From positions 1 through 64,000 of the forward strand of contig NZ_CP047952.1 of assembly GCF_014279875.1 (NCBI RefSeq): a DNA stretch of 64,000 nt. The letters run 5' to 3'. This stretch comes from Synechococcus sp. MEDNS5 (GTDB taxonomy: Bacteria; Cyanobacteriota; Cyanobacteriia; PCC-6307; Cyanobiaceae). Under the pieces are notes generated by a model. The model searched no databases and was not told where the DNA came from. It saw nothing but the letters and a program-made list of their open reading frames with translations. Of the stretch, positions 1-64,000 are shown piece by piece. The position numbers and the translations under genes are program-made. Every line of letters begins with the position of its first letter. The stretch's first letter is position 1.

Positions 1-4
1 AGGG

Positions 5-13
5 TTTTCCACC
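5..13 (+). promoter_or_regulatory. DnaA-box-like 9-mer near dnaN
   Basis: The 9-mer TTTTCCACC differs by one base from the DnaA box form TTTTCCACA known in cyanobacteria. It lies about 160 bases upstream of dnaN, a common neighbour of the replication origin. Only one copy is visible because the window starts here, so the origin itself probably lies just outside to the left. Origin function is inferred. Confidence 0.4.
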
Positions 14-173
14 ATTTCCCCAAACCCTATTACGGCTGTTTAGTAGTTCTTCTCTTGAAACCTTTTTAATCCAGTAGAACAGGACCAACGCGCCTCAGTT
101 CAGAGCCATTGCACTTCCTGCTCGCCTGTGAAACCTTGGGTGATCATCTTCCCCAGCTGCAGTTACCCACGCG
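14..173 (+). other. dnaN upstream region (possible origin flank)
   Basis: This non-coding stretch precedes dnaN. Its first 60 bases are AT-richer than the rest of the window, and it contains a TTGAAA (55-60) and a TAGAAC (75-80), but the 14-base spacing is too short for a convincing promoter. I see no further clear DnaA box or hairpin. It probably carries the dnaN promoter and leader. Confidence 0.35.
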
Positions 174-1343
174 ATGAAACTGGTCTGTTCCCAGACGGAA
201 CTCAACACCGCACTTCAGCTGGTGAGTCGGGCCGTGGCGTCCCGTCCCACCCATCCGGTGCTCGCCAATGTGCTGCTGACCGCCGATGCCGGCACAGACC
301 GCCTCAGCCTGACGGGGTTTGACCTCAGCCTGGGCATTCAGACCTCGCTCTCTGCATCCGTGGACACCAGCGGTGCGGTCACGCTTCCGGCTCGCCTTTT
401 CGGTGAGATCGTGTCTCGTCTGTCCAGTGATTCCCCCATCACCCTGGCCACCGATGACACCGGCGAGCAGGTGGAACTCACCAGCTTGAGTGGTAGCTAT
501 CAGATGCGCGGCATGCCGGCTGATGATTTCCCCGATCTGCCTTTGGTGGAAAACGGCACAGCGGTCAAGCTTGACCCTGCTGCGTTGGTTCGTGCTTTGC
601 GCAGCACATTGTTTGCAAGCAGTTCTGACGAAGCCAAGCAGCTGCTCACTGGCGTGCATCTGCGCTTCGATCAAACCCGCCTTGAGGCCGCGTCCACAGA
701 TGGTCACCGTCTCGCCGTGTTGAGCGTGGACGATGCCCTGAAGGATGCCATTGCCAGTGGTGATGCTTCTGAAGCCGATGAAAGTGCAGCCCTGGCGGTC
801 ACGCTTCCCGCCCGTTCTCTGCGTGAGGTGGAGCGCTTGATGGCCGGCTGGAAAGGCAACGATCCTGTCAGTCTTTTCTTCGAACGCGGCCAGGTGGTGG
901 TACTGGCGGCCGATCAGATGGTCACCAGCCGCACCCTTGAGGGCACCTATCCAAACTACCGGCAGCTGATTCCTGAGTCTTTCAGTCGCACCATCGGCTT
1001 GGATCGACGGGCCTTTGTTGCCTCCCTCGAACGCATTGCTGTTCTTGCGGATCAGCACAACAATGTCGTCAGGATCAGCAGTGATCCCTCGAAGGGGCTG
1101 ATACAGATCTCTGCTGATGCCCAAGATGTGGGAAGTGGATCTGAGTCTTTGCCCGCTCAGATCGAAGGGGAAGAGGTGCAGATTGCCTTCAACGTGCGTT
1201 ATGTCCTTGATGGCCTCAAGGCCATGGATGGTGAACGCATCGTCTTGTCATGCAATGCGCCGACAACTCCGGCCATTCTCTCTCCGGCAGATGATGGTGC
1301 TGGCCTCACCTACCTCGTGATGCCCGTGCAGATTCGCTCCTGA
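174..1343 (+). CDS. dnaN: DNA polymerase III beta subunit (sliding clamp)
   Basis: The 389-residue product has the usual length for the bacterial beta clamp, which forms a ring-shaped dimer around DNA and tethers the replicative polymerase. The N-terminus (MKLVCSQTELNTAL) and the C-terminal ending VMPVQIR, close to the usual PMR(L/I) tail, are family-typical and bracket three domains of about 125 residues. The ATG at 174 gives exactly the expected N-terminus. It is the first gene of a plus-strand run that continues with the PRC-barrel gene only three bases later. A long antisense frame runs through it but has no protein features. Confidence 0.97.
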   Translation: MKLVCSQTELNTALQLVSRAVASRPTHPVLANVLLTADAGTDRLSLTGFDLSLGIQTSLSASVDTSGAVTLPARLFGEIVSRLSSDSPITLATDDTGEQVELTSLSGSYQMRGMPADDFPDLPLVENGTAVKLDPAALVRALRSTLFASSSDEAKQLLTGVHLRFDQTRLEAASTDGHRLAVLSVDDALKDAIASGDASEADESAALAVTLPARSLREVERLMAGWKGNDPVSLFFERGQVVVLAADQMVTSRTLEGTYPNYRQLIPESFSRTIGLDRRAFVASLERIAVLADQHNNVVRISSDPSKGLIQISADAQDVGSGSESLPAQIEGEEVQIAFNVRYVLDGLKAMDGERIVLSCNAPTTPAILSPADDGAGLTYLVMPVQIRS

Positions 1344-1346
1344 GCC

Positions 1347-2117
1347 TTGCCCCTGCCCGATCCGTTTCTTCTCAGCGATCTGCTTCGCCATCGTGTGCGC
1401 TGTGATCAGGGACTTGATCACGGCCCTGGCGTGATGGCCTGGATGCATCCTCCCGTGCATCGCCTTCTCGGTTGGGTCAGCCGTCCGTCCGCCCTGCGCA
1501 GCAGTCGGGATGTTTGGAGGTTGGATCAATGCTGCGGCGTGGATGATCAACAGGTGTTTGTGAAAGGACTGCCGGCGGAGACCGACCAGCTGACTCTGGA
1601 TCGACTACCCACGCTTCTGGATGCGGATCTCCTCGATCGGGATGGCCAGCGGTTGGGCCAGGTCGCCGATCTCGCGTTTGTTCCCACGACCGGTGAGATC
1701 CTCTATTACCTCGTGGCCCGCAGCGATCCAAGGCTGCCTGGAAGCAGCCGTTGGCGTCTCAGCCCCGAGCGCATCGTCGATCAGCAACCCGGACGGGTCT
1801 CCACGGCCCTTCGGGACCTTGATGATCTGCCCCAGGCTCGCGCCAGTGTCCGTCAAGATTTGGTGCGCCGGTCCCGTCAATGGCGTGAGCAGCTCCAGCA
1901 GTTGGGTGATCGCGCTGGAGAACGCTTGGAAGGTTGGCTGGAGGAGCCGCCTTGGGAGGAGCCGTCGCGGCGCGAAGCCTCCGACGATCAATGGCCTGAG
2001 TCACGATCAACCCCTTCGGATGGCCGCGAAGCCTGGGATGACGAGGACTGGTCTGATTTCGGAGAGCCCCGCAGGCATCGATCCCGTCCTGATCACGACG
2101 AAGACCCCTGGATCTGA
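1347..2117 (+). CDS. PRC-barrel domain protein, function unknown
   Basis: The 256-residue protein contains a PRC-barrel-like segment at about residues 88-150 (LLDADLLDRDGQRLGQV, then a beta-rich stretch), and a possible first barrel half around 55-78. The last 100 residues are highly charged, with many Arg, Glu, Asp and Trp residues, and look disordered. PRC-barrel proteins occur in RNA metabolism and photosynthetic assembly; no specific role can be assigned. The frame opens with TTG at 1347 directly after dnaN; a later start is possible because the first 40 residues look poorly constrained. Its position between dnaN and purL suggests cotranscription. Confidence 0.75.
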   Translation: MPLPDPFLLSDLLRHRVRCDQGLDHGPGVMAWMHPPVHRLLGWVSRPSALRSSRDVWRLDQCCGVDDQQVFVKGLPAETDQLTLDRLPTLLDADLLDRDGQRLGQVADLAFVPTTGEILYYLVARSDPRLPGSSRWRLSPERIVDQQPGRVSTALRDLDDLPQARASVRQDLVRRSRQWREQLQQLGDRAGERLEGWLEEPPWEEPSRREASDDQWPESRSTPSDGREAWDDEDWSDFGEPRRHRSRPDHDEDPWI

Positions 2118-2171
2118 ATGCGGATGGCCTGCTGGCCGTCGGCAACACTGGGGAGAGATGACCGGTTGGCT

Positions 2172-4505
2172 GTGACTCAGTCCCCTTCAGCGGATGGATC
2201 CTTTGATGTGACCTCTGCACTGCGCCAGGAAGGGCTGACGCAGAAGGATTACGCTGAAATTCAGCGCCGACTTGGCCGGAATCCCAACAGGGCGGAGCTG
2301 GGAATGTTCGGTGTGATGTGGTCTGAGCATTGCTGTTACCGCAATTCCCGCCCTCTCCTGCGCGGTTTTCCAACCGACGGCCCTCGCGTCCTGGTTGGCC
2401 CAGGAGAGAACGCCGGTGTGGTGGATCTGGGGGAGGGGCACCGCCTGGCTTTCAAGATTGAAAGTCATAACCATCCTTCGGCGGTGGAGCCCTTTCAAGG
2501 TGCTGCCACGGGGGTGGGAGGGATCCTTCGGGACATCTTCACCATGGGAGCCCGACCGATCGCTTTGCTCAATGCGCTGCGTTTCGGTCCTCTCGATGAA
2601 CCCATCACCCGCGGGCTGGTGGAGGGTGTTGTGGCGGGGATCTCCCATTACGGCAATTGCGTCGGGGTGCCGACCGTGGGTGGGGAAGTGGCCTTCGACC
2701 CCGCTTATCGCGGCAACCCCCTGGTGAATGCGATGGCTCTGGGCCTTATGGAGACAGATGACATCGTGAAATCGGGGGCGTCCGGTGTGGGCAATCCTGT
2801 GGTGTACGTGGGCAGCACCACGGGCCGCGACGGGATGGGGGGCGCCAGCTTCGCCAGTGCCGAACTCAGCGCGGATTCCTTGGATGATCGCCCTGCGGTG
2901 CAGGTGGGTGATCCCTTTCTTGAAAAGGGACTGATTGAAGCTTGCCTCGAAGCATTCCAGAGCGGCGATGTGGTGGCTGCCCAGGACATGGGGGCTGCGG
3001 GCCTCACTTGCAGCTGCTCAGAGATGGCCGCCAAAGGAGATGTGGGAGTGGAGCTGGATCTCGACAGGGTTCCAGCCCGTGAACAGGGCATGACTGCATA
3101 CGAGTTCCTGCTGTCCGAATCGCAGGAGCGGATGCTGTTTGTGGTGCAGGCCGGTCGGGAGGAGGCGTTGATGCAGCGTTTCCGCCGCTGGGGCTTGCAG
3201 GCGGCCGTTGTGGGACAGGTTCTTGCGGAACCCGTCGTGCGTGTGCTTCAGCACGGATCGGTGGCTGCCGAGGTTCCTGCCCGGGCCCTTGCGGAAGACA
3301 CTCCGATCAATGAGCACACCTTGATTTCAGAGCCTCCAGAGGACATCCAGCAGCACTGGTGCTGGTCGGAGACTGATCTTCCCCAGATGCCAAGCGATCA
3401 CGACTGGGGAGCGGATCTTCTGGCTCTGCTTGATGACCCCACCATCGCCAGTAAACGTTGGGTTTATCGCCAATATGATCAGCAGGTGCTCGCCAATACG
3501 GTTGTGCCCGCTGGTGGCGCGGATGCTGCTGTAGTGCGGCTTCGGCCTCAGCAAGGGGATGGATCGCTTCGGGGATCGAACCGAGGGGTAGCGGCCACGG
3601 TCGACTGTCCCAATCGTTGGGTGGCTCTGGACCCTGAACGTGGCGCCATGGCCGCCGTGGCCGAGGCTGCCCGCAATCTCAGTTGCGTTGGGGCTGCCCC
3701 GGTGGCTGTTACCGACAACCTCAACTTTCCATCTCCAGAAACGTCCAAGGGCTACTGGCAGTTGGCCATGGCCTGCCGAGGGCTCTCCGAGGGCTGTCGG
3801 GTGCTGGGCACCCCAGTGACGGGGGGGAATGTGTCGCTGTACAACGAAACCCGCGCTGACGACGGCAGCCTGCAACCGATTCATCCCACGCCCGTTGTGG
3901 GCATGGTGGGACTGGTCGAAGATCTTCGTCTGGTGGGTGGTCTGGCCTGGCGTCAACCGGGCGATGCCGTTCTGCTTCTTGGGGTCTCCACAGATGAACG
4001 CCAGGATGACCGCGTCGGATTGGCCGGCAGCAGCTATCAGGGGGTGATCCATGGCCTGCTGACCGGCAGACCTCCAAGGGTTGACCTTGATCTTGAGCTG
4101 CGCGTTCAGGCTTTGGTACGGCAGGCCTGGGATCAAGGGCTGCTCGCGTCTGCCCATGACAGCAGTGATGGTGGACTGGCCGTTGCTTTGGCTGAATGCT
4201 CGATTGCCTCCGGCCTTGGCGTGGATGGGTCGTTGCCTGGCGATGGCGTCCATCCGGAGCGGAGTCTTTTTGCTGAGGGAGGAGCCCGCATCGTCGTGTC
4301 CGTGCGGGCGGAGTGCATGGAAGCCTGGATGTCGCTGCTGGCCTCTGATGCCCATGCCGCTGTTCCGGTGACCACTCTCGGAGCCGTGGCGGATCACGGA
4401 CGCTTCCGACTCTCCTTGGGATCGCAACCCGTGCTGGATCTGGCGATGCAAACACTGACGGAGTGTTTTGAGCAGGCTCTTCCCCGTCGGCTGGGAACAG
4501 CGTGA
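2172..4505 (+). CDS. purL: Phosphoribosylformylglycinamidine synthase subunit PurL
   Basis: PurL is the ATP-dependent synthetase subunit that converts FGAR to FGAM in purine synthesis, working with PurQ and PurS. At 777 residues it is the short, multi-subunit form rather than the 1300-residue fused form. The signature [18 protein letters not shown] is present near residue 100, and two tandem AIRS-like halves follow. I chose GTG at 2172 (VTQSPSADG) over the in-frame ATG at 2118, because the extra 18 residues are unlike the family. The stop overlaps the purF ATG (TGATG), so the two are probably translationally coupled. Confidence 0.95.
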
Positions 4506-6010
4506 TGCAGAATTCTGAAGGAAATCCGAAGTCGAGGCGGACCGTGCATCAGCTCGAGGCGGAGCGTCCCGATCGGATGGAGGAAGCCTGCGGTGTGTTC
4601 GCCGTTCAGGCCTCCGAGCAACCGGTGGCCAACCTGGCTTATTTCGGCCTGTATGCCTTGCAGCATCGCGGCCAGGAATCTGCAGGCATCGCTGTGTTCA
4701 ACCAGGGCAAGGTCCGTCTTCATAAAGACATGGGCCTGGTCAGTCAGGTGTTCGATCAAGACGTGCTCGCCCGGATGCCCGGTGATCTCGCCATCGGCCA
4801 CAACCGTTATTCCACAACTGGCAGCAGCAGGGTCTGCAATGCCCAGCCGGTGGTTCTGATGACGCGCCTTGGTCCATTTGCGCTGGCCCACAACGGCAAT
4901 CTGGTCAATGCCGCTGAATTACGGGAACGCATTGATGACGGACAGGTGGAATTCACGTCCACCACTGATTCCGAGTTGATTGCCTTTGCCGTTCAGCAGG
5001 CTGTGGATCGCGGGCTCGACTGGAAGGCTGCGATCACCTCTGCGGTGTCGCTCTGCCAGGGGGCCTTCAGTTTGGTGATCGGCACTCCAGAAGCGCTTTA
5101 CGGTCTGCGCGACGGTTATGGCATTCGACCGTTGGTGTTTGGTTCGCTCGGTGAGGACTCCAGTGGTCAGTGGGTTCTCAGCAGTGAAACCTGTGGGCTC
5201 GACATCATCGGGGCTGCCTTCGTTGATGACGTGCAGCCCGGTGAGCTGGTCACCTTTCTCCCTGGGGATTCCACTCCTCAAAGGGAGTGTTGGATTGAAC
5301 CCACCACGCGCATGTGCGTGTTTGAGATGATCTATTTCGCCAGGCCGGACAGCCGGTTTTTCGGTGAATCGTTGTACAGCTATCGCCAGCGCATTGGCCA
5401 GATCCTTGCCAGGGAATCAGCAGTGGAGGCTGATCTGGTGATCGGCGTTCCTGATTCCGGTATTCCTGCTGCGATCGGATACTCCCAGGCCACCGGACTG
5501 CCCTATGCCGATGGTCTGATCAAGAACCGTTACGTCGGTCGCACCTTCATTCAGCCCACCCAAGCGATGCGCGAAGCCGGCATTCGCGTGAAGCTCAATC
5601 CCCTTCCCGATGTGCTCAATGGCAAACGCGTTGTGGTGATCGATGATTCGATCGTGCGTGGAACAACCAGTCGCAAGCTTGTACAGGCCCTTCGTGACGC
5701 CGGAGCCACAGAGGTGCATATGCGCATCAGCTCACCACCGGTGACCCATCCCTGCTTCTACGGCATCGACACCGATACGCAGGATCAATTGATCGCTGCC
5801 CGCTACACCTTGGAGGAGATTGAGGCCCATCTCAAGGTGGACTCACTGGCTTACCTCAGCCAAGAAGGAATGTTGGAGGCGGCTGGCGCTGATTCCAAAC
5901 ATTTTTGTACCGCCTGTTTTGACGGTGATTACCCCGTGCCCATGGATGAGTCGATGCGATCCAGCAAACTGATGCTGGAACCTGCCGGTGTGGCTGCCAA
6001 TCTGGGTTGA
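4505..6010 (+). CDS. purF: Amidophosphoribosyltransferase
   Basis: PurF makes 5-phosphoribosylamine from PRPP and glutamine, the first committed step of purine synthesis. The glutamine-amidotransferase nucleophile is the Cys in EEACGVFAV at residue 29. It must become N-terminal by removal of a 28-residue propeptide, as in the Bacillus-type enzyme. The PRPP-binding motif VVVIDDSIVRGTTS is intact. A C-terminal CxxC (FCTAC, about residues 468-471) fits the iron-sulfur-cluster class. ATG at 4505 shares one base with the purL stop; an in-frame GTG lies one codon earlier. It meets the topoisomerase gene tail to tail with two bases between. Confidence 0.96.
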   Translation: MQNSEGNPKSRRTVHQLEAERPDRMEEACGVFAVQASEQPVANLAYFGLYALQHRGQESAGIAVFNQGKVRLHKDMGLVSQVFDQDVLARMPGDLAIGHNRYSTTGSSRVCNAQPVVLMTRLGPFALAHNGNLVNAAELRERIDDGQVEFTSTTDSELIAFAVQQAVDRGLDWKAAITSAVSLCQGAFSLVIGTPEALYGLRDGYGIRPLVFGSLGEDSSGQWVLSSETCGLDIIGAAFVDDVQPGELVTFLPGDSTPQRECWIEPTTRMCVFEMIYFARPDSRFFGESLYSYRQRIGQILARESAVEADLVIGVPDSGIPAAIGYSQATGLPYADGLIKNRYVGRTFIQPTQAMREAGIRVKLNPLPDVLNGKRVVVIDDSIVRGTTSRKLVQALRDAGATEVHMRISSPPVTHPCFYGIDTDTQDQLIAARYTLEEIEAHLKVDSLAYLSQEGMLEAAGADSKHFCTACFDGDYPVPMDESMRSSKLMLEPAGVAANLG

Positions 6011-6012
6011 GA

Positions 6013-8478
6013 TCAGCTCAGAAGAGGAACAATGCGTTCGAGCGTTTCTCCGGTTTTGAGCGTCAGATGATTCGGCTCCCCGGTGAGCAGTCGGCCATGG
6101 CGGCCGGATGAGGTAACGATGCCCACCAGTCCGGAGCCGACGCAAGCTGCACAGAGTCGGTCTTCCCGTTCGCTTCCATCCTGTTCGGGTTGCCAACCGA
6201 TCACACCCAGATCTCCCCGTTGACAGACACGTACATCGTCGAGAGACAGGGATTTGATCATGCCCTGACGGCTGAACAGCAGCAGTGGATCCCGTTGTTC
6301 CGGGTCTGTGGTGACTGCAGCAATCAAGGTTTCTTGAGGCAGCAGACGCATGGCGACGGGGCCTTGAGCCAACTTGCCCATCAAGGGGAGGTTCGCTTCC
6401 GTGATCGGGAGATGCAGGACCCGACCGAGATCACTGATCAGAGACAGAGCTCCTCCCTCCTGGCAGATCACTGCAGTTTTGAGTTCAACGCCTTCCTTGA
6501 GTTTCACCACACTGGCTGCCCGTCCGGAGAGGTCCAGCAGTTCCTGCATCGGCAGCCGTTTGAAACGGCCGTCGCTGCTCAGAAGTCCGAGTGATGAGAC
6601 CGCTGCCTTGTTGCTGTCGCCCTCCGCATCGGGTAGCTGTAAGACCGACACAACCGGATCTCCTTGCAACGCTGTGGGGAGGAATCGTTCCAGGTTTCCG
6701 GGTTGCTGTCCTGCGAATTCCCAGCGGATCAGTGCAACCCGTCCACTCGCGGTCACAGCCAGAAGTTTGGCCACCGGTTTGATCGGCAGGATGATCCTGG
6801 CCGGGGATGGCTCATCACCCAGTGCTGTTGGCTCATTGAGGTGCAGTCGGCCCATCAATTGAGGACTGATCACCTTCACCTGACCGTCGTCTTGGATCAG
6901 GATCCGCGAATCGGGAGGGAGGGCATCGAGAGCCTGGCGGCGCTGCAGTTCTGCATTGGGGCGCTGATTGGCAGCCCGTTCTGCCAGGAGGTGATCACCT
7001 CCTTCCACAAGGCGTGTGCGGCGAGGGGTTGCAAATCGCTTCTTGAGTTGACGCAGTTCCTGGATGAGGGCATCCAGCAACTGATCGCGATTGTCCAGCA
7101 GTAGTTTCAGGCGATGGCGTTCAGCTCTCAGCTCTTCCGCTTCCTGCCGGAGGCTCTCCCGCTCCAAACCGGTTAACCGTCGCAGGGGCATGGCCAGAAC
7201 GGCGTCGGCCTGACGTTCGCTGAGATCGAGATGCACCATCAGGCTGGCCCTCGCCGCAGCGGCATCCTGTGCTTCCTGAATCATGGCAATCACCCTCTGC
7301 AGGGATTGCAGAGCGGTGATCAGACCTTCCACCACCTCGAGGCGATCTTCCGCTTTGCGCAGGGCGTGGCTTGTGCGGCGGATCAGCGTCAGTTCCCGGT
7401 AATCGAGGAACGTCTGCAGAAGCCGGCGCAGGGACAGCTGCTGGGGTTGGCCATCCACGAGGGCCAGCATGATGGCTCCGAAATTGCTCTGCAGGGATGT
7501 CCGTCGTTGGAGATCTTTCAGAACTGCGTCTGGCTCAGCATCGCGGCGAAGTTCCACGACGACGCGCATTCCTTCGCGATCGCTTTCATCTCTGATGTCG
7601 GCGATGCCGCCGATCTTGCCGTCATTGACCTGTTCGGCCAGCTTTTCGATCCACCCGGCTTTGCTCAGTTGGTAGGGCAGTTCGGTCACGATCACCGCAT
7701 TCCGTTTGTGACGGCCCTTGCCCAGTTGCACCTCTTCCACATGAGCCACACCGCGCATCGGAATGCTTCCGCGCCCGCGCAGGTAGGTGTCCCGGACCCC
7801 GCTTCCTAGAAGCACTTCGCCGCCGGTGGGGAAATCGGGTCCAGGGATCAGGCTGAGCAGTTTTTCATCGCTCAGATCCGGTTTGCGCACCAGGGCGATC
7901 AGTCCGTCCACCACCTCTCCAAGGTTGTGGGGGGGGATGCTGGTGGCCATGCCCACAGCGATGCCTGAACAGCCGTTGAGGAGAAGAAATGGCAGCTGAG
8001 CAGGCAGAACCGTGGGTTCCTGCTGGGACCCATCGAAGTTGTTGGCGAAGTCGACGGTGTCGTTGCCGATCTCATCCAGGAGGCCTTCATGGGCAATCGG
8101 AGCCAAGCGGGTCTCCGTGTAACGCATCGCTGCCGGAGGATCGTCGTCGACCGAGCCGAAATTGCCGTGCCCATCCAACAGGGGATGACGGCTGGAGAAG
8201 GTTTGCACCAGACGAACAAGGGCGTCGTAGACCGCCTGATCGCCGTGGGGGTGGTATTTGCCCAGAACGTCGCCTACAACCCGTGCACATTTGCGGTACG
8301 GGCGGTCTGGCGTGAGGCCCAGTTCATGCATCGCGTAGAGGATGCGGCGTTGAACCGGTTTGAGTCCATCGCGCACATCAGGCAGTGCCCTGCCCACGAT
8401 CACGCTCATGGCGTACTCGAGGTAGGAGCGCTGCATCTCTTGATGCAGGGCGATCGGTTGAACGCGCTCCTCAGCCAT
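6013..8478 (-). CDS. Type II topoisomerase subunit A (GyrA/ParC family)
   Basis: This 821-residue protein is the DNA-cleaving subunit of a type IIA topoisomerase. The catalytic tyrosine is Tyr120 in AAMRYTETR, and the winged-helix region [16 protein letters not shown] is conserved. The C-terminal third has beta-pinwheel-like repeats, but I cannot find the GyrA box (QRRGGKG-type); the nearest match is [10 protein letters not shown] near the end. That box is needed for DNA wrapping by gyrase, so this may be a ParC-like or second GyrA-like protein rather than the supercoiling gyrase. It is probably the last gene of a queG-TPR-topoisomerase run, 88 bases after the TPR gene. Confidence 0.9.
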
Positions 8479-8566
8479 CCGGTTCGGGATTAAGAAGGCA
8501 GAAGGGGCTCAGCCTACAGATCTTCTTTCGCTTGACCAGCCCAAATCCTGCGGAAAAGGCGCCAAT

Positions 8567-9463
8567 TCATTCGGCTGTTGTGGGATCGGCATTGGCTTCT
8601 GCCCGTTCTACAGCGCCTTTTAATGCTCCTTCTGAGAGCAAGGTTTCAGTGGCTTGGCGCAATTTCAGGCCCCAGAGTTGGTTTTCCTGATGGCCGGGAA
8701 GAACGTAATTGGGATCCTCCGCAAGGGCCTTGCGTGCCAGATCGATGGATTCAGAGTCTCCGGGTTTCTGCTTATTGAGAGCAGCGGCCAGCGCCAGCAT
8801 TGGCTCAGCGTTGCGTTTGATCGTGAGGACGGAACGCCAACGTTTGATCGCCTCGCTCGTGTTGCCCATTTCGAACAGCACCAGCGCCTGATTGTTGAGC
8901 GCTTCCCAAAAACTTGGCTTGATGGTGGTGGCCTGTTCAAATGCACGCAAGGCCTGGCGCAGGTCGTCCTGCATCACCCGGGCATTGCCGAGATCGAAGT
9001 AGGCCCCTGCGTTTTTAGGATCAAGACGCAAGCCCTCATCCAATAACGGAATGGCGTCATCCGGGCGGTTGTCCCTGAGGGCCAGCGATGCTTCAGCGAA
9101 CCAGAGCCCCGCTTTCCCGGGGTTCAGAGATTTGGCCTTGGCCAGGGATCCCGCTGCAGCTTTGAGTTGATCACTGCGAAGCTGGGCTTCGGCCAGTACC
9201 GACCACAAGCGTTCGTCGTTCGGTTGCAGCCGAACAGCCAGGGCCGCCAGACGGGAGGCTTCCTCCGGTTGACCGAGTCTCAGAAGCTGTGCGGCCGTGC
9301 GGCCGATGCCAACCCCTGCACCCTCCAATTCCTGGGTGCTGGGTGTGTACACGTAGGGAACCAAGGCCCTTGCAGGGGCCGTTGTTGTGGCACCAACCGA
9401 TCCCAGCACCATGGAGATCACCAGGGACTTCTGCCAGAGCTTCCAGGAACGAGCCGGTCCCAT
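8567..9463 (-). CDS. Exported TPR-repeat protein
   Basis: The 298-residue protein starts with a signal-peptide-like segment (basic start, hydrophobic 15-25, Ala-rich cleavage region ending near ARA at 31-33). It then has at least four tetratricopeptide repeats between about residues 55 and 230, for example AGAYFDLGNARVMQDD and WEALNNQALVLFEMGN. TPRs form protein-binding scaffolds, so a periplasmic or thylakoid-lumen assembly role is possible but not shown. It sits 15 bases after queG and ahead of the topoisomerase gene on the same strand. Confidence 0.85.
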   Translation of the reverse strand: MGPARSWKLWQKSLVISMVLGSVGATTTAPARALVPYVYTPSTQELEGAGVGIGRTAAQLLRLGQPEEASRLAALAVRLQPNDERLWSVLAEAQLRSDQLKAAAGSLAKAKSLNPGKAGLWFAEASLALRDNRPDDAIPLLDEGLRLDPKNAGAYFDLGNARVMQDDLRQALRAFEQATTIKPSFWEALNNQALVLFEMGNTSEAIKRWRSVLTIKRNAEPMLALAAALNKQKPGDSESIDLARKALAEDPNYVLPGHQENQLWGLKLRQATETLLSEGALKGAVERAEANADPTTAE

Positions 9464-9478
9464 CGTTGAACCACAAGT

Positions 9479-10441
9479 TCAATCCAGGGTAGGTCCGCCA
9501 TCGAGGTGTGCGGCTTCAGCGTTGCGACGCCACATCCAGGGTTTGATGCGCCTCAGTGCCGACCCTTTCAACCGTTCCGACCAGTCCTGATCCGTCCAGT
9601 TCTGGATGATGTCCGGGGTCAGATCCAGCAGCCAGGGTCTTGGCTGCATGTCGGGATCATCACTGGAGGGCACATCGCTCTGATTGAAAGGGCAGACGTC
9701 CTGGCAGATATCGCATCCGACGACCCAGGGCCCCAGGGCTTTGGCGATCGCCGCCGGGAGCTCCCCACTGCGATTTTCAATCGTGTGGTAAGCGATGCAC
9801 CGCCTGGAGTCCACCACAAACGGTTCGGTGATCGCCTGCGTCGGGCATGCGTCCATGCAGGCTCGGCAACGACCGCAACGGGACTCAGCCGGTTGATCAG
9901 CAACGAGGGGTTCTGTGGTGAGCAGATGCCCGACCACCATCCACGACCCGCGCTTGGGGTGAATCACGTTGCTGTGCTTTCCGATCCAGCCCAACCCAGC
10001 TTCTTCCGCCCAAGCTTTATCAAGCAGTGGTTCAGCGTCCACGCAGGCTCGCCAGCGGCAGTTCGGTTTCTGTTCCTGGAGCCAGCGACCCACCCTCCTG
10101 AGGCGCTGGTTCACCACCCGGTGGTAATCGCGGCCCCATCCGTAGCGAGCTACTGCCAGGCGGTCGTGGCGGCGTTCATGAGCAACGTGATAGTTCAGCC
10201 CAACGGCCAGCAAGCTTCGAGCTCCTTCCAGAAGGGTGTCTGCAGACCTCCGTCTAGGTGCCGCCATCCAACCCATATCGGCTTGGTGTCCGGCTTCCAG
10301 CCAACGTTGCAAGGCATCCGTGCGCAGGTGCAGGCGTGGACTGCCGGGGAGCGCGGCGATGCCGACGGGTTCGAATCCTTCTGCTTTGGCTCGCTCCTTG
10401 AGGGCCAGGCTCAGCTGTACTCCGTCGTCGGGGACGTTCAC
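9479..10441 (-). CDS. queG: Epoxyqueuosine reductase QueG
   Basis: QueG performs the last step of queuosine synthesis in tRNA, reducing epoxyqueuosine with cobalamin and two 4Fe-4S clusters. The ferredoxin-like motifs CGRCRACMDACP and CDICQDVCPFN are both complete. I placed the start at GTG 10441 (VNVPDDG), giving 320 residues; upstream codons would overlap the divergent gene at 10483 and do not resemble the family. The need for cobalamin fits with the cbiD gene at 43 kb. Confidence 0.93.
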   Translation of the reverse strand: MNVPDDGVQLSLALKERAKAEGFEPVGIAALPGSPRLHLRTDALQRWLEAGHQADMGWMAAPRRRSADTLLEGARSLLAVGLNYHVAHERRHDRLAVARYGWGRDYHRVVNQRLRRVGRWLQEQKPNCRWRACVDAEPLLDKAWAEEAGLGWIGKHSNVIHPKRGSWMVVGHLLTTEPLVADQPAESRCGRCRACMDACPTQAITEPFVVDSRRCIAYHTIENRSGELPAAIAKALGPWVVGCDICQDVCPFNQSDVPSSDDPDMQPRPWLLDLTPDIIQNWTDQDWSERLKGSALRRIKPWMWRRNAEAAHLDGGPTLD

Positions 10442-10482
10442 GAAAACTGACCGTAAAGTTAGATACCTTTTGACATCGTGAC

Positions 10483-11142
10483 GTGTCTGCATCTCACCAG
10501 GAGCCCTCACCTCGGCTTGCGCCGCTTCTGCGCTGGCTTGGGCTCACCCTGGTTCTGCTCCTCGCTTTGCAGATCGGCGTGGTGCTCAGCGCTGCGGAAT
10601 GGAGTGATGAGATTTACAAGCAGCTGTTGATCGAACGGTTGGTCAGTCAGGCGCCGATGGGGTTTATCGGTCTGCTGCTGATGCTTATCTCCTCGCGACT
10701 GGACCAGCCCGCGTCAGCGCGTACACCGATTCGGATCGTGGTTTGCGTGCTTGCCGCACTGCTTGCTCTGGCCATGATCGCTGTGATTCCCCTTGGCATC
10801 AGTGGTAATCAGTCCCTCTCCGGCGAAGCCGATCAAAATCTGAATCAGAAGCGTGGGCAGTTAGAGATGGCGAGACAGCAGTCCGCCAATCCCGACAACG
10901 TGAAGATTCTGGGGGAGCAGCTCGCCCAGGCCGGTCAATTGCCCGCTGATGCAACCGATGAGGACAAGGCCAAGGCGGCGCAGGAGTTCATCGATAAGCA
11001 GTTGTCACAGATGGATCAGCAGATCCAACAGGCAGAACGCCAGCGCAACCTGGCGGTGAATCAGCGCCGTTTTGGAGGCACCATCAGTGCAGTGGTGCTC
11101 GCTGTGGCCTTGGCACTGCTCGCGATAGCCGCTGTCCTCTGA
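10483..11142 (+). CDS. HpsJ-like membrane protein
   Basis: The 219-residue protein has hydrophobic segments at about 17-38, 54-69, 83-105 and 199-219, and a Gln/Asp-rich hydrophilic loop (about 110-195) that may form coiled coil. This layout matches the cyanobacterial HpsJ family, named from hormogonium polysaccharide secretion in filamentous species; a unicellular organism would use it for something else, so the function is unknown. GTG at 10483 is the start. Only 41 bases separate it from queG on the other strand, so the two promoters must overlap. Confidence 0.75.
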   Translation: MSASHQEPSPRLAPLLRWLGLTLVLLLALQIGVVLSAAEWSDEIYKQLLIERLVSQAPMGFIGLLLMLISSRLDQPASARTPIRIVVCVLAALLALAMIAVIPLGISGNQSLSGEADQNLNQKRGQLEMARQQSANPDNVKILGEQLAQAGQLPADATDEDKAKAAQEFIDKQLSQMDQQIQQAERQRNLAVNQRRFGGTISAVVLAVALALLAIAAVL

Positions 11143-11167
11143 TCGCTGGTTAGGTTGGTGGACCACG

Positions 11168-11929
11168 TTGGCCGCAGGCCCCGGGCGTTCCTTGGTCCAG
11201 TCCAATCCAAGACCTGATCTGCCTCTTGGCGCCAGGCTTCAGCAGGATCTCAAGAATGACCTGATCGCAGGTCTGCTTGTGGTGATTCCTCTCGCCACCA
11301 CGATCTGGCTGGCCACCATTGTCAGCCGCTTCGTGCTGGCCTTCCTCACGTCGATCCCCAAGCAGTTCAATCCGTTCATCACGCTCAATCCACTTCTGCA
11401 GGATCTGATCAACCTGGCCCTTGGGCTCACGGTTCCTTTGCTTGGAATCCTGCTGATCGGTCTGATGGCCCGGAACATTGTGGGGCGCTGGTTGCTGGAG
11501 TTCGGTGAGGGAACCCTCCAGCGCATTCCGCTAGCAGGATCGGTCTACAAGACTCTCAAGCAACTCCTTGAAACCTTTCTGCGCGATAACTCCCAACGCT
11601 TTCGCAGGGTTGTTCTTGTTGAATATCCCAGGGAGGGTCTTTACAGCGTAGGTTTCGTCACAGGAGAAGTCGGACCCTCGCTGCAAGCGGAGCTTGAAGA
11701 GCGTTTGCTGAGTGTGTTTATCCCCACAGCACCCAATCCCACCACCGGTTGGTACACCCTCGTTCCTGAATCCTCTGTGAAGGATCTGAATCTTTCGGTT
11801 GAGGATGCCTTTAAGACGATCATTTCGGCCGGAATCGTGAACCCTGATGCCAGGGAAGCACCGGCTGGCCGCAGCTTTTCAAGCTTGATCGCCCAGCTCA
11901 GAGCCTCTGTGGCACCCTCATCCTCCTGA
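11168..11929 (+). CDS. DUF502 family membrane protein
   Basis: The 253-residue protein matches the DUF502 family, which is widespread in cyanobacteria and plants. It has two hydrophobic segments near residues 33-60 and 72-100 (GLLVVIPLATTIWLATI; LGLTVPLLGILLIGLMA). A conserved cytoplasmic part follows (TLQRIPLAGSVYKTLKQL, then VLVEYPREGLYSVGFVTG). The biochemical role is unknown. It is 25 bases after the HpsJ-like gene and 18 before nusB, so it is probably in one transcript with them. Confidence 0.85.
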   Translation: MAAGPGRSLVQSNPRPDLPLGARLQQDLKNDLIAGLLVVIPLATTIWLATIVSRFVLAFLTSIPKQFNPFITLNPLLQDLINLALGLTVPLLGILLIGLMARNIVGRWLLEFGEGTLQRIPLAGSVYKTLKQLLETFLRDNSQRFRRVVLVEYPREGLYSVGFVTGEVGPSLQAELEERLLSVFIPTAPNPTTGWYTLVPESSVKDLNLSVEDAFKTIISAGIVNPDAREAPAGRSFSSLIAQLRASVAPSSS

Positions 11930-11947
11930 GTCGTTCGTCAACGATCC

Positions 11948-12580
11948 ATGCAGACCCGTTCCCTCTCCCGTGAGCTCGCCTTGCTCGTGCTCAGCCAGTG
12001 CGCTGAGAGGGATCGTTCCCTTTCCGTCGACTCTCTCGAGGCTCTTCTGCAGAAAGCGCTGAACAGTTTGATGCAGCACTGGCGGGAGGTTCTCGATCGA
12101 TGTGCTGCTGATCTGGAGAAAGCCCAGCAATCCTTGTTGGACAGCGAGCTTCAGGAGGGATCAACGACCGCAGTCATGCCCGTTCGTGATCATTTGCGTG
12201 AATCCATAGCCAATGCGGAGCAGGTGCTGAACGGTCTCTCGGCAAGCCTTGAGTTACCCCGATTGTTGGCCCTGGCTGATCAGGAGATGGTGCAGAAGGA
12301 GGCGATGCACAGGATTCAACTGGTCCTCGATGCCCGTCCATCTCTTGATGACCAGCTCGATGGGGTGATGGAGGGCTGGCGTCTGAGCCGCCTTCCCCGC
12401 ATCGATCGCGACATCCTCCGCCTTGCTGTTGTTGATCTGCAATCGATGAAGACACCTGCGTCTGTCGCCTGTAACGAAGCCGTCGAGCTTGCCAACCGCT
12501 ATAGCGATGAGCAGGGTCGCCGCATGATTAATGGGGTGCTTCGCCGCCTGCAGAATGCCTCTTCCCAGGCAGTGTCCTGA
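11948..12580 (+). CDS. nusB: Transcription antitermination factor NusB
   Basis: NusB pairs with NusE (ribosomal protein S10) to promote rRNA transcription antitermination. The 210-residue product is longer than the typical 140, because about 70 residues with helical, coiled-coil character precede the core; this is usual in cyanobacteria. The C-terminal part carries the family pattern SRLPRIDRDILRLAVVDL and ACNEAVELANRYSDE. It is followed after five bases by ftsY, a pairing that suggests a transcription and secretion housekeeping operon. Confidence 0.92.
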   Translation: MQTRSLSRELALLVLSQCAERDRSLSVDSLEALLQKALNSLMQHWREVLDRCAADLEKAQQSLLDSELQEGSTTAVMPVRDHLRESIANAEQVLNGLSASLELPRLLALADQEMVQKEAMHRIQLVLDARPSLDDQLDGVMEGWRLSRLPRIDRDILRLAVVDLQSMKTPASVACNEAVELANRYSDEQGRRMINGVLRRLQNASSQAVS

Positions 12581-12585
12581 ACCTC

Positions 12586-13983
12586 ATGGTCTACGACTGG
12601 TTCAACCGGCAGTCTGAGACTGCTCCAACCCATCCCCCAACCGATCCCGAAGCGTCATCGCAGGATTCGCAGCAGGAAACGGCTGCCAATGTCGACGACG
12701 ATCCTCTGGAGTGGGCTCGGCAGGCCTATGCCCGCTTGAAAGCGCAGAAGGAGCAGGCCAACGCGATCACAGCAGAGCCAGAGTCAGAGTCAGCTGAGGC
12801 CGAGCCAGCTGAGGCCGAGCCAGCACCCGTTGCTGGTTTGTCCCTGCTTGAGCAGGCCGCGGCCCAACGCCAGGAACGACAGCAGCAGCTCGAACAGGAG
12901 CCGGAGGTCGCCGATCAACCGATCGCTGATGCGACCGTTGCAGCCGATCGCGACGAGGAGCCGAGTCTTGGTGAGTTCGACGACACCTTCACTTGGTCTG
13001 CGGAGGTGCTCGCTGCCCAGGGCCGTCAGGCAGGGCAGGTCACCCTGGAGGAGATCGACTGGCTCAGTCGCTTGCGGCAAGGCCTGGAGAAAACTCGACA
13101 GGGTTTTGTTACCGGGCTTCTGGAGAACCTGGGTGATGACCCTCTCACCCCGGAGGTGCTTGATGATCTGGAGTCGTTGCTGCTTCGCGCTGACGCCGGG
13201 GTGAAGGCCACCGACCAGGTGTTGGATGCCTTGCGCAAGCGCATGAACGAGCAGGTGGTGGATCCGAGCGAAGGCATCCGTTTTCTCAAGGAGCAGCTTC
13301 GAGATCTTTTAGATGCTCCGATTAAGTCAAGCGGCGTTGATCTTCTGGCACCTCAGCGCGGTCAGCTGAATGTTTGGCTCATGGTCGGTGTGAATGGCGT
13401 GGGAAAGACCACAACCCTCGGCAAGCTGGCCAATCTGGCGGTACGCAGCGGCTACTCCGCCATGATTGCTGCTGCCGACACGTTCCGGGCGGCTGCGGTA
13501 CAGCAGGTGCAGGTTTGGGGTGATCGCAGCGATGTTCCGGTGGTGGCCAACCCTTCGGCGAATGCCGATCCCGCAGCAGTGGTGTTTGATGCCATCGGGG
13601 CTGCCCGATCGAAAGGCACGGATCTGGTGCTCGTGGACACCGCAGGTCGCCTGCAGACCAAACACAACCTGATGGAAGAGCTCAACAAGATTCGCCGGGT
13701 CGTCGATCGCTTGGCTCCAGACGCAACCGTGGAATCTCTGCTTGTGCTCGATGCCAGCCAAGGACAGAACGGTCTCAAACAAGCGATGGCCTTTGCCCGT
13801 GCAGCCGGGCTGACCGGGGTGGTGATCACCAAACTCGATGGCACGGCCAGGGGGGGTGTCGCTCTGGCTGTTGCATCAGAAGCTGGGCTTCCGATCCGTT
13901 TCATCGGTGCCGGTGAAGGAATCCGTGATCTGCGGCCTTTCAACAGTTTTGAATTTGTGGAAGCGCTGCTCGCCGGTCGCTGA
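12586..13983 (+). CDS. ftsY: Signal recognition particle receptor FtsY
   Basis: FtsY is the SRP receptor GTPase that docks ribosomes making membrane proteins. The 465-residue protein has an acidic, low-complexity A domain (about 1-150, rich in Glu, Ala and Gln) and then the NG GTPase domain. The motifs are GVNGVGKTTTLGKL (about 267), DTAGRLQ (about 351) and TKLDGTARGG (about 416). The A domain contains a perfect 15-base tandem duplication (12792-12821). Confidence 0.97.
   Translation: MVYDWFNRQSETAPTHPPTDPEASSQDSQQETAANVDDDPLEWARQAYARLKAQKEQANAITAEPESESAEAEPAEAEPAPVAGLSLLEQAAAQRQERQQQLEQEPEVADQPIADATVAADRDEEPSLGEFDDTFTWSAEVLAAQGRQAGQVTLEEIDWLSRLRQGLEKTRQGFVTGLLENLGDDPLTPEVLDDLESLLLRADAGVKATDQVLDALRKRMNEQVVDPSEGIRFLKEQLRDLLDAPIKSSGVDLLAPQRGQLNVWLMVGVNGVGKTTTLGKLANLAVRSGYSAMIAAADTFRAAAVQQVQVWGDRSDVPVVANPSANADPAAVVFDAIGAARSKGTDLVLVDTAGRLQTKHNLMEELNKIRRVVDRLAPDATVESLLVLDASQGQNGLKQAMAFARAAGLTGVVITKLDGTARGGVALAVASEAGLPIRFIGAGEGIRDLRPFNSFEFVEALLAGR
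12792..12821 (+). repeat. Two perfect 15-bp tandem copies in ftsY
   Basis: The unit AGCTGAGGCCGAGCC occurs twice in a row without mismatch, adding a five-residue AEAEP-type repeat to the acidic A domain of FtsY. Because the unit length is a multiple of three, expansion or contraction keeps the frame. Confidence 0.85.
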
Positions 13984-14057
13984 GTGATCGCTTGCCCTTG
14001 GGCTGCAGTAGTTGGCAGTAAACCTTGCTACGTTGCGGGCCCTGCCGTGGTGGTGCC

Positions 14058-15470
14058 GTGAGCAGCAAGCCACCACGGCGACATCCGGCCTCTCCTGCCC
14101 GTAGTGCCAGTCAGCAGCCCCTGACGGCGACGGCATCACTGCGTCAGCTTCTCGACAGCCTGGTTCGCGAACAACGCTCCAACCAGGAGCTGTTGGTGTC
14201 GCTCGGATTCGCTCTGCGCAGTTTCACCAACCTCAACCGTTTTCTCGAACTCGTCCCCGTCGTGGCAGCCCGCCTGGTTGGCGTTGAAGGCGCACTGCTG
14301 GTGCCGTTTCAGGGGGATGGTCGCCTCTGGGCGGATCAGATTCAGATGCTCCCCGGCGTGCGTTCGGCGTCGCTGCTCCAGACGTTGAGCCAGCACGAAC
14401 CTGGCCGGTCTGCAGGGTTCGGCTCTGATGAAGCTCTTGTGCTGTCGCTGGATCGGCTGGTTCAGGGTCAGCTGGGGTCTGCCGGGATGTTCGCCACCTC
14501 TGTGGTGGCGAGGGGCCGACAGCGAGGTCGTCTTTATGTATTTGAGCCCAAAGGGTCTCTGGTGTGGAGCGATGTGCATCGCCGGCAGGTGCAACTGGTT
14601 GCTGATCTCACCGGTGTTGCGATCGAAAACGACCAGATGCTGCAGGAGGCCAGGCGCCATGAGCGCGTGGATCGTCAGCTCAGCATCGGCGCGGAGATCC
14701 AGGCGCAGCTCCTGCCGGATCATTGCCCGGTGATTGAAGGTGTTGAGCTGGCGGCGCGCTGTCGGCCGGCGTTTCAAGTGGGTGGCGATTACTACGACTT
14801 CATTCCAACCCGCCCCGAGTTGATCGGACGTCGCCGTGAACGGGGTCGCTGGGCCCTGGTGATGGGTGATGTGATGGGCAAGGGGGTGCCTGCGGGGCTC
14901 TTGATGACCATGCTTCGCGGCATGTTGCGGGCCGAGGTGCTGAGTGGATTGCCGCCGGATCGGATTCTTCACGATCTCAATCAGCTGGCTCTTGAGGATC
15001 TGTCCCAGTCCCATCGCTTCGTGACCCTCTTTTATTCGGATTTCGATCCCCGAACCCGACGCTTGCGTTTTGCCAATGCCGCGCACAATCCGCCCTTGAT
15101 CTGGCGCGCTCAGCAACGCACGATCAGCCGTCTGGATGCGCCGGGATTGTTGATCGGCCTGCAGCCTGAGGCGGATTACGGCACTGGCTCCATCGTTTTG
15201 GAACCTGGAGATGTGCTGCTCTATTACACCGATGGCGTGACCGAAGCTCCAGGTATCACCGGGGATCGCTTTGATGAAGCAAGGCTGATCCGCAGCCTGG
15301 AATCAGCCTGCCGCTCCGGCACTGGTTCGCAGGGAATTCTCGATCAGTTGTTCGACCGCCTGGATCGTTTCGTCGGGGCCGATCGTCAGCTGGAAGATGA
15401 TGCCTCGATGGTGGTGTTGAAGGTGCGTGAGGAGGTGATGCTCCCCTCGGTTCCCCGTTCTCCGGCCTGA
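14058..15470 (+). CDS. PP2C/SpoIIE-type serine phosphatase with GAF-like domain
   Basis: The C-terminal part (about residues 225-460) is an RsbU/SpoIIE-class PPM phosphatase, shown by VGGDYYDF, VMGDVMGKGVPAGLLM, FANAAHNPPLIW, LLYYTDGVTEA and DDASMVV, which supply the metal-binding acidic residues. The N-terminal part (about 45-200) resembles a GAF sensor domain. Such proteins usually control partner-switching by dephosphorylating an anti-sigma antagonist; no anti-sigma gene is adjacent, so the target is unknown. I prefer GTG 14058 (VSSKPPRRH) to the earlier frame opening at 14025. Confidence 0.88.
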   Translation: MSSKPPRRHPASPARSASQQPLTATASLRQLLDSLVREQRSNQELLVSLGFALRSFTNLNRFLELVPVVAARLVGVEGALLVPFQGDGRLWADQIQMLPGVRSASLLQTLSQHEPGRSAGFGSDEALVLSLDRLVQGQLGSAGMFATSVVARGRQRGRLYVFEPKGSLVWSDVHRRQVQLVADLTGVAIENDQMLQEARRHERVDRQLSIGAEIQAQLLPDHCPVIEGVELAARCRPAFQVGGDYYDFIPTRPELIGRRRERGRWALVMGDVMGKGVPAGLLMTMLRGMLRAEVLSGLPPDRILHDLNQLALEDLSQSHRFVTLFYSDFDPRTRRLRFANAAHNPPLIWRAQQRTISRLDAPGLLIGLQPEADYGTGSIVLEPGDVLLYYTDGVTEAPGITGDRFDEARLIRSLESACRSGTGSQGILDQLFDRLDRFVGADRQLEDDASMVVLKVREEVMLPSVPRSPA

Positions 15471-15502
15471 CAAGCTGAGGGCATCTGAGCAGAGGTGAGG
15501 GG

Positions 15503-16915
15503 ATGGCTGGCGGAGTGACAGGAGGAGGCTCTGCAACCTGGAGTGATCGCTTCGAGCAGGGATTGCATCCAGCGATTGAGCGTTTCAATGCCTCCATCGG
15601 CTTTGACATCACCCTTCTGCAGGAAGATCTCGACGGATCCATGGCCCACGCCCGCATGCTCGCGCAGTGCGGTGTGATCAGTGAGGCTGAGGCGAATCAG
15701 CTCTGCGGTGGCTTGGAGCAGATTCGGGCTGAGGCCGCCGAGGGCCGTTTCCAACCGGGCCTGGCCGATGAGGATGTGCACTTTGCGGTGGAGCGCCGGC
15801 TGATCACTCTGCTTGGACCTGTCGGCAAGAAATTGCACACCGGCCGCAGTCGTAATGACCAGGTGGGTACGGATCTGCGCCTTTGGCTGCGGCGACGCAT
15901 CGATGAGCTCATTCCCCAGGTGCAGACGTTTCAACGGGCTCTTCTGCGTCAGGCCCTGAGCCACCGGCAGACGTTGATTCCCGGGTATACCCACCTGCAG
16001 CGCGCGCAACCGGTGTGTCTGGCCCACCATCTGCTGGCCTATGTGGAGATGCTTGAGCGGGATCGTCAGCGTCTTGAGGATGTGCGCAAGCGCGTGAATG
16101 TTTCACCGCTGGGTGCCGCGGCTCTGGCCGGAACTCCCGTGCCCATCGATCGGCGCAGCACCGCCGCGGCCCTTGGTTTCGACAGCCTCTATGCCAACAG
16201 CCTTGATGCCGTGAGTGACAGGGATTTTGCGGTGGAATTCTCTGCGGCGATCTCTCTGGTGATGGTGCATCTCAGCCGCCTTGGGGAAGAGGTGATCTTC
16301 TGGGCTTCCGAGGAATGCGGCTTTGTTCGGCTCAGTGATCGCTGCGCAACTGGCAGCAGCCTGATGCCCCAGAAGAAAAATCCGGATGTTCCCGAATTGG
16401 TAAGGGGAAAGTGCGGACGGGTGTTTGGTCATCTTCAGGGCCTGCTGACGATGATCAAGGGCTTGCCACTGGCTTACAACAAGGATTTTCAAGAAGACAA
16501 GGAGGCCTTGTTCGATGTGGTCTCTACAGGTTCCCATTGCCTGGAAGCGATGACGATCCTGATGGATGAGGGCCTCAGCTTCAGGGAGGACCGTCTGGAA
16601 GCAGCGGTGGCTGCCGATTTCTCCAATGCCACCGACGTGGCTGATTACCTGGTGGCCCGCCAGGTTCCCTTCCGGGAGGCGTATCAGATCGTGGGTTCGG
16701 TGGTGAAACAGTGTCTGAGCGAGGGCTTGTTGCTGCGCGACCTCAGCCTGGATCGCTGGCAGAGTTTTCATCCGGCGATTGAATCCGATCTCCATGAGGC
16801 ACTGGCTCCTCGCCAGGTTGTGGCGGCGCGGACCAGTGAGGGCGGAACAGGCTTCGATCGTGTGGAGGAACAGTTATCAGCTTGGGTTGAGCGTTTGGAC
16901 TTAGCGAATGGATGA
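15503..16915 (+). CDS. argH: Argininosuccinate lyase
   Basis: ArgH splits argininosuccinate into arginine and fumarate, the last step of arginine synthesis. The 470-residue protein carries the fumarase-superfamily signature [12 protein letters not shown] at about 281-292, with the catalytic loop Ser, and an early HTGRSRNDQ motif. The ATG at 15503 is preceded by a purine-rich ribosome-binding site (GAGGTGAGGGG). It lies 32 bases after the phosphatase gene. Confidence 0.97.
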
Positions 16916-17034
16916 ACATTTCGCGTGGACGGGTCTACGCTGAACAAGCCGGAGGTGATGCGTTCCTTTACTGGACCTTGACCCGATGGCTTGTCTGATC
17001 CCAAGGATCTCTTTCATTCAGGTTCATCAGGAAC
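16916..17034 (+). promoter_or_regulatory. Leader region of the RRM-protein gene
   Basis: This 119-base gap contains a near-perfect Shine-Dalgarno sequence, GGAGGTGAT at 16951-16959, that is not placed before the rbp start. A seven-codon frame begins at ATG 16958 and a 28-codon frame at ATG 16986, the latter running into rbp in another frame. Cyanobacterial rbp genes are known to be temperature-controlled with long leaders; control here is inferred. Confidence 0.3.
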
Positions 17035-17628
17035 GTGAGCATTTTTGTAGGCAATTTGCCCTTCCGCGCTGAGCAGGAAGACGTCATTGAATTGTTCGCT
17101 GCTTTTGGAGAGGTCACGAACTGTGCCCTTCCCCTTGAGCGCGACACCGGTCGCAAACGTGGTTTTGCTTTCGTGGAAATGGCTGATGACGCGGCCGAAG
17201 CCGCTGCCATTGAAGCCCTCCAGGGTGCAGAACTGATGGGCCGTCCCTTGCGCATCAACAAGGCGGAGCCCCGCGGCAGCGCACCCCGTCGTGGCGGTGG
17301 TGGTGGCGGCTACGGCGGTGGTGGCGGTGGTGGGGGCTACGGCGGTGGCGGCGGCTATCGCGGTGGCGGTGGCGGCTACAACGATGGCGGCGGTGGTGGT
17401 GGCTATCGCGGCGGCGGTGGCGGCGGCTATGGCGGTGGAGGTGAACGCCCTTCGGGTGCCCGTGGCTGGGAAGATCGCAGTTACGGCGGTGGCGGTGGAG
17501 CCGCTGGCGGTGGCTACAGCGATGGTGGCGGCGGAGATGACGGCCGCAGTCGTCGCCGGCGTGGTGGAGCCGCACCCAGTGAGGGCGGCGGAGATGACTA
17601 CAGCGGCTACGGCGGCGCTGAAGGCTGA
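17035..17628 (+). CDS. rbp: Glycine-rich RNA-binding protein (single RRM)
   Basis: The first 80 residues form an RNA recognition motif with RNP2 (IFVGNL) and RNP1 (KRGFAFVEM). The remaining part is dominated by Gly-Gly-Tyr and Gly-Gly-Gly repeats, interrupted by Arg and Asp residues, and is surely disordered. Cyanobacterial Rbp proteins of this type bind mRNA, help target photosystem mRNAs to thylakoids and are often cold-induced. At 197 residues it is longer than the 100-residue minimal Rbp because of an expanded glycine tail. GTG at 17035 is preceded by CAGGAAC. Confidence 0.93.
   Translation: MSIFVGNLPFRAEQEDVIELFAAFGEVTNCALPLERDTGRKRGFAFVEMADDAAEAAAIEALQGAELMGRPLRINKAEPRGSAPRRGGGGGGYGGGGGGGGYGGGGGYRGGGGGYNDGGGGGGYRGGGGGGYGGGGERPSGARGWEDRSYGGGGGAAGGGYSDGGGGDDGRSRRRRGGAAPSEGGGDDYSGYGGAEG
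17293..17540 (+). repeat. GGC/GGT-rich low-complexity coding repeat
   Basis: The tail of the RRM gene is an irregular array of GGC and GGT codons with scattered TAC or TAT. Repeated blocks of about 12-15 bases make slippage or recombination likely, so tail length may vary between strains. This is also why long shadow frames appear on both strands here. Confidence 0.8.
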
Positions 17629-17646
17629 CTCTTCCGCTTTGTCTCG

Positions 17647-18651
17647 TTAGAGCCCGGCATCGATCAGCTGCCGGGCTGATGCCTCCAGCACTGTGAGATC
17701 TGCGCCGGCACGCTGCGCCTTCTCACCCAGATCACGTCGCCAGTGACGGGCACCAGGAACTCCTTCCACCAGTTGTAAGAGATGGCGGCCAATATCCCAG
17801 AGCCGGCCTCCGCGCTGCAGGTGCCGTTCGGCGTGCGGAATCAGGCCCATCAGTACGTCCGAAGCCCGTACGCTTTGAGGGGGATCCCTGTAGATCAGCG
17901 CATCCACTGAAGCCCAGCGCAAGGGGTGGGCATAGGCCGCACGACCCACCATGGCACCGTCACAGTGCTGCAAGGCATCAAGGCATTGTTCCGGTGTGTC
18001 GAGGCCTCCGTTCAGTTCGATCGTGAGCTGTGGTCTGCGCTCTTTCAGGGCGATCACCCGGTCGTGCTGCAGGGGGGGAATCGTGCGGTTTTGTTTGGGG
18101 TCGAGACCCTCCAGCCAGGCTTTGCGTGCATGCACGCTGAAGCGAGAGGCTCCGGCATCGGCCACCCGGTCCACGAAGGCCGTGAGCAGATCGTCGCTGT
18201 CGAGATCATCGATCCCCACGCGGTGCTTCACCGTGACGGGCCGATCGCTGGCCGACACCATCGCCTCCACGCACTGCGCCACCCGCTCTGGTTCCGCCAT
18301 CAGACAGGCACCGAAATTGCCGGCCTGCACCCGCGGGCTGGGGCAGCCCACATTCAGGTTGATTTCGTCGTAGCCCCAGTCCGCCGCCATGCGGCTGGCT
18401 TCGGCCAGCAGCTCGGGATCATCGCCTCCCACCTGCAGCACGATCGGATGTTCTTCTGGATCGAAACCGAGCAGCCGTTCCCTGCGGTTGCTGTGGTGCA
18501 GCGCCTGGGCCACCACCATTTCGCTGTACAGCAGCGAACGGCGGCTGATCTGCCGCATCAACTGGCGGAAATGCCGGTCGGTGCAGTCCAGCATCGGGGC
18601 GACGCTGAAACGCCAGGGGGGTTCCCGATCGGCATCGGTGAGGGAATCCAT
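17647..18651 (-). CDS. dusA: tRNA-dihydrouridine synthase A
   Basis: DusA uses FMN and NADPH to reduce uridines in the tRNA D loop. The 334-residue protein shows the FMN-binding start FSVAPMLDCTDRHFR, LQVGGDDPE and the active-site region NLNVGCPSPRVQAGNFGACLM, whose Cys in GACLM is the catalytic proton donor. The length and motifs fit DusA rather than DusB or DusC. It ends 18 bases from the RRM gene, tail to tail, and starts 60 bases from msrB, head to head. Confidence 0.93.
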   Translation of the reverse strand: MDSLTDADREPPWRFSVAPMLDCTDRHFRQLMRQISRRSLLYSEMVVAQALHHSNRRERLLGFDPEEHPIVLQVGGDDPELLAEASRMAADWGYDEINLNVGCPSPRVQAGNFGACLMAEPERVAQCVEAMVSASDRPVTVKHRVGIDDLDSDDLLTAFVDRVADAGASRFSVHARKAWLEGLDPKQNRTIPPLQHDRVIALKERRPQLTIELNGGLDTPEQCLDALQHCDGAMVGRAAYAHPLRWASVDALIYRDPPQSVRASDVLMGLIPHAERHLQRGGRLWDIGRHLLQLVEGVPGARHWRRDLGEKAQRAGADLTVLEASARQLIDAGL

Positions 18652-18711
18652 CCCCCCATGGTGCCTGGCCTTGGGGTTCGGTTTGCTTAGAACAGTTGGA
18701 TAACAGCTGAG

Positions 18712-19230
18712 ATGACAGCGATGACTCCCACTCTTGAGCAGTGGTTGCTGAGCCGCCGTTCCTTGATGGTGGCGATGGCAGCGGGTTTGTTTGGGGTGTT
18801 CAGGGCTCCAGACCGGGTGTTGGCGGCCTCCAAGGCGTCGGATGCAGCCTGGGATCTAACGGATGCGCAATGGAAGAAGCGCCTCACACCGGAGGCCTAT
18901 TCGGTGTTGCGCAAGGAGGGCACTGAACGTCCGTTCACGAGTGCGTTGAACAACGAGAAACGAACTGGCACCTATCACTGTGCCGGTTGCGATCTGCCTC
19001 TGTTCTCGTCGAAAGCCAAGTTCGACAGTGGCACCGGCTGGCCCAGTTTCTTCGAGCCTTTGCCAGGTGCGATTGGTACAAAAGTAGATTTCAAGCTGAT
19101 CGTTCCGCGCACGGAATACCACTGCAGCCGCTGCGGCGGACACCAGGGCCATGTGTTCAATGACGGCCCCCGGCCAACCGGCAAGCGCTATTGCAACAAC
19201 GGAGTTGCCTTGCGCTTCCAGCCTGCTTGA
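18712..19230 (+). CDS. msrB: Peptide-methionine (R)-S-oxide reductase, probably exported
   Basis: MsrB repairs the R form of oxidised methionine in proteins. The 172-residue protein has the two structural CxxC zinc sites (CAGC, CSRC), the substrate motif GTGWPSF and the catalytic Cys161 in RYCNNG. The N-terminus (SRRSLMVAMAAGLFGVF, residues 14-30) has two arginines ahead of a hydrophobic stretch, which looks like a Tat signal; this suggests a lumenal or periplasmic enzyme. The start could be ATG 18712 or ATG 18721. It overlaps the beginning of the following flavoprotein frame. Confidence 0.92.
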   Translation: MTAMTPTLEQWLLSRRSLMVAMAAGLFGVFRAPDRVLAASKASDAAWDLTDAQWKKRLTPEAYSVLRKEGTERPFTSALNNEKRTGTYHCAGCDLPLFSSKAKFDSGTGWPSFFEPLPGAIGTKVDFKLIVPRTEYHCSRCGGHQGHVFNDGPRPTGKRYCNNGVALRFQPA

Positions 19231-20464
19231 TCTGATCGTTGTTGGTGGTGGTCCTGCCGGAACCATGGCAGCGATCACCGCTGCCGAGCAGGGTTTGGTT
19301 CGGGTGCTGGTGTTGGAAGGCACTCCGGAGCCTTTGCAGAAGGTGCGCATCAGTGGCGGAGGCCGCTGCAATGTGACCCATGCCTGCTGGGATCCGCGCG
19401 AGTTGGCCAGCCACTATCCTCGCGGCAGCAGGCCCTTGCGCGGTCCGTTCAGTCGCTTCGCCTGTGGTGATGCGATCGCCTGGTTTGATGAACGCGGTCT
19501 CACGCTGGTGGAGGAGCCCGACGGACGCCTGTTCCCCCAGGAGAACCGATCGGAAGCGGTGATCCGCTGCTTGCAGCAGGCTGCCGCGGCCGCGGGGGTG
19601 CAATGGCAGCTGCGGGCGATGGTGCAGCAGATCACGCCCCATCCTGAGGGTGGGTTTCTGGTTGAGGGCCGCGGCCTGGAGCAGCCCCTGCGAGCCCGTT
19701 GCGTGATGCTGGCCACCGGCGGTCACCCCAGCGGCCGCAGGCTGGCCGCGGCGCTGGGTCACCAGGTGGTGCCACCGGTGCCGTCGCTGTTCAGCCTCTC
19801 GCTTCAGGCCCGGGAGCTCACAGCCTGCAGCGGTATTGCCCTTGATGATGTGGGCTTGGATCTGAAGCTGGGCGATCAGCGCTTTCGCCAGACCGGTCGG
19901 GTGCTGATCACCCACCGGGGTCTGAGCGGTCCTGCCACGCTGAGGCTTTCGGCGTTTGCAGCCCGAGCTCTGCATCAGAGCCACTACAAGGGTGATCTGA
20001 AGGTGGATTGGAGTGCTGGGCTGGGCCGCTCCGGGGTGGAGCAGCGGTTGCAGCAATGGCGCCGGGACCAGGCCCGGCGCACCGTGTCAGCCGCCAAGCC
20101 TTTGGATCACCTGCCGCGTCGCCTATGGCAGGCCTTTCTGGCATTAGCTGGCGTGGAGGCGGAGCGGCGTTGGGCAGATCTGCCGGTGAAGGCCGAGCGT
20201 CAGCTGGTGGAGATCCTCTGCGCGCAGCGGCTTGCCATCCAGGGGCGTGGTCCGTTTGGAGAGGAGTTTGTTACGGCCGGCGGTGTGGATCTCGGTGAGG
20301 TGAATCTGGCCACGATGGAAAGCCGCTGCTGCCCTGGTTTGTATCTGGCTGGTGAATTGTTGGATGTGGATGGGGTGACCGGCGGCTTCAACTTTCAGGC
20401 CTGCTGGAGCGGCGGCTGGCTGGCGGGGATGGCGATTGCAGGTGTGAATCAAGCTGATTGCTAA
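19205..20464 (+). CDS. HI0933/YhiN-type FAD-dependent oxidoreductase
   Basis: This flavoprotein of about 420 residues has the dinucleotide-binding start LIVVGGGPAGTMAA, the family motif ISGGGRCNVTH, and the C-terminal FAD motif LAGELLDVDGVTGGFNFQACWSGG. The HI0933 family lacks a well-established substrate. The start is uncertain: the frame is open from ATG 19151 inside msrB, while the family N-terminus begins close to TTG 19205, which I list. In every case the gene overlaps msrB, so the two are coupled. A convergent hairpin follows the stop. Confidence 0.88.
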   Translation: MPCASSLLDLIVVGGGPAGTMAAITAAEQGLVRVLVLEGTPEPLQKVRISGGGRCNVTHACWDPRELASHYPRGSRPLRGPFSRFACGDAIAWFDERGLTLVEEPDGRLFPQENRSEAVIRCLQQAAAAAGVQWQLRAMVQQITPHPEGGFLVEGRGLEQPLRARCVMLATGGHPSGRRLAAALGHQVVPPVPSLFSLSLQARELTACSGIALDDVGLDLKLGDQRFRQTGRVLITHRGLSGPATLRLSAFAARALHQSHYKGDLKVDWSAGLGRSGVEQRLQQWRRDQARRTVSAAKPLDHLPRRLWQAFLALAGVEAERRWADLPVKAERQLVEILCAQRLAIQGRGPFGEEFVTAGGVDLGEVNLATMESRCCPGLYLAGELLDVDGVTGGFNFQACWSGGWLAGMAIAGVNQADC

Positions 20465-20474
20465 TCACCGAAGC

Positions 20475-20500
20475 AATGGAAATGCTTTCTTGTTTCCATT
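20475..20500 (+). terminator. Convergent stem-loop between flavoprotein gene and pilC
   Basis: AATGGAAA (20475-20482) and TTTCCATT (20493-20500) form a perfect 8-bp stem around a 10-base loop. It lies between two genes that end toward each other. The stem is AT-rich and no long T run follows, so it may act in both directions but only moderately well. Confidence 0.5.
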
Positions 20501-21756
20501 TATTGAATCTGATCAAACACGGTGAACATCGGCAGGTACATCGCCAGCAGTATTGAACCCACAATTCCGCCCACCACCACGATCATCGCGGGTTCAAGCA
20601 TTGAGGTGAGCGCCTTCACGGAGGCCGAAACCTCGTCTTCGTAGAAGTCGGCCACCTTGCTCAGCATCTGGTCCATTTCACCGGTTTCCTCGCCGATTGA
20701 GAGCATGCTCAGGGCCATATCCGGCAACACTTTTTGGCGTGTGAGCGCCGTGCTCAGCAGCACGCCTTCCTGCACCAGGCCGCGCGATTCCAGAATTGCG
20801 TCGGAAATGATTGAGTTGCCTGCTGTTTCGCTGGAGATCTCCAGCGACATCAAGATTGGTACGCCAGCGCGGGTGAGTGAACTGAAAATCCGGCAGAACT
20901 GGGCGGTGGCGGTTTTCATGATCAAGTCGCCAAACAGCGGAACTTTGAGCATCAGGCGATCAATCACCCGGCGACCCTTGTGGGTGGCGTAGTAGCGGCT
21001 GAACAGCCAGATGCCCACGAGCAGCACTCCAGCGAAGACGAGTGCTGCCGAAGAGCGCAGCAGTTTGCTCAGGTCCACCATCAGCTGCGTGAACAAGGGC
21101 AGTTCGGCCCCCAGGTCTTCGAAGATTCCCGCAAAGGTGGGAATCAGGAAGATGGTCATTCCCAGGAACACCAGAATCGCAATCACCAGAACGGCCACCG
21201 GGTAACCCAGGGCTCCCTTGATCTGGTTCTGCAATCGCGCGTTGTCTTCCAGCAGTTTGGCCAGGCGCTTCAGCGATTCATCCAGCACTCCCCCAGCCTC
21301 GCCTGCTTCCACCATCGCGACGGTGAGTTGATCAAACACCTTCGGCCACTGGCGCATGGCGGCTCCCATGGCTGTGCCCTGGTTCACTTCCAGCCCCACG
21401 GCGGTGAGCGCCTTCTTGAACATCGGCAGCTTCTGCTGGGTGGCCATCAAATCGAGGCTGCGCACGATCGGTACGCCGGCATCCACCAGCGCGGCCAGCT
21501 TGCTGGCCCAGACCGCTTTGTCTTTCACCCCTGGTGGCTTCTGGAACAGTTCCCCGAGATCCAGAGAAAGAATCCCTTCGCTGCTACTCGCCTCTTTTGG
21601 GCGTCGAGCTGTTGATGTCTCTGTGGCTTTCAGCTCCGTGGCTTTGATGCCACGGCGACGGAGTTGTTTGCGAGCTGTCTGAACATCCTTGGCCTGAATG
21701 ATCACCGAGCGTGACTGACCGGTGGCGGAGGTGTAGCTGGCAGTGAATTTGGCCAT
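20500..21756 (-). CDS. pilC: Type IV pilus inner-membrane platform protein PilC
   Basis: PilC (GspF family) is the inner-membrane platform on which the PilB and PilT motors act. The 418-residue protein has two GspF domains, each with helical cytoplasmic and membrane parts. Hydrophobic segments lie near 215-245 (AVLVIAILVFLGMTIFLI), 265-290 and at the C-terminus (MIVVVGGIVGSILLAMYLP). I start at ATG 21756 (MAKFTASYTSATG), the usual beginning; 49 codons further upstream are open but lie inside pilT. It is third in a pilB-pilT-pilC operon, 16 bases after pilT. Confidence 0.94.
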   Translation of the reverse strand: MAKFTASYTSATGQSRSVIIQAKDVQTARKQLRRRGIKATELKATETSTARRPKEASSSEGILSLDLGELFQKPPGVKDKAVWASKLAALVDAGVPIVRSLDLMATQQKLPMFKKALTAVGLEVNQGTAMGAAMRQWPKVFDQLTVAMVEAGEAGGVLDESLKRLAKLLEDNARLQNQIKGALGYPVAVLVIAILVFLGMTIFLIPTFAGIFEDLGAELPLFTQLMVDLSKLLRSSAALVFAGVLLVGIWLFSRYYATHKGRRVIDRLMLKVPLFGDLIMKTATAQFCRIFSSLTRAGVPILMSLEISSETAGNSIISDAILESRGLVQEGVLLSTALTRQKVLPDMALSMLSIGEETGEMDQMLSKVADFYEDEVSASVKALTSMLEPAMIVVVGGIVGSILLAMYLPMFTVFDQIQ

Positions 21757-21772
21757 GGCGATCGGCAGGGCC

Positions 21773-22846
21773 TCAACCTGCCGCGAGCCGATCCAGTTCG
21801 GATGGCTTGCTCGCTTTAGCTCGCGCTTCCTGCAGGGTGATGTCTCCTCGGCCGACCAGATCCGCCAGTGCCTTCTCCAGGGTCTGCATGCCCAGTTCGC
21901 CACCGGTCTGAATCTGCGAATACAGCTGGGCGGTTTTTCCTTCGCGGATGAGATTGGCGATGGCCGGTGTGTTGATCATGATTTCCTGCGCCATCACCCG
22001 GCCGAATTGTCCGGGCGCCGGGTTGCGGCGGCGGCACAGGGTCTGGGAGAACACGGCCACCAGGCTCCCCGAGAGCTGCACGCGGATCTGGGTCTGTTGA
22101 GCGGGGGGGAATACATCCACCATGCGGTCCACGGTCTGGGCCGCTGAGCTGGTGTGCAACGTGCCGAACACCAAGTGCCCGGTTTCAGCAGCGCTGATCG
22201 CCAGCTGAATGGTTTCCAGATCGCGCATTTCTCCCACTAGGATCACGTCGGGGTCCTCTCTCAGGGCCGTTCGCAGTGCATTGGCGAAACTGCGGGTGTC
22301 TTCATTGAGCTGGCGTTGATGCACCAGGCTCTGATCGCTCTTGTAAACGAATTCGATCGGATCCTCGATCGTGAGGATGTGTTCCGCGCGGCTGTGGTTG
22401 ATGTGATCCAGCAGTGCCGCCAGGGTAGTGGTTTTGCCTGACCCAGTCGGGCCGGTCACCAGCACCAACCCCCGGGGGCGTTTGCTGGTTTCCACCACCA
22501 CAGGGGGCAGATTCAGCAGCTCGATGCTGGGGATTTTGCTGCCGAGAGCACGCAGACAGGCTGCATAGCTGCCTTTCTGGCGATACACATTCACCCGGAA
22601 GCGGGCCACGCCTTTAAGTCCGTACGCACAGTCGAGTTCCCAGGTCTGCTCGAGCGTTTTCCGCTGGCTGTTGTTGAGCATGGAGAAGATCAGTCGGTTG
22701 CAGCTTTCCTCCATCAGGGGCTCGTCCCGCATGGGCCGCAACTGGCCGCTGAAGCGACCGTAAGGCGGTTGACCGCTGGCGATGTGCAGGTCGCTTCCGC
22801 CTGCCTCCACCAGCTCCTGCATCAGGTCTTCGATCATCACTTCCAT
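21773..22846 (-). CDS. pilT: Type IV pilus retraction ATPase PilT
   Basis: PilT is the hexameric ATPase that powers pilus retraction. The 357-residue protein has the Walker A GPTGSGKTTT, the Asp-box region LTIEDPIE, the Walker B ILVGEMRD and the His-box GHLVFGTLHTSSA. ATG 22846 (MEVMIEDLMQ) follows the pilB stop by ten bases, which fits better than the upstream frame opening inside pilB. Together with PilB and PilC it gives a full motor, but no pilin or PilM-Q gene lies in this window. Confidence 0.95.
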   Translation of the reverse strand: MEVMIEDLMQELVEAGGSDLHIASGQPPYGRFSGQLRPMRDEPLMEESCNRLIFSMLNNSQRKTLEQTWELDCAYGLKGVARFRVNVYRQKGSYAACLRALGSKIPSIELLNLPPVVVETSKRPRGLVLVTGPTGSGKTTTLAALLDHINHSRAEHILTIEDPIEFVYKSDQSLVHQRQLNEDTRSFANALRTALREDPDVILVGEMRDLETIQLAISAAETGHLVFGTLHTSSAAQTVDRMVDVFPPAQQTQIRVQLSGSLVAVFSQTLCRRRNPAPGQFGRVMAQEIMINTPAIANLIREGKTAQLYSQIQTGGELGMQTLEKALADLVGRGDITLQEARAKASKPSELDRLAAG

Positions 22847-22856
22847 GACGCAGCCC

Positions 22857-24518
22857 TCAATGGCGTGGGGTAAGGCAGTACGGACATTCCAGCCAACCTT
22901 CCTGAAGTCCGCCACCACATCCGCTGCAGGTGAGCGTGCTCAGGGCCCGGGCCCGGCGTTCGGACTCCAGGCCAGCATCGGTGAGCACCATGCGGCCGAC
23001 TTCCTCCAGGGTGGTGCGCCCTTCACGAACGAGATCAAGGCTGTAGCCCAGCAGCGTTTTCATCCCTGATTCCAGGGCCAGCTGGCGCACCATGTCGGTG
23101 GTGGCTCCCTTGGCCACCGCAGCGGCCATCACTTCATTCATGCTCAGCACCTCATATACCCCCACCCGGCCCTTGTAGCCGCTGCCCTGACAGGTGGGAC
23201 AAGCGTCCGAATGCCCCTCGCGGTGATTGGCCTTGAAGAACGTCACGCCCTCTTCGTTGCTGGTCATCAAGCCGAACCGACCGAGTTCCTCGGCTTTCGG
23301 GTGATAAGGAATGCGGCAGTCCGGGCAGACACGCCGCAGCAGTCGCTGGGAGACGATGCCGATCAGTGACGCGCTCACCATGAAGGGTTCAACGCCCATC
23401 TCATCCAGACGGGCGATGGCACTGGGAGCGTCGTTGCAATGCAACGTGGTGAGCACGAGGTGACCGGTGAGTGCTGCTTCGATCGCGGTTTTGGCCGTTT
23501 CCAGGTCGCGGGTCTCGCCCACGAGCAGCACATCCGGGTCCTGGCGCATGAAGGCCCGCAGCGCCTGGCTGAAATCGAACCCCTTCTCCCGGTTCACCTG
23601 GCATTGGGTGATGCCTGGGAGGGTGTATTCGATTGGATCCTCCACCGTGGAGATGTTGATCCCAGGGTCGTTGCGTTCCGCCAGCAAGGAATAGAGCGTG
23701 GTGGATTTCCCCGATCCGGTGGGTCCGGTCACCAGGATCATGCCGAAGGGTTTGGAGCCCAGGGATCGCACGGTATCGAGCGTTGTCTCACTGGTGATCA
23801 GCTTGTCCAGGCCCAGCTGGGTGGCGGAGCTATCCAGCAGTCGCAGCACGATCTTCTCCCCGAAGCGACTGGGCAGGCAATTCACCCGAAAGTCCACGGT
23901 GCGGTTCTGGAATCTGCGCCGGATCCGTCCGTCCTGGGCCACCCTTCGCTCGGCGATATCCAGGTCCGCCATGATTTTGAAGCGGGAGGTCACCGCCGGC
24001 ACCAAGCGGCTTGGCAGGGGTTCGATGCTGGTTTGCAGAACGCCGTCCTGGCGGAACCGCAACTGCAATCCAGCCTGCTGGGGCTCCACGTGAATATCGC
24101 TAGCTCCCAGCTGCAGCGCCTGCATCAGGATCCGGTCCACGAGATTGATCACCGGTGAACGATCGGCATCGTCCAGCCCGTCTTCCAGATCCACGATGGA
24201 GGACGACTGCATCGCGGCTTCATCGGCGTCGTTCTCCAGTACCCCGTCCACGCTGAATTCCGCGAGATAGGAGCTGGCGGTGTCGGCAATGCTCTCCGGC
24301 ACTTGCTGAGGAGCTTGCTGCGGTGTTGGAGAGCGCTCTGCCGGTAATGGTTCGAGAAGGCTGTGCAGCGTGGCTGTCAGGTCGCTGTGCCGCCTCGGAT
24401 CCAGTCCCATCGCCGTGAGATGGTTCAGAAGATCCGGTTCTTCGGCGCTGCTGAGGGTCCCGGGGATCGTGCGTTTCAGCAGCAGTTCCAGTTCCAGTCG
24501 GCGGCGTTCGTCACTCAC
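22857..24518 (-). CDS. pilB: Type IV pilus assembly ATPase PilB
   Basis: PilB drives pilus extension. The 553-residue protein has an N-terminal GspE-N-like part, the Walker [11 protein letters not shown], Walker [13 protein letters not shown], and the tetracysteine zinc site formed by CPDC and CPTC that separates GspE/PilB from PilT. Unusually, the extreme C-terminus has a second possible zinc ribbon, with Cys531, Cys534, Cys545 and Cys548 in two CxxC pairs. It is the first gene of the pil operon and faces grpE across about 95 bases. Confidence 0.95.
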
Positions 24519-24613
24519 AGCACATCAATTTCAAAAGGTGCGGGCTTCCGCCGCTTGTGGGAGGCCTACCTCACCTATCAACATGTCTAGACGTGAATTC
24601 GCAACCGGTCAGC

Positions 24614-25336
24614 ATGAGTGGCGACGCCTCCACCCCTGAGCAGGACCCGGCCCAGGCTGTCTCCGACGGGCAGCAGCCTGTCGAGACCCCCAGTGATCCG
24701 GTCGAGACCACCCCGGCACCTGATCCCGGTTCTTCGGCTGAGGCATCCCCTCAGACCGGAGACAACGAAGCTCGTTTAGAGCAACTGGAGCGGGAGCACA
24801 CCAGCCTGCGGGACGAACACGATGTGCTGCGGGGGCAGTACATGCGCATCGCCGCCGACTTCGACAACTTCCGCAAGCGCCAGAGCCGGGATCAGGATGA
24901 TCTCAAGATCCAGCTCACCTGCAGCACGCTGAGCGAGATTCTTCCCGTTGTCGACAATTTCGACCGTGCCCGCCAACAACTCGACCCCCAGGGAGAGGAA
25001 GCACAGGCTCTGCACCGCAGCTACCAAGGCCTTTACAAGCAATTGGTTGACGTGCTCAAGCAGCTCGGGGTGGCACCGATGCGCGTGGTGGGTCAGGAGT
25101 TCGATCCCACCCTGCATGAAGCGGTTCTCAGGGAACCCAGCGATGCCCACCCCGAAGATGTGGTGATCGAGGAGTTGCAGCGCGGTTACCACCTCAACGG
25201 CAAGGTGCTGCGTCACGCCATGGTGAAAGTGTCGATGGGCCCGGGCCCACAGAATGGCGCGACATCCGAGCCTGCTGAGGCACCACCGGCTGATGCTGCC
25301 GCTGAGGAAGGTGGTTCAGGCGATAGCAACGGTTGA
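24614..25336 (+). CDS. grpE: Nucleotide exchange factor GrpE
   Basis: GrpE releases ADP from DnaK. The 240-residue product has an acidic, Pro/Gln/Glu-rich start (about 1-55), a long coiled coil (about 55-110) and the family core ([40 protein letters not shown]). ATG 24614 ([11 protein letters not shown]) is preferred to the frame opening at 24557. I saw no CIRCE-type inverted repeat upstream. It is first in grpE-dnaJ-tusA-rsgA. Confidence 0.95.
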
Positions 25337-25386
25337 GCCAATGATCAGACGCCTCCCCTTACTGTGACCTTCGGGATTTCCAGCTG

Positions 25387-26517
25387 ATGGCCGATTACTA
25401 CGAGCTTCTCGGTGTCAGCAGGGATGCCGATGCTGACACTCTCAAGCGTGCCTACCGCCGACTGGCTCGCCAATATCACCCGGATATCAACAAAGAGCCT
25501 GGGGCTGAAGACCGTTTCAAAGAGATCGGTCGTGCCTATGAGGTGCTCAGCGATCCTCAAACCCGGGGTCGTTACGACCAGTTCGGAGAGGCGGGACTCG
25601 GTGGTGCCGCCGGCATGCCCGACATGGGTGACATGGGCGGTTTCGCCGATCTGTTCGAAACCTTCTTCAGCGGCTTCGGTGGTGCCGCAGGCGGAGCACG
25701 TCAGCAGCGTCGCCGCGGTCCCCAGCAGGGGGACGATCTCCGCTACGACCTCACGATCGATTTCGAGCAGGCGGTGTTTGGCCAGGAACGTGAAATTCGT
25801 GTGCCCCATCTGGAATCCTGCACCACCTGCGGAGGCAGTGGGGCGAAGAGCGGCAGTGGTCCCACCACTTGTTCCACCTGTGGAGGAGTCGGCCAGGTGC
25901 GCCGGGCCACCCGAACTCCCTTTGGGAGCTTCACCCAGGTGGCGGAATGCCCCACCTGCAACGGCAGCGGTCAGGTGATCGCTGATCCCTGCAACGCCTG
26001 CGGAGGCCAGGGTGTGGTGCAGGTTCGCAAAAAACTGCGGATCAATATTCCTGCGGGCGTTGATACCGGAACGCGTCTGCGTGTTGCCGGTGAGGGCAAC
26101 GCCGGTCTTCGTGGTGGTCCCTCCGGGGATCTCTATGTGTTCCTCACTGTCAAGTCCCACCCCACGCTTCGGCGTGACGGTCTCACCGTGCTGTCTGAAG
26201 TGAAGGTGAGTTATCTACAGGCGATCCTTGGTGACACGATCGAGGTGGAGACGGTGGATGGCCCCACCAGCCTGGAACTTCCCGCTGGCACCCAGCCCAA
26301 TGCCGTGCTCACGCTTGAGAACAAGGGCATACCAAAGTTGGGAAACCCTGTGGCTCGAGGCAATCAGCGGGTTGCCGTCACGGTGAAACTTCCCACCCGC
26401 TTGAACGACCAAGAGCGTGGACTGCTCGAGGAGCTCGCCGGACACCACTCTGCAAAGGGGGAACAGCACCACCATCACAAGAGCGGACTGTTTGCGCGTC
26501 TCTTCGGTCAGCGCTGA
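25387..26517 (+). CDS. dnaJ: Chaperone protein DnaJ (type I)
   Basis: DnaJ stimulates DnaK ATPase and delivers clients. The J domain (1-70) has the HPD motif in YHPDINK, then a Gly/Phe-rich stretch (about 80-115). Four CxxCxGxG zinc repeats follow ([32 protein letters not shown]), so it is a complete type I protein. The C-terminus has a short His run before GLFARLFG. It is 50 bases after grpE and two before the tusA-like gene. Confidence 0.97.
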
Positions 26518-26519
26518 CC

Positions 26520-26762
26520 ATGGCAGCCCGCCAGCCTGATCAGGTGCTGGACCTGTGCGGTACGCCCTGTCCGCTCAACTTCATCCGTTGCCGGCTCGCC
26601 CTGGAAACCCTCGCCTCAGGGCAGTGCCTGCAGGTTGATCTCGATCCTGGAGAGCCTGAAGAGATGGTGGTTCCAGGACTGCGCCGGGATGGTCATGCGG
26701 TGACGGTGGAACGTTTGGGGCCTGACCGGGTCCGCCTTCTGGTGATCTGCAGCGGTGAGTGA
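26520..26762 (+). CDS. TusA/SirA-like sulfur carrier protein
   Basis: The 80-residue protein has the TusA fold pattern: LDLCGTPCPLNFIRCRLALE contains the CP motif whose Cys carries persulfide in TusA, followed by the DLDPGEPEEMVVPGL segment. In E. coli TusA relays sulfur to tRNA thiolation; here the partner is unknown, since the family has several roles. The CPLN form differs from the standard CPEP. It starts two bases after dnaJ and overlaps rsgA by eight bases. Confidence 0.85.
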   Translation: MAARQPDQVLDLCGTPCPLNFIRCRLALETLASGQCLQVDLDPGEPEEMVVPGLRRDGHAVTVERLGPDRVRLLVICSGE

Positions 26763-27663
26763 TGCTGTACCCCATCGCGGCATGGTGGTGGCGCTGCAGG
26801 CCAATTACCTGGAGGTGGAACTGGATGCCCCATCGCCCGGAACGCCGGCCCGTCTCCTCTGCACCCGCCGCACCAGGCTCAACCATCGCGGTGCTGCTGT
26901 GTATGTGGGGGATCGGGTCACGGTGGAGGCGATCGATCCCATTCAGGCCCGTGCCGTCGTGTCCGATGTGGAACCACGCAGCAGTTTCCTGGTGCGGCCT
27001 CCCGTCGCCAATGCGTCCTGCGTGCTCGTTGCTCTGGCTGTGGAGCAACCTGCTTTCGATGCCGATCAGGCCAGTCGCTTTTTGCTCACGGCGGAACAGA
27101 CCGGTCTGCGAGTGCAGTTGGTGCTCACCAAGAGCGATCTTCTTACGCCTGAGCAGCAGGTGGGCTTGAAGCAGCGCCTGGAGGGCTGGGGCTATTCGCC
27201 CGTGATGGTGTCTGTTCCGACAGGCGTCGGTTTGGACACGTTGCGCGCCGTGCTTGCGTCCGAGGCCATCACCGTGCTCTGCGGTCCTTCAGGGGTGGGC
27301 AAAAGTTCGTTGATCAATGCCTTGCTGCCAGGCCTGGCCCTGCGGGTTGGCGCTGTGTCGGGACGGCTGCAGAGGGGTCGGCATACGACGCGGCATGTGG
27401 AGCTGCATCCCTTCGGTCCAGGTGCCCGTGTGGCTGACACGCCTGGATTCAACCGACCTGACCTGCCTGGGGATGCCCGCAATCTTGAAGTGCTGTTCCC
27501 GGAACTCAGGGAACAGCTGAACATCCAGCCCTGTCGCTTTCGCGATTGTCTCCATCGCGATGAACCGGGTTGTGGTGTGCGCCGTGATTGGGAGCGCTAC
27601 GCCCTCTTTCGCGGAGCGGTGGAGGAGTTACTGGGGATCAGCCGCCCATCCCGGGGAGGTTGA
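26755..27663 (+). CDS. rsgA: Ribosome small-subunit GTPase RsgA
   Basis: RsgA is a circularly permuted GTPase that checks maturation of the 30S subunit. The 302-residue protein has an N-terminal OB fold, then TKSD (G4) ahead of [14 protein letters not shown] (G1) and DTPGF (G3), the permuted order. The C-terminal zinc site has the pattern [14 protein letters not shown]. It starts at GTG 26755 inside tusA. Its 3' end overlaps the ybaB 3' end by 26 bases, tail to tail. Confidence 0.95.
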
Positions 27664-27979
27664 GATCGAGGCCTCCAGTGAGCTCTTGCATGCGCTCTTT
27701 CATGGTGGCAGTGGAGCGTTCGTAGGCCGATTGGAGAGCGGCGAGGACGGCGGCTTCGGCAATGTCCTCGCCCTCGCTCAGCAAACTCGGATCCAGCTTC
27801 ACGCGCAGGGGTTGTTGATTGCCGGATAGCCAGATGCTGGCCCGACCATCGTCGCTGCTGCCTTCGATTTCCATGGCATCGAGCTCTTCCTGCAGTTTCT
27901 GGGCGTCTTGCTGAATCTGCTGGGCCTTGCGGAAGGCTTCGGTGAGCTGTCCGAAATTGGGAAGTCCGAAACCGGCCAT
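27638..27979 (-). CDS. YbaB/EbfC nucleoid-associated protein
   Basis: The 113-residue protein has the family pattern: helical [23 protein letters not shown], then a short beta part, then a helical C-terminal half ([12 protein letters not shown]). YbaB proteins are small dimers that bind DNA without strong sequence preference. It ends with a Gly/Pro-rich tail. It is the last gene of murC-murB-ybaB, 30 bases after murB, and its last 26 bases are shared with rsgA on the other strand. Confidence 0.92.
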
Positions 27980-28009
27980 GGAAATGGAACTACTGAAGGA
28001 ACTGGAAGA

Positions 28010-28942
28010 TTAATCGGGCGTCTCGAAGCCCAGCCGTTTCACTTCTGGATGCAACGCAATGCCCTTGGCATCGTTCACTTCGCTTTGCACCAGGCTGATC
28101 AGGGCCCGGATGTCGTCTGCTGTGGCATCACCGGTGTTCACGATGAAATTGGCGTGCAGCTCAGACACCTGGGCACCACCGATGGCCCGTCCTTTGAGCC
28201 CAAGGGATTCGATCAGTTGCCCGGCCTTCTCCGGTTCGGGGTTGCGGAAGACGCTTCCGCAGCTGGGCAATTTGTAGGGCTGCGTGGTGGTGCGATGGTT
28301 GAGGTTGCCGCTGGTGCGGCGCTGCAGTTCGGCCGGGTCGTGACCGGATTCGAGCTGAAATTCGGCGGCCACCACCAGGTGCTGGCTGCTTTGGAGTGCA
28401 CTGTGGCGGTAGCTGAACGCCAGCTCGTCCCGACTGATGTGGGTGATGGTGGGTTGAGGGTCGCTCAACCGGATGACATCCACACCGATCAGCTGTTCAG
28501 CCGTGCAGCCTCCCTGAGCCCCGGCATTCATCACGGCGGCACCGCCGACGGTGCCGGGGATTCCCACAGCCCATTCCATCCCCTGCAGGCCGGCTTTGGC
28601 AGCACGCCTGGCCAGGGTGGGCAGCGGTTCTCCAGCGGCGGCACGGATGCGGCCGGTTTCCGCATTCAATTCACTGCCTTGAAGCCGTCTCAGGCAGAGG
28701 GTGAGTCCGGGCAGGCCGCCGTCGGCGATGAGCAGATTCGAGCCGGCTCCGATCATCTGAACGGGGAGTCCCCTCTCCCTGGCCCACTGCAGGAGTCCTG
28801 GGATCTGATCGGTGTTCGTGGGTTCAGCCAGCCATTGCGCCGGACCTCCCACCCGCCAGGTGGTGAACTCCGCCAGCGATACCTCCTGTTGCAGGACACC
28901 GCAATCCTGCAGAGCCGTCAGGCTGCCAGTGCCGGTGGACAT
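28010..28942 (-). CDS. murB: UDP-N-acetylenolpyruvoylglucosamine reductase
   Basis: MurB reduces UDP-GlcNAc-enolpyruvate to UDP-MurNAc using FAD and NADPH. The 310-residue enzyme shows [15 protein letters not shown], the FAD motif [35 protein letters not shown] and the catalytic Ser in [10 protein letters not shown]. It is the YRxS short-loop (type II) form. Its start overlaps the end of murC by 25 bases, which implies coupled translation. Confidence 0.96.
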
Positions 28943-30369
28943 GGCGTCTGACCCTCACTTGATGATTGCGACAACCGCGACCAGAGGCTGTTGACGTCAC
29001 CGGCACCCATGGCCAGCACCAGATCGTCGGGGAGGCTGTGTTCCTTCACGAGGGTGACAAGTTCATCCATCGTTGACGCCACAAGAACGGATTGATTCGT
29101 TGACAGTTCTTGCATGATGCTGGCCAAAGCTTCACTGTTCACCCCAGGCATTTCTGCCTCGCCAGCTGAGAAGACGGGAGCCAGCAGCACCAGTTCAGCG
29201 GAGATCAGTGCCTCGGCGAATTGGTTTTGAAATTCCTGGGTGCGGCTGTACCGATGGGGTTGGAACACAGCGACCAACCGTTGGGGTGATCTGGGGAGAG
29301 GGCTGCGACCGCTGGACACCATCAGATTGGCCATGTCCAGCGTTGCGGCCACTTCACTCGGGTGATGGGCGTAGTCGTCAACGATCTGACGGCCCTGCCA
29401 GTCGCCTCGGTAATCGAACCGGCGGCCGGGGGTTTTCAGCGCGGGAATATGGCTGATCAAGTGCTCCAGGGGCACACCTTCCATGCGGCAGGCAGCAAGG
29501 GCGCCGATGGTGTTGCTCAGGTTGTGCAGTCCGGGCATGGGCAGGCTGATCTGGCCCACAAAGTTCCCCTGTTCGTAGAGGTCCGCGATGGTGCGGTCGC
29601 CTTCAAGTGCGACGGGCAAGCCTGCAAAATCAACGTTGTCGCTGCGCTGGATAGACCACCAGGCATCCGCTTGGAAGTGCTCGCTGAGAATGGGATCGTC
29701 TTGATTGGCGAGCAGGCGTTTGCAACCGTGTCCGAAGCGTTGAAGGGTTGCGATCAGGTCGTCAAGGTCGCGGTAATGGTCGGTGTGATCCAGTTCAAGA
29801 TTGGTGATCACACCCAAGGAGGCTCCGAATTTCACAAGCGAGCCGTCGGATTCGTCTGCTTCCGCCACTAGCAGGCGTCCATGGCCGGCATGACCATTGC
29901 TGCCGTAGCAGGGAACGATGCCTCCGATTACAGCGGTGGGGTCTTCGCCGGCACCATGAAGAAGCGTTGTGACCACCGTGCTGGTGGTGGTTTTGCCATG
30001 GCTTCCCGCGATGGCGATCGAAGGCTGCTGGTCGATCAGGGCTGCGAGTAAATCCGAGCGATGCCACACCTCGAGCTGTCGATCTCTGGCGGCAACCAAC
30101 TCAGGATTGTGGTCTGGAATGGCACTGCTGATCACCACGATTGGTGACGGGCGATCCAGATGATCCAAGGCCTGGAAGTTGGCAGCTACTTGAGAATCAA
30201 AGGCCACCATCCCCGCGCTTTTCAGGCTTTCCATAGCGGGAGACAGTCGGCGGTCCGAGCCGCTGACGCGATGACCTCGGCTGAGCAGAATTTGTGCCAG
30301 TGCAGACATCCCGATACCGCCCGCACCGATGAAGTGCACAGGGATCTGGATGTCAAGCGTGCAGACCAA
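28918..30369 (-). CDS. murC: UDP-N-acetylmuramate-L-alanine ligase
   Basis: MurC adds L-alanine to UDP-MurNAc. The 483-residue protein has the N-terminal nucleotide motif [14 protein letters not shown], the ATP loop [12 protein letters not shown], and the Mur ligase pattern DDYAHHPSE. The frame opens with TTG 30369; an alternative is GTG 30339, which would begin at [11 protein letters not shown] leaves a more usual lead of ten residues, so I keep it. The gene is divergent from gap2. Confidence 0.95.
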
Positions 30370-30496
30370 TGGCCATCGCCGTGGACGTGCACGATAAATC
30401 AGCTTTTCGAGCTGACCAGTCGTTCAGGAACTTTGTAGCTCTGGGCAGGTCGCAATCCCAAAAACCCTTGTAACAAAGTAAATCCTGTGATTTCTG

Positions 30497-30502
30497 TATG
30501 AT
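30497..30502 (+). promoter_or_regulatory. Probable -10 element of the gap2 promoter
   Basis: TATGAT lies 40 bases before the gap2 start, giving a leader of about 33 bases. The surrounding 171-base gap between murC and gap2 is AT-richer than its neighbours. No clear -35 hexamer at the right distance is seen (TTGTAA is 23 bases upstream). Confidence 0.45.
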
Positions 30503-30541
30503 CGGCGGCCAAACCCCAGTAGCGGACGATCCGCTTTTGCT

Positions 30542-31567
30542 ATGACCCTGCGCGTTGCGATCAATGGATTCGGCCGGATTGGTCGCAATGTGATGCGGGG
30601 TTGGCTCAGCCGCGGCGCTGACACTGGTCTCGAGATCGTGGGGATGAACTCCACATCTGATCCCAAAACCAGTGCCCACCTCCTCACCTACGACTCGATC
30701 CTCGGTCATATCGACCGCAGCGTTCAGATCGAGACCACCGACGACACGATGATCGTCAACGGGAAGGAGATCAAATTCTTCGCCGATCGCAACCCCCTCA
30801 ACTGCCCCTGGAAGGACTGGGGTGTGGACCTGGTGATCGAGTCAACCGGTGTGTTCAACACCGATGAGAAAGCCAGCATGCACCTTGAAGCTGGTGCCAG
30901 CAAGGTGATCCTGACGGCGCCTGGCAAGGGTGACGGTGTGGGCACCTTTGTGGTGGGCGTGAATGACGATCAGTACCGCCACGAGGATTGGAAGATCCTC
31001 TCCAACGCCAGCTGCACCACCAACTGCCTGGCTCCGATCGTCAAAGTTCTCGATCAGAGCTTCGGTTTGGACTGGGGTCTGATGACCACCATCCACAGCT
31101 ACACCGGTGACCAGCGCATCCTCGACAACAGTCACAGGGATCTGCGCCGTGCCCGTGCCGCTGCGCTCAATATGGTTCCCACCACAACGGGCGCTGCTAA
31201 GGCTGTGGCTCTGGTTTACCCAGAGGTGAAGGGAAAGCTCACCGGTTTCGCCATGCGCGTTCCCACCCCGAACGTGTCCGCTGTTGACCTCACCTTCGGA
31301 CCTTCCCGCGCCACCACCGTTGAGGAAGTGAAGGCTGTGATCAAGGCCGCTTCCGAGAACGGAATGAAGGGCATCATCAAGTACAGCGATCTGCCCCTGG
31401 TCTCCACCGACTACGCCGGCACCAACGAATCCACCATCTTTGATGCAGACCTCACCTACGCCATGGGTGACAAAGCCGTGAAGATCCTTGCCTGGTACGA
31501 CAACGAGTGGGGTTACAGCCAGCGCGTGGTGGATCTCGCTGAAGTGGTGGCCCGCAACTGGAAGTGA
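30542..31567 (+). CDS. gap2: Glyceraldehyde-3-phosphate dehydrogenase, Calvin-cycle type (Gap2)
   Basis: The 341-residue enzyme begins with the NAD(P) fold [16 protein letters not shown] and has the catalytic Cys in [11 protein letters not shown] at about 157. The cyanobacterial Gap2 type works in the Calvin cycle with NADPH or NADH, while Gap1 is glycolytic; the S-loop region ([20 protein letters not shown]) fits Gap2 and GapA. The gene stands alone, with a -10 element upstream and a strong terminator downstream. Its codon choice looks strongly biased, as expected for an abundant protein. Confidence 0.96.
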
Positions 31568-31598
31568 TTCAGCAGAGCGCACTGATCTGAGTGTTCTT

Positions 31599-31626
31599 AT
31601 CCCCCCTGCAAAGGGGGATTTTTATT
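31599..31626 (+). terminator. Intrinsic terminator of gap2
   Basis: ATCCCCC and GGGGGAT form a 7-bp GC-rich stem with a short loop, followed by TTTTT on the plus strand. It is 31 bases after the gap2 stop and just before the end of thiL on the other strand. Confidence 0.88.
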
Positions 31627-31628
31627 GC

Positions 31629-32618
31629 TCAGGACGCTCCTCTGTAATGGGCGAAACCCTCCGCGACCACCGGTGCGTTGTCGTCGCTCCAGATGATCGC
31701 CTGGGGTTGATCGGTGACCACACCCACTTGCCGGCAGGACGGTTGCACGTCCATCCAGGCTTTGGCCCATGCTGCGGGAAGGGTGACCACCAGTTCAAAG
31801 TCTTCACCACCACTTAGGCACCAGCGCTGCCAGAGCGGACCATCCGGCCATCCTTCTGCCTGAGGCAGCTTTGTTCTGTCCAAAACAGCGCCGCAACCAC
31901 TGCTTCGGCAGAGACAGTCGATGGCCTGAAATAACCCGTCGCTGCTGTCGGTTCCACCGGCTCTCCAGGGAAGTTGCTCTGGCTTGCAGCTCACCAGTGA
32001 CTTGAGCGCATCAAGCCTCGGCAGTGGACGCTGATGCTGTTGGATCGCCTGCTCTTTCAGAGAGCCTGGCAGGGTGATGCCCAGCAATGAGGCATCTTTG
32101 AGAAGCAGGGCCAATCCCAGTCGACTCAGTCCATGGGCTCCGCTCACCACGATCCAGTCTCCAGGCATGGCCTGGGAACGGTGCAGTCGCAAGGTCCCGA
32201 GCGTGCCCAGCGCTGTGATCGAAAGCATTCTGACGGGGCCCTGGGAGCAGTCGCCCCCCAGCAGCACGCCCCCACTGTCCTGAAGGATGGAGTCGATGCC
32301 GTTGTAGACACCCTCCACCCAGTTCCAGGATGTGTGTCCTGGCGCCACAAGCCCCACGGTGATCCCCAGGATCTGATCCACACCGCTGGCGGCAAGGTCG
32401 GAGAGGTTGGCAGCAACGGCACGCCAGCCCACGTCGGTTGATGCGGTGGTGGCATCACTGAAGTGGATGCTCTCCACCAGCACGTCGGTGTTGATCAGTA
32501 GATCCGCTGTTGGCTGATGCAGTTGAGCGGTGTCGTCCTCCAGCTGACCCGGCGGAGCGAAGCGCGCTAAGCGCCGCAGTAGTTCCGCTTCTCCAAGGTC
32601 AGCCAGTGTCTGCGTCAC
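31629..32618 (-). CDS. thiL: Thiamine-monophosphate kinase
   Basis: ThiL phosphorylates thiamine phosphate to thiamine diphosphate. The 329-residue protein has the AIRS-fold features: NTDVLVESIHFSD with metal-binding Asp, ANLSDLAASG, GGDCSQGP and GTDSSDGLFQAI. It follows the cyclophilin gene by six bases on the same strand. thiG, another thiamine gene, is at 51 kb. Confidence 0.94.
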   Translation of the reverse strand: MTQTLADLGEAELLRRLARFAPPGQLEDDTAQLHQPTADLLINTDVLVESIHFSDATTASTDVGWRAVAANLSDLAASGVDQILGITVGLVAPGHTSWNWVEGVYNGIDSILQDSGGVLLGGDCSQGPVRMLSITALGTLGTLRLHRSQAMPGDWIVVSGAHGLSRLGLALLLKDASLLGITLPGSLKEQAIQQHQRPLPRLDALKSLVSCKPEQLPWRAGGTDSSDGLFQAIDCLCRSSGCGAVLDRTKLPQAEGWPDGPLWQRWCLSGGEDFELVVTLPAAWAKAWMDVQPSCRQVGVVTDQPQAIIWSDDNAPVVAEGFAHYRGAS

Positions 32619-32624
32619 TGCAGG

Positions 32625-33743
32625 TCAGGCGTGGGGCTGCAACCGATCAGCTCCATCCACCACCTCGATGCGGTTGATCTGGTCGTCCACGCTGAGTTCC
32701 TCGAGAACATCGAAGCCATTCACCACATAGCCGAAGGCGGCATTGCGTCCATCCACCAGATTCAGTCCGGCAGGGGTGAGCTCCGCTTCGTAAAGAAACA
32801 GGAAGAACTGGGATGAGCCATCATCGAGCGCCTGATCGGAATGGGCCCAGCCAAGGGTGCCGAGGGTGGAAAAAGGCAGGACGGGAGTGGCCTTGTACAA
32901 ACCCACATCCTCAAAGGTCTCGTTGTAGAAGGTGTCCGGCTCGCCTGGAACACGAATTTCCAGCGGTACATGCCGTTCCTGCTTGCTGGTTGGATCCACA
33001 TATCCGATTGCAGGACCCTCAGGATCGCCGCTTTGCAAGATGTAGAAATCCTCGGCTCTGCTGAAGGGAAGGCCGTCGTAGAAGCCCTTGAGGCTGAGAT
33101 CGATGAAGGCGCCGGCCGTCAGAGGTGCGTTGTATCCATCCACAACGGCTGTGAGATCGCCCTGTGTGGTGCTGATCACCACGGTGGCCCGTCCATTGAG
33201 GCGGGGCAGGTCATCGAACTCCGCGGGAATGGGAGGGATCCGGTCATCAATCAGCAGGTATTCGAGATCGCCGATCGTGGTCAGCGTCTGCCGGCGGGTC
33301 TGGATGAATCCTGATTTATCGGTGGCATCCACCCGTTCCTGCATCAGCACCAGGTCGTTTTTGACCGTGTCGAGCAGCTGTTCGGCCTGCTCACGCTCGG
33401 CATCGGGCACGGCGTTGAGAATGTTGTTGCGACGCGTGTTCAGCAGCGCTTCGCTGCGGCTGATGCTGCGTCCGAGGGCACTCCAGCGCTTGGCCCGCAA
33501 ATCGTCGCTCGTGCCTTCCAGTCGGTGCTGCAGTTCACGCAGGTCCTCCTGGTCCATCGGCAGGGAATCCCGCAGGATCGCAGCGGGATCCTGCACGGCA
33601 TTTCCTTGGGGCAGTCCGGCCCAGACTGGTTCGGCCCAGACCAAGCCGACCACCATCAGGAGGCTGAGCAAGCCAGTGCTCAAACGCTGAAAAGCCGACC
33701 GAATCGCCACGGAGAACCCCAGGTGCTGAAAGGACTTTGGCAC
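32625..33743 (-). CDS. Exported cyclophilin-type peptidyl-prolyl isomerase (CYP38/TLP40-like)
   Basis: The 372-residue protein has a signal segment ([17 protein letters not shown], about 25-42) and a helical N-terminal region (about 55-170). A cyclophilin-like barrel follows (about 185-365), with [10 protein letters not shown] and [16 protein letters not shown]. The layout of a helical bundle followed by a cyclophilin matches CYP38/TLP40, a thylakoid-lumen protein needed for photosystem II assembly in plants; the cyanobacterial homologue is inferred to do the same. Isomerase residues are only partly conserved. It starts 32 bases from efp, on the other strand. Confidence 0.87.
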
Positions 33744-33775
33744 AGCCGTATGATCCCCTGAACCGTTCAGCGGGA

Positions 33776-34339
33776 ATGATTTCCAGCAACGACTTTCGCA
33801 CTGGCACCACCATCGAGCTGGACGGTGCCGTCTGGCGTGTGGTCGAGTTCCTGCACGTCAAGCCAGGCAAGGGTTCTGCCTTTGTGCGCACCAAACTCAA
33901 GGCGGTGCAAAGCGGCAACGTGGTGGAGAAAACCTTCCGCGCTGGCGAGATGCTGCCCCAGGCCATTCTTGAGAAAGCCACGCTTCAGCACACCTACATG
34001 GAAGGTGAGGACTATGTCTTCATGGACATGGGCACCTACGAAGAAACCCGCCTGTCTGCGAAGCAGATCGGTGAGAGCCGCAAATACCTCAAGGAAGGGA
34101 TGGAGGTGAATGTCGTCTCCTGGAATGAAAAGCCTCTTGAGGTTGAACTACCCAATTCGGTTGTGCTCGAGATCAAGGAGACCGATCCGGGCGTGAAAGG
34201 CGACACCGCGACCGGTGGCACCAAGCCAGCCATTCTCGAGACCGGTGCTCAGGTGATGGTGCCTCTCTTTCTTTCCATTGGTGAGAAGATCAAGGTTGAC
34301 ACCCGCAACGACACCTACCTGGGTCGGGAGAACAGCTGA
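33776..34339 (+). CDS. efp: Translation elongation factor P
   Basis: EF-P rescues ribosomes stalled at polyproline. The 187-residue product has the three beta-barrel layout, with the modified-residue loop [13 protein letters not shown] carrying a Lys at its tip. ATG 33776 ([10 protein letters not shown]) is the family start; the frame opening at 33737 overlaps the cyclophilin start. It is followed after two bases by accB, a widely conserved pair. Confidence 0.96.
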
Positions 34340-34341
34340 CC

Positions 34342-34821
34342 ATGCATCTCGACCACGATCAGCTGAATCAGCTTCTCGACAAGCTGGCGGAGAGCGACAT
34401 TCAAGAGTTCCGTCTCGAGGGCGATGACTTCCGCCTGGAGGTTCGCCGGAATCTTCCTGTTGCGGCCGCGGCCACTCAGATGGTGCCTGTTGCCGCTCCT
34501 CCTGTGCCAGCGCTGGAGATCAAGACTCAGAGCGAGTCCTCGTCCGCTGCCCCTCCTGCAGCTGCGGGAACCCGCACGGATCTCGTGGATGTCACCGCTC
34601 CGATGGTGGGCACCTTCTACCGGGCTCCTGCACCCGGTGAAGCTGCCTTCGTGGAGATCGGTAACCGCATCTCTGCTGGTCAGACGATCTGCATCCTCGA
34701 AGCGATGAAGCTGATGAACGAGCTGGAGGCCGAGCTGAGCGGCGAAGTGGTGGAAATCCTGGTGGACAACGGCACGCCCGTGGAATTCGGTCAGGTGTTG
34801 ATGCGCGTCAAGCCTGGCTAA
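34342..34821 (+). CDS. accB: Biotin carboxyl carrier protein of acetyl-CoA carboxylase
   Basis: AccB carries carboxybiotin between biotin carboxylase and carboxyltransferase in fatty-acid synthesis. The 159-residue protein has an N-terminal helical segment, an Ala/Pro-rich linker (about 50-80), and a C-terminal biotinyl domain with the biotinylated Lys in EAMKLMNE. accC is not adjacent. The last 14 bases overlap the end of pdxA on the other strand. Confidence 0.96.
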   Translation: MHLDHDQLNQLLDKLAESDIQEFRLEGDDFRLEVRRNLPVAAAATQMVPVAAPPVPALEIKTQSESSSAAPPAAAGTRTDLVDVTAPMVGTFYRAPAPGEAAFVEIGNRISAGQTICILEAMKLMNELEAELSGEVVEILVDNGTPVEFGQVLMRVKPG

Positions 34822-35836
34822 GCGCCCAGGCCGCTTCGATGGCGGCCAGCATGCTGTCGCAGCGCGCGACGCCCTGGCCAGCGATGTCGAATCCGGTTCC
34901 ATGATCGGGTGATGTGCGCAGAAACGAGAGGCCAAGGGTGGTGTTGACCGCCTGGTCAAAGGCAAGCAATTTCACGGGGATCAGTCCCTGATCGTGATAC
35001 AGGGCCAGAATTCCGTCAGGGCCAGCTGTGTTGTTGCGGCTCCATGCCTGCGCTGCGCTGAGCCAGCACGTATCTGGCGGAAGAGGGCCCCTGAGCTGGA
35101 TCGTGGGGTTTGCCTCCACCCATTGACGCAGCAAAGGTGTGAGCCATTGCTCTTCCTCGCTGCCGAGCTGCCCTTTCTCGCCGGCGTGGGGATTGAGACC
35201 GGCCACCAGCAGTTGCGGTGAGGGATTGAAGCGTTGGCAGAACCGGGCCAGGGTCTCCAGCTTGGTGCTCACCAAAGCCGGGGTAAGGGCTTGAGACACC
35301 TGTTGCAGAGGGATGTGGGTGGTGGCCAGAAGGGTGTTCAGTCGCCATCCGGTGCTGGGTGAAACGGCCGTGAACAGCATTGATGCGGACTCTGCTCCGT
35401 CGAGTTCGGCCAATCGCTCGGTCTGCCCGGGATAGGGATGGCCTGCTGCATGCCAGGTGTGCTTTGCGATCGGCGCCGTGACCAGGGCCCGTCCGTGGCC
35501 TCCCTGGACCAGCTCCACGGCTCGACTTAGCCAGCGGAACCCGGCCTCCCCGCTACTGGCCCCCGCATTGCCTGGATCCACTGGGCCGTTGGGGATCGGA
35601 AGGTCTTCAACCTCAAGGTCATCAGGATCCGCCAGGGGAACGCCCTTCAGGTTGTGCAAGAGCTGATGGGTGCGTTTGAGGCTGGCTCTGCAGCCCACCA
35701 GCAACGGTTTCATGCCCCGCGGACAGCGGGGGTCTGCGAGGGCTTTGAGGGTGACTTCCATGCCGATCCCGGCGGGATCCCCTAAAGCGATAACGAGATG
35801 CTGATTAGCGTCTGTGTGTTGATGGAGCGGGATCAT
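34808..35836 (-). CDS. pdxA: 4-hydroxythreonine-4-phosphate dehydrogenase PdxA
   Basis: PdxA acts in the DXP-dependent route to vitamin B6. The 342-residue protein shows LGDPAGIGMEVTLKAL, TAPIAKHTWHAAGHPYPGQTE, and the metal-binding YHDQGLIPVK with FLRTSPDHGTGFDIAG. The start codon ATG at 35836 shares two bases with the divergent start at 35835 (CATG palindrome). A later start would cut into the family core, so the overlap seems real. Confidence 0.94.
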   Translation of the reverse strand: MIPLHQHTDANQHLVIALGDPAGIGMEVTLKALADPRCPRGMKPLLVGCRASLKRTHQLLHNLKGVPLADPDDLEVEDLPIPNGPVDPGNAGASSGEAGFRWLSRAVELVQGGHGRALVTAPIAKHTWHAAGHPYPGQTERLAELDGAESASMLFTAVSPSTGWRLNTLLATTHIPLQQVSQALTPALVSTKLETLARFCQRFNPSPQLLVAGLNPHAGEKGQLGSEEEQWLTPLLRQWVEANPTIQLRGPLPPDTCWLSAAQAWSRNNTAGPDGILALYHDQGLIPVKLLAFDQAVNTTLGLSFLRTSPDHGTGFDIAGQGVARCDSMLAAIEAAWALSQA

Positions 35837-36026
35837 GCTGCGCTGGCTGTTGATCGGGTTGCTGCTCTACGGCCTGGGAACTGCTCTGCGGCAAGGATGG
35901 CTGGAGGTTCAGTGGAGCCAATTTCTCCATGACGCCGGGCTGACATTCATCGATCCCGACCAGCCCCTTGAACTGCATGAACTGCCCATGTTCAAGCCGG
36001 AGACGAGGGAGTCCTCGACTCCCTGA
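35835..36026 (+). CDS. Small membrane protein, unknown function
   Basis: The 63-residue protein starts with a hydrophobic segment (WLLIGLLLYGLGTAL, about 4-18) and continues with an acidic, Pro-containing tail (DPDQPLELHELP). No family is recognised. Its coding status rests on a membrane-segment start and a sensible composition. It begins on the same CATG as pdxA and its end overlaps the epimerase 3' end by 35 bases. Confidence 0.6.
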   Translation: MLRWLLIGLLLYGLGTALRQGWLEVQWSQFLHDAGLTFIDPDQPLELHELPMFKPETRESSTP

Positions 36027-36918
36027 GGGTTTCGATCGCGAGGCATTGCGCCAGTCCGCTGCGGTAGGTCGGATACACCAGCTCGTAACCGAGATCCTGG
36101 CGGAGGCGCTGGTTGCTGACCCGTCGGTTGTCCGCCCAGAACGACCTGGCCATGGCGCTCATGCTGGCCTCCGCTTCGCAGAACGGTTTGGGTTGGGGAA
36201 GCTCGCAGTTCAGTAGGGATGCGGCATAGCGGTGCACTGAAACACTCGCTGCTGGCTCGTCATCGCAGACGTTCACGATCTCTGGATGCTGACCCTGAGC
36301 GGATCGATGCATGAGATGGAGGGAGGCCGCGGCCAAGTCATCCACATGAATGCGACAGAACATCTGCCCAGGCTTGTCCACCGGCTGCAATGTTCCTGCT
36401 TTCAGCGCAGCGAGAGGGGAGCGGCCAGGTCCATAGATTCCCGGCAAACGCATGATCTGGAGAGGAAGTCCGCTGGACAGCCACGCTTGTTCGCACGCCA
36501 GCCGACGCCGGCTTCGGTCTTGGGTGGGTTGCGGAGGGTCGTTCTCGCAGACCCAGGCGCCGTCGGTGTTGCCGTACACCCCTGTGGTCGAGAGATAGCC
36601 GACCCAGCGCAGCGGCCAGTGCTTGATCTGATCGCCGAGCGTTGTCAGTACCGGATCGTTGCCATCGCGATCGGGTGGGATGGTGATGAGCAGATGGGTG
36701 ACGCCCTCGAGCTGGTGAGGATCAGGAACCTTTCCGGTCGCTGAGTCGAAGGCGAGGTGTCCGCTGTACGGCGCGGGTTCACGCCGGGTGCTGATGACGG
36801 GGATCTTTAAGGCAGCAGCGAGGGAAGCGAGGCGGTTGCCACTGAACCCGGCGCCGAGGATGCAGAGCTTGGATCCGGCAGGCAGTGGCTGACAGCGGTT
36901 GACAAGTGATTCAGGCAT
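35992..36918 (-). CDS. NAD-dependent epimerase/dehydratase-like protein
   Basis: The roughly 308-residue protein is an extended SDR: LCILGAGFSGNRLASL is the nucleotide-binding start, VGYLSTTGVYGNTDG supplies the Ser-Thr and Tyr region, and MRLPGIYGPGRSPL follows. The active-site YxxxK is not obvious, since Tyr is followed by GNTDG, so catalytic activity is uncertain. I list ATG 36918 (MPESLVNRCQ); ATG 36942 is also in frame. The substrate is unknown. Confidence 0.8.
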   Translation of the reverse strand: MPESLVNRCQPLPAGSKLCILGAGFSGNRLASLAAALKIPVISTRREPAPYSGHLAFDSATGKVPDPHQLEGVTHLLITIPPDRDGNDPVLTTLGDQIKHWPLRWVGYLSTTGVYGNTDGAWVCENDPPQPTQDRSRRRLACEQAWLSSGLPLQIMRLPGIYGPGRSPLAALKAGTLQPVDKPGQMFCRIHVDDLAAASLHLMHRSAQGQHPEIVNVCDDEPAASVSVHRYAASLLNCELPQPKPFCEAEASMSAMARSFWADNRRVSNQRLRQDLGYELVYPTYRSGLAQCLAIETLRESRTPSSPA

Positions 36919-36929
36919 GAGTACAAACG

Positions 36930-36935
36930 TATTAT
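36930..36935 (+). promoter_or_regulatory. Possible -10 element (TATTAT)
   Basis: TATTAT sits in an AT-rich patch between the epimerase gene and the small plus-strand gene at 36991, with about 55 bases to that start. If it is a promoter, the epimerase start at 36918 is the better choice because the region would then be non-coding. Confidence 0.3.
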
Positions 36936-36990
36936 TCGCCATTCAGTTGTGACCGGTTCTTGTCTTTCTCTGGTGTCATCCCAGAACTCC

Positions 36991-37185
36991 ATGCTGCCGC
37001 GTCGTGAGCCGATCCGCAGGGCTCATGCCGTAGGTCGTCAGGACACTGGCCTGCTGCGTGGTGTGATGGCCGCCGCAGCGGCTGCACTGGTAAGCGGAGC
37101 TTTTCTGCTGGCTCCAGAGCAGCCGGAGCAGCAGGCTTCAATCTGCCAACAGCATCACTCAGTGGATGCCTGCCGGGTTTGGTGA
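36991..37185 (+). CDS. Small protein with one membrane segment, unknown
   Basis: The 64-residue protein has a basic start (LPRREPIRRAHAVGRQ), an Ala-rich hydrophobic segment (about 25-40) and a short tail with two Cys (ICQQHHSVDACRVW). The basic-hydrophobic layout suggests a membrane anchor or signal, and the two Cys might form a disulfide outside the membrane. I chose the internal ATG 36991 over 36949. The stop touches the HNH gene end on the other strand (37186). Confidence 0.55.
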   Translation: MLPRREPIRRAHAVGRQDTGLLRGVMAAAAAALVSGAFLLAPEQPEQQASICQQHHSVDACRVW

Positions 37186-37629
37186 TCAGGCCGCCTGGAA
37201 GGCCCAGTCGCTGTCGTCTTGTGGATTGGTTAAAGGCGAGTCTGCGTTTGTGGCGTTGGCAGTTGTTTGTTGAAGATCAGGTTGGGCCCACTGCAGCAAG
37301 CGCAGTGCCAGGCGCAGATCGCCATCCATCCAGGCTCGGATCGCCATGGCACGGCGCGGATCATAGAAACGCTGACGCCGATACCAATCGAATGCATCAG
37401 CATCTGATTTGTGACCGTTGCAGGATAAACAAGCGGGTACGCAATTTTCAGTAATGCTTAGCCCGCCGCGACTTCTCGGCAATACATGATCGATTGATTC
37501 AGAAGGTTTGCCGCAATAAATACAGCTTTTGCCGGTGTAAGTATGGAGTGATTGACGCCACCTTCGGACACGTAATTTAGGACAGAGATCTTCGAGAAAG
37601 ACTGCATCTCTGTTGTGCATCCGAATCAT
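37186..37629 (-). CDS. HNH endonuclease family protein
   Basis: The 147-residue protein carries a complete HNH motif: CIYC at 36-39, the DH pair at 47-48 (SIDHVLPRSRGG), Asn62, and CLSCNGHK at 67-74. The first half contains the metal-binding Cys pairs of a zinc-stabilised fold. The C-terminal 60 residues are helical with a Gln- and Asp-rich end. It is transcribed away from the SNF2-type helicase, with 183 bases between. HNH domains cut or nick DNA; the target here is unknown. Confidence 0.9.
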   Translation of the reverse strand: MIRMHNRDAVFLEDLCPKLRVRRWRQSLHTYTGKSCIYCGKPSESIDHVLPRSRGGLSITENCVPACLSCNGHKSDADAFDWYRRQRFYDPRRAMAIRAWMDGDLRLALRLLQWAQPDLQQTTANATNADSPLTNPQDDSDWAFQAA

Positions 37630-37812
37630 TCGGTTGCTTGAAGTTTGCCGCGACCGACTCCATCGTCAATGTGTTGAAGACTGCATTTTTGCGATTTCGT
37701 TGTGAGCGCTTACAGGAGGTGTCTGGCCCCTTGTTTCTCTCGCTGGAATCCATAAGATAGTGATTGCTGACTTGGGTTCACGGCAGGATCTCCTCCTGGC
37801 TGCAGTCTTGGG
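37630..37812. other. Divergent intergenic region between HNH and SNF2 genes
   Basis: This 183-base gap must hold promoters for both genes. I see AT-rich patches near 37680-37700 and a CATAAGATAG stretch near 37755. GTTCACGGCAGG and the CAGGA-TCTCC-TCCTG inverted repeat (37784-37798) lie just before the helicase start. None is strong enough to name. Confidence 0.3.
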
Positions 37813-39381
37813 TTGACCCCATCGGGCCTCGTGCGCGCAACGTATCCCTTTGACGCGGTGACGCATGCGCAAATGGGTCGCATTCGTCCTCGTGGGCTGT
37901 GGCGGGGGTCATCCTTGGGCTGGGAATTTCCGCTCGCGGCTGCAGAGACCCTGCTGGAGCGTTTTGGTAAACGCTTTCGTGTGGATGAGGAGCTCCTGCG
38001 CTGGCTGCATTGGCATCGTCATCCCTTACCGCCTTTGCCACACCACCGCGAGTTGATCGCTCATGCTGATCTGAATCAACCGTTGGCAGATGGCCGCCGG
38101 CCTCTTCCCCATCAGCGCTCCGGTGCCCGTTGGCTGCTCGCCCGTCGGGGAGCGCTTCTGACCGACGAGATGGGGCTCGGTAAAACCCTCACGGCCCTGT
38201 TGGCAGCGCGAGCGCTTGTGCGTGTGGTCCCTCTGCGCCTGCTGGTTGTGGCTCCAGTAGGGCTGCATCCCCATTGGCAACGGGAAGCGTCGGCCGTTGA
38301 TCTTGAGGTGTGCTTGCACAGCTGGGCACGCCTGCCGAGCGACCTTCCCGAAGCAGGAACCATCATGGTGGTGGATGAAGCGCACTACGCCCAGACGATG
38401 CAGGCGCAGCGCACCCAGGCTCTGCTGCGGTTAGCCCGCCATCCGCGCTTGCGTGCGATTTGGATGCTGACGGGAACTCCCGTTCGCAACGGCAGACCGA
38501 TTCAGCTTTACCCCCTGCTCGCTGCGATCGACCATCCTCTCGCTCGTGATCAGCGCTCCTTTGAGGAGATGTTTTGTCAGGGCCACTGGAGCGAACGGGG
38601 AGGACAGCGACGTTGGCGCGTGGATGGAGCCAGTCGTCTCGAGGAGTTGCGACGTCTGACCAGGCCACTGGTGCTTCATCGCCGCAAGCAGCAGGTGCTG
38701 GGTCTGCCTCCGAAGCGTCGCTCCTTTCAATCTGTGGCACTGGAGTCCACGCAGGCCCGTGGAATGGACCATCGGCTTGCCTTGGTGGTCGAGGACTATC
38801 GCCGTCGGGTCAGGGCCGGAGTTGTGCGTTCCGATGCCGAATCACTTGCGGTGTTGACGTCATTGCGTTTGATTGCCGCGGAATTCAAGTTGCCGGCGGC
38901 TGAACGGCTCGTGCAACACCTGCGGTCGCAGGGTGAATCCGTTGTGCTGTTCAGCTCATTTGTGGCGCCCCTCATGCTGTTGCAGCAACGTTTGGGTGGG
39001 GAGTTGCTCACCGGTCGGCAGAAACCGGAGGAGCGTCAGATGGCTGTGGATCGCTTTCAGGACGGATCGACGGATCTGCTGCTGGCGACCTACGGAGCTG
39101 GTGGCCTGGGATTCACGCTTCACAGGGCCCGTCAGGTGGTGCTGTTGGAGCGCCCCTGGACTCCTGGCGATGTCGATCAGGCCGAGGATCGCTGCCATCG
39201 GCTGGGAATGGATGGAGAACTCGTCAGCCATTGGCTTCAACTCGGTCCAGCGGACCAACTCGTGGATGGACTGGTGGCCAGCAAAGCCAGTCGTATCGAG
39301 CTGCTGATGGGTGCGCGACGGGTGAGTGTTGAACGTCAGTCGTTGCCGGCAATGGTGGCCCGCAGTTTGCAGGACTGCTGA
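37813..39381 (+). CDS. SNF2-family helicase/translocase
   Basis: The 522-residue protein has all main SNF2 motifs: Walker A DEMGLGKT (about 117), DEAH box in VVDEAHYAQ (about 189), LTGTP (about 219), the V motif ATYGAGGLGFTL (about 425) and motif VI QAEDRCHRLG (about 455). At this length it is a bare motor with a short N-terminal extension, resembling the SMARCAL1/ZRANB3 group more than chromatin remodellers. The start is TTG 37813 or GTG 37831 (VRATYPFDAV). The last 46 bases overlap the next minus-strand gene. Confidence 0.93.
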   Translation: MTPSGLVRATYPFDAVTHAQMGRIRPRGLWRGSSLGWEFPLAAAETLLERFGKRFRVDEELLRWLHWHRHPLPPLPHHRELIAHADLNQPLADGRRPLPHQRSGARWLLARRGALLTDEMGLGKTLTALLAARALVRVVPLRLLVVAPVGLHPHWQREASAVDLEVCLHSWARLPSDLPEAGTIMVVDEAHYAQTMQAQRTQALLRLARHPRLRAIWMLTGTPVRNGRPIQLYPLLAAIDHPLARDQRSFEEMFCQGHWSERGGQRRWRVDGASRLEELRRLTRPLVLHRRKQQVLGLPPKRRSFQSVALESTQARGMDHRLALVVEDYRRRVRAGVVRSDAESLAVLTSLRLIAAEFKLPAAERLVQHLRSQGESVVLFSSFVAPLMLLQQRLGGELLTGRQKPEERQMAVDRFQDGSTDLLLATYGAGGLGFTLHRARQVVLLERPWTPGDVDQAEDRCHRLGMDGELVSHWLQLGPADQLVDGLVASKASRIELLMGARRVSVERQSLPAMVARSLQDC

Positions 39382-39722
39382 CGCACGCTGAGTTCGTGCA
39401 GCAGCATCGGATCGGGCTTTTGTTGACCCTTCTTGAGCAAGCGTGCGGCCTTGGCCACATCGTTGCAGGCCTCTTCAGGCCTCTTCATCAGGTTGAAGAT
39501 CAATGATCGATCCACCAGGGGGGCCGGATTGCTGCGGTGAGCGCGAACCACCAAATTGCAGCGATCCAAGGCGGCATCCAAGCGTTTGAGGTTGAGATTT
39601 TCCAGACACTCGGAAGCTGCCACTTCAGCGGCTTCAGTTGGAGCGGTTTGATTGGATTGCTTCCCGCAGCCCATGCTGCTGATCAGCAACCCACCGAGGA
39701 CAAGGCTGGAAACGAGCCGCAT
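39336..39722 (-). CDS. Putative lipoprotein with a TPR-like region
   Basis: The 128-residue protein has a lipoprotein signal peptide with the lipobox SSMGC (Cys19). The rest (about 36-110) is helical, with the pattern ECLENLNLKRLDAALDRCNLV, and could form one or two TPR-like pairs. Four further Cys residues are present. Its stop lies inside the helicase 3' end. It follows the 39722 gene with a one-base overlap (ATGA-type), so the two are coupled. Confidence 0.72.
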   Translation of the reverse strand: MRLVSSLVLGGLLISSMGCGKQSNQTAPTEAAEVAASECLENLNLKRLDAALDRCNLVVRAHRSNPAPLVDRSLIFNLMKRPEEACNDVAKAARLLKKGQQKPDPMLLHELSVRQQSCKLRATIAGND

Positions 39723-40126
39723 CAGTAGCTGTAACGATCATCAGCATCCCAGTTGGGGATCTCTTCGCTGCCACTGGAGCTGCTGGTTGCTTGGGGGGAA
39801 GCGGATGCACGGCCTGATCGACCGAACAGATCGCCGAGGTATCTGCCGCAATCAGGGAAGTTGCCAGGATCTTCAACCACTGCTTCGGTGATCATCACAG
39901 CCGCATGTTTGGGGGAAGTTTTGAACAGGCCGCTTCCTTGCCTCTTGATCAGCGCGTAGGAGGCTTCCCAGCTCACGTTGTGGTTGTTGCCGTTGCTGCG
40001 CATGTAGCAGTAAACCTGCGCACCTTTACCGGCAGGACCGTTGGCTGCGGCCTGAGCTGGAGCCGCTGACCACAGCATGCCTGCCATTGGCAGCAGCAGG
40101 GCAAGGCGCATGGGGAGGCTGGCCAT
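39722..40126 (-). CDS. Small exported protein, unknown (possibly DUF6554)
   Basis: The 134-residue protein has a signal peptide (LALLLPMAGMLWSAAPAQA, about 8-26). A conserved-looking core follows (VYCYMRSNGNNHNVSWEASY, then ALIKRQGSGLFKTSPKHAAV) with two Cys (about 40 and 92), and a Ser-rich acidic tail ends in Tyr-Ser-Tyr. It may belong to a cyanobacterial family of unknown function (possibly DUF6554); this is from memory and unchecked. It precedes the lipoprotein gene. Confidence 0.7.
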   Translation of the reverse strand: MASLPMRLALLLPMAGMLWSAAPAQAAANGPAGKGAQVYCYMRSNGNNHNVSWEASYALIKRQGSGLFKTSPKHAAVMITEAVVEDPGNFPDCGRYLGDLFGRSGRASASPQATSSSSGSEEIPNWDADDRYSY

Positions 40127-40189
40127 CGGTAGACAGTTATTGCGATCTGCGCCAACGTATCGATTCTTGATTCGCTGTCCAGAGGTGGA

Positions 40190-40708
40190 TCAGGAATTGC
40201 CGAGGCCCAGTGGCGCCAGCAATTTCACCACCAGGGGCAGCACCAGAAGCACCGTGATCAGCCGGACGGCATGCAGTGCTGCCACGGCTGCTCCAACCCC
40301 GTAATCAGCGCCGACCAGACTCATGCCACTGATGCCTCCGGGCGCCGCACCCAGCAAGGTGATCAAGGGGTCCACCCCCAAGAGTCTGCTGGTCCACAGA
40401 CCGATCACAATCCCGGTGAGCACCAGGGTCACCGTGATCAGCACCGCAGGTCTCCAGAGATCCTGCAGTTGATCGAGGGAGGCCCGGGTCAGACCAGTGC
40501 CGATCACAGTGCCGATGCCGATCTGCAGAGCCGTTCGCGTGCCGTTGGGCCACTCCGCCACCTCCACGCGCCCACTCGTGCTTACCAGGGCGGCTCCGAT
40601 CAGAGCTCCGGCGAGCGGCGCCGCAGGAAGCCCTGTTTTGAGTGCCAGCAATCCAAAAATCGTGCCTGCCAGGACGTAGACCAGCAGGGTTAACGGAGAA
40701 GCCAACAC
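40190..40708 (-). CDS. AbrB-type membrane protein (half-size)
   Basis: The 172-residue protein has about five hydrophobic segments and the family pattern LGAAPGGISGMSLVGADYGV. This matches the membrane AbrB/AmoA-like family (PF05145), which is unrelated to the DNA-binding AbrB despite the name. Full-length members have two copies of a 150-residue unit and about 350 residues; this has only one. It could act as a dimer or with a second half elsewhere. Function is unknown, possibly transport. Confidence 0.8.
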   Translation of the reverse strand: MLASPLTLLVYVLAGTIFGLLALKTGLPAAPLAGALIGAALVSTSGRVEVAEWPNGTRTALQIGIGTVIGTGLTRASLDQLQDLWRPAVLITVTLVLTGIVIGLWTSRLLGVDPLITLLGAAPGGISGMSLVGADYGVGAAVAALHAVRLITVLLVLPLVVKLLAPLGLGNS

Positions 40709-40824
40709 ATCAAACTCCCAGCGGGTGGTGGATCAATCTCTGTCCACAGTCGCATCACCTGATGCGCGACTTGAGGGTCTGTCTTGCATGTGTTGTGATC
40801 TGGCCATCACTGTTCTTTTCCCGG

Positions 40825-41094
40825 ATGACCCAGTCCGTGTCTTTCCGTATCACCCGAACGGCAGAGGATGTCGCTCAGACGCTCAACGCCTTGTCTCAAC
40901 GCCTGATCAGATTGGAGCAACGCCTGGAGAGTGTTGAACTGCAGATGAAGCAGCAACGCAGCGAAGCGCAGACGATGCCTGCCGAAGAGCTGCATCGCCT
41001 GGATGGTGTCGATCAGTTGCTGCTGGAGTGTCAGGAGCTGCTTGGTCGTTCAGAACACCAGCTGGATGAACCGGACGTGGATCTGGCCGCATGA
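40825..41094 (+). CDS. Small coiled-coil protein, unknown
   Basis: The 89-residue protein has a long amphipathic helix (about 10-48, ALSQRLIRLEQRLESVELQ) with heptad spacing that predicts a coiled coil, then a second helix with Leu-rich content (VDQLLLECQELLG) and an acidic end. I chose ATG 40825 (MTQSVSFRITRT) because the earlier frame opening at 40642 lies antisense to the AbrB-type gene. Its stop overlaps the ATG at 41091. Confidence 0.65.
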   Translation: MTQSVSFRITRTAEDVAQTLNALSQRLIRLEQRLESVELQMKQQRSEAQTMPAEELHRLDGVDQLLLECQELLGRSEHQLDEPDVDLAA

Positions 41095-41132
41095 GGCTGG
41101 TCAGGGGTGGCAAAATAAAAAGAAAGCCAACC

Positions 41133-41378
41133 ATGGCCCTCACTACTTGCTCCACATCTGGTATCCGCGGTTCCGGAAACGTTCCGCGACCAGGCTGTTC
41201 CTCCTCCGGTCTGCCCATGCCAGGAAACCGTCGCAGCTTCTTTGAAGGTGGTCATCAGCTTGAAAAGCTGGAGTTCGCCCTCGCTGTTGCGATCACCCGC
41301 GGCGACGAAAACCGATCTGAACTTCTTCGGGCTCAGATTGCCGAGCTGGGTGGCAACGTTGAAGAGCCAGGAACCTGA
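41133..41378 (+). CDS. Small conserved-looking protein, unknown
   Basis: The product is 81 residues from ATG 41133 (MALTTCSTSGIRG), or 95 from ATG 41091, which overlaps the previous stop (ATGA). The second half (RRSFFEGGHQLEKLEFALAVAI, then SELLRAQIAELGG) is helical and resembles small proteins I recall from marine picocyanobacteria. No function is known. A two-part hairpin follows 15 bases after the stop. Confidence 0.6.
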   Translation: MALTTCSTSGIRGSGNVPRPGCSSSGLPMPGNRRSFFEGGHQLEKLEFALAVAITRGDENRSELLRAQIAELGGNVEEPGT

Positions 41379-41392
41379 CGCCTAGGCCTGAA

Positions 41393-41434
41393 ATTCATCA
41401 TTGAACGAGTGCGTGTTCAAAGCGCCCGATGAAT
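41393..41434 (+). terminator. Two-part stem-loop after the small gene
   Basis: ATTCATC (41393-41399) pairs perfectly with GATGAAT (41428-41434). Inside it TTGAAC (41401-41406) pairs with GTTCAA (41415-41420) around an 8-base loop. This makes 13 base pairs with an asymmetric internal loop. A short T-rich stretch (CTTTGTTG) follows. It could be a terminator for the small gene at 41133 or part of a small RNA. Confidence 0.55.
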
Positions 41435-41470
41435 CTTTGTTGTGGGCTGTTCTTGGTGATGTTTTGTTGA

Positions 41471-41476
41471 TATACT
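41471..41476 (+). promoter_or_regulatory. -10 element of a small gene
   Basis: TATACT is one mismatch from the -10 consensus TATAAT and lies 26 bases before the 41502 start, in an AT-rich run. No matching -35 is seen at 17 bases (TGTTCT). Expected transcript start is around 41483. Confidence 0.55.
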
Positions 41477-41501
41477 TCTTGCAAGTGGAAAAAGTAAAGA
41501 C

Positions 41502-41744
41502 ATGGTTGCCACACTATTGAAGTCTTCAATTCAGGGAAAGACTTCGAGTCCTTCACGTGACCATTGCCTGAAGCTTGCTGAACAGCATTACTCAGAAGCG
41601 CGTTCCAACGCAGAAGCAGGTCTGGTTTCTGAATCCGCTCAGTTGATTCTCAAGGCTCTTGATCAGGAACGTCGTGCAGGAGGCGTGGGCCCCCAGGTCA
41701 TGCAATTGATCAAACCCCGTGCTTCATGGGGCAACCGTAGTTGA
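41502..41744 (+). CDS. Small soluble protein, unknown
   Basis: The 80-residue protein is hydrophilic and helical (LAEQHYSEARSNAEAGLVSESAQL, a TPR-like helix pair, around 25-55). It has no signal or membrane segment. It has its own promoter-like element and a purine-rich AAAAAGTAAAGAC ahead of the ATG. Its helix pattern suggests a protein-binding role but nothing more can be said. It ends 24 bases before tRNA-Gly, on the opposite strand. Confidence 0.7.
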   Translation: MVATLLKSSIQGKTSSPSRDHCLKLAEQHYSEARSNAEAGLVSESAQLILKALDQERRAGGVGPQVMQLIKPRASWGNRS

Positions 41745-41767
41745 GTCTGATTAGAATCTTTAAAGCA

Positions 41768-41839
41768 AGCGGGTGACCGGACTCGAACCGGCGACGTTCA
41801 GCTTGGGAAGCTGACATTCTACCACTGAATTACACCCGC
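41768..41839 (-). tRNA. tRNA-Gly, anticodon CCC
   Basis: The minus strand folds into a full cloverleaf of 72 bases. The acceptor GCGGGTG pairs with CACCCGC, the D stem is ATTC/GAAT, the anticodon stem is TCAGC/GCTGA with loop TTCCCAA (anticodon CCC, reading GGG), and the T arm has TTCGAGT. No CCA is encoded: the discriminator base is T at 41768. A perfect inverted repeat lies five bases upstream of its 5' end. Confidence 0.97.
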
Positions 41840-41844
41840 ACTCC

Positions 41845-41867
41845 GGGCATGATGGTATCTCATGCCC
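41845..41867 (-). repeat. Perfect 8-bp inverted repeat at the tRNA-Gly 5' flank
   Basis: GGGCATGA (41845-41852) and TCATGCCC (41860-41867) are exact reverse complements separated by seven bases. The hairpin lies between the aminotransferase stop and the tRNA 5' end, with no T run on the minus strand. It could be a processing signal, a terminator of unusual type, or a palindromic operator. Confidence 0.6.
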
Positions 41868-41869
41868 TT

Positions 41870-41895
41870 AATCAACGATCTGCTCAATCGTGATT
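41870..41895 (-). terminator. Stem-loop after the aminotransferase gene
   Basis: AATCA-A-CGAT (41870-41879) pairs with ATCGTGATT (41887-41895), giving nine base pairs with one bulged A and a 7-base loop. It is three bases after the stop codon of the aminotransferase gene. It lacks a T tract, so if it terminates transcription it does so by another means or only in part. Confidence 0.4.
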
Positions 41896-41898
41896 GTT

Positions 41899-43050
41899 TC
41901 AGCTGTTCAGTGCTGAAGATGCTGCACTGAGCCCTGCTCCCATCGTGCCTTTATGCAAACCCAGAGACTGCAGAACTGATTCGATTGCGGCCACAGCTGT
42001 AAGCACATCGCGATCACAGACAAATCCAAGATGGCCGATGCGGAACACATGACCCTTGAGATGGTCCTGACCGCCAGCCAGCAGGATGTCGAATCGCTCC
42101 TTGACGGCTTTGCGAAGCTGCTCAGCATCGATCCCATCGGGTGCCACAGCTGTGATTGCAGGGCTTCCGTAGCCTTCAGCCGCGAAGAGCGGTAGGCCGA
42201 TGGCTTTCATCGCTGCAGTCGCTGCGGCCCGATGGCGTGCGTGCCGGGCAAAGATCGCTTCCAGTCCCTCCGCCTGCATCATCTCCAGAGCCGCATCCAG
42301 GGCGAAATAGAGATTCACTGCTGGCGTGAACGGGTTGCTGTTCTTGGCCGCCGTTTTCCGATAGGGACCGAGATCCAGATAGAACTTGGGCAAGTCGGAC
42401 CGTTCGTAGGCGGCCCAGGCCCGATCGCTCATGGCCACGAAGCTTAGGCCCGGGGGCATCATGTACCCCTTCTGGGAGCCTGAGGCCACCACGTCCAAGC
42501 CCCAGGCATCCATGGGAACGTTGGTGGCGCCAAGGCTCGTGACGCAGTCGGCGATGGTGAGCGCCTCACCATGAGCCTTCACATGGCTGCTGATGGTCTG
42601 CAGGTCGTTGATCACTCCGGTGGAGGTTTCGGAGTGCGTGAGGATCACCGCCTTGATGGCTTTGTCGGTATCGGCCTCGAGCGCTTTGCGGAATGCGTCG
42701 GGGTCGAGAGGCTGTCCCCAATCGGCCTTGATCACGTCCACCTCGAGTCCGTAGGCCCGCGCCACCTTCACCCAGCGTTCACCGAACTTGCCGTTGTCTC
42801 CGCAGAGCACACGATCGCCGCGGCTCAGGGTGTTGATGATGCCGGCTTCCATGGCTGCCGTCCCGCTTCCGGTGATCACCAGCACGTCGCTGCTGGTCTG
42901 ATGCAGCCAGCGCAATTGGGCATTGGTGCGCTCCACCACGGCCTGGAATTCCCCGCTGCGGTGACCGATCGGGTGTCGTCCCATGGCCTTGAGCACCGTT
43001 TCGGGCACCGGGGTAGGCCCGGGAATCATCAGGGTCAGCTTGTCCTGCAC
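41899..43050 (-). CDS. Alanine-glyoxylate / serine-pyruvate class aminotransferase
   Basis: The 383-residue PLP enzyme belongs to class V. It has the start MIPGPTPVPE, the glycine-rich VITGSGTAAMEAG and the Schiff-base Lys in GSQKGYMMPPG near residue 193. In cyanobacteria this family is sometimes labelled soluble hydrogenase small subunit, which is a misnomer. A role in photorespiratory glyoxylate-to-glycine conversion is likely, as it is for plant AGT. The start at 43050 is a GTG. Confidence 0.93.
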   Translation of the reverse strand: MQDKLTLMIPGPTPVPETVLKAMGRHPIGHRSGEFQAVVERTNAQLRWLHQTSSDVLVITGSGTAAMEAGIINTLSRGDRVLCGDNGKFGERWVKVARAYGLEVDVIKADWGQPLDPDAFRKALEADTDKAIKAVILTHSETSTGVINDLQTISSHVKAHGEALTIADCVTSLGATNVPMDAWGLDVVASGSQKGYMMPPGLSFVAMSDRAWAAYERSDLPKFYLDLGPYRKTAAKNSNPFTPAVNLYFALDAALEMMQAEGLEAIFARHARHRAAATAAMKAIGLPLFAAEGYGSPAITAVAPDGIDAEQLRKAVKERFDILLAGGQDHLKGHVFRIGHLGFVCDRDVLTAVAAIESVLQSLGLHKGTMGAGLSAASSALNS

Positions 43051-43151
43051 GGCCTCTGGAGTGCCAATCCTCCATCCTAAAAAACAACCCGCTGCCCTTC
43101 TCTGTTATCGCTGCCCCTGTTCTTGATTCCGGATCCGGGCTCACCCTGCCG

Positions 43152-44315
43152 GTGTGGGTGGCAGCGGCAGCTTGCGCTGCCACCCAGGTGTTGCTGGGAG
43201 ATCCAGCTCCTGCTCGCGTCAGCTTGCAGATTCCTGGGGAGTCCGAGCCCCGCAGCGTGCCGGTCCAGACCGCGAGTTGCATTCGCGATGGTGCCCAGGC
43301 TCTGGCCATCAGTGTTTGTGACCCTGGTCCTGGCCTCGATCTCACCCGTGGTCTTGAAATCTGGGTGCATGCTTGCTGGGGCCCTGCTGATCAAGGCTGG
43401 CTGACGCTGAAGGCCGGAGCGGGGGTTGGTCGTCTCGAAACCGACGGCTCCCTGTGCATTTCAGGGTTCGCCCGGGATCTGCTGGAGTGCAATCTCCGGA
43501 ACCTTGTGCCCAGCGGCCAGTGTTTGGAGCTTGAGGTGGTGCTGCCTAGGGGACGAGCGTTGGCGCAACGCACGAGCAACGCCGCCTTCGGGGTGGTGGA
43601 AGGCCTGGCGCTCATCGGCACGCAAGCGGAGGTGCAAGCCAGTGCGTCGCCGGATCAGCTTCAGAGCGCTCTCGTGCGTCTGCGCACGCTGGTGGAGGCG
43701 TCTGATTTCGAGGGGCGGCTGACGCTGGTGATCGGCGAGAACGGTCTTGATCTGGCTCGATCTCTTCACCTCTCGGCCCATCAGCCTCAGCTGAAGGCCG
43801 GCAACTGGGTAGGCCCGCTGTTGGTGGCTGCCGCCGAAGCGGGGGTGCAGGAGCTTCTGCTCTTCGGTTACCACGGGAAACTGGTGAAGCTGGCCGGCGG
43901 CATCTTCCACACCCATCACCATCTGGCGGATGGGCGTCTGGAGGTGCTGGTGGCGCAAGGGGTGAAGCAGGGCCTGCCCGGTGATCGCCTGCGCGGACTG
44001 CTGGCTGCAGCGTCCTTGGAGGAGGCGTTCCGCTGGCTTGCGGATCAGGATCGTGATCAGGCTGCGGCGTTGTGGCAGTCCGTGGCCGCGGCAGTGGAAG
44101 AGCGAGGCCTGGCCTACCTCACGCGCTATGGATGCAGCGGCATGGGCGTGGGTGCCGCTTTGTTCAATCGTCAACGCCAGTTGCGCTGGGCAGGACCTTG
44201 CGGGCAGGAGATGCTCAAGCGCTGTGGGGTCCTTCTCTACGCTGAGGGATCGGCCGCCGATTCAGCGGTCACCCGTTCCACGGCTCACGGGCGAGATGTC
44301 ACAGGCTCCGAATGA
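43152..44315 (+). CDS. cbiD: Cobalt-precorrin-5B C1-methyltransferase CbiD
   Basis: CbiD methylates C1 of the corrin ring in anaerobic-type cobalamin synthesis. The protein contains the family patterns [10 protein letters not shown] and the C-terminal [12 protein letters not shown] region. The start is a problem: the family N-terminal motif [12 protein letters not shown] begins 15 bases before the first canonical start codon (GTG 43152). In-frame codons back to 43077 contain no ATG, GTG or TTG. An unusual start, possibly ATC at 43107 or CTG at 43092, is likely. Its last 20 bases overlap guaA. Confidence 0.88.
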
Positions 44316-45882
44316 AGGTCAGCGTCAGCCGGCCCTTGTCATTCTTGATTTCGGCTCTCAGTACTCGGAACTGATCGCCCGGCGGGTCCGCGAGACCGAG
44401 GTGTTCTCCGTGGTGCTGGGTTACAGCACCTCGGCGGAGGAACTTCGCCGGATGGCTCCGAAGGGAATCATTCTCAGCGGTGGACCCAGCTCCGTTTACG
44501 CGGAGCACGCACCCCTGTGCGATCCGGAGATCTGGAACCTGGGCATTCCCGTTCTGGGGGTTTGCTACGGCATGCAGCTGATGGTGCAGCAGCTGGGAGG
44601 TCGTGTGGTGGCGGCCACCGGCAAAGCCGAATACGGCAAGGCACCGCTCGAGGTGGATGACCCCACCGACTTGCTCACGAATGTGGACAACGGATCCACG
44701 ATGTGGATGAGCCATGGGGACTCGGTGGAAGCCCTGCCGGAAGGGTTCGTGCGTTTGGCTCACACCGCCAACACGACCGAGGCCGCTGTGGCCAATCACG
44801 AGCGCAGGCTCTACGGCGTGCAGTTCCACCCCGAGGTGGTGCATTCCACCTGCGGGATGGCGATGATTCGCAATTTCGTGTACCACATCTGCGGTTGCGA
44901 GCCCGATTGGACCACGGCGGCGTTCATCGAGGAAGCCGTGAGACAGGTGCGCTCACAGGTCGGTGACAAGCGGGTGTTGCTGGCCCTTTCCGGGGGTGTT
45001 GATTCCTCCACCCTCGCCTTTCTGCTGAAGAAGGCCATCGGTGATCAGCTCACCTGCATGTTCATCGACCAGGGATTCATGCGGAAGGGGGAGCCGGAAT
45101 TCCTCATGGATTTCTTTGATCGCAAGTTCAACATCCACGTTGAATACATCAATGCCCGCCAGCGTTTTCTCGAAAAACTCAAAGACATCACCGATCCGGA
45201 GCAGAAGCGCAAAATCATCGGAACGGAGTTCATCCGCGTGTTTGAAGAGGAGAGTCGCCGCCTGGGCCCCTTCGATTACCTGGCCCAGGGCACCCTCTAT
45301 CCCGATGTGATCGAGAGCGCCGGCACCGACGTTGACCCCAAAACCGGTGAGCGGGTGGCGGTGAAGATCAAGAGCCACCACAACGTGGGTGGTTTGCCGA
45401 AGGATCTCCAGTTCAAGCTGGTGGAGCCCTTGCGCAAATTGTTCAAAGACGAAGTGCGCAAGGTGGGGCGTTCGCTCGGCTTGCCGGAGGAGATCGTGCG
45501 GCGTCATCCCTTCCCAGGGCCTGGTCTGGCCATCCGCATCCTCGGCGAAGTGACGTCCGAGAAACTCGATTGCCTGCGCGACGCGGATCTGATTGTTCGC
45601 GAAGAGGTGAAAGAGGCGGGGCTCTATCACGAGATCTGGCAGGCGTTCGCTGTGCTTCTGCCCGTGCGCTCCGTCGGTGTGATGGGCGACAAACGCACCT
45701 ATGCCTGGCCGATCGTGCTCCGCTGCGTGTCCAGCGAGGACGGCATGACGGCCGACTGGTCGCGTCTGCCTTACGACCTGATGGAGACCATCTCCAACCG
45801 CATCGTGAATGAGGTGAAGGGCGTGAATCGGGTGGTTCTTGACATCACCAGCAAGCCACCGGGGACGATTGAGTGGGAATAA
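44296..45882 (+). CDS. guaA: GMP synthase (glutamine-hydrolysing)
   Basis: GuaA aminates XMP to GMP. The 528-residue protein has the class I amidotransferase domain (Cys near 90 in GVCYGMQ, HPEV), the ATP-pyrophosphatase loop LSGGVDSS, and the dimerisation domain ending in [13 protein letters not shown] 44296 (MSQAPNEG) is inside the cbiD end; the frame is open much further upstream, but that part is antisense-like shadow. It provides a second purine step beside purL-purF. Confidence 0.97.
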
Positions 45883-45944
45883 GGGACGTAGGGGCTGGTG
45901 GGCCACGCTCAGTGCCGATACCCTGAGCCCCCGGCCTCAAGTCT

Positions 45945-46556
45945 GTGACCGCTGCCCAACAGCAGGACCTGCAACTTCAGCGTCGTCTGCAGCAGGACAG
46001 CATCCAGCTGGCAGGCAAGACCATCTACATCAATCCGTTCCTGTACTGGAGACGGTTTGACAGCAACACGGACCGCTGGTTGAGGGAACCTGGCCAGCTC
46101 AGCGAAGAGCAGATTCAGCAGAATCGAATTCGCTTCTATCCGGAGCTCGAGTGGGCGCTCCTCGATGAACGTGATCAGGAGATCAAGGATGGCGCCGTTG
46201 AGATGTTTCTTAAGAGCCTGGAGCTGATCAGCACGTTCCACCCCGAGCTCACCTCCGGACAGCTTCTGGAGGTGGAGCGCAAGATGGCCATCACCAAGAA
46301 ACGCTCCTTTGAGCGTTGGGTTGAAAAGTCTTATCGCCGCAGATCCCGAGAGGTGACCAGGGAAAAGCGGCGTTTCGAGCGCAACCGTTTCTTGCGGGGA
46401 TGGGGAGAATGGATCGCGCTGGACACCACCCATCAGGCTCTGGTGCCGGTGGTGGCCTTGCTGGTGCTGTCCGCAGTCGCGGGTTGGTCTTTGGGGTCGG
46501 CACAGTCCAGTTGTCCGACACTTGTGCTTCCGCCGGAGCAGACTGGGGTTCGTTGA
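45945..46556 (+). CDS. Conserved-looking protein with C-terminal membrane segment
   Basis: The 203-residue protein is hydrophilic, rich in Arg, Gln and Glu, with a C-terminal hydrophobic segment (ALVPVVALLVLSAVAGWSLG, about 164-183). The run of basic residues at 118-150 (KKRSFERWVEKSYRRRSREV) would sit in the cytoplasm near the membrane. GTG 45945 is the start. No family is recognised. It leads a run with the 46575 gene and penicillin-binding protein 2, so a cell-wall link is possible. Confidence 0.75.
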   Translation: MTAAQQQDLQLQRRLQQDSIQLAGKTIYINPFLYWRRFDSNTDRWLREPGQLSEEQIQQNRIRFYPELEWALLDERDQEIKDGAVEMFLKSLELISTFHPELTSGQLLEVERKMAITKKRSFERWVEKSYRRRSREVTREKRRFERNRFLRGWGEWIALDTTHQALVPVVALLVLSAVAGWSLGSAQSSCPTLVLPPEQTGVR

Positions 46557-46574
46557 GCAAGGCGTTCGGAATCC

Positions 46575-46952
46575 ATGGCTGAAGGCCAACCGCTGGATGA
46601 ACTGCGTCTGGCTTTGATGCAGGACGTGCTGCCCATGGGATTGGCCTTCGTGGACCGGGTGCGCAGCGAAGGACCGGCTCGTGCTGTGGAGTCGTTTTCT
46701 CAGGGCGGTGACCCGTTGGCAGACCTGCGCAAGGAAGGGGAGCCTGCCGCGCGGGTGCTGCGGGAGCGACTGGATCAGATCAGCCCGGGCCTTGGCAATC
46801 CTGTGATGCCGGTGCAGGTTCAGGTGGATGAGCCAACCGAGCCGTTGGAATCGCCTTCGCTTTCTGATGATCCCCAGGAGCTGCAGGAGGTGCTGGTTCG
46901 CATCGAGAAGCGCCTGCAGCGGCTCGATGCCCTGATCACGCCAGGGAATTAA
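46575..46952 (+). CDS. Small protein before PBP2, unknown
   Basis: The 125-residue protein has a helical start (LDELRLALMQDVLPMGLAFVDRV), a Pro/Glu/Ser-rich disordered middle (about 75-100), and a C-terminal amphipathic helix (ELQEVLVRIEKRLQRLD) that may be coiled coil. No known domain. It is 18 bases after the previous gene and four before the PBP2 gene, so it is probably cotranscribed with it. Confidence 0.7.
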   Translation: MAEGQPLDELRLALMQDVLPMGLAFVDRVRSEGPARAVESFSQGGDPLADLRKEGEPAARVLRERLDQISPGLGNPVMPVQVQVDEPTEPLESPSLSDDPQELQEVLVRIEKRLQRLDALITPGN

Positions 46953-46956
46953 CACC

Positions 46957-48771
46957 GTGGCGGGTTTCGCGCAGGGGGACGGGCAGCGTCATGCCGGTTT
47001 GCGTCAGCAGCCACTGGTGTTGCTGGGTCTGGTGCTGTTGGTGAGCACCGCCATGGTGTCCCGTCTGGTGTGGCTGCAGGTACTGGAAGCGCCTCGCTAT
47101 CGCCAACTTGCAGACGAAAACCGAATTCGTCTGGTGCCGCGGTCGCCCACCCGAGGTCGGCTGCTGGATCGCAAGGGCCGGGTGTTGGCCTCCAGCAAGC
47201 TCACGTATTCGCTGTATGTGGAACCGCGTCTTGTGGATGACACGGCGTGGCCGGATCTGCGCGATCGCCTGGCCCGCCTCCTGAATCTTGATGCGGATGT
47301 GCTGGATCAGCGGCGGGGTGGTGGCCTGGCCAGGGATGGCTACCGCATCAATCTGGCCATCGATCTCAAGCCTGAACAGGTGCTGCGTTTCCGGGAGCAG
47401 GCACTCGGCCTCAAGGGGGCGCAGGTGGATGTGGACATCCTTCGGGCCTATCCCCATGGAACCTTGGCCGCCCATGCCCTCGGTTACACCCAGCCGATCA
47501 CGGAAGACGAATACAAATCGCTGGAGAAGAAGGGCTACAAGATTCGTGATCGGATCGGCCGGATCGGTGTGGAAGCGGCCTACGAATCGCACCTGCGCGG
47601 AGCCTGGGGCGGCCAGATGCTCGAGGTGAATGCCATGGGCGAGGTGCAGCGCCATCTCGGTGACCGCCCGTCGGTGGCGGGCAAGGATCTCACCCTCACC
47701 CTGGATCTGGATCTGCAGAAGGTGGCCGAGCAGGCCCTGGCGGACAAGCCCGGGGGCGCCATCGTTGCCATGGATCCAAGAACGGGCGCGATTCTGGCGT
47801 TGGCGAGCAAGCCCACCTTCGACCCCAACTTCTTCTCCAAGCTCGTCACCACGCAGAAGGAGTACGACGCGCTGTTCTCCAACCCGAAGAAGCCCTTGCT
47901 TTCGCGGGCGATGAATCCTTACGACCCCGGCAGCACCTGGAAGGCGGTGACAGCGATGGCTGCCATGGAGTCAGGCAAATTCCCGCCGGACACCAAGTTG
48001 GCCACGATGGCGTGCATCACCTACGGCGGTCATTGCTTCCCAGACCACAACGGCGCTGGTTTTGGCACCATCGGTTACGCCGATGCGTTGCGCTTCTCCA
48101 GCAACACCTTCTTCTATCAAGTGGGAGTGGGAGCCGGTTCTCGTGCCCTGCAGAAAGCGGCGACAGCCCTCGGTTTCGGGCAGAAATCAGGGATTGAGAT
48201 CGGCTGGGAGGAAAGTGTCGGTCTGGTGGGTGATGAAGACTGGGCCGCGGCTGGTCGCGGCTGGGCGGAACCGGGAACGACCCCATGGATTCCGGAGGAT
48301 ATGGCCAGTGCCTCCATCGGTCAGTCGGTGGTGCAGATCACGCCGCTGCAGCTGGCCCGGGCCTATTCGGTGTTTGCCAACGGTGGTTGGCTGGTCACAC
48401 CCCACCTGGCGGATCAGGGTCTGGACTGGACCGATGCCTCCCGTCGCACCAAGGTGGAGATGAACCTTTCCACCCTGGCCAAAATCCGTGAAGGTCTGCG
48501 CAAGGTGGTGTCTGATGGCACTGGTTTTGCTCTGAACGGGCCGGGCATTCCACCAGCAGGAGGGAAGACGGGCACCGCGGAGGACAGCACCGGCGGTCCG
48601 GACCATGCCTGGTTTGCCACTTATGCCCCCTATCCCGAGGGAGAAATTGTGATCGTGGCCTTTGCCCAGAACACGCCCGGGGGAGGGTCCGTGCATGCGC
48701 TGCCGATGGCCAAGAAGGTGATGGAGGTGTGGAACCGCAACCGTGCGCAACCGATCCCATCGGCTTCGTGA
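46957..48771 (+). CDS. Penicillin-binding protein 2 (peptidoglycan transpeptidase)
   Basis: The 604-residue class B PBP has an N-terminal membrane anchor (PLVLLGLVLLVSTAMVSRLVWLQ, about 18-40), a PBP dimer domain, and the transpeptidase motifs: SxxK at Ser326 (GSTWKAV), SxN (RFSSNTF), and KTG near 536 (GGKTGTAED). It cross-links peptidoglycan either in elongation (MrdA-like) or at the septum (FtsI-like); I cannot tell which from sequence alone. GTG 46957 is the start. It converges on sqdX with nine bases between. Confidence 0.93.
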   Translation: MAGFAQGDGQRHAGLRQQPLVLLGLVLLVSTAMVSRLVWLQVLEAPRYRQLADENRIRLVPRSPTRGRLLDRKGRVLASSKLTYSLYVEPRLVDDTAWPDLRDRLARLLNLDADVLDQRRGGGLARDGYRINLAIDLKPEQVLRFREQALGLKGAQVDVDILRAYPHGTLAAHALGYTQPITEDEYKSLEKKGYKIRDRIGRIGVEAAYESHLRGAWGGQMLEVNAMGEVQRHLGDRPSVAGKDLTLTLDLDLQKVAEQALADKPGGAIVAMDPRTGAILALASKPTFDPNFFSKLVTTQKEYDALFSNPKKPLLSRAMNPYDPGSTWKAVTAMAAMESGKFPPDTKLATMACITYGGHCFPDHNGAGFGTIGYADALRFSSNTFFYQVGVGAGSRALQKAATALGFGQKSGIEIGWEESVGLVGDEDWAAAGRGWAEPGTTPWIPEDMASASIGQSVVQITPLQLARAYSVFANGGWLVTPHLADQGLDWTDASRRTKVEMNLSTLAKIREGLRKVVSDGTGFALNGPGIPPAGGKTGTAEDSTGGPDHAWFATYAPYPEGEIVIVAFAQNTPGGGSVHALPMAKKVMEVWNRNRAQPIPSAS

Positions 48772-48780
48772 GCGCCTGAT

Positions 48781-49929
48781 TCAGGCGGCTGCGTTCAGCT
48801 GCGGCTGCTTGAGAACCTGGCGGTAATACCCGCGCAGCTGTTCGGTGGCTCCGGCCCATCCCCAGCGCTCGGCTTCCGAGCGGGCGGCGTTGCGCAGTGC
48901 CTGGCGTTCCAGGTCGTTGCCCAGCAGGCGTTGGGTGGCTGCGATCAGGCTGGCCGCACCACCATTGGCGCCATCGGGTTCGTACAGGCAGCCGTTCACC
49001 CCGTCGGTGATGATGTCGGGAATGCCCCCTCGGTTGGCACCCACCACGGGGCAGCCCGCTGCCATGGCCTCTAGCAACACCAAACCAAGGGTTTCGGTAC
49101 TGGAGGGGAAGAGAAAGGCGTCACCGCTGGCGTAGGCACCAGCGAGCTCCTCGCCCGCCAGATAGCCCACGAAGGTGGTGGCGGTGTCCTCAAAGTGCTT
49201 CTCCAGCTGCTGACGGTGAGGCCCATCACCCACAAGGGCGAGACGGGCGTCGGGCAAGGCTTCGAGCACAGGCTTGATGCGCTCGATCTGTTTCTCAGCG
49301 GAGAGGCGGCCCACGTAGAGCAACAGGGCTCCGCGGTCGTCATGGCAGCCGAGCAGCCGCTGCCGGAGCTCCGCACTGCGAAGCTCGGGCCGGAACAGCT
49401 CGGTGTCCACACCACGCTGCCAGAGGTCTGTGTGCTGAATCCCCTTCTCGCTCAGTTCCTCCACCATGGCTGTGGAGGTGCAGAGATTGAGCAGCGCCTG
49501 GTTGTGGGCTGCCTTGAGCAGTTCCCAGAGCAGGGGTTCGAGCATGCCCATGCCGTAGTGCTCGAGGTATTTGGGCAGGTGGGTGTGGTAGCTCGCCACC
49601 AGCGGAACCGATTTGGCTTTGGCCAGCCAAATCCCTCCAAGGCCCAGCACCGCGGGATTCACCACGTGGATCAAGTCCGGCTGGAAGTTGTCGATCGCCT
49701 CGGAGACGGCGGGTCGGGGCAGCGCCAGCTTGAGTTCGGGGTAAAGCGGCAGGGGCATGGCCGGAACGCCGATCAGGCGAGCTCCCATGTACTCCTCAGG
49801 GCATCCCTCCGGGCAGAACACGATCACCTCATCACCGGCATCCACCAGGTGCTTCACCGTTTTGGTGAGACGGGTGACGATGCCATCGACCTTGGGGAGG
49901 AAGGTCTCGGTGAAGAAGGCGATTTTCAA
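48781..49929 (-). CDS. sqdX: Sulfoquinovosyltransferase SqdX
   Basis: SqdX transfers sulfoquinovose from UDP-sulfoquinovose to diacylglycerol to form SQDG, a thylakoid lipid. The 382-residue GT4 protein has FTETFLPKVDGIVTRLTKTV at the start, YVGRLSAEKQIERIKP in the middle, and the GT4 signature FPSSTETLGLVLLEAMAAGCPVV. The likely start is TTG 49929 (LKIAFFTETF), because family members begin at this point; no ATG is in place. It follows sqdB by 13 bases. Confidence 0.94.
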   Translation of the reverse strand: MKIAFFTETFLPKVDGIVTRLTKTVKHLVDAGDEVIVFCPEGCPEEYMGARLIGVPAMPLPLYPELKLALPRPAVSEAIDNFQPDLIHVVNPAVLGLGGIWLAKAKSVPLVASYHTHLPKYLEHYGMGMLEPLLWELLKAAHNQALLNLCTSTAMVEELSEKGIQHTDLWQRGVDTELFRPELRSAELRQRLLGCHDDRGALLLYVGRLSAEKQIERIKPVLEALPDARLALVGDGPHRQQLEKHFEDTATTFVGYLAGEELAGAYASGDAFLFPSSTETLGLVLLEAMAAGCPVVGANRGGIPDIITDGVNGCLYEPDGANGGAASLIAATQRLLGNDLERQALRNAARSEAERWGWAGATEQLRGYYRQVLKQPQLNAAA

Positions 49930-49942
49930 GGGAGTGCCCTGA

Positions 49943-51136
49943 TCAAGCGGTGGCGATGGCCTGGGCCTGGGTTTTGGTCCAGGCCGAGGTGCAGAGGATG
50001 CGGTTGCGATCGCAGCGGTCGGCATAGCGCGTCGCGATCTCCACCACTTCCTTGAGCAGGCCGTCATCGAGGGTGGTGGGATTGAGTCCCAGCTCGATGA
50101 AGCAGCGGTTGTCCACAATCAGATCGTTTTCAACGGCTTCGTTGCGTGGATTAGGAAGATTGTTCACCTGAGCTCCGGTGAGGGCGGCGACCTTCTTGGC
50201 TAATTCACCCACCTGATGGCTTTCGGTCATCTGGTTGAAGATCTTCACCCGCTCGCCCTGGGTTGGAGGATTCTCCAAGGCCAGCTGCACACACTTCACG
50301 GAATCGCGGATGTGGATGAAGGCGCGGGTCTGGCCGCCGGTGCCGTGCACGGTGAGGGGGTAACCGATCGCCGCTTGCATCAGGAAGCGGTTGAGCACCG
50401 TGCCGTAATCGCCGTCGTAATCAAAGCGATTGGTGAGGCGCGGGTCGCGGTCGGTGGCATCGGTGTTGGTGCCCCAGACGATCCCCTGGTGCAGGTCGGT
50501 GATGCGGACCTTGTCGTTCTTGTTGTAGTAGAGGAAAAGCAGCTGATCGAGCGTCTTGGTCATGTGATAGACGCTGCCCGGGCTGGCGGGATGGAGGATC
50601 TCCTCCTCGAAGCGGCTGCCGTCGGGCTGGGGCACCTCCACCTTGAGGTAGCCCTCAGGAATCGTGGCGCCGCGGTGGGAGCCATAGCCGTAGACGCCCA
50701 TGGTGCCGAGGTGCACCACGTGGATGTCGAGCCCGCTCTCCACGATCGCGGCGAGCAGGTTGTGGGTGCCGTTGACGTTGTTGTCGACGGTGTAGCGCTT
50801 GGTGGCGCTGCTCTTCATCGAGTAGGGAGCAGCGCGCTGTTCGGCGAAGTGCACCACTGAGTCGGGCTTTTCCTCGATCAGCAGATCGAGCAGTCGCTGG
50901 TACTCATGGGCGATGTCCATGTGCTCGAAGCGCATCGGCTTGCCGCCGATCTGCTCCCAGGCCTTGAGACGCTCGCCGATGGTGGTGATCGGGGTGAGTG
51001 ATTCCACCTCCAGATCGATGTCGATCTTGCGCCGGCTGAGGTTGTCCACGATCAACACGTCGTGGCCCTGATCAGCGAGATTCACGGCACAGGGCCAGCC
51101 GCAGAAGCCGTCACCACCAAGAACGAGAACTTTCAC
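49943..51136 (-). CDS. sqdB: UDP-sulfoquinovose synthase SqdB
   Basis: SqdB makes UDP-sulfoquinovose from UDP-glucose and sulfite. The 397-residue SDR shows VLVLGGDGFCGWPCAVNLA, the catalytic region HLGTMGVYGYG, and AAPYSMKS. GTG 51136 is the best start (VKVLVLGGDGF), since upstream codons are not family-like. It is upstream of sqdX in a sulfolipid operon, 58 bases after the psb34-like gene. Sulfolipid can replace phospholipid under phosphate limitation, as is known for marine picocyanobacteria. Confidence 0.96.
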   Translation of the reverse strand: MKVLVLGGDGFCGWPCAVNLADQGHDVLIVDNLSRRKIDIDLEVESLTPITTIGERLKAWEQIGGKPMRFEHMDIAHEYQRLLDLLIEEKPDSVVHFAEQRAAPYSMKSSATKRYTVDNNVNGTHNLLAAIVESGLDIHVVHLGTMGVYGYGSHRGATIPEGYLKVEVPQPDGSRFEEEILHPASPGSVYHMTKTLDQLLFLYYNKNDKVRITDLHQGIVWGTNTDATDRDPRLTNRFDYDGDYGTVLNRFLMQAAIGYPLTVHGTGGQTRAFIHIRDSVKCVQLALENPPTQGERVKIFNQMTESHQVGELAKKVAALTGAQVNNLPNPRNEAVENDLIVDNRCFIELGLNPTTLDDGLLKEVVEIATRYADRCDRNRILCTSAWTKTQAQAIATA

Positions 51137-51194
51137 CTCAAACTCCTGCTGAAGCGTGCAAGCCGCCAATCTGGGGCAAGCTACTACAGGCTTT

Positions 51195-51362
51195 TCAGCT
51201 GATCGTCACAGTGAAAGCCATTAGGGCGATCACGAGCAGGGAGCCGCCTACCACGATCAGTCGGGAGCCATTGCTGTAGCTGGCTTCCTTGCTCAGCACC
51301 TCCATGCGCGGCTCGTTCGCGAATGCATTCAAACGGCCTCCGTCCTCCTGGGTGACCTGCAT
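51195..51362 (-). CDS. Psb34-like (ssl1498-family) single-helix thylakoid protein
   Basis: This 55-codon gene lies on the minus strand between thiG and sqdB. The predicted protein starts MQVTQEDGGRLNAFANEP, continues to RMEVLSKEASYSNGSRLIVV, and ends in one membrane helix (about 35-54). The pattern NAFANEP before a single helix matches the ssl1498 family (Psb34), related to light-harvesting-like proteins and linked to photosystem II assembly and recovery. It is the shortest gene I could support and falls below usual length limits. The stop is TGA at 51195. Confidence 0.8.
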   Translation of the reverse strand: MQVTQEDGGRLNAFANEPRMEVLSKEASYSNGSRLIVVGGSLLVIALMAFTVTIS

Positions 51363-51462
51363 GGGTTCCTCATCAATTGATCCGGACCTTATGGAGCTGA
51401 TGGGGCAGGGGCCTGGATCCTCAATGCAGCTTCATAGGCCTTGATCTGCCGTTACAGACACA

Positions 51463-52275
51463 TCAGTCGTTGACCTTTCCGGTGGTGGGGGAGCTTGGTG
51501 AGGCCTGGGCCCGGGTTGGCAGACGGCCCGCTTGGAAGGCCTGGCGCCCGGCCCGCACGGCGGAGGCCATCGCTTCGGCCATCAGTGGCGGATTGCCAGC
51601 AAGGGCGATGGCACTGTTCACCAGAACGGCATCCGCTCCCATCTCCAAGGCAGCAGATGCCTCGCTAGGGACGCCGATGCCTGCATCCACCACCACGGGA
51701 ACCGAGGCGTTCTCGATGATCAGGGCGATGTTGGAGGCGTTGCGCAACCCCTGACCGGATCCGATCGGGGAACCCAGGGGCATCACCGTGGCGCATCCCA
51801 CCTCCTCCAGGCGTTTGGCAAGCAATGGATCCGCATTGATGTACGGGAGCACCGTGAAGCCTTCCTTCACCAGTTGTTCAGCGGCCTCCAGCGTTCCGAA
51901 AGGGTCCGGCAGCAGGTGACGGCTGTCGGGAATCACTTCCAGCTTCACGAAGTTGTTGTTTTCCTGGCCGGCGAGCCGTGCCAGTTCCCGTCCCAGCCTT
52001 GCCACCCGGATGGCTTCTTCTGCCGTGGTGCAGCCAGCGGTGTTGGGAAGCATCCAGGTCCGTGTCCAGTCGATCGCTTCCATCAGTCCGGCGTGCCCGG
52101 CCGCCACCGTCTGCACTCTGCGAACAGCCACGGTCACCATCTCGCAGTCAGAACGCTCCAGGCTCTGTTGCATCAACGCCAGGCTTGGATATTTCCCCGT
52201 GCCGGTGAACAGCCTGCTGCGGAACTGGCGGCCACCGATCAGAAGCGTGTCGGTGCTGGTCGGGGTCGAATCCAT
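51463..52275 (-). CDS. thiG: Thiazole synthase
   Basis: ThiG builds the thiazole phosphate of thiamine from DXP, with sulfur from ThiS. The 270-residue TIM-barrel protein shows [30 protein letters not shown], the active-site-region VKLEVIPD, and [12 protein letters not shown] with the phosphate-binding [12 protein letters not shown] near the end. The final 25 residues are Pro/Ala/Ser-rich. thiS is not adjacent. It is followed by the psb34-like gene after 100 bases. Confidence 0.95.
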
Positions 52276-52381
52276 GAAAAGGGACGGAGGGACTGGTTAG
52301 GGAACCGGATCGGAAAACGGACGAGCACCGCTGAAGGGCACTACCGTGCGCCCATCATCCGTTCTCGTCACGTCTGTCACC

Positions 52382-52891
52382 ATGGACATGAACGCGCCGA
52401 TTGAGATTCCGGCGACCTTCGAACCATCTTTGCCCCTGGACAGCTCCGTTCTGGACGAGCCCCTGGTGCTGGATGGCACGGTTCAGCAATTTGATCCGGT
52501 GCTGCGTGCGGCTGATCTGGCCGCCACCATGCCCCGTCAATGGTGCGGCAGTTACAAGTCGTTCACGTCCGGCAACGCGGTGGATGTGAAGCTCACCCTG
52601 GCGAGCGTGCAACCGATCGGCCAGATGGTGGATCTGCGCGGTGACATGGTGATCGCTGGTGTCAGCACGCCCGTGCAGGGCAATCTCAATGCCACATCGG
52701 ACCAGCTCGATCTGCTTCCTTTGGCCGGCGAGCTTGCTGACGATCTCGAAGCCGGTGGTGACTTTCTCGGACTTCAGGGGATGAGTCTGTCCGGTTGGCA
52801 AGCGCCCAGACTCACCAGTCTGGGAGGAAGTCTCAGCTTGGCCCCCAGCTGCTCCAGTTCAGAAACCCCTCCCATCCGAGCTCTCTGGTGA
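52382..52891 (+). CDS. Protein of unknown function (169 residues)
   Basis: The protein has no signal peptide or membrane segment. A Leu/Pro/Asp-rich N-terminus (FEPSLPLDSSVLDEPLVLDG) is followed by a beta-rich part (QWCGSYKSFTSGNAVDVKLT, then MVIAGVSTPVQG). ATG 52382 (MDMNAPIEIP) is chosen over the frame opening at 52346. Its 3' end overlaps the Ycf37-like gene end by 33 bases, tail to tail. I do not recognise a family. Confidence 0.6.
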   Translation: MDMNAPIEIPATFEPSLPLDSSVLDEPLVLDGTVQQFDPVLRAADLAATMPRQWCGSYKSFTSGNAVDVKLTLASVQPIGQMVDLRGDMVIAGVSTPVQGNLNATSDQLDLLPLAGELADDLEAGGDFLGLQGMSLSGWQAPRLTSLGGSLSLAPSCSSSETPPIRALW

Positions 52892-53452
52892 GTCGTTCGT
52901 TGAGGTCGCTTCAGAACGTCCGCTGGCCTGACGTTTGGCAGCCCGCTCCAAGCGTTTGAGGCGCTTCTTCGCCGTTGGATTCTCGGGCTCGAGCTTGAGA
53001 ACCTTCCGATACAGCTCACAGGCCGCATCTCTGTTGAGCAGGCGTTCTTCTGCAAAAGCCAGATTGTTGAGAGCCACGGGATAATCCGCCTTGGCTTGCA
53101 GAGCTGATTTGTAATGCCTGATCGCTGTTGAAAAATCCTTCTGGGCGGCCAAAGAAAAGCCCAGAGCGTTTTGGATCAGTGCTCGCGCTTCCTGCGGTTC
53201 ATTTCCTAGCCGTTTCACGGCCTGTCGCAGGGTGGCCGTGGCCTGGGGATACAGGCGCTTGCGCAGTTGAACGGAGGCTAGTTCGTAAAGGTCACCGGCA
53301 TCGCGGGAACCAGCCGCATCCGCCTGCTCCAGACGGATGAGGTTCTGTTCATCGCGGCGGACGCGCAGGAGCTGGCGACCAACGACAACGGCAACGATTG
53401 CTAGCAGGCCAATCAGGCCCAGCAGATAGGTCTGCGGCAGGAGGGATTCCAT
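52859..53452 (-). CDS. Ycf37-like TPR protein with membrane anchor
   Basis: The 197-residue protein has an N-terminal membrane helix (LLGLIGLLAIVAVVVGRQLL, about 10-29), about three TPRs (DAGDLYELASVQLRKRLYPQA, RALIQNALGFSLAAQKDFSTA, YPVALNNLAFAEERLLN), and a basic, then acidic tail. This layout matches Ycf37, which assists photosystem I assembly or stability in Synechocystis; the match is by architecture and should be seen as probable. It precedes no close partner but follows rplT on the same strand. Confidence 0.75.
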   Translation of the reverse strand: MESLLPQTYLLGLIGLLAIVAVVVGRQLLRVRRDEQNLIRLEQADAAGSRDAGDLYELASVQLRKRLYPQATATLRQAVKRLGNEPQEARALIQNALGFSLAAQKDFSTAIRHYKSALQAKADYPVALNNLAFAEERLLNRDAACELYRKVLKLEPENPTAKKRLKRLERAAKRQASGRSEATSTNDSPESSDGRGF

Positions 53453-53486
53453 GGAGGGAAGCGATGGTCCCGAGGCGGGACGCTAC

Positions 53487-53834
53487 TCAACCCTGAGTGG
53501 CATTCACCACAGTTGTGAAGCTGGAAGGATCAGCCACGGCAAGCTGAGCCAGCATCTTGCGGTTGATGCGCACGTCGGCCTGCTTCAAACCACCGATCAG
53601 ACGGCTGTAGCTCACACCGTTGAGACGGGCTGCTGCATTGATGCGTGCAATCCACAGACGGCGGAAATCACGCTTGCGCCGGCGACGGTCTCGGTAGGCA
53701 TTGCACAGGGCTTTCATCACCCGCTGATTCGCGGTGCGGAACAGGGTTCCATTGCTGCCGCGGAAACCGCGAGCTAGGCGGAGGATTTTGTTACGGCGCT
53801 TACGGGCGACGTTGCCTCTCTTGACGCGTGCCAT
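53487..53834 (-). CDS. rplT: 50S ribosomal protein L20
   Basis: The 115-residue basic protein begins [16 protein letters not shown] and ends in the usual globular part ([18 protein letters not shown]). L20 binds 23S rRNA early in 50S assembly. It follows rpmI by 43 bases; infC, which often precedes rpmI, is not in the window. In other bacteria L20 represses its own operon through a leader RNA; I see no clear such structure here. Confidence 0.97.
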
Positions 53835-53877
53835 GAATTCGGTGAGTAATTAAAAAACGATCGTGCGCTGAAGCTGA

Positions 53878-54075
53878 TCAGGCGTAGGGCATCATCAGGG
53901 CCACCCGCTCTTCGTCCGTCCGGTCCACCACAGCTTTGGTGGCCAGGTGGCGCTTCAGTTTCGGGCTCTTGTGGTCCAGCAGGTGATTGCGGAAGGCGCG
54001 CCGACGCAGGAACTTGCCAGTGCCTGTTGCCTTGAACCGCTTGGCGGCTGCTTTGCGGGTCTTGAGCTTGGGCAT
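53878..54075 (-). CDS. rpmI: 50S ribosomal protein L35
   Basis: The 65-residue protein begins [20 protein letters not shown] and has the core [25 protein letters not shown] 54075 is the family start; the upstream frame opening at 54108 adds 11 atypical residues. It is the first gene of rpmI-rplT and faces the SpoIID gene across 59 bases. Confidence 0.96.
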
Positions 54076-54134
54076 GTCTCTGGCGGCACGGGGCACAAAC
54101 GAAGACAATAGAACCTCACCCTCCCCGCAGCCAA

Positions 54135-55712
54135 ATGTCCGGTGTCCGATCTCTGGCCCACCTGCTGGTGCTGCCGGTTGTGGCGACGGTCGGTTGCCGG
54201 GCTCAAGACCTCAGGTCCATGCCGCCAGACCTGCAGGCCCCGGCACTGCCCACCCATCGCTCCGTGCCTGCGCCGCCCGCTGCGGGTCAGGCGGTTCTGT
54301 TGGTGTCACTGGCGGATCACCTCGGCCGCGGCACTGTTCCACAGCGTTCCGCACCTCTGCTCACGCTCACTAGTGCCGGCCAAGCGCCGCTGCAGCTTCT
54401 CGATCCCAGTGGAACGGTTGTGGCCGATGGCCCAAGCCTGCGCTTCAGCTGGCGATTGGTGCCCTTGGAGACCCCCCTTGCCGTGGCCAGACGGGTGGCA
54501 GGGCCCCTGGCCAGTTTCGAATCAGCCGAGCGGCTTGCGGATCGTTGGCGGGATCAAGGTGTGGAGGCCAAGGTCGCCCACCCCGATGAGTGGGAGGTGT
54601 GGGCACCGCTCGATGCGCCGGATCTGGCCGGTGTGACCTTGCGTGATCTCACAACCACGATTGCGGCCGTGGTTCGACCTGTGCTGGAGGGGCCTGAGGG
54701 TGGCCGCACGCTTCAGGGACCTCTGCAGGTGCAAGCCCCGGATGGATTGCGTTGGAAAGGCGGTGTGATGCGTGGACCCTTCCGGCTGCAGGCCGATGCC
54801 TACGGCAGTTGGACCTTGCTGGAGCAGGTGTCTCTGGAGCGATACCTGGAGGGTGTGGTGCCCCATGAAATCGGCGCAGGGTCTCCCGCTGCGGCGCTGC
54901 AGGCCCAGGCGGTTCTCGCCCGGACCTGGGCCCTGGCCAACAGCCATCGTTTCGCGATTGACGGGTATCACCTCTGCAGCGACACCCAGTGCCAGGTTTA
55001 CAGCGATCCGCGGCAAGCTTCAGCCTCGGTTCGCGAGGCCATCCGTGCGACGTCCGGTGCAGTGCTCCGCTGGGAAGGCGAACCCATCCATGCGGTGTAT
55101 CACGCCACCAATGGCGGGATTAGTGCCAGCGGTGAGGAAGCCTGGGCGATGGACCCATTGCCGTACGTACGCGTGGAGGCGGATGGAACCCAGGCCTGGA
55201 GGGAGTCCACGCTGCTGCCCCTGCAGTCGGCGGAGGGCGTGAAAGCGCTCCTGCAGCGCCGGGATGGTGCCTATGGCGCTGGTCATCCGCGCTTCCGCTG
55301 GATCCGCAGCTATTCAGCTGGCCAACTGGCTCAGGCGTTGGCGGCTGCCGGTAAGGGCAACGCCCTTCCCATCAGGGTGAGCGTGCAGGACCGAGGGCCG
55401 AGCGGACGAGTGCTGGCTCTGGCGATCGAGCGGGATGGGGGTGCGTCCTCTGTGGTATTGCGCCTTGATGCGATCCGCCGGACGCTTCGCCGCCTCCCCA
55501 GCACCCTTTTTGTACTCCAGCCTGAGGGAGCTGGGGCCTGGCAATTCCAGGGCGGTGGATTCGGTCACGGCGTTGGCCTGTCGCAGGCCGGCGCCATTGA
55601 TCTGGCCGGTCGCGGCTGGAGTGCTCAGCGCATCCTTCAGCACTACTACCCCGGGACCCGATTGGAGCCGCTTCGGCAGGCCCCACCGGCTCCTCCTGTT
55701 CAGGCCCCTTAA
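54135..55712 (+). CDS. SpoIID/LytB-domain protein, exported
   Basis: The 525-residue protein has a signal segment ([12 protein letters not shown], about 10-21), where VGC may be a lipobox. A SPOR-like central part lies at about 120-165, and a SpoIID domain at about 210-500, with [37 protein letters not shown] and [17 protein letters not shown]. SpoIID is a lytic transglycosylase acting on glycan strands stripped of peptides; cyanobacteria do not sporulate, so here it probably trims septal or lateral wall. It is followed after 30 bases by a GT2 gene. Confidence 0.9.
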
Positions 55713-55742
55713 AGTTCAGAGCATTCGTGGTTGGGGAGAGGC

Positions 55743-57077
55743 GTGGCCGCAGGCACAGGTGATCACCGACGCGGCAAGACGGCTCTCTTTCTTGCGGCCT
55801 GCGGCTGGGCCGGAGCGGCGCCCCATTGGTTGGATCCAAGCCGAAGCCTTCTGCCTGCCCTCACGCTCGCCGTGCTCCTTGGCGGCTACAGCCTTCGCAC
55901 GGTGCTCCGCAGGCAGTCGTCCGCCGATGGCTCTGAGCCCGGTTTAACAACCAATGACTCATTGGAGGCAGTCAACACGTCGCTGCCGACGGTGGATGTG
56001 GTGGTGGCGGCCAGGGATGAGGAGGCCGTCGTCACCCGCTTGGTGGAGCGTTTGAGTGCGCTGCGCTATCCCGCTGATCGCCTCAGCCTGTGTGTGGTGG
56101 ATGACGGCAGCGAAGACCGCACGCCCGACCGATTGGCTTCGCTGCAAGATCGCTTTCCGTCGCTGCGGGTCATCCGCCGACCCCGCAACGCCGGTGGTGG
56201 GAAATCCGGTGCACTCAATGCAGCCCTGGCCCAGACCCAGGGGGAATGGCTGCTGATTCTTGATGCTGATGCTCAGCTTGCGGAAGATCAGCTCGAGCGG
56301 CTGATTCCTTTTGCCTGCGGCGGTGGATGGTCGGCCGTGCAGATGCGCAAGGCCGTCACCAATGCGCAGGACAACTGGCTGACCCGGGTGCAGGCCATGG
56401 AAATGGCCTTTGATGCCCACATTCAGCAGGGACGTCTGGCCGGTGGTGGGGTGGCGGAACTGCGTGGAAATGGCCAGCTGCTGCGCCGGGATCTGCTGGA
56501 GGCTTGCGGGGGTTTCAACGAGGAAACGGTCACCGACGATTTGGATCTGAGCTTCCGGTTGCTGTTGCAGGAGGCTCGCATCGGCATTCTCTGGAATCCA
56601 CCGGTGCAGGAGGAGGCGGTGGAAACCCTGCAGGCTCTCTGGAAGCAGCGTCAGCGTTGGGCCGAGGGAGGTTTGCAGCGTTTTCTCGATTACTGGCCGG
56701 GTTTGCTCTCATCTCGGCTCACCCTGGCCCAGCGCCGCGATCTCGCCAGTTTCTTCTTGCTCCAATACGCCCTGCCGGTGGTGTCTTGGTCGGATCTGCT
56801 CACCAGTTTGCTGAGCCGCACTACACCGGCGTACTGGCCTCTCTCGATCGTGGCGTTCAGTGTGTCGGGTGTGGCTTACTGGCGAGGTTGCCGCCGGGCC
56901 AGTGACGGTCCTGATCTGCCCCACCCGGATCTCCTCAATGTGCTGCTTGGCATCGCTTATCTCAGCCACTGGTTTGTGGTGATTCCCTGGGTGACCCTGC
57001 GCATGGCGCTGCGCCCCAAACGGCTCGTGTGGGCGAAGACGAGCCACCGCGGCCAGGAGGAAGCGGTTCAAGCCTGA
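55743..57077 (+). CDS. Membrane glycosyltransferase, family 2
   Basis: The 444-residue protein has a hydrophobic start (about 12-50), then a GT2 domain with VDVVVAARDEEAVVTRLVERL, LCVVDDGSEDRTPDRL, the DxD region LLILDADAQL, and the QxxRW motif as QRQRWAEGG. About four C-terminal membrane segments follow. This is a processive-type GT2 layout (BcsA/NodC-like), so a polysaccharide or glycolipid product is likely. GTG 55743 or the earlier TTG 55731 may be the start. It ends 19 bases before dnaX, tail to tail. Confidence 0.88.
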   Translation: MAAGTGDHRRGKTALFLAACGWAGAAPHWLDPSRSLLPALTLAVLLGGYSLRTVLRRQSSADGSEPGLTTNDSLEAVNTSLPTVDVVVAARDEEAVVTRLVERLSALRYPADRLSLCVVDDGSEDRTPDRLASLQDRFPSLRVIRRPRNAGGGKSGALNAALAQTQGEWLLILDADAQLAEDQLERLIPFACGGGWSAVQMRKAVTNAQDNWLTRVQAMEMAFDAHIQQGRLAGGGVAELRGNGQLLRRDLLEACGGFNEETVTDDLDLSFRLLLQEARIGILWNPPVQEEAVETLQALWKQRQRWAEGGLQRFLDYWPGLLSSRLTLAQRRDLASFFLLQYALPVVSWSDLLTSLLSRTTPAYWPLSIVAFSVSGVAYWRGCRRASDGPDLPHPDLLNVLLGIAYLSHWFVVIPWVTLRMALRPKRLVWAKTSHRGQEEAVQA

Positions 57078-57096
57078 GCCTGTCTGGCTGCGGGGA

Positions 57097-58923
57097 TCAA
57101 GGGTCCAGATCCACATTCAGCACCTGCCCGTTGAAGAAATCAGCCAGGCGCTTGGCTTTGTCATCCAGCACGGACGGTTCCTGTCGCTGAACAGGCACGG
57201 GGTCGGGGTCGGGGTCTGGTTTTGGAGCAGGAGCTGGAGCTGGAGTCGGATTCGGGGTTGCGGCCACCGGTCGTGGTGGCAGTTGCGCTTCGCTGCTCGT
57301 GACGGCCGGGGCTGGAGCTGGAGCCGGTGTGGGCGTGGGTGCTGGCGGGGGTGGCGGTGTCGATGGCGCCGGCATGGCGGCCATCGGTGCAGCACCCCCA
57401 TGGCTCTCTAGTACGAGTTGGCGGCTGCCGCCGACAGCCCGGGCGATGGCCTGCTCCAGCAAGGCCACGCGGCTTTGCACCATGCCCATCCAGTTTCCGG
57501 CCACGTGCACTACGGCGCGGTGGTTGTCGAGGCGCACCAGCTCGGCCTGTTGAGACAGCAACATGCGCGTGGAAGGCAATTCCAGGCCAGCCAGGATCTG
57601 TTGCCAGAGCTCTCCGAGATCCTGGGGAGGCGAAGCGTTGGTCGCTGCTGCAGGCTCTGCTGCCGGGGTGCTGGTGATCGGAAGGCTGACAGGAGCTGGC
57701 GGGGGGGGCTGCGCTGGCGAAGATTGCGCTGGCGGGGCCTGTGGGGCCTGAGCCGCGGTTGGAACAGTTGGAACAGGCGGTGGCGGGGCTTGGGTTTGGG
57801 CCGCGGTTGCGGGGGTCTGGGGGGCCGGTGCCTCCGCCAGCAATCCCAGCAGCAGCACCTCCAGCCAGAGCCGGGGTTGCACGCTCTGGCGCAGTTGTTG
57901 CTCCGTCCCGCGTAGTTGGGATTGCCACTGCAGCAAGCGGCTGCGGCCGATCGCTTTGGCCAGCTCTGGCAGCTGGTCGCGGAACTGGGGTGAAACGCTG
58001 GTGAGTTCCGGCCGGTCTGGAGCCGCAGCCATCAGCACCAGATCGCGCAGGATTCCTGCCAGGCCCTGCAGCACGGAGCCTGCATCGCGACCACGGTCCA
58101 GCAGGGTGCGGGTGGCTTCCAGCAGGGCTACCGGTTCGCCGCTGCTCATGGCCGTCACTAGCGCCAGCAATTCCTGTTCGGGCACGGCACCCAGCAGATC
58201 CCACACCGCATCGGCCTCAATCGGTCCGGGCAGCAAACTGAGCTGATCCAGCAGGCTTTCGGCATCACGCAGGCCGCCCTGGGCGCGTTGGGCCACCACA
58301 TGCAGGGCTTCGGGCTGGATCGGGATGGTTTCCTGCTCTGCAATCCAGATGAGATGCCGCTCAAGCGCCTCCAGGGGAATGCGGCGGAAATCAAAGCGCT
58401 GGCAGCGGCTGAGGATCGTGGGCAGCACCCGTTGCGGGTCTGTGGTGGCGAGCACAAACACCACTTGCGGCGGCGGTTCCTCGAGGGTTTTGAGAAGGGC
58501 GTTGAACGCAGCCGTGGAGAGCATGTGGCATTCATCCACCACGTACACCTTCCAACGCGCCTGCACCGGAGCAAAGCGGGAGCGTTCGATCAGATCGCGG
58601 ATGTTGTCCACGCCGGTGTTCGACGCCGCATCGATCTCGATCACATCGAGGGCCGTGCCGGCGGCAATCGTGGTGCAGAGCTCGCAATGGCCGCAGGGTT
58701 CCGGGGTGGGTCCCTCACTGTTGAGGCAGTTGAGGGAGCGAGCCAGGATGCGGGCGCTGGAGGTTTTGCCGGTGCCCCTGGGGCCGCTGAAGAGATAGGC
58801 CGGGGCGATGCGGCCCGAGCGCAGGGCGTGGCCAAGGGTCGCGGCAATCGCCTCCTGCCCCACCAGTTGATCGAGACGCTGGGGCCTGTATTTGTGATGC
58901 AGTGGCTGGTAAGCCTGACCCAT
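57097..58923 (-). CDS. dnaX: DNA polymerase III subunit gamma/tau
   Basis: DnaX is the clamp-loader ATPase. The 608-residue protein has the Walker A FSGPRGTGKTSSARIL, the zinc-binding Cys cluster (CGHCELC), the DEAH-like VVDECHM, and sensor 1. A Pro/Ala/Gln-rich linker (about 370-425) and a second one (about 510-585) separate the conserved parts. No frameshift signal is seen, so a single product is likely. No intein is present, unlike Synechocystis. The gene follows the LRAT-like gene by 27 bases. Confidence 0.96.
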   Translation of the reverse strand: MGQAYQPLHHKYRPQRLDQLVGQEAIAATLGHALRSGRIAPAYLFSGPRGTGKTSSARILARSLNCLNSEGPTPEPCGHCELCTTIAAGTALDVIEIDAASNTGVDNIRDLIERSRFAPVQARWKVYVVDECHMLSTAAFNALLKTLEEPPPQVVFVLATTDPQRVLPTILSRCQRFDFRRIPLEALERHLIWIAEQETIPIQPEALHVVAQRAQGGLRDAESLLDQLSLLPGPIEADAVWDLLGAVPEQELLALVTAMSSGEPVALLEATRTLLDRGRDAGSVLQGLAGILRDLVLMAAAPDRPELTSVSPQFRDQLPELAKAIGRSRLLQWQSQLRGTEQQLRQSVQPRLWLEVLLLGLLAEAPAPQTPATAAQTQAPPPPVPTVPTAAQAPQAPPAQSSPAQPPPPAPVSLPITSTPAAEPAAATNASPPQDLGELWQQILAGLELPSTRMLLSQQAELVRLDNHRAVVHVAGNWMGMVQSRVALLEQAIARAVGGSRQLVLESHGGAAPMAAMPAPSTPPPPPAPTPTPAPAPAPAVTSSEAQLPPRPVAATPNPTPAPAPAPKPDPDPDPVPVQRQEPSVLDDKAKRLADFFNGQVLNVDLDP

Positions 58924-58950
58924 GCACAGCCGGCGGGATGCTGAGGCTAC

Positions 58951-59625
58951 CTAGGTTTCAGGGTTGGTCTCCAGAAGCGTTCTGATCCGGCTTTCCAGGT
59001 CTTCCACAGCAGCGAGTTCGTCGGCAATGGTGCGGCCGGTGAGCAGCAGCTGGCGTCCACGGCGATCCAGGCGGTCATCTGCACCCTGGCCTGGCATGCC
59101 TTTCAGCCAGACCTCTGCCTGCTCAAGGGTGGACTCCAGCTTCTCCAGCAAGGTCTGACGCAGGCGCTGCAGCTGCACCAGTCCCTGACGGGCCCGTTCC
59201 TTCGAGGCCTCGTCGATCAGACCTTTGCGGAGCAGCAGGCCCAGCCCGGTGAACAGAGCGGCGGGCATCAGCTGACCGAGGGCAAGGGCACCGAGGCTGC
59301 CGGTGTGTAGCCAGTCTTCAACCTGTCCGCTGCGGTGCCGGCCGGTTTTGCACCAGTTGGCGAAATGCTCGCAATTGTTGAACAGCAGGTTGTAGTTCTG
59401 CTCACCGATGCGGCTCACGGCCCGGCGCAACGTGATCCCAGCCGGCGAGGCCTGGTCGTGACTGACCACGCTCACCTCCTGTCCGCGGCTGAACTCTGCG
59501 AGCGGGCTGCGCAGAATCTCCCGCCCTTCCAGGTAGTGGGCAACGCTGCCGTCGCCCAGATCGATGCCGTGGTGAAGAAACAGTCCGTGCTGGCGGGGCA
59601 CCCGCAGGTGGTCGGCAGCGGCCAT
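58951..59625 (-). CDS. LRAT-fold (NlpC/P60-related) protein
   Basis: The 224-residue protein has an N-terminal LRAT-like domain: His19 in LFLHHGIDLGDG, His30 in VAHYLEG and Cys85 in NNCEHFANWC, together forming the expected His-His-Cys triad. A hydrophobic segment follows (about 110-128), then a long helical coiled-coil part to the end. LRAT proteins move acyl groups or hydrolyse lipid esters or amides. The role in cyanobacteria is unknown. ATG 59625 (MAAADHLRV) is chosen because the upstream codons overlap clpX. Confidence 0.85.
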   Translation of the reverse strand: MAAADHLRVPRQHGLFLHHGIDLGDGSVAHYLEGREILRSPLAEFSRGQEVSVVSHDQASPAGITLRRAVSRIGEQNYNLLFNNCEHFANWCKTGRHRSGQVEDWLHTGSLGALALGQLMPAALFTGLGLLLRKGLIDEASKERARQGLVQLQRLRQTLLEKLESTLEQAEVWLKGMPGQGADDRLDRRGRQLLLTGRTIADELAAVEDLESRIRTLLETNPET

Positions 59626-59629
59626 GGCC

Positions 59630-60985
59630 TCAGGCCGATTCCTGTTGCCGCTCGCTTCCCGGAAGAGGCAGCACCTTGCCGCCGGTGTGTTCTTCAACCA
59701 TGGCCCGGGTAATGGTGAACGATGACGCGTTTTTGCGGGAGGGCAGCTCGTACATGAGATCGAGCATCAGCTCTTCCACGATCCCGCGCAGGGCCCGGGC
59801 GCCGGTCTTGCGGCGGTGGGCTTCCTGGGCAATGGCTTCGATGGCGCTGGGTTCGAACTCCAGCTGCACGTTGTCCATGCTCAGCAGGGTGCGGAACTGT
59901 TTCACCAGAGCGTCCCGCGGTTCGGTGAGGATGGATTCGAGGGCGTGCTCATCGAGGGGTTCGAGCACAGCACTCACGGGCATGCGACCGATGAACTCGG
60001 GGATCAGGCCGTAGCGCACGAGGTCATCCGGTTCGAGGTGGCGCAGCACCTGGGCAGCCTGAAGGTCGCGGGTGGCCTTGCCGCGTCCGCGACCATCGGC
60101 GGGCACGAAACCGATGGCATTGCGGCCCATGCGCTTCTGCACCACGTCATCGAGGCCAACAAAGGCTCCGCCGCAGATGAACAGGATTTGGCTGGTGTCG
60201 ATCTGGATGCAGTCCTGATAGGGATGCTTGCGCCCTCCCTGGGGAGGCACGTTGGCCACGGTGCCCTCCAGCATCTTGAGCAGGGCTTGCTGCACCCCTT
60301 CTCCCGACACATCGCGGGTGATCGACGGGTTTTCGCTCTTGCGGGCGATCTTGTCGATTTCATCGATGTAGATGATGCCCCGCTGGGCCAGATCCACATC
60401 CATGTCGGCCTTCTGCAGCAGGCGCAGCAGGATGTTCTCCACGTCTTCACCGACGTAGCCCGCTTCGGTGAGCGTGGTGGCGTCCGCCACGGCGAAGGGC
60501 ACATCCAGCATCTCCGCCAGCGTCTGGGCCAGGAGCGTTTTGCCGCAGCCGGTGGGCCCGATCAGGAGGATGTTGGATTTGTGCAGGCGGGTGGCGGTTT
60601 CTTCGGTTTCGCCCTTGCCATCGCCCTGCCAGGCCAGGCGTTTGTAGTGGTTGTAAACGGCAACCGACATCACTTTCTTGGCGCCTTCCTGCCCCACCAC
60701 CTGCTGGTCAAGGAACTCCTTGATCTCCTGTGGCTTGGGAATGGAGGCCAGGGTGGGAACGGGCTTGGTGCTCTTGCGAGCTTGCGCTGCACCACCTTTG
60801 CGGGAGGGTTCGCCGCCCTGGCGGCTTCCGCCCTGGGAATCAATCAGTTCTTCATCCAGGATCTCGTTGCAGAGATCGATGCACTCATCACAGATGTAAA
60901 CGCCGGGACCGGCGATCAGCTTGCGCACCTGCTCCTGGGATTTTCCGCAGAACGAGCACTTCAGATGGGCGTCGAATTTGGCCAT
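59630..60985 (-). CDS. clpX: ATP-dependent Clp protease ATP-binding subunit ClpX
   Basis: ClpX unfolds substrates for ClpP. The 451-residue protein has the N-terminal zinc domain ([15 protein letters not shown]), the Walker [15 protein letters not shown], Walker [12 protein letters not shown], and the sensor and arginine-finger region. The C-terminal tail is Gln/Glu-rich. It follows clpP by 88 bases. Confidence 0.97.
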
Positions 60986-61073
60986 CGGGCGCTTGGCAGA
61001 TCAGTCGGTACACGGGACCCGTTCGATGGGTCATCGCTCGGAACACTCAGGATCGCGGCGGAATGGGGCAATG

Positions 61074-61763
61074 TCAGCCCCCCGTAACGATTTCTCCGTC
61101 TCCCAAACTGTCCACCACCCGATCAATCAGCCCGTAGTCCACGGCTTGCGCTGGCGACATGAAGTTGTCGCGATCAGTGTCTTCGGCGATTTTGTCGAGT
61201 GGTTGGCCGGTGTGCTCAGCCATCAGGCCATTGAGTGTTTCCTTGAGGAACAAAATCTCCTTGGCCTGGATTTCGATATCCACCGCTTGACCCTGGGCTC
61301 CCCCCATGGGCTGGTGGATCATGATCCGGGCATTAGGAAGAGCCAAGCGTTTGCCCTTGGTGCCGCCGGAGAGCAGGAAGGCGCCCATGGAGGCGGCCAG
61401 TCCGTAGCAGATGGTCACCACATCAGGAGCCACCTGCTGCATGGTGTCGTAGATCGCCAGGCCGGCTGTTACCGATCCGCCTGGGGAGTTGATGTACACC
61501 TGAATGTCTTTTTCAGGATCCTCGGCCTCGAGGAAAAGCATCTGGGCCACCAAGGCATCAGCCACGGCATCGTCGACGCCGGTGCCGAGGAAGATGATGC
61601 GCTCGCGCAACAGACGCGAGTAAATATCAAACGCCCGGTCACCGCGGCCGGATTGCTCCACCACGGTTGGCAGCACACCGGGTGCGGCCTGGGGATGGAC
61701 CGACAGGGGCTGAATGCCCCGCCAGCGGTTCTGAATCAGATGGGGAGTACGGGCGTCGATCAC
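61074..61763 (-). CDS. clpP: ATP-dependent Clp protease proteolytic subunit ClpP
   Basis: The 229-residue serine protease has Ser125 in [11 protein letters not shown] and His150 in [12 protein letters not shown], with INSPGGSV as the oxyanion-loop start. The first 30 residues form an extra N-terminal stretch (possibly processed) compared with the 200-residue core. The start at 61763 is GTG (VIDARTPH). Cyanobacteria have several ClpP paralogues; this one pairs with ClpX, as the operon shows. Confidence 0.96.
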
Positions 61764-61809
61764 GCGGCGTCTGGCGGGCTGTTCTTGAATTGCAATCTAT
61801 GGGCGCCGA

Positions 61810-63246
61810 TCAGGATTCGGCGCTTTCACTGTCGGCTTTGGCCGTTTTGGTTTTGCTGGCCTTGGCTTTGCTGGCACTCTTCTTGGCCGCTGCTGGCTTG
61901 CTGGCCTTGGGGGCATCTGATTCGGCTTCCGGAGCCTTTTCGGTCACCGTGCTGTTCTCCTCCAGCCAACCCAGGAGCTTCTCCTGGAGCAGATCATCGA
62001 GCACGGCCTGACGCAGGCGTTCGGGGTCGATGTCCCGCTCGCCGGAGAGCTGGCCCTTCACCTCCTTGAGCTTGGTGTTCAGCTCCTCGTCATCCACGCT
62101 GAGCTTCTCGCTTTCAGCCAGGGCGGTGAGAGCCAGGCTGCGGCGCAGGCGTTCTTCGGCTTCAGGCCGGGACGACTCCATCAGATTGCGCACCAGTTCG
62201 GGAGTGAACAGGGACTGCACATCCATGCCCTGCTGGGCGAACTGGCCGGCGGTCTGCTCCACCAGGTTGCGCACCTCCTGCTGAATCAGGCTTTCGGGCA
62301 GTTCCACGTCCAGCTGCTCCACCAGGGCCGCGAGGAGGGCGTCGTGCCGGTTGCTGCGGGAGCGGCGTTCGGCGTCGTCTTTCAGACGCTGCTCCAGGTC
62401 GCTGCGCAGATCAGCCAGGGTCTCCTGTTCGCTGGCCTGCTTGGCGAAGGCGTCGTCCAGCTCGGGCAGTTCGCGGGTCTTGAGGTCCTTGAGCTCGATG
62501 GCGAAGCTGGCCTTGCGGCCGCGGGCATCCTCCTTGGGGTAGTCATCAGGGAAGGTGCAGTCCACGGTCTTGCTGTCGCCAACGGCCATGCCCACCACGC
62601 CTTCCACGAAGCCGGGGATCATGCGGCCGTGCTCGAGGTCCACATCCATCGAGTCGGCACTGCCGCCTTCGATCTCGCTGCCGTCATCGCTGTAGGTGCC
62701 TTTGAAGCCCACCACGGCGATGTCGCCTTTTTCAGCCTTGCGACCCTCCACTGGCACCACCGTGGCCAGTTGGCGCCGTGACTGCTCCAGCATCTCGTCC
62801 ACCTTGGCGGCGTCGAAAGCAACGCTTTCCGCTTCCGCCTTCAGCCCCTTGGTGCTCTTGAGCTGCGGTGATGGCGCCACATCGGTTTCCATCGTCACGG
62901 TGAGCGCTTCACCGGGCTTGAAGCTGTCCAGCAGCTCCTCAAAACTTCCACTCAGTTCCGGTTGCCCAAGGGCCTCGATCGTTTCCTGGGCCAGGGCATC
63001 ACGCCAGATGCTTTCCACCAGGGATTCCAGGGCTGTGGCCCGAATGCGTAGGGCTCCGAGCTGCTGCACCAGCACCGTGCGGGGCACTTTCCCCTTGCGG
63101 AAACCGGGCAGGTTCACGCTGCGGCTAAGGCGATTGATCGCCTCCTCGTAGCTGGCCTGACTCCGTTCCGCTGGAACGGCCACCTCCACGGCCAGGCGGC
63201 TGCCGGGGCGGGAGGTGGTGGTGACCTTCAGGCTGGCGGCACTCAT
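61810..63246 (-). CDS. tig: Trigger factor
   Basis: Trigger factor is the ribosome-bound chaperone. The 478-residue protein has the ribosome-binding loop FRKGKVPR (about residue 50), an FKBP-type PPIase domain (about 165-240, [16 protein letters not shown]), and a long helical C-terminal domain. The last 35 residues are Lys/Ala/Ser-rich, an unusually basic low-complexity tail. The tig-clpP-clpX order is common in bacteria. Confidence 0.96.
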
Positions 63247-63410
63247 TGGCGGGTCGCAGGTACAAGCAGCCCAATACCTTAATTAAGTGCCCGACCCTGC
63301 TCTGCCGCGTAAGCTGGCAGAACGATCAGCCAAAGCTGCAAGTCCGCTCAGGCGGTGCTGAATCACCCAGCGCAGAACCGCTGGATTTAACTGTTTCGAT
63401 ACGCGTCCGC
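63247..63410. other. Divergent region between tig and asd
   Basis: This 164-base gap lies between the tig and asd starts and must contain both promoters. An AT-rich patch (CCTTAATTAAGTG, about 63278-63290) is the most promoter-like part. No convincing hexamer pair or riboswitch is seen. Confidence 0.3.
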
Positions 63411-64000
63411 TTGTCCACTGCCGCCTCACTGCCGAATCGACCTCTCAAGGTGGCCATTCTTGGTGCGAGCGGCGCTGTGGGGCAGGAACTGCTGCAACTG
63501 CTGCAGGAGCGCCATTTTCCCGTGAAGGAGCTGCGCCTATTGGCGTCAGCCCGCTCCTCAGGAAGCCGTTGCGCCTGGAACGGCCAGGATCTGACGGTTC
63601 AGGAAGTGAGCGAGTCCGCTTTCGAGGGTGTGGATCTGGTGCTGGCCTCGGCCGGAGGCTCCGTGTCGCGGCAATGGCGCGATGCGATCGTCGCGGCAGG
63701 GGCCGTGATGGTGGACAACTCCAGTGCCTTCCGCATGGATGACGACGTCCCACTGGTGGTGCCTGAGGTGAACCCGGAGGAGGCGTTCAGGCACCGGGGT
63801 GTGATCGCGAACCCCAACTGCACCACGATCCTGCTCACCCTGGCTTTGGCACCACTGGCGGCCCGACGGGCGCTGCGTCGGGTGGTGGTGAGCACGTACC
63901 AGTCCGCCAGTGGTGCGGGAGCCCAGGCCATGGAAGAGCTGAAAACGCATTCCCATCAGGTGCTCTCTGGGGCGACACCCACCCCTGCTGTTCTCCCCCA
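63411..64000 (+). CDS. asd: Aspartate-semialdehyde dehydrogenase (partial, cut by window end)
   Basis: The 196 visible residues contain the NADP-binding VAILGASGAVGQELL, the substrate-region NSSAFRMDDDVPLVVPEVN, the catalytic Cys in NPNCTTI (about 137) and TYQSASGAGAQAMEEL. Asd reduces aspartyl phosphate in lysine, threonine and methionine synthesis. TTG 63411 (LSTAASLPNRP) is the best start; GTG 63450 is also possible. The 3' end lies outside the window. Confidence 0.94.
   Translation, partial: MSTAASLPNRPLKVAILGASGAVGQELLQLLQERHFPVKELRLLASARSSGSRCAWNGQDLTVQEVSESAFEGVDLVLASAGGSVSRQWRDAIVAAGAVMVDNSSAFRMDDDVPLVVPEVNPEEAFRHRGVIANPNCTTILLTLALAPLAARRALRRVVVSTYQSASGAGAQAMEELKTHSHQVLSGATPTPAVLP

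What the first reader, a model, noticed from the sequence alone, without database searches (positions are those of the whole stretch)
37186..39381. Divergent HNH nuclease and SNF2 motor: a possible split ZRANB3-like pair
The HNH endonuclease and the SNF2-type helicase are next to each other and share a 183-base promoter region. In eukaryotes ZRANB3 joins an SNF2 motor and an HNH nuclease in one protein for replication-fork remodelling. Here the two activities are on adjacent divergent genes. No restriction-modification or defence gene is adjacent, which suggests fork repair or DNA maintenance rather than a known immune system. This is the best candidate for an undescribed system in the window.
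Basis: partly seen in the sequence, partly recalled or inferred. Interest (0 to 1): 0.62.

Follow-up and report, generated by a model that had tools for sequence, protein, structure and literature searches.

The report
Conserved neighbours, not a ZRANB3 pair
In marine picocyanobacteria a small DNA-cutting enzyme and a DNA motor that resembles the human fork-repair protein SMARCAL1 always sit side by side, but so do all the ordinary genes around them, and many Prochlorococcus keep the cutter after losing the motor, so nothing here shows that the two work as a pair.

Summary
The genes are real: a 147-aa HNH protein (37186-37629, -) and a 522-aa SNF2 motor (37813-39381, +), divergent, 183 bp apart. 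But the whole ~17-kb block of housekeeping genes is collinear in all 40 genomes checked, so adjacency carries little information about this pair. Prochlorococcus-type genomes deleted the motor cleanly and kept HNH, together with HNH's own promoter. I found no fused HNH in the relatives examined, and a neighbouring HNH beside 0 of 55 bacterial and 1 of 80 viral relatives of the motor. The motor is better described as a minimal HARP-SNF2 protein, the architecture of SMARCAL1 rather than ZRANB3: its N-terminal ~55 residues match the HARP domain through intermediates. The HNH protein resembles free-standing cyanophage HNH nucleases, with catalytic and zinc residues intact in 89 orthologues. Most likely these are two independent genes: a bacterial SMARCAL1-like DNA-rewinding/fork-remodelling motor and a domesticated phage-type HNH nuclease, kept adjacent by conserved gene order. 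A shared origin or weak partnership is not excluded. New members of known kinds; low to moderate interest.

The parts
37186..37629 (-). HNH protein, 147 aa; zinc cysteines C36 C39 C67 C70; D47-H48, N62, N71; family motif WYRxQxFYDPRR (residues 82-93)
   Evidence: Pfam HNH; residues invariant in 89 aligned rows; 38-43% identical over ~92-95 aa to free-standing cyanophage HNH nucleases
37813..39381 (+). SNF2-type motor, 522 aa; start codon uncertain
   Evidence: Pfam SNF2-rel_dom and Helicase_C; AlphaFold2 pLDDT 88, pTM 0.85; SNF2 cores in PDB at Z up to 28.9
37825..37983 (+). HARP-like N-terminal domain of the SNF2 protein (residues ~5-57)
   Evidence: Profile A3: best of 177,635 PDB sequences is the SMARCAL1 HARP domain 4o66 (E 0.012); 7 of 19 members match Pfam HARP, best E 2.3e-5, the window protein itself does not
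37652..37680 (-). Promoter-like element of HNH: TTGACG - 17 nt - AAACTT
   Evidence: TTGAC 40 or 42 bases before the aligned HNH start in 37 of 41 loci, including all 13 SNF2-less ones; not flagged by the generic sigma-70 scan
37724..37758 (+). Probable promoter-like element of SNF2: CTTGTT ... TAAGAT
   Evidence: Partly conserved columns in the intergenic alignment; inference
33737..45882 (.). Surrounding housekeeping block efp-accB-pdxA-epimerase-HNH-SNF2-DUF6554-abrB-tRNA-spt-cbiD-guaA, collinear across the family
   Evidence: Gene order the same in 40/40 loci

Best explanation
Two independently acting genes that happen to be neighbours in a frozen block of gene order. The SNF2 gene encodes a minimal bacterial HARP-SNF2 motor. 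Inferred mechanism: the HARP-like domain recognises branched or forked DNA, and the ATP-driven SNF2 core rewinds single-stranded regions and migrates or regresses fork junctions, as SMARCAL1 does; it is dispensable, since Prochlorococcus-type genomes lost it. The HNH gene encodes a phage-type, zinc-bound HNH nuclease fixed in the family, expressed from its own promoter and kept under strong constraint even in streamlined genomes; its likely role is nicking or cutting DNA in repair or turnover, its substrate unknown. Shown: sequences, motifs, gene order, losses, HNH promoter conservation. Inferred: enzymatic activities, fork role, independence.
For: Block collinear in 40/40 loci. SNF2 deleted alone in Prochlorococcus-type genomes (HNH-to-DUF6554 gap 117-336 bp instead of ~2 kb), HNH still 66-84% identical. 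HNH promoter-like element kept in all 13 SNF2-less loci. HNH among the better-conserved proteins of the block: median 79% against 62% for SNF2. HNH catalytic and zinc residues invariant. Cyanophage HNH relatives align through the HNH core and the WYRxQxFY region. HARP-like N-terminus before an SNF2 core. No profile-detectable HNH fused or adjacent in 55 bacterial relatives of SNF2, 1 adjacent in 80 viral ones.
Against: No complete genome has SNF2 without HNH, which would fit SNF2 needing HNH. One genome (G025) lacks exactly this pair (plus the small ORF tf78 beside it) while lp393 and the flanks remain. Both genes are restricted to Cyanobiaceae within the phylum sample, so they may have arrived together. 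The window protein itself does not score on Pfam HARP, and a structure search with the isolated domain found nothing significant.
Confidence: 0.72

Rival explanations
1. A split ZRANB3-like module: the SNF2 motor remodels or rewinds stalled forks and the HNH protein incises the remodelled DNA; the two are co-expressed from the divergent region, and Prochlorococcus keeps HNH for a second role.
For: 104/104 divergent adjacency; no SNF2-only complete genome; joint absence in G025 with flanks intact; both genes family-restricted; HARP-like domain on the motor.
Against: Adjacency equals the background of the block; HNH persists without SNF2; separate promoter-like elements; no recurrent linkage elsewhere; domain order unlike ZRANB3.
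Confidence: 0.13
2. The two genes entered the ancestor of most Cyanobiaceae together, for instance as a phage-derived cassette, and now function separately.
For: Neither has an orthologue in the other cyanobacterial families sampled; lineages lacking both (g9, g49) branch near the outgroup in the GuaA tree; phage relatives exist for both HNH and SNF2.
Against: No viral or bacterial contig examined carries this pair; the single-gene tree does not settle whether those lineages never had the genes or lost them.
Confidence: 0.12
3. An undescribed defence system made of HNH plus SNF2.
For: SNF2 and HNH domains are common in defence proteins (weak domain-level PADLOC hits).
Against: Fixed position among housekeeping genes in every locus read, consistent with vertical inheritance; no defence neighbours; defence genes are usually mobile and patchy.
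Confidence: 0.03

Closest known systems
SMARCAL1/HARP annealing helicase
   Same: HARP-like domain directly N-terminal to an SNF2 core; HARP2 to the end of the SNF2 domain is the minimal annealing-helicase unit (PMC4035279)
   Different: The window protein has one divergent HARP-like domain below Pfam detection and a shortened stretch between the WxREx and DEAH motifs; activity untested
ZRANB3/AH2
   Same: SNF2 motor; an HNH protein encoded next door
   Different: Two separate genes; HARP-like domain before rather than after the motor; no HNH on the motor; recombinant AH2 showed no nuclease activity in the first report (PMC3409536), so even ZRANB3 is a weak model for a cutting partner
Bacterial and viral HARP-SNF2 proteins (phrog_62-type DNA helicases)
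   Same: Same motor, and in many the same HARP-like N-terminus
   Different: About 25-40% identity; many are larger proteins; no HNH neighbour as a rule
Free-standing cyanophage HNH endonucleases (S-EIVl, S-CRES3)
   Same: HNH core plus WY(R/K)xQxF(Y/F) region, 38-43% identity
   Different: Here chromosomal and at a fixed locus across the family
HNH endonuclease of PDB 4h9d
   Same: Small HNH protein, 31.5 bits
   Different: Similarity only across the HNH core

Membership tests
SNF2 (SWI2/SNF2) motor | SNF2 N-terminal and helicase C-terminal lobes with Walker A and DExH motifs | tested here: met
   Pfam over cut-off; D118, G121-T125 (GLGKT), D188-E189 and Q456-A457-E458-D459-R460 invariant; PDB SNF2 cores Z up to 28.9
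SMARCAL1-like annealing helicase | HARP domain N-terminal to the motor | tested here: inconclusive
   Supported through intermediates; not met at Pfam cut-off by the window protein; isolated-domain fold search found no significant match
SMARCAL1-like annealing helicase | ATP-dependent annealing and fork regression | not testable with these tools
   needs biochemistry
ZRANB3 | HNH domain in the same polypeptide, C-terminal to the motor | tested here: not met
   522-aa protein ends soon after the helicase C lobe; only SNF2/helicase families found
ZRANB3 | Substrate-recognition (HARP-like) domain after the motor | tested here: not met
   HARP-like domain is residues ~5-57, before the motor; only about 20-50 residues follow the motor
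ZRANB3 | PCNA-binding (PIP/APIM) motifs and NZF zinc finger | not tested
   no zinc finger among the Pfam hits; no dedicated motif scan run
HNH endonuclease superfamily | Intact active site (DH ... N ... N) with zinc cysteines | tested here: met
Functional two-gene system | Adjacency more conserved than that of unrelated neighbouring genes | tested here: not met
   all detected neighbours equally collinear in 40/40 loci
Functional two-gene system | Partners gained and lost together | tested here: inconclusive
   SNF2 lost alone in Prochlorococcus-type genomes; both absent together in G025, g9 and g49; no SNF2-only complete genome
Known anti-phage defence systems | Full-length match to a defence family and a defence neighbourhood | tested here: not met
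   only partial domain-level hits, far below NCBIfam cut-offs

The most novel reading that the evidence does not exclude
A Cyanobiaceae-specific two-gene fork-repair module: a HARP-SNF2 remodeller that works only with a dedicated HNH nuclease, the nuclease having gained a second role that keeps it in Prochlorococcus after loss of the motor.
Probability: 0.12. Interest if true: 0.6.

Novelty: new member of a known kind. Interest (0 to 1): 0.27.

Why it matters
It shows that perfect adjacency across more than a hundred genomes can be uninformative when the surrounding block is frozen. It also points to a compact, single-domain bacterial relative of SMARCAL1 in an abundant marine group, lost in Prochlorococcus-type genomes, and to a constrained HNH nuclease of unknown role that those genomes keep.

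Tried and rejected
Defence system: only partial PADLOC/NCBIfam hits. SOS control: no GTACNNNNGTWC LexA-like site in the window. Gene fusion as a link: none found in the distant bacterial relatives or viral relatives. Literature on expression: the HNH gene reported as UV-induced in Prochlorococcus (PMM1528, PMC2921402) is, judging by chromosome position, probably the other, widespread HNH paralogue (like G095:C1:1455724), not this one; the marine Synechococcus DNA-damage paper (PMC3744912) does not mention HNH or SNF2 in its main text. Isolated HARP-like domain against PDB by structure: no significant match and 4o66 not listed; inconclusive. The clade-specific SS120 SNF2 gene in PMC6102989 (46.6-49.8 kb) fits by coordinates the long ~1,070-aa paralogue (G010:C1:46672). 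A genome-wide tree to place the gain of the pair was not built; only GuaA.

Full report
OBSERVATION. The window is the first 64 kb of a closed 2.44-Mb genome whose closest named relative among SNF2 hits is Synechococcus WH7803 (95% identical SNF2 protein). HNH (37186-37629, -, 147 aa) and SNF2 (37813-39381, +, 522 aa) are real by Pfam, divergent and 183 bp apart. The SNF2 start is uncertain: the TTG used here is CTG or CTT in several relatives. Neighbours are housekeeping genes, not defence genes.

ADJACENCY AND ITS CONTROL. Across 151 Cyanobiaceae genomes, 105 have strong matches to both genes; in all 104 where they share a contig they are divergent with a 94-304 bp gap. But I mapped 21 window genes from 28.9 to 45.9 kb onto 40 loci of 18 kb: every detected gene lies in the same order in all 40. 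efp-accB-pdxA and the other neighbours are as tightly linked as HNH-SNF2. Adjacency therefore does not single out this pair.

LOSSES. Twenty-four genomes have HNH but no SNF2; 16 of them are at least 90% complete by the tables. In the 13 read here SNF2 is cleanly missing between HNH and DUF6554 (117-336 bp instead of ~2 kb), while HNH stays 66-84% identical. No complete genome has SNF2 without HNH; the one SNF2-only case (G120) is a contig-edge fragment. Eight genomes at least 90% complete lack both: G025, where the rest of the block is intact, G049, and six of one genus (g9), where neighbouring genes are missing or moved as well. In a GuaA tree G025 sits inside a clade that has both genes; g49 and g9 lie near the outgroup, so absence there could be ancestral. 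These are few independent events and do not decide dependency.

PROMOTERS. The intergenic alignment shows one strongly conserved element directed at HNH: TTGAC, then (17 nt after the hexamer) an AAACTT-like box, at a fixed distance. It is kept in all 13 SNF2-less loci, so it belongs to HNH alone. A second, weaker element (CTTGT ... TAAnnT) precedes SNF2. The generic promoter scan flagged neither, and no LexA-like site was found.

WHAT THE SNF2 PROTEIN IS. It has orthologues only in Cyanobiaceae within the phylum sample, with 34-38% relatives in other classes. AlphaFold2 gives pLDDT 88 and pTM 0.85, and its core matches chromatin remodellers and CSB. Its first ~57 residues form a separate small domain whose pattern (PFD ... 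RW ... W.FP) recurs in bacterial and viral relatives. Those intermediates match Pfam HARP (7 of 19, best E 2.3e-5). The profile's best match in the PDB is the SMARCAL1 HARP domain, E 0.11 with the narrow profile and 0.012 with the wider one. The window protein alone does not score on HARP and the isolated-domain structure search was empty, so I call it HARP-like. One HARP domain directly before an SNF2 core is the minimal annealing-helicase unit reported for SMARCAL1 (PMC4035279). ZRANB3 instead carries its HARP-like region after the motor (residues 712-820) and its HNH at the C-terminus, and the first report found no nuclease activity (PMC3409536). The better comparison is therefore SMARCAL1.

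WHAT THE HNH PROTEIN IS. All four zinc cysteines and the D-H/N/N catalytic positions are invariant in 89 aligned rows. It is one of the better-conserved proteins of the block (median 79% identity over the matched part). Its relatives outside the family include free-standing HNH nucleases of cyanophages (261 phage records matched), which align through the HNH core and the downstream WYRxQxFY region. I infer a phage-type HNH nuclease domesticated early in the family. A second, diverged copy exists in five genomes of one SNF2-less genus (g18).

LINKAGE ELSEWHERE. Of 55 distant bacterial SNF2 loci with up to 3 kb of flank, none encodes a detectable HNH of this profile; of 80 viral loci, one does (L284). 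I searched with a profile of this HNH family, so very different HNH types could be missed, and several loci are cut by contig ends.

VERDICT. The most likely reading is two independent genes; a partnership keeps about 13% from me.

Noticed in passing
G000:C1:443090-443218 (locus L001): A second HNH gene in the same genome, of the type with weak matches throughout Cyanobacteriia; probably the paralogue behind the UV-induced PMM1528 of Prochlorococcus.
   Followed up: partly
G000:C1:2278619-2279626: A second, long SNF2 protein (~1,137-aa open frame), the widespread cyanobacterial type, 31% identical to the window's SNF2.
   Followed up: no
G017, G067, G095, G117, G136: These SNF2-less genomes of one genus carry a second, ~60% identical copy of the HNH gene at another locus (one copy with a stop codon inside the matched stretch).
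   Followed up: no
L159 and L162 (genomes G049, G063): Lineages g49 and g9 break the otherwise frozen 17-kb block; in G063 pdxA has moved and DUF6554, lp393 and the HNH/SNF2 pair are missing.
   Followed up: partly
window 39336-39722 (-): A small fast-evolving protein (lp393, median 36% identity) whose reading frame overlaps the end of the SNF2 gene; undetected in all SNF2-less Prochlorococcus-type loci read, but kept in G025, which lacks SNF2.
   Followed up: partly
L284, 5749-5934: One viral contig encodes an HNH protein just downstream of a HARP-SNF2-type helicase.
   Followed up: no
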